Assembly (NCBI GenBank): GCA_017380475.1
Contig: JAFODX010000122.1
Location: 1-13,844 of the forward strand
DNA length: 13,844 nt
Source: Clostridia bacterium
GTDB taxonomy: Bacteria; Bacillota; Clostridia; UBA1381
Reading direction: 5' to 3'
Shown in pieces: positions 1 through 13,844 of this stretch (position 1 is its first letter; each line of letters begins with the position of its first letter). The notes under the pieces are model-generated. The model had not been told where the DNA came from. It did not search any database and was given only the letters and a program-made list of their open reading frames with translations. The position numbers were made by a program, and so were the translations under genes.

Positions 1-934
1 CCTCAAGCTTAATTGCAAGGTTGACACAGGCATATGCAGTATCCTGATTTGCACAGCCGTGCATTTTAACCACTGCCTTGCGTGTGCCCAGAAAAACAGC
101 ACCGCCCCGGTCGTTAAATGCGAAAAAGTCGTAAAGCTCATCTCTGACCTTTTGCAGTTCCGGAGAAAGTGTGCCTAAAGAATCAATTGCATTGATTGCT
201 ATCATACCTGCCGCTTCGGTGTTCTTGAGCAGAATATTACCCGTAAATCCGTCGGTCACAATAACATCCGCTTCACTGCCTACCATATCGTTTCCTTCAA
301 TATTTCCGATAAAGTTAAGCGGTAATTTTTCTATCAGCCCGTAAGCCTCTTTAACAAGATTTGTTCCTTTGTGGCGGTTACGTCCTACTGACATAAGTGC
401 AACTTTTGGATTTTCGTTGCCTGTTAGGCTCTGCATAAACGCATTACCCATAAGAGCAAATCTTTTAAGGTCCTCAGCAACACATTCAGTATTTGCACCA
501 CAGTCAACAAGACACACCAAACCGTCTTTTTTACATGGAATAGCCGTTGCAAGTACAGGTGTGCGAAGTCCGGGGATAAGACCGAGCCGGCAAATAGTAC
601 CGACAAGGAGTGCACCTGTGTTACCTGCACTTATCATACCGACAATCTCGTCATTTTTCTTAAGATTCTCAAGTGTCATAACCATAGAAGTGTCATCAGC
701 ACCGTTAAAAACACAGGTCGGCAAATCTGTATCGGAAACGAACTTATCGGTTTCTATAATTTCGATTCTGTCCATATCTGCATCGGCATCGGCGGCATAT
801 TTTAATATGTCGTCTTTGATACCCACAAACACCATTCCGATTTCTGTATTTTCTTTCAGTGCACGCAAAGCACCCGTTATTATCGGCTCGCTTCCCATAT
901 CTGCGCCTAAAGTATCAACAATAATTTTTCTCAT
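1..934 (-). CDS. plsX: Phosphate acyltransferase PlsX (3' end beyond the window)
   Basis: PlsX interconverts acyl-ACP and acyl-phosphate and feeds the glycerol-3-phosphate acyltransferase PlsY in phospholipid synthesis. It is a peripheral membrane enzyme. About 311 codons are open from ATG 934 to the left edge with no stop. The usual length is about 330-345, so only the last few dozen residues should be missing. Family hallmarks are visible: an N-terminal DTLGADMGSEP stretch, ISAGNTGAL near residue 100, VDCGAN, NFIGNIEG, DVIVTDGFTGN and, near the visible end, a GGAVFLGTRKAVVKMHG segment. The SD-like AGGCGG lies 6 nt before the ATG. It follows fakA by only 13 nt and is the fourth gene of the fak operon. 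This fits its job, since PlsX uses the acyl-phosphate that FakA/FakB make. The family call is secure; the 3' end is simply not in the window. Confidence 0.95.
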   Translation of the reverse strand, partial: MRKIIVDTLGADMGSEPIITGALRALKENTEIGMVFVGIKDDILKYAADADADMDRIEIIETDKFVSDTDLPTCVFNGADDTSMVMTLENLKKNDEIVGMISAGNTGALLVGTICRLGLIPGLRTPVLATAIPCKKDGLVCLVDCGANTECVAEDLKRFALMGNAFMQSLTGNENPKVALMSVGRNRHKGTNLVKEAYGLIEKLPLNFIGNIEGNDMVGSEADVIVTDGFTGNILLKNTEAAGMIAINAIDSLGTLSPELQKVRDELYDFFAFNDRGGAVFLGTRKAVVKMHGCANQDTAYACVNLAIKLE

Positions 935-947
935 TATATACCGCCTG

Positions 948-2585
948 TTATTCTATTGCCAGATAAAAATCATAAACCTGCTGTCCGCCGTAAAGGGCAC
1001 CGCATTCTATATGCGGGAAGGACTCGTTTATTCCGGCAATAAGATTGTTTGCTGTTTCTTCTGTAATGCCGTCGCCGTAGAAAACGGTTATGACCTCTTT
1101 TGTATCAATGTCAGGCAAAAGCTCAAGCATTGATATTGCCGCACCTATATTATTATCGCAGGTACAAAGTATTTCACCATCTGCAATACCCATATATGTA
1201 CCGGCTTTGATTTCTACACCGTTTATACAGGCGTCGTGTATCGCTGTAGTGATACTGCCCGAAGTTACAGAGGAAAGACACATTGTCATATCGTCAATAA
1301 AAGCATCGATATCCTCTGCCCATGTATTCATCATTGAGAGTGCAGAATAGCCTGCAGCCATAGATTTTGTCGGGATGACACGCACATCTGCATCTGTATA
1401 TAAATCTGCCGCCTGCTGTGCCGCAAGTAAAATATTCGAGTTATTGGGCAGAACGACAATATATTCAGCATTGAGCGTCCTGAACGCATCAAGGAAATCC
1501 TGTGTTGACGGGTTCTGAGTCTGTCCGCCGTCAACTATGCGTGACGCACCTATTTCAGCGAAATAGCTTGCAAGTCCGTCACCTGATGCAACAGCAACAA
1601 CGGCATATTTCACACGTTCTGCTGTTTTTGGTGCATTTTCTGTGATTTCATTATGCTGAACGGACATATTTTCTATTTTTACGGATATAAACTCACCGTA
1701 ATTTCTTGCAAAAGCAAGCACTTTTTCAGGTGTAAACGTATGCACATGAACTTTAACAATATCATCATCCTGAACGGCAACAATTGAATCGCCGACCGAT
1801 TCCAGATATGAAATCATATTCCCGATTGAAAAAGTAGCTATATTTGTTTTTGCGTGCATAAGCTGTAAGATAAATTCCGTGCAGTAGCCGTATTCAAGCA
1901 CACTGTCAGGACCGAAGGAGGCAGTTGCGGGTGCAATCACCAGATCTTCACGGTCGCTGTCGGTTTCTATTATTTCACCGTTAAGGTATGCAAGCATACC
2001 CTCAAAAATATATATAATTCCCATACCTCCGCTGTCAACAACGCCTGCTTCTTTAAGAACGGGCAACAGCTCCGGAGTATGGCTCAGGCTCTTCTGCATT
2101 TCTTTGAGAACATATGCAAAGCCTGATTCAAAATCGGCAAATTCTTCGGTATCCTCACAGGCTTCATAGGTTTCACGCAAAACAGTAAGCATAGTACCCT
2201 CAACGGGGTTTGCCACGGCTTTGTATGCACTGTCCACTCCCTGCTTCAGAAACGGGGTAATATCGGACGGAACCATAACGGATTTACCGTCAGATGCGAT
2301 AGACAGACCCTTTATAAACTGTGAAAGTATAACACCTGAGTTTCCGCGTGCAGACAGGAGTACGGCTTTTGAAAACTTTTTCATTGATGCAGAGACGTCA
2401 TCATCCTCCTGCATTTGGGCATGCACGCCTCCGCTTAAAGTTTTCGCCATATTTGAGCCTGTATCACCGTCAGGTACGGGGAAAACGTTCAAATCGTTTA
2501 CCTGTGCTTCTTTGCGGCATAAATTACGATATCCGTTTGCAAACATTTCGAGCAAAATGCCTGCATCAATCTTAACAATGCTCAT
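948..2585 (-). CDS. fakA: Fatty acid kinase catalytic subunit FakA (DAK2/DhaL-domain protein)
   Basis: FakA is the ATP-binding kinase subunit that phosphorylates a fatty acid held by FakB to give acyl-phosphate for membrane lipid synthesis. The 545 residues match the family length. The N-terminal DhaL/DAK2 domain (about 1-205) has NVFPVPDGDTGSNM at 33-46, whose Asp residues (D39, D41) chelate Mg-ATP, and SARGNSGVILSQ at 78-89. The middle domain has GYCTEF (C233) and KVHVHT (H279, H281). These match the Cys/His/His metal site that I recall from staphylococcal FakA. The remaining C-terminal part resembles the DegV-like region that docks FakB. The gene starts 5 nt after the fakB stop and ends 13 nt before plsX, so it is co-transcribed with both. 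All recognisable catalytic residues are present. Confidence 0.95.
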   Translation of the reverse strand: MSIVKIDAGILLEMFANGYRNLCRKEAQVNDLNVFPVPDGDTGSNMAKTLSGGVHAQMQEDDDVSASMKKFSKAVLLSARGNSGVILSQFIKGLSIASDGKSVMVPSDITPFLKQGVDSAYKAVANPVEGTMLTVLRETYEACEDTEEFADFESGFAYVLKEMQKSLSHTPELLPVLKEAGVVDSGGMGIIYIFEGMLAYLNGEIIETDSDREDLVIAPATASFGPDSVLEYGYCTEFILQLMHAKTNIATFSIGNMISYLESVGDSIVAVQDDDIVKVHVHTFTPEKVLAFARNYGEFISVKIENMSVQHNEITENAPKTAERVKYAVVAVASGDGLASYFAEIGASRIVDGGQTQNPSTQDFLDAFRTLNAEYIVVLPNNSNILLAAQQAADLYTDADVRVIPTKSMAAGYSALSMMNTWAEDIDAFIDDMTMCLSSVTSGSITTAIHDACINGVEIKAGTYMGIADGEILCTCDNNIGAAISMLELLPDIDTKEVITVFYGDGITEETANNLIAGINESFPHIECGALYGGQQVYDFYLAIE

Positions 2586-2590
2586 TTTAA

Positions 2591-3481
2591 TTACTCGCTT
2601 CCTTTAACAGTGACCTTTTTACCGTAGCAGTATGCAATTATTGTTCCGGGTCCTACACAAGAACCAACGATAGGTCCGATATTATTCATCATAACGTTTT
2701 TAAACGGTACAAGTTCAAGAATTTTATCACGAAGGGCTTCAGCGTCCTCCACGCAGTCTGCGTGTGTTATGTAAAGGCAGTCCATACCGTCTTCTTCAAC
2801 AACCTCGGCAACACGCTGTGCAATTTTTGCTTTTGCATTACCTGCACCCTTTACCTTTTCAACGGCATAGTTCTGACCTATAATATCTGAAATAATAATA
2901 GGCTTGATTCCGAACATATTACCGAAGAATGCACTTGATGCCTTAACTCTGCCCGCACGGCGCAGATAATCAAGATTATCAACCGTACCGAACTGGTTAA
3001 CTTTAAGTCTATTATCTTCAATATACTGAGCAGTTTCGTCTATGCTTTTGCCCTCTTTGCGAAGCTCTGATGCACGGATTACCATAAATCCCTGACCGAG
3101 AGAACTGCAGAGTGAGTCAACACATACAACCTTGTTATCCTTGTATTCTTCAGCAAGTTCGGCAGCAATAACCTTTGCAAGATTAACCGAGCCTGAAAGT
3201 GCTGATGAACATGATATGTAAAGAACATCCTTACCCTCTTTGAGATAATGGGTAAACTTGCTGATGAATGCTTCACGGGGTACTTGTGTGGTTGTAGCTC
3301 TCTTTCCGTTACGCATAAAGTCATAGAATTCTTTTGCGGAGTGGGTTTCCCAGTCAAGGGAAGCAACATACTCTGTTCCGTCAATAACATAGTTCATTGC
3401 GACATAATCAACGTCGTATTTTTCTCTTACGTCTTTTGTCAAATCTGAGGTAGAGTCTGCAATAATAACAAATTCGCTCAT
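2591..3481 (-). CDS. fakB: DegV-family fatty-acid-binding protein FakB (paralogue 1)
   Basis: FakB proteins bind a fatty acid and present it to FakA for phosphorylation. This copy has 296 residues, the usual DegV length. It opens with FVIIADSTSDLT (4-15). It has TTTQVP (63-68), the ISCSSALSG ligand loop (89-97), LDYLRRAGR (170-178) and the C-terminal GPG turn (277-279). The family normally has a His two residues before the GPG stretch (G-x-H-x-GPG). Here that residue is Cys275 (GSCVGPG). An AGGAGA ribosome binding site sits 9 nt before the ATG. It lies 15 nt downstream of the second fakB and 5 nt upstream of fakA. The paired paralogues suggest that each prefers a different fatty acid, as described in other Firmicutes. 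The chain preference cannot be read from the sequence. Confidence 0.9.
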   Translation of the reverse strand: MSEFVIIADSTSDLTKDVREKYDVDYVAMNYVIDGTEYVASLDWETHSAKEFYDFMRNGKRATTTQVPREAFISKFTHYLKEGKDVLYISCSSALSGSVNLAKVIAAELAEEYKDNKVVCVDSLCSSLGQGFMVIRASELRKEGKSIDETAQYIEDNRLKVNQFGTVDNLDYLRRAGRVKASSAFFGNMFGIKPIIISDIIGQNYAVEKVKGAGNAKAKIAQRVAEVVEEDGMDCLYITHADCVEDAEALRDKILELVPFKNVMMNNIGPIVGSCVGPGTIIAYCYGKKVTVKGSE

Positions 3482-3496
3482 TTTTTTATGTCTCCT

Positions 3497-4444
3497 TTAT
3501 CTGGTATTTTTAAGCTCCTTCAGTGCTTCTGAAAGTGCATTTTGTTCTATGCTGTGGTCATCTGAAACCGGATTTCCTATGAAGTATACTGCACATAATC
3601 CCGGTCCTGTTGATGCACCGCATGACATACTGATGTGATTTATAATAATATCTTTCGGCTTGATTTCTTCCCGCAGTCTTTCTGCAAGCAGTTCTGCATT
3701 TTTTTCACGGTTTGAGTGTGAAACGAACAGAATCTGTTCTTCGGGATTTACTATAAGCCGTTTAACATAACCGACAGTCGCCTCGATAGCCGATTTTGTA
3801 CCTTTTGCTTTGCCCACAACAGCGGGCAATCCCCCGGCACTGAAATCGCCAAGAGAATTAACGCCGACAAGTGTTCCGAAAAGTGCTTTCAGGTTTGAAA
3901 TGCGTCCTGTTTTAACACAGAAGAACAAATCATCAAGAGGTCCCATCTGGTGGATGCAATGCTTAATAGTATCAAGATATTCAGCGGTTTCTTCTATTGA
4001 TGCACCTTTGCTTTGCATCTCATAACCTTTGGAAATAAGCAGAGTTTCTGCTGAAGCATATCGCAACGAGTCGATACAGATAATCTTACGTTCAGGATAC
4101 TTCTTCAAAAGGTCTTTCGCTACTGTTTTACAGCATTGAACTGTTCCCGAAAGAGCAGATGAGAGCGAGATGCTCAGTATATCAATCCCTTCCTTTAAGA
4201 ACGGTTCATAAACCTCCATAATTTCCCCAACCGGAGGTGTTGCCGTTTTATACAGTATATTTCGTCCTTTCATTGAGAGGTAGTAATCCTCAGGTGTTAT
4301 ACAATCCCAATCCACATCTGCAAGCATCTGTTCGCCGTCCGGTCTGTAAACAGTTCCTCTGACAACCGCAGGAATACCAAAGCGTTCACGTATAGCCAGA
4401 GGCACATCTGCTGAGGAATCGGGGATAATAACAAATTTTCCCAT
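3497..4444 (-). CDS. DegV-family fatty-acid-binding protein FakB (paralogue 2)
   Basis: This is a second FakB-like protein of 315 residues and the first gene of the fak operon. It opens with KFVIIPDSSADVP (3-15) and has SISLSSALSGT (91-101) for the ligand carboxylate, a CVKTGRIS segment (176-183), and GASTGPG (276-282) where most DegV proteins have G-x-H-x-GPG. The Pro-containing GIKPI segment of paralogue 1 is replaced by GVNSL, and a Gly-rich stretch (FSAGGLP) follows, so its pocket has probably diverged. I chose ATG 4444, preceded by AGGATGG. A longer frame opening with TTG at 4504 would start on the -35 box of the promoter and code through the -10 box, so it cannot be the translation start. 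The fatty acid it binds is unknown. Confidence 0.88.
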   Translation of the reverse strand: MGKFVIIPDSSADVPLAIRERFGIPAVVRGTVYRPDGEQMLADVDWDCITPEDYYLSMKGRNILYKTATPPVGEIMEVYEPFLKEGIDILSISLSSALSGTVQCCKTVAKDLLKKYPERKIICIDSLRYASAETLLISKGYEMQSKGASIEETAEYLDTIKHCIHQMGPLDDLFFCVKTGRISNLKALFGTLVGVNSLGDFSAGGLPAVVGKAKGTKSAIEATVGYVKRLIVNPEEQILFVSHSNREKNAELLAERLREEIKPKDIIINHISMSCGASTGPGLCAVYFIGNPVSDDHSIEQNALSEALKELKNTR

Positions 4445-4475
4445 ATATGTCACCATCCTATCATCATATACTGAA

Positions 4476-4504
4476 ATTATAACATACCGGGTAATTATTT
4501 TCAA
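4476..4504 (-). promoter_or_regulatory. Sigma-A promoter of the fak-plsX operon
   Basis: On the minus strand, TTGAAA (4504-4499), a 17-nt spacer and TATAAT (4481-4476) form a near-consensus promoter. TG one base before the -10 box makes it an extended -10. Transcription should start about 30 nt before ATG 4444. I saw no FapR-like or FabT-like operator nearby. Confidence 0.8.
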
Positions 4505-4524
4505 GAGAAATTTATAAAAAAGTA

Positions 4525-4553
4525 GTGCATTTTGGAGAAGAGTGTGGTATAAT
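4525..4553 (+). promoter_or_regulatory. Probable extended -10 promoter of the hydrolase-deacetylase pair
   Basis: TATAAT at 4548-4553 is preceded by TG and one base (TGGTATAAT). The -35 region at the usual distance (4525-4530) is a poor match, so the extended -10 would have to carry recognition. It is back-to-back with the fak promoter, with about 20 nt between the two -35 regions. The AGGGGGG ribosome binding site at 4572-4578 and ATG 4586 follow. Confidence 0.55.
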
Positions 4554-4585
4554 ATCTGAAAAGGATAAAATAGGGGGGATTTTGT

Positions 4586-5548
4586 ATGCCGTGGTGGCTA
4601 TACATATTATTGGGGATTATCATACTTGCCGTTCTGGGCGGTCTGGGCGCAATGCTTTATATTACAATACCGATTGCCAGACGTGTGTATTTTGAGCAGT
4701 TGGTAAAGACTTCGGAAGAAAAATGGGGACGTGTATGTTCAGCCCCTGACAACGAAGAACAGCTTGCGATGTGGAATGCAGGCATAGAATGGGCAGAGCC
4801 GCATAAAGCTGTTATGAAAGAGGTTGAAATCGAAAATGACGGACTTAAGCTTTACGGCGAGTACTATGATTTCGGCAGTGATAAATGTGCAATCATTCTG
4901 CCGGGCAGATGCGAATGTCTTATATATTCATATTACTTTGCAGAGCCGTACCGGAGAGCAGGAATGAATGTGCTTGTTATCGACTCACGCTGTCACGGAA
5001 AGAGTGACGGAAAATATTCAACAATCGGTCTCGGAGAATCGGAAGACATAAAAGCATGGATACGCTATATGGAAGGTGAGTTTGGTATCAGGTCGTTCTG
5101 GCTCCACGGAATATGCATAGGAAGCGGAGGAGCGTTGCTTGCGGCAAAATCAGAAGACATCGCAGAGAAAATAGGCGGAATTGTGCTTGAGGGTTGTTTT
5201 GTTGATTTCCGTGAATCGTTTAAACAGCATATGATAACCGACAAGCGTCCGGTTTTCCCTGTACTTGACCTGGTTATGCATAATATAAGGCGTTATGCCG
5301 GTGTTGATGTAATGAAGATAGCACCGATAAAACTGGTTAAACATATTCATTGTCCGATTTTGTTTTTGTTTGGCAGACAGGACAAGTTTTCAATCCCTCC
5401 CAAGAGCGTAAAGCTTTTCGGTGCGTGTGCATCGGTACATAAAAAGCTTGTATGGTTTGACAAGGGGTGTCATTCACATCTGAGAATCAACAATACCGAA
5501 CAATATGATAATTCAATAGTAGAGTTTGTGAAAGAGTATGAAGAATAA
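4586..5548 (+). CDS. Membrane-anchored alpha/beta hydrolase with a Cys at the nucleophile position
   Basis: This 320-residue protein begins with one hydrophobic segment (about 4-30) followed by Arg-Arg, probably an anchor that leaves the catalytic domain in the cytoplasm. An alpha/beta-hydrolase domain follows. It has the strand and oxyanion region IILPGRCE (103-110), VIDSRCHGKSDG (131-142), the nucleophile elbow LHGICIGSGG (173-182), the acid-residue strand LFGRQDKF (261-268, D266) and the C-terminal His (KGCHSH, H296 or H298). Related hydrolases have G-x-S-x-G at the elbow; here it is G-I-C-I-G, so Cys177 replaces Ser. Dienelactone hydrolase uses such a Cys-Asp-His triad, so activity is possible. 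The substrate is unknown. A strong ribosome binding site (AGGGGGG) lies 7 nt before the ATG. The stop overlaps the next start by 11 nt, indicating translational coupling to the deacetylase. Confidence 0.85.
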   Translation: MPWWLYILLGIIILAVLGGLGAMLYITIPIARRVYFEQLVKTSEEKWGRVCSAPDNEEQLAMWNAGIEWAEPHKAVMKEVEIENDGLKLYGEYYDFGSDKCAIILPGRCECLIYSYYFAEPYRRAGMNVLVIDSRCHGKSDGKYSTIGLGESEDIKAWIRYMEGEFGIRSFWLHGICIGSGGALLAAKSEDIAEKIGGIVLEGCFVDFRESFKQHMITDKRPVFPVLDLVMHNIRRYAGVDVMKIAPIKLVKHIHCPILFLFGRQDKFSIPPKSVKLFGACASVHKKLVWFDKGCHSHLRINNTEQYDNSIVEFVKEYEE

Positions 5549-6386
5549 AAAACAAAAATATGCGTGTTTTTCAATAGATGTTGAACGGTTTATCGACACG
5601 GAGTGTGTTCGTAACGCCAATCAGCCGATTGAGCAGACGATGCTTGACGGGCTTGACAGGTATATGGAAATACTGGACAGGCATAATATAAAAGCCACGA
5701 TGTTTGTGCTCAGCGATTTTGCTGAGGATATATATGAACAGTTAAAAAAGCATCTGGAAAACGGACATAAGCTTGCTCTCCACGGCAAAGAGCATATAGC
5801 ACCAAGAAAACATTCAAACGAGAAGTTCAGAGCACAGATTATAAGTGCAAAGACCAAGCTTGAAAAAATGTTTGACACGGAAATCACGGGTTACCGTGCA
5901 CCGCATTTCAGTATCGACCGTGACAAGCTCGGAATCCTGAACGAGCTGGGCTTCAGATATGATTCGAGTCGTATGGATTTTCCTACAGCAAGATATACAA
6001 CATACGTGGATATGGACGGTTTCGAGAACCCGACAGGTGAAATATACAAAAAAGAAGAATTTTATGAGTTTGGTGTTCCGACGCAGAATGTTTTCGGTAA
6101 GAAGTACCCCATTTCAGGCGGCGGATATGTGCGTATGTCAAACTGGTTTTTCATAAACGCACTTATTAAGCGGTATGCGAAGAAGAATGATTATTATATG
6201 TTTTATCTGCATCCGTTTGAGCTGTCAAAAGAAAAACTGCCAAAGCTCGGAAAGTTAAAGTTTTACGATAAAATGTACCTGAAAAAAGGTAATCTTCTGT
6301 ACAGATACAAGATAGAAAACATTATAAAAATACTAAAAAAAACAGGGTATAAATTTACTACATTTGAAAAGCTTGTAAATGAATAA
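5538..6386 (+). CDS. Polysaccharide deacetylase family protein (NodB homology domain)
   Basis: This is a 282-residue metal-dependent carbohydrate deacetylase, expected to remove N- or O-acetyl groups from a glycan or glycan precursor. Motifs in order are FSIDVE (11-16, Asp14), LHGKEH (81-86, the H-x-x-x-H metal ligands His82 and His86), GYRAPHFSID (118-127) and YLHPFE (223-228, His225). The D-V-E form of the first motif, instead of D-D-G, resembles the deacetylases linked to exopolysaccharide clusters rather than secreted chitin deacetylases. No signal peptide or membrane segment is visible, so it probably acts in the cytoplasm or as part of a complex. The start lies inside the end of the hydrolase gene with only a weak GAAAGAG upstream, so translation probably depends on coupling. 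No glycosyltransferases lie nearby, so the glycan is unknown. Confidence 0.88.
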   Translation: MKNKKQKYACFSIDVERFIDTECVRNANQPIEQTMLDGLDRYMEILDRHNIKATMFVLSDFAEDIYEQLKKHLENGHKLALHGKEHIAPRKHSNEKFRAQIISAKTKLEKMFDTEITGYRAPHFSIDRDKLGILNELGFRYDSSRMDFPTARYTTYVDMDGFENPTGEIYKKEEFYEFGVPTQNVFGKKYPISGGGYVRMSNWFFINALIKRYAKKNDYYMFYLHPFELSKEKLPKLGKLKFYDKMYLKKGNLLYRYKIENIIKILKKTGYKFTTFEKLVNE

Positions 6387-6420
6387 AACGGATACACCGA
6401 TTATAGATGTATCCGTTTTA
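6384..6420. terminator. Bidirectional intrinsic terminator between converging operons
   Basis: A perfect 13-bp inverted repeat (arms 6384-6396 and 6408-6420) encloses an 11-nt loop and is A/T-rich at both outer ends. TTTTA follows on the plus side and TTTTATTC on the minus side, so it can act both ways. The outermost triplet of each arm is the TAA stop of the gene arriving from that side: 6384-6386 for the deacetylase and 6418-6420 for the LRAT-like gene. Confidence 0.85.
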
Positions 6421-6822
6421 TTTTAAGTTAAGTTTTTTTCGTATATCTGACCTGACATCGTCAAGAAACGACCGTTTCTCGCCGAACATACAGTCATACG
6501 CAAAATGCTCGCAGTTGTTGTTAAGGATATTATATCCTTTCTCGCCTACACGTGAAAGTGCAAGCTCAACAGTTTTCTCAGGCGAACGGCGTTTACGTTT
6601 TTCGGAAAAATCGAGCTTTGATGTTTCTACAAACTCGCACTCTGAAAATTCGTCTATACCTGTTATAAGCACTGCAATCTCGTCAGGTGGTGTATTGCCG
6701 TTATTGCGTCTTCCGAACTGAATAACCGTTTCAGGGTCTTTATAAATCCCGTAATGGTAATAAAAACTCATTTTTACCCGAACCATATCGCCGAATTCGG
6801 GAGTATTCTGTGTCCATTGCAT
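6418..6822 (-). CDS. LRAT/NlpC-P60-type thiol acyltransferase-like protein
   Basis: This 134-residue protein matches the lecithin-retinol acyltransferase (LRAT) fold. GDMVRVK (11-17) leads into the H-box YHYGIYKD (22-29, His23). Near the C-terminus lies the signature NNNCEHFAYDCMFG (101-114) with Cys104, followed by KRSFLDDVR, close to the R/K-S segment after the Cys in animal LRAT/PLAAT proteins. These enzymes form an acyl-Cys intermediate and move acyl groups between lipids or to amines; some bacterial members may be hydrolases. The third catalytic residue, usually His twelve residues after the first (VIH), is Gln35 here (VIQF). There is no membrane segment, unlike vertebrate LRAT. It is the last gene of the acyl operon, starting 3 nt after the ACP stop, with its ribosome binding site (CAGGGA) inside the ACP gene. 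An acyl-transfer or acyl-thioester hydrolysis role is inferred. Confidence 0.85.
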   Translation of the reverse strand: MQWTQNTPEFGDMVRVKMSFYYHYGIYKDPETVIQFGRRNNGNTPPDEIAVLITGIDEFSECEFVETSKLDFSEKRKRRSPEKTVELALSRVGEKGYNILNNNCEHFAYDCMFGEKRSFLDDVRSDIRKKLNLK

Positions 6823-6825
6823 AGT

Positions 6826-7062
6826 TTATCCCTGCTCTTGTATCTTTCTTATTACATCAGCTACCGTATTCATATTTTCAAAATCTGAATTGGTGAACTT
6901 CACTCCGTATTTTTCTTCAAGCACCATTGCCATATATAGAAGAGAAATAGAGTTCATACCCACATCCTTACGTAAATCTGAATTTTCATTAAAAGCGGAT
7001 AAATCCATATCGCTTCCGAAAACTGTGTGGAATATTTCCTTTAATTCTTCGACTGTTACCAT
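6826..7062 (-). CDS. Free-standing acyl carrier protein
   Basis: This is a 78-residue acidic protein with the acyl-carrier fold. LKEIFHTVFG forms helix I. A linker leads to DVGMNSISLLYMAMVLEEKYG (33-53), with the phosphopantetheine-accepting Ser38 at the start of helix II. FENMNTVADVIRKIQEQ forms the C-terminal helix. The usual DSL around the serine is N-S-I here (G-M-N-S-I). With the genes around it, this points to a dedicated carrier rather than the housekeeping fatty-acid-synthase ACP. Its start overlaps the stop of the upstream acyltransferase gene by 7 nt (ATGGTAA), with GGAGG 8 nt before the ATG. It presumably receives or delivers the acyl group used by its operon partners. No phosphopantetheinyl transferase is encoded in the window. 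Confidence 0.92.
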   Translation of the reverse strand: MVTVEELKEIFHTVFGSDMDLSAFNENSDLRKDVGMNSISLLYMAMVLEEKYGVKFTNSDFENMNTVADVIRKIQEQG

Positions 7063-7712
7063 TTTTCATTCCTCCGTATTTCTTCAAATAGTGTCTGACA
7101 TTCGCCCATTTTTTCCAGAACGAGCTCTGTGTATGAACCGATGTCTGCCATATTCGACATCATTCCGCCCTTAAGCGGTGCAATCGGTTCTCCGATAACT
7201 ATGCAGTTTCGTTCTTTCCGCTTTGTTTTTCTGTAGATATATACAGGAACAATCGGCACATTCGCCTGCATAGCCATAAGAACGATTCCCGACTTTATTG
7301 CAGAGACGTTCTCTTCGCGGTCTATTCCGCCCTGCGGAAAAACCGAAAGCATATGCCCCTCTTTAAGAACGGACACTGCCTTTCTTATAGCGTCCATATC
7401 GCATATACTGCGGTCGATTTCGATACAGCCCATACCCTTGAGAAGTCCGCTTACGGACTTTTTCTGCATAACAACCTCTGCCGTAAGAAAGAACATCCGC
7501 CGATACCAGAAGCAACAGCCAAGCATAAGCGGGTCGTAAAAATTCGTATGATTTGCGGCTATAAGTGCACCGTTACGGATTTTTTCCTTCGCCTTATCGG
7601 AAACATATATTTTCCGCAATCTGAACCATAACGGCATACTGCTGCATACAATTCTGCCCATATCCATAGGGAAGTGCCGTATATCAAACAATTTTGCTTT
7701 ATTTTTCTCCAT
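7056..7712 (-). CDS. PlsC-family lysophospholipid acyltransferase-like protein (second of pair)
   Basis: This 218-residue member of the LPLAT/PlsC superfamily transfers acyl groups from acyl-ACP or acyl-CoA to a hydroxyl of a lipid acceptor at the membrane. The catalytic H-x4-D is NHTNFYD (54-60, His55 and Asp60). The acceptor-binding motif, FPEG in most members, is FPQGGID (125-131). The VPIVPVYIY segment (152-160) matches the last conserved block. It is slightly shorter than typical PlsC (about 240). A Met/Phe-rich stretch (about 62-82) may sit in the membrane surface. Its ATG lies 14 nt inside the end of the preceding acyltransferase gene, and its own stop overlaps the ACP start, so the three genes are translationally coupled. 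The acceptor is unknown and may not be lysophosphatidate. Confidence 0.88.
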   Translation of the reverse strand: MEKNKAKLFDIRHFPMDMGRIVCSSMPLWFRLRKIYVSDKAKEKIRNGALIAANHTNFYDPLMLGCCFWYRRMFFLTAEVVMQKKSVSGLLKGMGCIEIDRSICDMDAIRKAVSVLKEGHMLSVFPQGGIDREENVSAIKSGIVLMAMQANVPIVPVYIYRKTKRKERNCIVIGEPIAPLKGGMMSNMADIGSYTELVLEKMGECQTLFEEIRRNEKW

Positions 7713-8358
7713 TCGCTTTGTTCATCCTTTTTTCAAGTTCCGCTTTAAGCTCATAGTTTTTATCTTCGAGCATTTTTGTGAGCCTTTTAATCTCATCGTC
7801 GGAAACATTTTCCGAAGAAACAAAATCACGAAGATGAATTTTTTCGCCAATCATAATATGAGTCCGTTTAAAAATCCCGTAATTACCGTCGGTGTAAACA
7901 GGGACAATGGGTGCATCGGTACGCAGTGCAACAAGCACGATTCCGGGTTTATACGGGAACGGTTTACCGTCAACGGGCAGACGTCCCTGCGGAAAAATCC
8001 CGACAATACCGTTTTTGTCAAGCACTTCAAGACTGTCTTCTATAAACGAAAAATTACAGACATCCCTGTCAACGAAAATACCGCCGAGCTTATACAAAAA
8101 CCATGAAAAAATCTTTGTTTTGCTAAACAGTACCTCTGACATAAGGAAGCGGATTGTGCGGAACGGGAAAGTGACAAGATACAGCACAAAATCCAACAGC
8201 GAGAGATGGTTTGACATAAGAATAGCACTTTTGGGCAGACGGCGTTTACAGTTTTCGTTCAAACAATAAACTTTCGGCTTGAAAAGGAGAAGTGCAGGAA
8301 GAATTCCCGTAACCTTAACGAATCCGAGAAAAAACCGGCTTAATTTTTGTTTCTTCAT
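7699..8358 (-). CDS. PlsC-family lysophospholipid acyltransferase-like protein (first of pair)
   Basis: This 219-residue paralogue of the downstream acyltransferase belongs to the same LPLAT/PlsC superfamily. An N-terminal hydrophobic helix (about 9-27) is followed by SNHLSLLDF (49-57; H-x4-D with His51 and Asp56), FVDRD (95-99), IFPQGRLPVDG (121-131) and KPGIVLVALRTDAPIVPVY (137-155). As in its neighbour, FPEG is replaced by FPQG. The C-terminus is charged and probably helical (DDEIKRLTKMLEDKN). It starts 3 nt after the ligase stop. Two acyltransferases of this type side by side suggest two successive acylations of one acceptor, or acylation of two acceptors. This is inferred from gene arrangement only. 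Confidence 0.88.
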   Translation of the reverse strand: MKKQKLSRFFLGFVKVTGILPALLLFKPKVYCLNENCKRRLPKSAILMSNHLSLLDFVLYLVTFPFRTIRFLMSEVLFSKTKIFSWFLYKLGGIFVDRDVCNFSFIEDSLEVLDKNGIVGIFPQGRLPVDGKPFPYKPGIVLVALRTDAPIVPVYTDGNYGIFKRTHIMIGEKIHLRDFVSSENVSDDEIKRLTKMLEDKNYELKAELEKRMNKANGEK

Positions 8359-8361
8359 AAA

Positions 8362-10269
8362 TTACAGATGCCTTTCTATATATTCACACATTTCACGGAC
8401 AGTATAGCGCAGATTTTCTTTCTCCGTTGCCTGCAGAGAAAACTCATCGGCAAGTGCTGATAATATTGAAAAATACTGCAAACTGTCAGCCTCCATATCC
8501 AGCATAATATGTGCATCAGGATTAATCTTGTCAGCCGTTACATCAAGTGTTTTTGCCACAATTTCAGTAACTGCGGCAAGGATTTCTTCATTAAGTGCAG
8601 TATGCGAAATTTCACTGACGTCTGTTTTTACAAAATCAGAAAGAGTTACATTGCCGTTCTCTATTTCACGCAACAGATACTTTCTGCTCACCTTCACTGC
8701 CGATTCTGACTTAATCGGGTCTTTGGTAAAGTAGAAATTTTGCACACGTGATGTTGTGGGCAGGCTGTCATTTATTTTATATACACGGTCTATGAGTGCA
8801 TTCCGCTTTGACGCAGAGAAATATTTTCCCGTCTCAACAACCATAGAAACTGTCTTTTTGCCATCACGTTCAAGTCCCAGCACGCAGAAATTCTCTGCTT
8901 CGGGTATGGTGAATGACTGCTCGATTATGTCGGGATTGATATTTTCACCGCTTTCGCCGATAATCATATCGCCTGCACGGCCGTTTATATAATAGCAGTT
9001 ATTTCTGAACACGGCATTATCATCGGTGGAGAACCAGTCACCCATCTCAATCGGCTCACCGTCAATCCATACACTGTTACATATTGAATTGCCTCTGACA
9101 TAAAGTATTCCGTCTTCGATTTTATATTCTACAGAAGAGAACGGAAGACCGACAGAATTAAGATTCTTATGTCTGGGACGAGGACGCAGTTCAACGGACG
9201 TAATTCCTATCTCGCTCATACCGTAGCCGTTATGGAGATTGTATCCTATTCCGTTAAGCATTTCGAGTGCGGACTGTCTTATGTAGCTTCCGCCGTTAAT
9301 GCAAAAACGTATGCTCTGACCGAACAGCTCATCTGTAACCTCGTGCATAATTTTCTGTGAGAGTGTCATTCCGAGATGTGGCATAAGATTCTGCAGACCT
9401 GTACAGAGTTTAAGTCCCGTATTGAACTTTCCGGCTTTCTTTTCGCCCTTTTCATTCACCTTTTTAAGTACTGCTTTTTCGATTGTGTGCCAGAGCATCG
9501 GCACTGCAAAAACGTGAGTAACATTGTGCTTTTTACAGGTCTTAAGGATAGTGTCTGCCGAATAATTTTTCAAAAATACAACAGTCTGTCCGAAGAAAGT
9601 GAACCAGAAATATACGGCTATTAACCCGAACACGTGATAAAACGGCAGAAACGCAAGGTTTTTTATTCTGCCCTTGTACTGATTTGCGATTTCGGGGTAT
9701 TTGCCGATAAAGGTTTTAACATTAAGAATCTGTGCACACAGTTCTTTTCCTGTGTAGAAACAGATAACCTCCTTTAAGGATGTTGCGGAAGTAGAAAGTG
9801 CAAGCTCATTTTCGAACTCGCCGTCGAAACGGTTTGATGTCTTGAGAGAAGCAATATCAATATATTCTGCATCAAGTCTGCCTGCAACATAGCCTATTGC
9901 ATATTTTATATCAAGGCGTTTGAGTGCTGAATCAGCCAGACTCTTCGGGTGTCTGCAGTTAACAAGGTACGGCTTGTTACCACTCCTTAAAATTGCCCAG
10001 AATGCAACAATCCAGTCAACGGAGTTTTCCATATCAAGAGCAACAAAACCGTGTGTCGCACCGATTTTTTCATACAACGCACACGATGCCTCTTCTATAC
10101 GCTCACGTGTCTGTGCATAACTGTAGGTACGGATTCTGAACCCGTCGTTATCCTCTGCAAGAATTGCATCCTGATTAAACATAATCGAATACAGTGCACA
10201 AAAATCCCGTGCAGAGTTTTCAAGTGCCGTACTGTTTTTATTTAATATCTTTTTCAATTCCTTATTCAT
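8362..10269 (-). CDS. AMP-dependent ligase-like protein fused to an acyl-carrier domain
   Basis: This 635-residue protein has an ANL (acyl-CoA synthetase/adenylation) fold with a C-terminal carrier domain (about 557-635). Recognisable motifs are LPFYHVFG (208-215), NGYGMSE (347-353; family N-x-Y-G-x-T-E), GDWFSTDD (410-417), GRAGDMI (430-436) and Lys526 in AVKVSRK, at the place of the catalytic lysine. The carrier motif is EADSLQ, with Ser596 as the phosphopantetheine site. The ATP-phosphate loop, normally YTSGTTGxPKG, is not conserved: residues 171-181 read FYTGKELCAQI. ATP use is therefore uncertain. If active, it would load a fatty acid onto its own or the free ACP. I chose ATG 10269: GGCGGT precedes it by 6 nt, and the upstream in-frame ATG at 10299 would sit almost on the transcription start. 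It is the first gene of the operon. Confidence 0.85.
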   Translation of the reverse strand: MNKELKKILNKNSTALENSARDFCALYSIMFNQDAILAEDNDGFRIRTYSYAQTRERIEEASCALYEKIGATHGFVALDMENSVDWIVAFWAILRSGNKPYLVNCRHPKSLADSALKRLDIKYAIGYVAGRLDAEYIDIASLKTSNRFDGEFENELALSTSATSLKEVICFYTGKELCAQILNVKTFIGKYPEIANQYKGRIKNLAFLPFYHVFGLIAVYFWFTFFGQTVVFLKNYSADTILKTCKKHNVTHVFAVPMLWHTIEKAVLKKVNEKGEKKAGKFNTGLKLCTGLQNLMPHLGMTLSQKIMHEVTDELFGQSIRFCINGGSYIRQSALEMLNGIGYNLHNGYGMSEIGITSVELRPRPRHKNLNSVGLPFSSVEYKIEDGILYVRGNSICNSVWIDGEPIEMGDWFSTDDNAVFRNNCYYINGRAGDMIIGESGENINPDIIEQSFTIPEAENFCVLGLERDGKKTVSMVVETGKYFSASKRNALIDRVYKINDSLPTTSRVQNFYFTKDPIKSESAVKVSRKYLLREIENGNVTLSDFVKTDVSEISHTALNEEILAAVTEIVAKTLDVTADKINPDAHIMLDMEADSLQYFSILSALADEFSLQATEKENLRYTVREMCEYIERHL

Positions 10270-10309
10270 ATCAATACCGCCGTAAAATTTTATCAACATA
10301 AATCGACTT

Positions 10310-10338
10310 ATTATACCATATATTTACCGAAAAATCAA
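10310..10338 (-). promoter_or_regulatory. Sigma-A promoter of the five-gene acyl operon
   Basis: On the minus strand, TTGATT (10338-10333), a 17-nt spacer and TATAAT (10315-10310) with an extended -10 TG give a strong promoter. Transcription should begin around 10303, about 35 nt before ATG 10269. It lies directly downstream of the zinc-ribbon terminator, so the acyl operon is expressed as its own unit. Confidence 0.78.
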
Positions 10339-10348
10339 GTTTCGCAAG

Positions 10349-10381
10349 AAAAAAACACAGCCTCTTTCAAAGAGACTGTGT
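10349..10381 (-). terminator. Intrinsic terminator of the zinc-ribbon gene pair
   Basis: Arms 10355-10360 and 10376-10381 (ACACAG/CTGTGT) extend inward, after one mismatch, through a further AGAG/CTCT pairing. On the minus strand the stem runs directly into six T residues (10354-10349). It ends 9 nt after the stop codon of the second zinc-ribbon gene. Confidence 0.85.
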
Positions 10382-10390
10382 AAATTGCTT

Positions 10391-10897
10391 TTACGCATAG
10401 AGTCCTGCTGCCATTAACGCTATGAAAAACGAAACAACAGAAAGAATTATCGTAACAATTCCCAATGCCTTGCCTGCGCCTGCCATACCGGATTTTGAAC
10501 CTCGGTTTCTTGCCGCACTGCTTAATGCGACTGCTACAATTCCTATAATCAGTTCAATTATGGCTAAAACTATCGTAAAGCCTAAAAAGAAACCAAACCC
10601 ATATGTATATTCATATGAATAATAATCATATGAGAAATGTTCATAAAAAGTTGCACCCACGCCCATTGTAATAAAAGCGTAAATCAATGCAACAATAGCT
10701 CCGCATATACCTTCTATGCCCATTATCATACTTACTATAGCCTGACCGAGTCCGGCTTTTGAAGAAGTCGGAGCGGGACTGTAGTATGAATATGACGGCG
10801 TCGGAGCATTCTCAGGCTCTACCGCAGAGCTTCCGCAGGTATTGCAAAAATTAGTATGCTGGGCAAATCTCTGTCCGCAGTTTCTGCATATGTACAT
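10391..10897 (-). CDS. Zinc-ribbon membrane protein (paralogue 2 of a tandem pair)
   Basis: This 168-residue protein of unknown function has an N-terminal four-cysteine zinc ribbon (CRNCG at 4-8 and CNTCG at 18-22; Cys4, 7, 18, 21). A Pro/Ser/Tyr-rich linker (about 28-46) leads into a membrane domain with hydrophobic stretches near 52-82, 103-127 and 144-166. A Tyr-rich loop (about 84-101) sits between the first two stretches. The ribbon and the following GSSAVEPEN are nearly the same as in the upstream neighbour, so the pair arose by duplication. AGGAG lies 8 nt before the ATG and the gap from the first gene is 24 nt. Such proteins are common in Clostridia as small membrane proteins with a cytoplasmic ribbon. 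I cannot assign a function. Confidence 0.85.
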   Translation of the reverse strand: MYICRNCGQRFAQHTNFCNTCGSSAVEPENAPTPSYSYYSPAPTSSKAGLGQAIVSMIMGIEGICGAIVALIYAFITMGVGATFYEHFSYDYYSYEYTYGFGFFLGFTIVLAIIELIIGIVAVALSSAARNRGSKSGMAGAGKALGIVTIILSVVSFFIALMAAGLYA

Positions 10898-10921
10898 ATC
10901 GAATTCTCCTGTCTGAAAGAT

Positions 10922-11383
10922 TTATGCGTTTATGCAAAGACCGATGAATGAGAAGAAGAACGCAACACCGGCAACAATGATAGAAACCATACCCAAAGTC
11001 TTGCCTACCGTTGCCATACTTCCCATGAATCCTTTATTCTTTGACATTGAACCGAGAATCATTCCTGCAATACCGAATGCAACAAAGAAGAGTGCGTAGA
11101 ACATAGCCATACTTGCAATGTCATCATCGGTGAATCCGCCAAATGACATAAAGAATGAAATACCCGTGAAAAAGATACCCACGATACCGCAAACCATACT
11201 GATAATACCCAGAATCTTACCTGCCGGTGAAGATGATGCAGGAGCTACGGGTGCACTGTATGTGTATACCGGCTCTGCTGTATATACCGGAATTTCTTCA
11301 GGCTCTATTGCAGAACTTCCGCACTGGTTACAGAAATTAACCTGTGTATCAAATTTTTCCCCACAATTTTTACAAACAAACAT
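10922..11383 (-). CDS. Zinc-ribbon membrane protein (paralogue 1 of a tandem pair)
   Basis: This 153-residue protein has the same architecture as its downstream paralogue. The zinc ribbon is CKNCG (4-8) and CNQCG (18-22), followed by GSSAIEPEE and a Pro/Ala/Ser/Tyr-rich linker (about 32-53). Three hydrophobic segments lie near 56-80, 92-112 and 128-150. The first two are separated by an acidic TDDD loop, and the second and third by a basic, glycine-rich loop (SKNKGFMGS). I chose ATG 11383 because GGAGG lies exactly 8 nt upstream; a start at 11410 in the same frame has no ribosome binding site. It is the first gene of a two-gene transcript. No function is recognised; a sensory or membrane-homeostasis role would be a guess. 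Confidence 0.85.
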   Translation of the reverse strand: MFVCKNCGEKFDTQVNFCNQCGSSAIEPEEIPVYTAEPVYTYSAPVAPASSSPAGKILGIISMVCGIVGIFFTGISFFMSFGGFTDDDIASMAMFYALFFVAFGIAGMILGSMSKNKGFMGSMATVGKTLGMVSIIVAGVAFFFSFIGLCINA

Positions 11384-11404
11384 TTTAAATACCTCCATAT
11401 TTTT

Positions 11405-11425
11405 TGTCATAATATGACATATTAT
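11405..11425. promoter_or_regulatory. Overlapping palindromes, possible operator
   Basis: Two perfect palindromes overlap: TGTCATAATATGACA (11405-11419, 7-bp arms) and ATAATATGACATATTAT (11409-11425, 8-bp arms), each around one central base. They lie between the predicted -10 box of the zinc-ribbon promoter and its ribosome binding site, where a repressor would block transcription. The regulator is unknown. The A/T richness means chance symmetry cannot be fully excluded. Confidence 0.45.
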
Positions 11426-11431
11426 AAGGGA

Positions 11432-11460
11432 ATTGTATCATAATTTATTCAGATATGCAA
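11432..11460 (-). promoter_or_regulatory. Probable promoter of the zinc-ribbon gene pair
   Basis: On the minus strand, TTGCAT (11460-11455), a 17-nt spacer and TACAAT (11437-11432) preceded by TG and one base make an extended -10 promoter. A second TATAAT at 11426-11421 lies inside the palindrome but lacks a good -35 partner. Confidence 0.6.
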
Positions 11461-11540
11461 TAGATTTGTTAAAAAAAGAAAAGCAATAAGCAAAAATGTG
11501 TGTATTTTCAGCAAAAAAGTGATGAATTACATAAAAACTC

Positions 11541-11568
11541 TTTACTATGACGAAAAAAATGGTAAGAT
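11541..11568 (+). promoter_or_regulatory. Possible promoter of the alpha-galactosidase gene
   Basis: TTTACT (11541-11546), a 16-nt spacer and TAAGAT (11563-11568) preceded by TG and one base give a moderate extended -10 promoter. The ribosome binding site GCGGAGG follows at 11580-11586. I found no catabolite-repression (cre) site. Confidence 0.4.
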
Positions 11569-11593
11569 AAAAGAAAAAAGCGGAGGTTTCCAA

Positions 11594-13774
11594 ATGAAAT
11601 ACGAAGTAATCAACACACCATTAAACAAAGTAAGGTATACAAACTATGAGGACTATACCGTTCTTGTTAATACGGAAGACTATACCTTTGAATGTTACTA
11701 CAAAAAGGAAAAGTTTGCTGAGTGTAAGCTGGAGGGCTTTTACAGAAACGGCGAAAAGGAAACTGATTTTTCAGAGTTCCCGTTCTGTTTTGTAAGACAG
11801 GGCTACAAAAAAACAAACAACTCACAGATGTCGCTTGCATTTTTCGATAAAGAACCCGGCAGTATAAGTATGTGGTATGAGACGGACATTGAACCGATAC
11901 ATACAGTACTTATAAAGCCGTCAAACAACGGTGTAGCTGTAGAGTTAATCAACTCAGACGGTCTTGAAGTGAAGGTATCGGGTGTTATATGCCACTCACC
12001 TGAGGACAAGGACGATGTTTTTGCAGTATCGGTTACTCGTGATGCGTTTGATGTACGTTCAGGTATCGGCCCTGCAATCTCTACTATAGATAATGCTATT
12101 TACAACAGAAAGCTTGATAAGGCAGTTGTAGCAGGCAAGAGCAAAAAGACAAAGCTCAGCTATGACAAGGCAACAGACGAATACCGCTTTACCGGCTGGG
12201 CAACATCGGAAGAACAGTATGAGATTGGTGTTAAGGAGAATATCATTGCAACACAGTATCATATCAAGTTCAACCCCGTAAACAAAAATGCGACATTTTC
12301 AACACCGCCTGTCGGCTGGATGACCTGGTATGCAGTTAAGTTTGATGCAAGCGAGGAAACAGTGCTTGAAAATGCAAGATTCCAGTCAGAGCATCTTAAG
12401 GATTTCGGTGCAAACACAATCTGGGTTGACTGGGAATGGTATCATGACGCGATTCCTTCAGACCGTACGGACGGCGTAAATTCACTTATGCCTGACCCGA
12501 AAAAGTACCCCAACGGTATGAAATATCTTGCAGATAAAATCCGTGAGCTTGGCTTTGCTCCGTCAATATGGATAGGCTACACTCACGAGCCGGGCCCGAA
12601 CAAGTACACAGAGAAGTATCCGGAAATGGTTCTTGCAGAGTATCATACATGGTGCGGATACTACTTCTATGACTATACAAACCCGCACTATCTGAACGAA
12701 TATTTACCCGAGGCACTTGGACAGGTACACGACTGGGGTTATGATGCTGTTAAGTTTGATGTATTGCCGAGCTCAATGGGCGTTAATGATATGTACCATG
12801 ACAGAATGTATGACCCGACACAGACAACTTATGAGGCATACCGCAATATGCTTAAAAAGACACGTGAGGTTCTTGGCAAGGATATGTATATGCTTTCATG
12901 CTCAGGTGCGACACAGCCGTCAGTATTGTGGGCATCAGACATATTCGATGCTGCAAGAATCGGTGACGATATATTCACATGGGAAGAGAATATCAAAAAC
13001 CTTGGCAGAATCCAGGAATTCTATCCGCTTCATAACATTCAGATGCACGTTGATGCAGATAACGTTGTTGTCCGTGAAGAATTCAATAACATTGAGCAGG
13101 CAAAGTCAAGAGTGGTATCAATATCACTTCTTGGTCTTCCGTTCACATTCGGAGACGATTTCAAGGTTCTTGACGAGGCAAGAGTTGATCTCTTAAAGCG
13201 TTCACTCCCGATAATTGATATGCACCCGATGGATCTTACACCTGCAAACTTCAACAAAGAGGATATGTTAATAAACCTCAACATCGTAAAGGATTACGAA
13301 GAATATCAGGTTTCAGGCGTATTCAATATGAAAGAAACAGCAGATAAGCGTGTTGTTAAGTTTGATGAGGATTTACACCTTGCAGACGGCAAGTATCTTG
13401 TTTATGATTACTTCCGTAACAAGTTCCTCGGCATATGTGAAAATGAAATCGAGCTTGACTTTGTACCGTATGAGGTTCGTGTTCTTGCACTTCGTCCGTT
13501 TAAGGGTGTACCGCAGGTTGTTTCAACATCAAGACACATCACTCAGGGTGCAGCAGAAATCAAGGATATGACATTTGACGGCCACACAATCAAAATCACA
13601 TCAGACCTTGTTGCAAATGATGAATACACTGTAAGCGTATATATTCCCGACGGCTACAGCGTTGCAGACCAGACAGGCTTTACAAATGTAACAAAGGACG
13701 GTAACATTGCACGTTTCACTTTTGTTCCGTCAGAAACAAAGGAATACAGCTTTGATATAAGCTTCGAAAAGTAA
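11594..13774 (+). CDS. Alpha-galactosidase-like glycoside hydrolase (GH36 / clan GH-D)
   Basis: This 726-residue enzyme is predicted to release terminal alpha-linked galactose (or a related sugar) from oligosaccharides. An N-terminal beta-sandwich region (about 1-230) precedes a TIM barrel. The barrel begins with PPVGWMTWYAV (238-248), the counterpart of GWNSW in clan GH-D, followed by IWVDWEWY (276-283). The nucleophile is Asp389 in DAVKFDVLPSS. Acid/base Asp459 lies in AARIGDD, which fits the family R-x-x-x-D. A C-terminal beta domain follows from about 560. No signal peptide is present, so it should act on imported sugars in the cytoplasm. ATG 11594 is chosen because GCGGAGG lies 7 nt upstream; the frame extends 32 codons further but without ribosome binding support and across the likely promoter. 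No transporter or regulator lies next to it in the window. Exact linkage specificity is not certain. Confidence 0.85.
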   Translation: MKYEVINTPLNKVRYTNYEDYTVLVNTEDYTFECYYKKEKFAECKLEGFYRNGEKETDFSEFPFCFVRQGYKKTNNSQMSLAFFDKEPGSISMWYETDIEPIHTVLIKPSNNGVAVELINSDGLEVKVSGVICHSPEDKDDVFAVSVTRDAFDVRSGIGPAISTIDNAIYNRKLDKAVVAGKSKKTKLSYDKATDEYRFTGWATSEEQYEIGVKENIIATQYHIKFNPVNKNATFSTPPVGWMTWYAVKFDASEETVLENARFQSEHLKDFGANTIWVDWEWYHDAIPSDRTDGVNSLMPDPKKYPNGMKYLADKIRELGFAPSIWIGYTHEPGPNKYTEKYPEMVLAEYHTWCGYYFYDYTNPHYLNEYLPEALGQVHDWGYDAVKFDVLPSSMGVNDMYHDRMYDPTQTTYEAYRNMLKKTREVLGKDMYMLSCSGATQPSVLWASDIFDAARIGDDIFTWEENIKNLGRIQEFYPLHNIQMHVDADNVVVREEFNNIEQAKSRVVSISLLGLPFTFGDDFKVLDEARVDLLKRSLPIIDMHPMDLTPANFNKEDMLINLNIVKDYEEYQVSGVFNMKETADKRVVKFDEDLHLADGKYLVYDYFRNKFLGICENEIELDFVPYEVRVLALRPFKGVPQVVSTSRHITQGAAEIKDMTFDGHTIKITSDLVANDEYTVSVYIPDGYSVADQTGFTNVTKDGNIARFTFVPSETKEYSFDISFEK

Positions 13775-13785
13775 TTTTAATCAAC

Positions 13786-13824
13786 AAAAAATCCGGTAGA
13801 ACTTTGAGTTTTACCGGATTTTTT
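13786..13824 (+). terminator. Strong intrinsic terminator after the alpha-galactosidase gene
   Basis: Perfect 13-bp arms (13786-13798 and 13812-13824) are extended inward by a G-T pair and three more base pairs around a TTTGA loop. The stem ends in TTTTTT with TTT soon after. The A6 run on the left side means it could also stop minus-strand transcription entering from the right. The rest of the window to 13844 shows nothing else. Confidence 0.92.
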
Positions 13825-13844
13825 GTTTATGCTTTTTTATTAAA

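Follow-up and report, generated by a model that had tools for sequence, protein, structure and literature searches.

What might a bacterium do with five acyl-transfer genes packed into one operon? We addressed this question in a 13,844-nucleotide stretch of Clostridia DNA (contig JAFODX010000122.1, assembly GCA_017380475.1), referred to here as the window. Its five minus-strand open reading frames, spaced by gaps of +3, -14, -7 and +3 nt, encode LigACP, an ANL ligase with a fused C-terminal acyl carrier domain (10299-8362, 645 aa); the acyltransferase PlsC1 (8358-7699, 219 aa); a second acyltransferase, PlsC2 (7712-7056, 218 aa); a free acyl carrier protein (ACP; 7062-6826, 78 aa); and an LRAT-like protein (6822-6418, 134 aa). 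Pfam families above their cut-offs follow in gene order: AMP-binding (PF00501, E = 2.2e-33) plus PP-binding (PF00550, 7.3e-6), Acyltransferase twice (PF01553, 1.4e-16 and 2.8e-22), PP-binding (PF00550, 4.7e-10) and LRAT (PF04970, 60.7 bits against a cut-off of 24.3). Reading frames, gaps and families agree with the tight operon reported in a preliminary description. Across the window and 80 further loci with a ligase-ACP, all five functions occur in order at 30 of 81 loci (window included), a recurrence that places the arrangement beyond chance and confirms the five-gene operon as real.

Signals at the operon's two ends are predicted. A promoter-like site (TTGATT-17-TATAAT with TG; 10/12 consensus positions) lies at 10338-10310 on the minus strand; such sites were not in excess in the scanned region (23 versus 20.3, s.d. 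4.4, in shuffles). Because the -10 box ends at 10310, the ATG at 10299 would have nearly no leader, and position 10269 (MNKELKK...) is the more likely start of LigACP. At the other end, a 15-pair hairpin between convergent genes (6420-6378, minus strand, -19.4 kcal/mol) is a probable terminator: folding of this segment gave z = -8.48, with 0 of 200 shuffles equally good, and the hairpin was not among the sites from a separate terminator scan. Rfam at gathering cut-offs and a tRNA scan returned no match.

The operon's neighbours also handle acyl chains. On the minus strand lie a PlsX paralog truncated at the contig edge (2..934; PF02504, E = 2.0e-67), a FakA-like fatty acid kinase subunit (948..2585; PF13684, PF02734 and PF21645) and two FakB-like (DegV) proteins, a (2591..3481; PF02645, 9.4e-62) and b (3497..4504; PF02645, 1.3e-47). 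Another PlsX is encoded in the same assembly (3.7e-100). FakA-like domains with two PF02645 proteins make up the domain content of FakAB. The FakA-like protein exceeds the TIGR03599 cut-off and scores 436 bits against the FakA equivalog NF038248 (cut-off 975), and the FakB-like proteins reach 123.6 and 77.9 bits against a FakB1 equivalog cut-off of 350, although these FakA and FakB1 models may be narrow. On the plus strand are ABH1 (4586..5548; PF12146), which combines an alpha/beta-hydrolase fold with an N-terminal helix, and a polysaccharide-deacetylase-like protein (5538..6386; PF01522) that is optional, being found at 14/81 loci. ABH1 carries Cys in place of the esterase GxSxG Ser at its nucleophile elbow (C177, D266, H296). 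This Cys is kept in 51/57 copies, the remaining six, apparently the lowest-scoring, having GxSxG; D266 and H296 are each kept in 56/57. The AlphaFold model of ABH1 (pLDDT 95.8) has a Pyrococcus furiosus esterase as its best Foldseek match, where a family's absence from the match list does not exclude it.

FakA-like genes are present at 66/81 loci, FakB-like b at 56, PlsX at 51 and a phosphopantetheinyl transferase gene at 24; short loci comprise FakB, FakA, an MFS_2 transporter (PF13347), LigACP, PlsC1 and ABH. The five genes had been suggested to form a dedicated pathway. Their order does recur, but they are not the whole unit, since FakA/FakB-like proteins, PlsX, the Cys-type ABH and sometimes the phosphopantetheinyl transferase travel with them.

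Conserved co-occurrence among relatives, the check that the preliminary description had suggested, was not borne out. No ligase ortholog was found at E 1e-28 in the order's 94 other genomes, and among the 12 further ligase carriers of a 391-genome class sample, only three (L047, L048 and L050) have all five genes. The cluster is thus rare, yet it is not a local oddity: where a ligase-ACP is present, the five functions recur as described above, and the cluster turns up here and there among uncultured bacteria, many of which come from herbivore guts. The contig itself may be foreign to its bin, as the ligase's absence from the order and the absence of FakA (E 1e-30) from 15/15 same-genus genomes suggest. 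Its tetranucleotide composition gives no foreign signal (r = 0.97 against the pooled other fetched contigs, whose own values are 0.85-0.97), but bins are themselves built on composition, and either mis-binning or lateral transfer may account for the pattern. We rejected a phage or plasmid origin: the LRAT-like protein had no match in phages, and no single stretch of any plasmid record covered 80% of the ligase.

In a 12-sequence alignment of LigACP, the P-loop TS, the G and E of GYGMSE, D417, G430-R431..D434, GEN and the carrier-domain Ser596 are invariant; the KVSR Lys, as aligned, is missing in 3/12 rows (L054-L056). The free ACP keeps its attachment Ser38 in 60/60 copies. Both PlsC1 (NHLSLLD, FPQGR) and PlsC2 (NHTNFYD, FPQGG) have the HX4D motif, with FPQG replacing FPEGT in the window and relatives mixed. 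The NHX4D motif of PlsC1 is kept in 58/58 unfused relatives (window included) and the motif H and D of PlsC2 in 45/45; PlsC2 is fused to PlsC1 in 20 relatives. The PlsC1 profile scores 48.5 bits on both E. coli PlsC and the E. coli Aas acyltransferase domain (45.3 bits on the latter in a separate comparison), and sequence cannot discriminate between a lysophosphatidate and a lysophospholipid acceptor. The best NCBIfam match of PlsC1, acyl-[ACP]-phospholipid O-acyltransferase, falls far below its cut-off (NF006386, 60.9 bits against 1221), and NF005959 gives 28.4 bits against 886; short proteins cannot reach these cut-offs, as both models span the whole Aas fusion.

The LRAT-like protein is the most distinctive member. 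It matches PLAAT enzymes in fold and nucleophile, and H23 and C104 (within NCEHF) are kept in 37/37 cluster copies. It departs from the Cys-His-His triad: the position of PLAAT3 His35 holds Gln in 32/37 copies, as in the window (Q35), and Glu in 5/37. The available text of PMC4624172 gives Asn at this position in one PLAAT, HRASLS1, so the LRAT/PLAAT family tolerates a polar residue there. The substitution tracks the gene's surroundings. Among 15 strong LRAT matches in the 391 class genomes, the seven directly behind an ACP gene all have Gln or Glu at the second catalytic His position and the remaining eight all keep His. Two genomes encode the ACP-linked LRAT and a phosphopantetheinyl transferase as one fused protein. 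Within the cluster it is a variable, accessory member, as it stands in the chain at 37/81 loci and is missing from 44, some of them incomplete. The LRAT gene also seemed associated with lost fatty acid synthesis (Fisher p = 0.028), a link that we dismissed, as it comes down to four independent pairs and carries no signal.

The cluster appears to sit alongside the host's main lipid route. PlsY is present in 41/45 genomes checked, at least two full-length PlsX in 30/45, and a PF01553 protein encoded away from the cluster in 19/20 genomes read by hand. Since PlsY and a second PlsX are common in carriers, the cluster looks like an additional acyl route, in line with the earlier suggestion of a route separate from PlsX/PlsY/PlsC. 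Substantial matches to FabF, and in the same genomes FabD, were found in 11/44 carriers and neither in 33/44, while FabF is present at E 1e-60 in 283/391 class genomes. The difference (11/44 versus 277/378, Fisher p = 5e-10) ignores relatedness and is not independent of it, with only four changes of FabF status on the ligase tree; among the 12 other class-sample carriers, six have FabF (p = 0.098).

We consider it somewhat probable that the cluster is a dedicated, carrier-protein-dependent lipid acylation system fed by exogenous fatty acids, and we infer each of its reactions and acceptors. The co-travelling FakA/FakB-like proteins, PlsX, Cys-type ABH and, at some loci, phosphopantetheinyl transferase point to exogenous fatty acids as the acyl source. 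The FakB/FakA-like proteins would make acyl phosphate, and the cluster's PlsX and LigACP would place acyl chains on dedicated fused and free carriers, primed in some relatives by the in-cluster phosphopantetheinyl transferase. PlsC1 and PlsC2 would then esterify these chains onto a glycerol-phosphate or lysolipid backbone, and ABH1, with its Cys nucleophile, may be a second acyl-handling enzyme. Human LRAT and PLAAT enzymes draw their acyl chain from phospholipid. For the LRAT-like protein we propose an acyl-ACP-dependent, LRAT-fold acyltransferase that would pass the chain from acyl-ACP through acyl-Cys104 to a further acceptor or water. A more tentative possibility, which we put somewhat below even, is that it represents a new LRAT-fold class, with acyl-ACP rather than phospholipid as donor and the His-to-Gln/Glu change as its mark, in a carrier-dependent pathway by which gut bacteria that lack fatty acid synthesis would turn scavenged fatty acids into a lipid, perhaps an N-acyl or extra-acylated one.

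Other readings account for parts of these data. Phospholipid repair or scavenging of the LplT-Aas kind would have host or dietary lysolipids imported and reacylated, with LigACP and PlsC1 as a split, ACP-fused Aas, MFS_2 in place of LplT, and LRAT and ABH1 doing the deacylation in a Lands-type cycle. The gene content of the short loci suits this scheme, as do the top NCBIfam match of PlsC1, for all its distance from the cut-off, and the resemblance of its FPQGR..V.G to FPEGRITTTG of Aas; E. coli LplT and Aas form one complex, according to the available part of PMC11416262. We nevertheless find it rather unlikely: the transporter profile gives no LplT match, for which we rejected MFS_2 as an LplT homologue, PlsC1 does not favour Aas over PlsC, the LigACP profile is weak on the E. 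coli Aas ligase domain (14.6 bits), and the scheme leaves LRAT-ACP adjacency, the phosphopantetheinyl transferase fusion and the Gln/Glu substitution unexplained.

An ordinary phospholipid acylation set, in which PlsC1 and PlsC2 turn scavenged fatty acids into phosphatidate in cells without fatty acid synthesis, LRAT being a housekeeping thioesterase or phospholipase and no new product arising, seems quite improbable. The carriers lacking substantial FabF/FabD matches would have to import acyl chains, and FakAB-PlsX-PlsY-PlsC is a known Gram-positive route in the available text of PMC10146087. The PlsY, PF01553 and PlsX counts above, however, indicate that carriers probably make phosphatidate without the cluster. 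The ordinary route, moreover, needs no dedicated carriers or phosphopantetheinyl transferases. Compatible with the rest of our favoured acylation system is a narrower proposal, that the LRAT-like protein edits by hydrolysis, stripping wrong acyl chains from ACPs, much like a type II thioesterase. Its links to ACP and phosphopantetheinyl transferase would fit, and Gln or Glu for the second His could shift the balance between transfer and hydrolysis; its closest solved relatives, however, are named phospholipases and acyltransferases in the available text of PMC4624172, and we judge this role rather unlikely.

The proposed acylation system borrows from several known ones. It resembles Gram-positive FakAB-PlsX, in which PlsX converts acyl phosphate to acyl-ACP (available text of PMC10146087), in that the operon has FakA-like, FakB-like and PlsX genes for neighbours, both in the window and at most of the 81 loci. 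Beyond these it has a second activation step, driven by ATP, on a ligase-fused ACP, together with two extra PlsC enzymes, LRAT, a free ACP, a Cys-type hydrolase-fold protein and often a second PlsX. With E. coli LplT-Aas it shares a ligase and a PlsC-type acyltransferase; in the window, however, these two parts, which Aas joins in one protein, come from separate genes, the ligase has a fused ACP of its own, and the operon further includes LRAT and a free ACP. The relatives' transporter belongs to another family. As far as the available text of PMC9386255 goes, AasR-AcpR of Rhodobacteria, an acyl-ACP synthetase and its ACP specialised for sphingolipids, likewise channels fatty acid to one lipid class through a dedicated ligase and ACP, but our operon holds PlsC and LRAT enzymes rather than serine palmitoyltransferase, and an ACP is also fused to its ligase. 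Unlike human PLAAT3 and HRASLS2, the cluster LRAT lacks the second catalytic His in every copy and adjoins an ACP gene; we know of no ACP-type partner for PLAAT.

A literature search of titles and abstract openings, covering few subscription papers, returned no paper on the five-part combination, a weak sign of novelty. If correct, our reading would tie the LRAT fold to exogenous fatty acid kinase and to a dedicated ACP system, a link that we did not find in the literature searched. It would also provide an ACP-dependent counterpart to the human PLAAT enzymes, and a concrete case in which to test how lipids are made by uncultured gut bacteria that seemingly lack fatty acid synthesis.

An ORF check of the window bore out the preliminary description of five minus-strand genes and their spacing, and a profile search agreed with its family assignments: LigACP (an ANL ligase with a C-terminal ACP), the PF01553-type acyltransferases PlsC1 and PlsC2, a free ACP and an LRAT-like protein. 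The single terminator it proposed corresponds to a strong hairpin within 6420-6378. For the single strong promoter we found a promoter-like site, but such sites are not enriched across the region. LigACP probably starts at 10269 rather than at the first ATG, 10299, since we infer a better fit to the promoter. The window is an entire contig (13,844 bases) from a 1.25 Mb assembly, 70% complete. The operon shares its strand with a PlsX that the contig end truncates, one FakA-like protein and two DegV/FakB-like ones; ABH1, an alpha/beta-hydrolase-fold protein (4586-5548), and a polysaccharide-deacetylase-like protein lie on the opposite one. With PlsX, FakA-like, FakB-like and ABH1 neighbours, the operon thus sits within a fatty-acid-activation neighbourhood. 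Upstream, two proteins (10391-11410) match zinc ribbons below threshold, and 26 of 81 loci have ZnR2 genes, related to this pair, close to the cluster. A 758-aa protein (11498-13774) has sub-threshold similarity to melibiases; at E 0.01 nothing in NCBIfam matched it.

Those 81 ligase loci comprise the window and the best 80 of 324 stretches that a scan of named genome contigs found to encode a relative of some kind (E 1e-3). All titles of these best 80 denote a MAG or uncultured organism; 45 name a ruminant, rumen or horse host, the others none, and the title-based taxa are Oscillospiraceae, Lachnospiraceae, other Clostridia, Bacilli, Acholeplasmatales/Anaeroplasma and a few others. Because many contigs end early, gene counts across the 81 loci are lower bounds: profile searches found PlsC1 in 78, FakA in 66, ACP in 60, FakB_b in 56, PlsX in 51, PlsC2 in 45, FakB_a in 42, LRAT in 39 and an MFS_2 transporter in 16, with family-2 glycosyltransferases in 46 and ABH-type proteins, a count lumping three kinds, in 69. 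Among the 42 loci that span 21 kb or more, ABH is present in 38, FakA in 37, PlsX in 28, LRAT in 23 and phosphopantetheinyl transferase in 12. In two genomes (L191:7838-8848, minus strand; L193:6646-7641, plus strand) a fusion of LRAT and phosphopantetheinyl transferase domains is encoded immediately behind an ACP gene.

Co-occurrence of the five families in order, the check proposed for the operon, was found in part. The chain LigACP-PlsC1-PlsC2-ACP-LRAT is intact in 23 of the 81 loci and has PlsC1 and PlsC2 fused in 7 more (30/81); LRAT occupies any place in the chain in 37, and intergenic distances, with gene starts assigned mechanically, are mostly -40 to +20. By contrast, the 94 other genomes of the window's order contain no ligase ortholog at E 1e-28, and 391 genomes of the class yield 13 at E 1e-35, the window's own included (best others, 65 and 63% identity). 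With one region mapped per genome, all five genes occur in 3 of the 12 other carriers (L047, L048, L050); L049 lacks LRAT, and the remaining regions are shorter, fused or truncated sets, the ligase standing alone at a contig end in L058. The full set is rare in this even sample. On a quick ligase tree (79 rows), LRAT presence is patchy (10 changes; 0/500 shuffles as low) and the window clusters with L059, L111 and L060 (SH-aLRT 100). The window's tetranucleotide composition fits its assembly despite the ligase's absence from the other genomes of the order that were examined; lateral transfer and mis-binning are both possible. In four loci (L104, L128, L136, L138) a second ligase-type gene precedes ACP or ACP-LRAT. 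An Ilyobacter polytropus plasmid (L194, 6452-11619) has two adjoining genes annotated as AMP-binding proteins, each >800 aa, the first matching ligase residues 205-631 at 26%.

The carrier Ser and most ANL core motifs of LigACP are kept in 12/12 aligned proteins, the Lys of KVSR being unaligned in L054-L056, and Ser38 of the free ACP in 60/60. PlsC1 and PlsC2 keep HX4D, with a variable third motif, often FPQG. Among 57 ABH1 relatives (>230 bits, 81 loci), the elbow Cys (GxCxG) is present in 51 and Asp and His in 56. ABH1 has an N-terminal helix and the fold of esterases. A nucleophile-elbow Cys occurs in polyhydroxyalkanoate synthases and dienelactone hydrolase, so ABH1 may possibly catalyse transfer rather than hydrolysis. 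Beside PlsX, many relatives encode two further alpha/beta hydrolase kinds and a family-2 glycosyltransferase (for example L071 15844-16806, L087 10917-12026 and L048 14877-15911), from which a glycolipid product is conceivable.

We propose that FakB and FakA would phosphorylate a fatty acid and PlsX would transfer the acyl group to ACP, chemistry known from PMC10146087; alternatively, LigACP could adenylate the fatty acid and load the carrier. PlsC1 and PlsC2 would draw on the resulting acyl-ACPs, and the LRAT-like protein would pass acyl from ACP through Cys104 to an onward acceptor. For dedicated carriers, the closest functional model is AasR-AcpR, as described in PMC9386255. Against E. coli Aas and PlsC, PlsC1 scores 48.5 bits each and PlsC2 48.7 and 43.7 bits, near-equal values from which neither enzyme's acceptor can therefore be read; that the cluster instead runs an LplT-Aas-like repair cycle seems to us unlikely.

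A reading in which scavenged fatty acids simply feed phosphatidate synthesis seems to us less likely still. Across 45 genomes (44 of the 80 carriers, mostly those with longer loci, and the window's assembly), PlsY occurs in 41 and PlsX in 44, with at least two full-length copies in 30 by hand count, usually one high-scoring and one lower-scoring, the latter like the window's. Of the 20 genomes among the 44 that were read by hand, 19 have one or more PF01553 proteins outside the cluster, the sole exception being the 0.8 Mb assembly of L059. The cluster is therefore probably dispensable for ordinary phosphatidate synthesis and would form a second acyl route.

As to fatty acid source, FabF matches at E 1e-3 occur in 12 of the 45 genomes (one at merely 6.5e-4; six over the family cut-off; five on a ~795-aa frame) and FabD in 12 (one partial; 11 over cut-off). 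The 11 substantial FabF and FabD matches fall in the same genomes, leaving neither in 33 of 44 carriers, whose assemblies are incomplete. FabF reaches E 1e-60 in 283 of the 391 class genomes (276 over cut-off). Carriers have it in 11/44 versus 277/378 class genomes (Fisher p 5e-10, relatedness ignored), although its status changes just 4 times on the ligase tree, and the 12 other carriers within the class sample have it in 6 (read by hand; p 0.098). Most carriers examined thus look reliant on exogenous fatty acids, but the cluster is not confined to such genomes.
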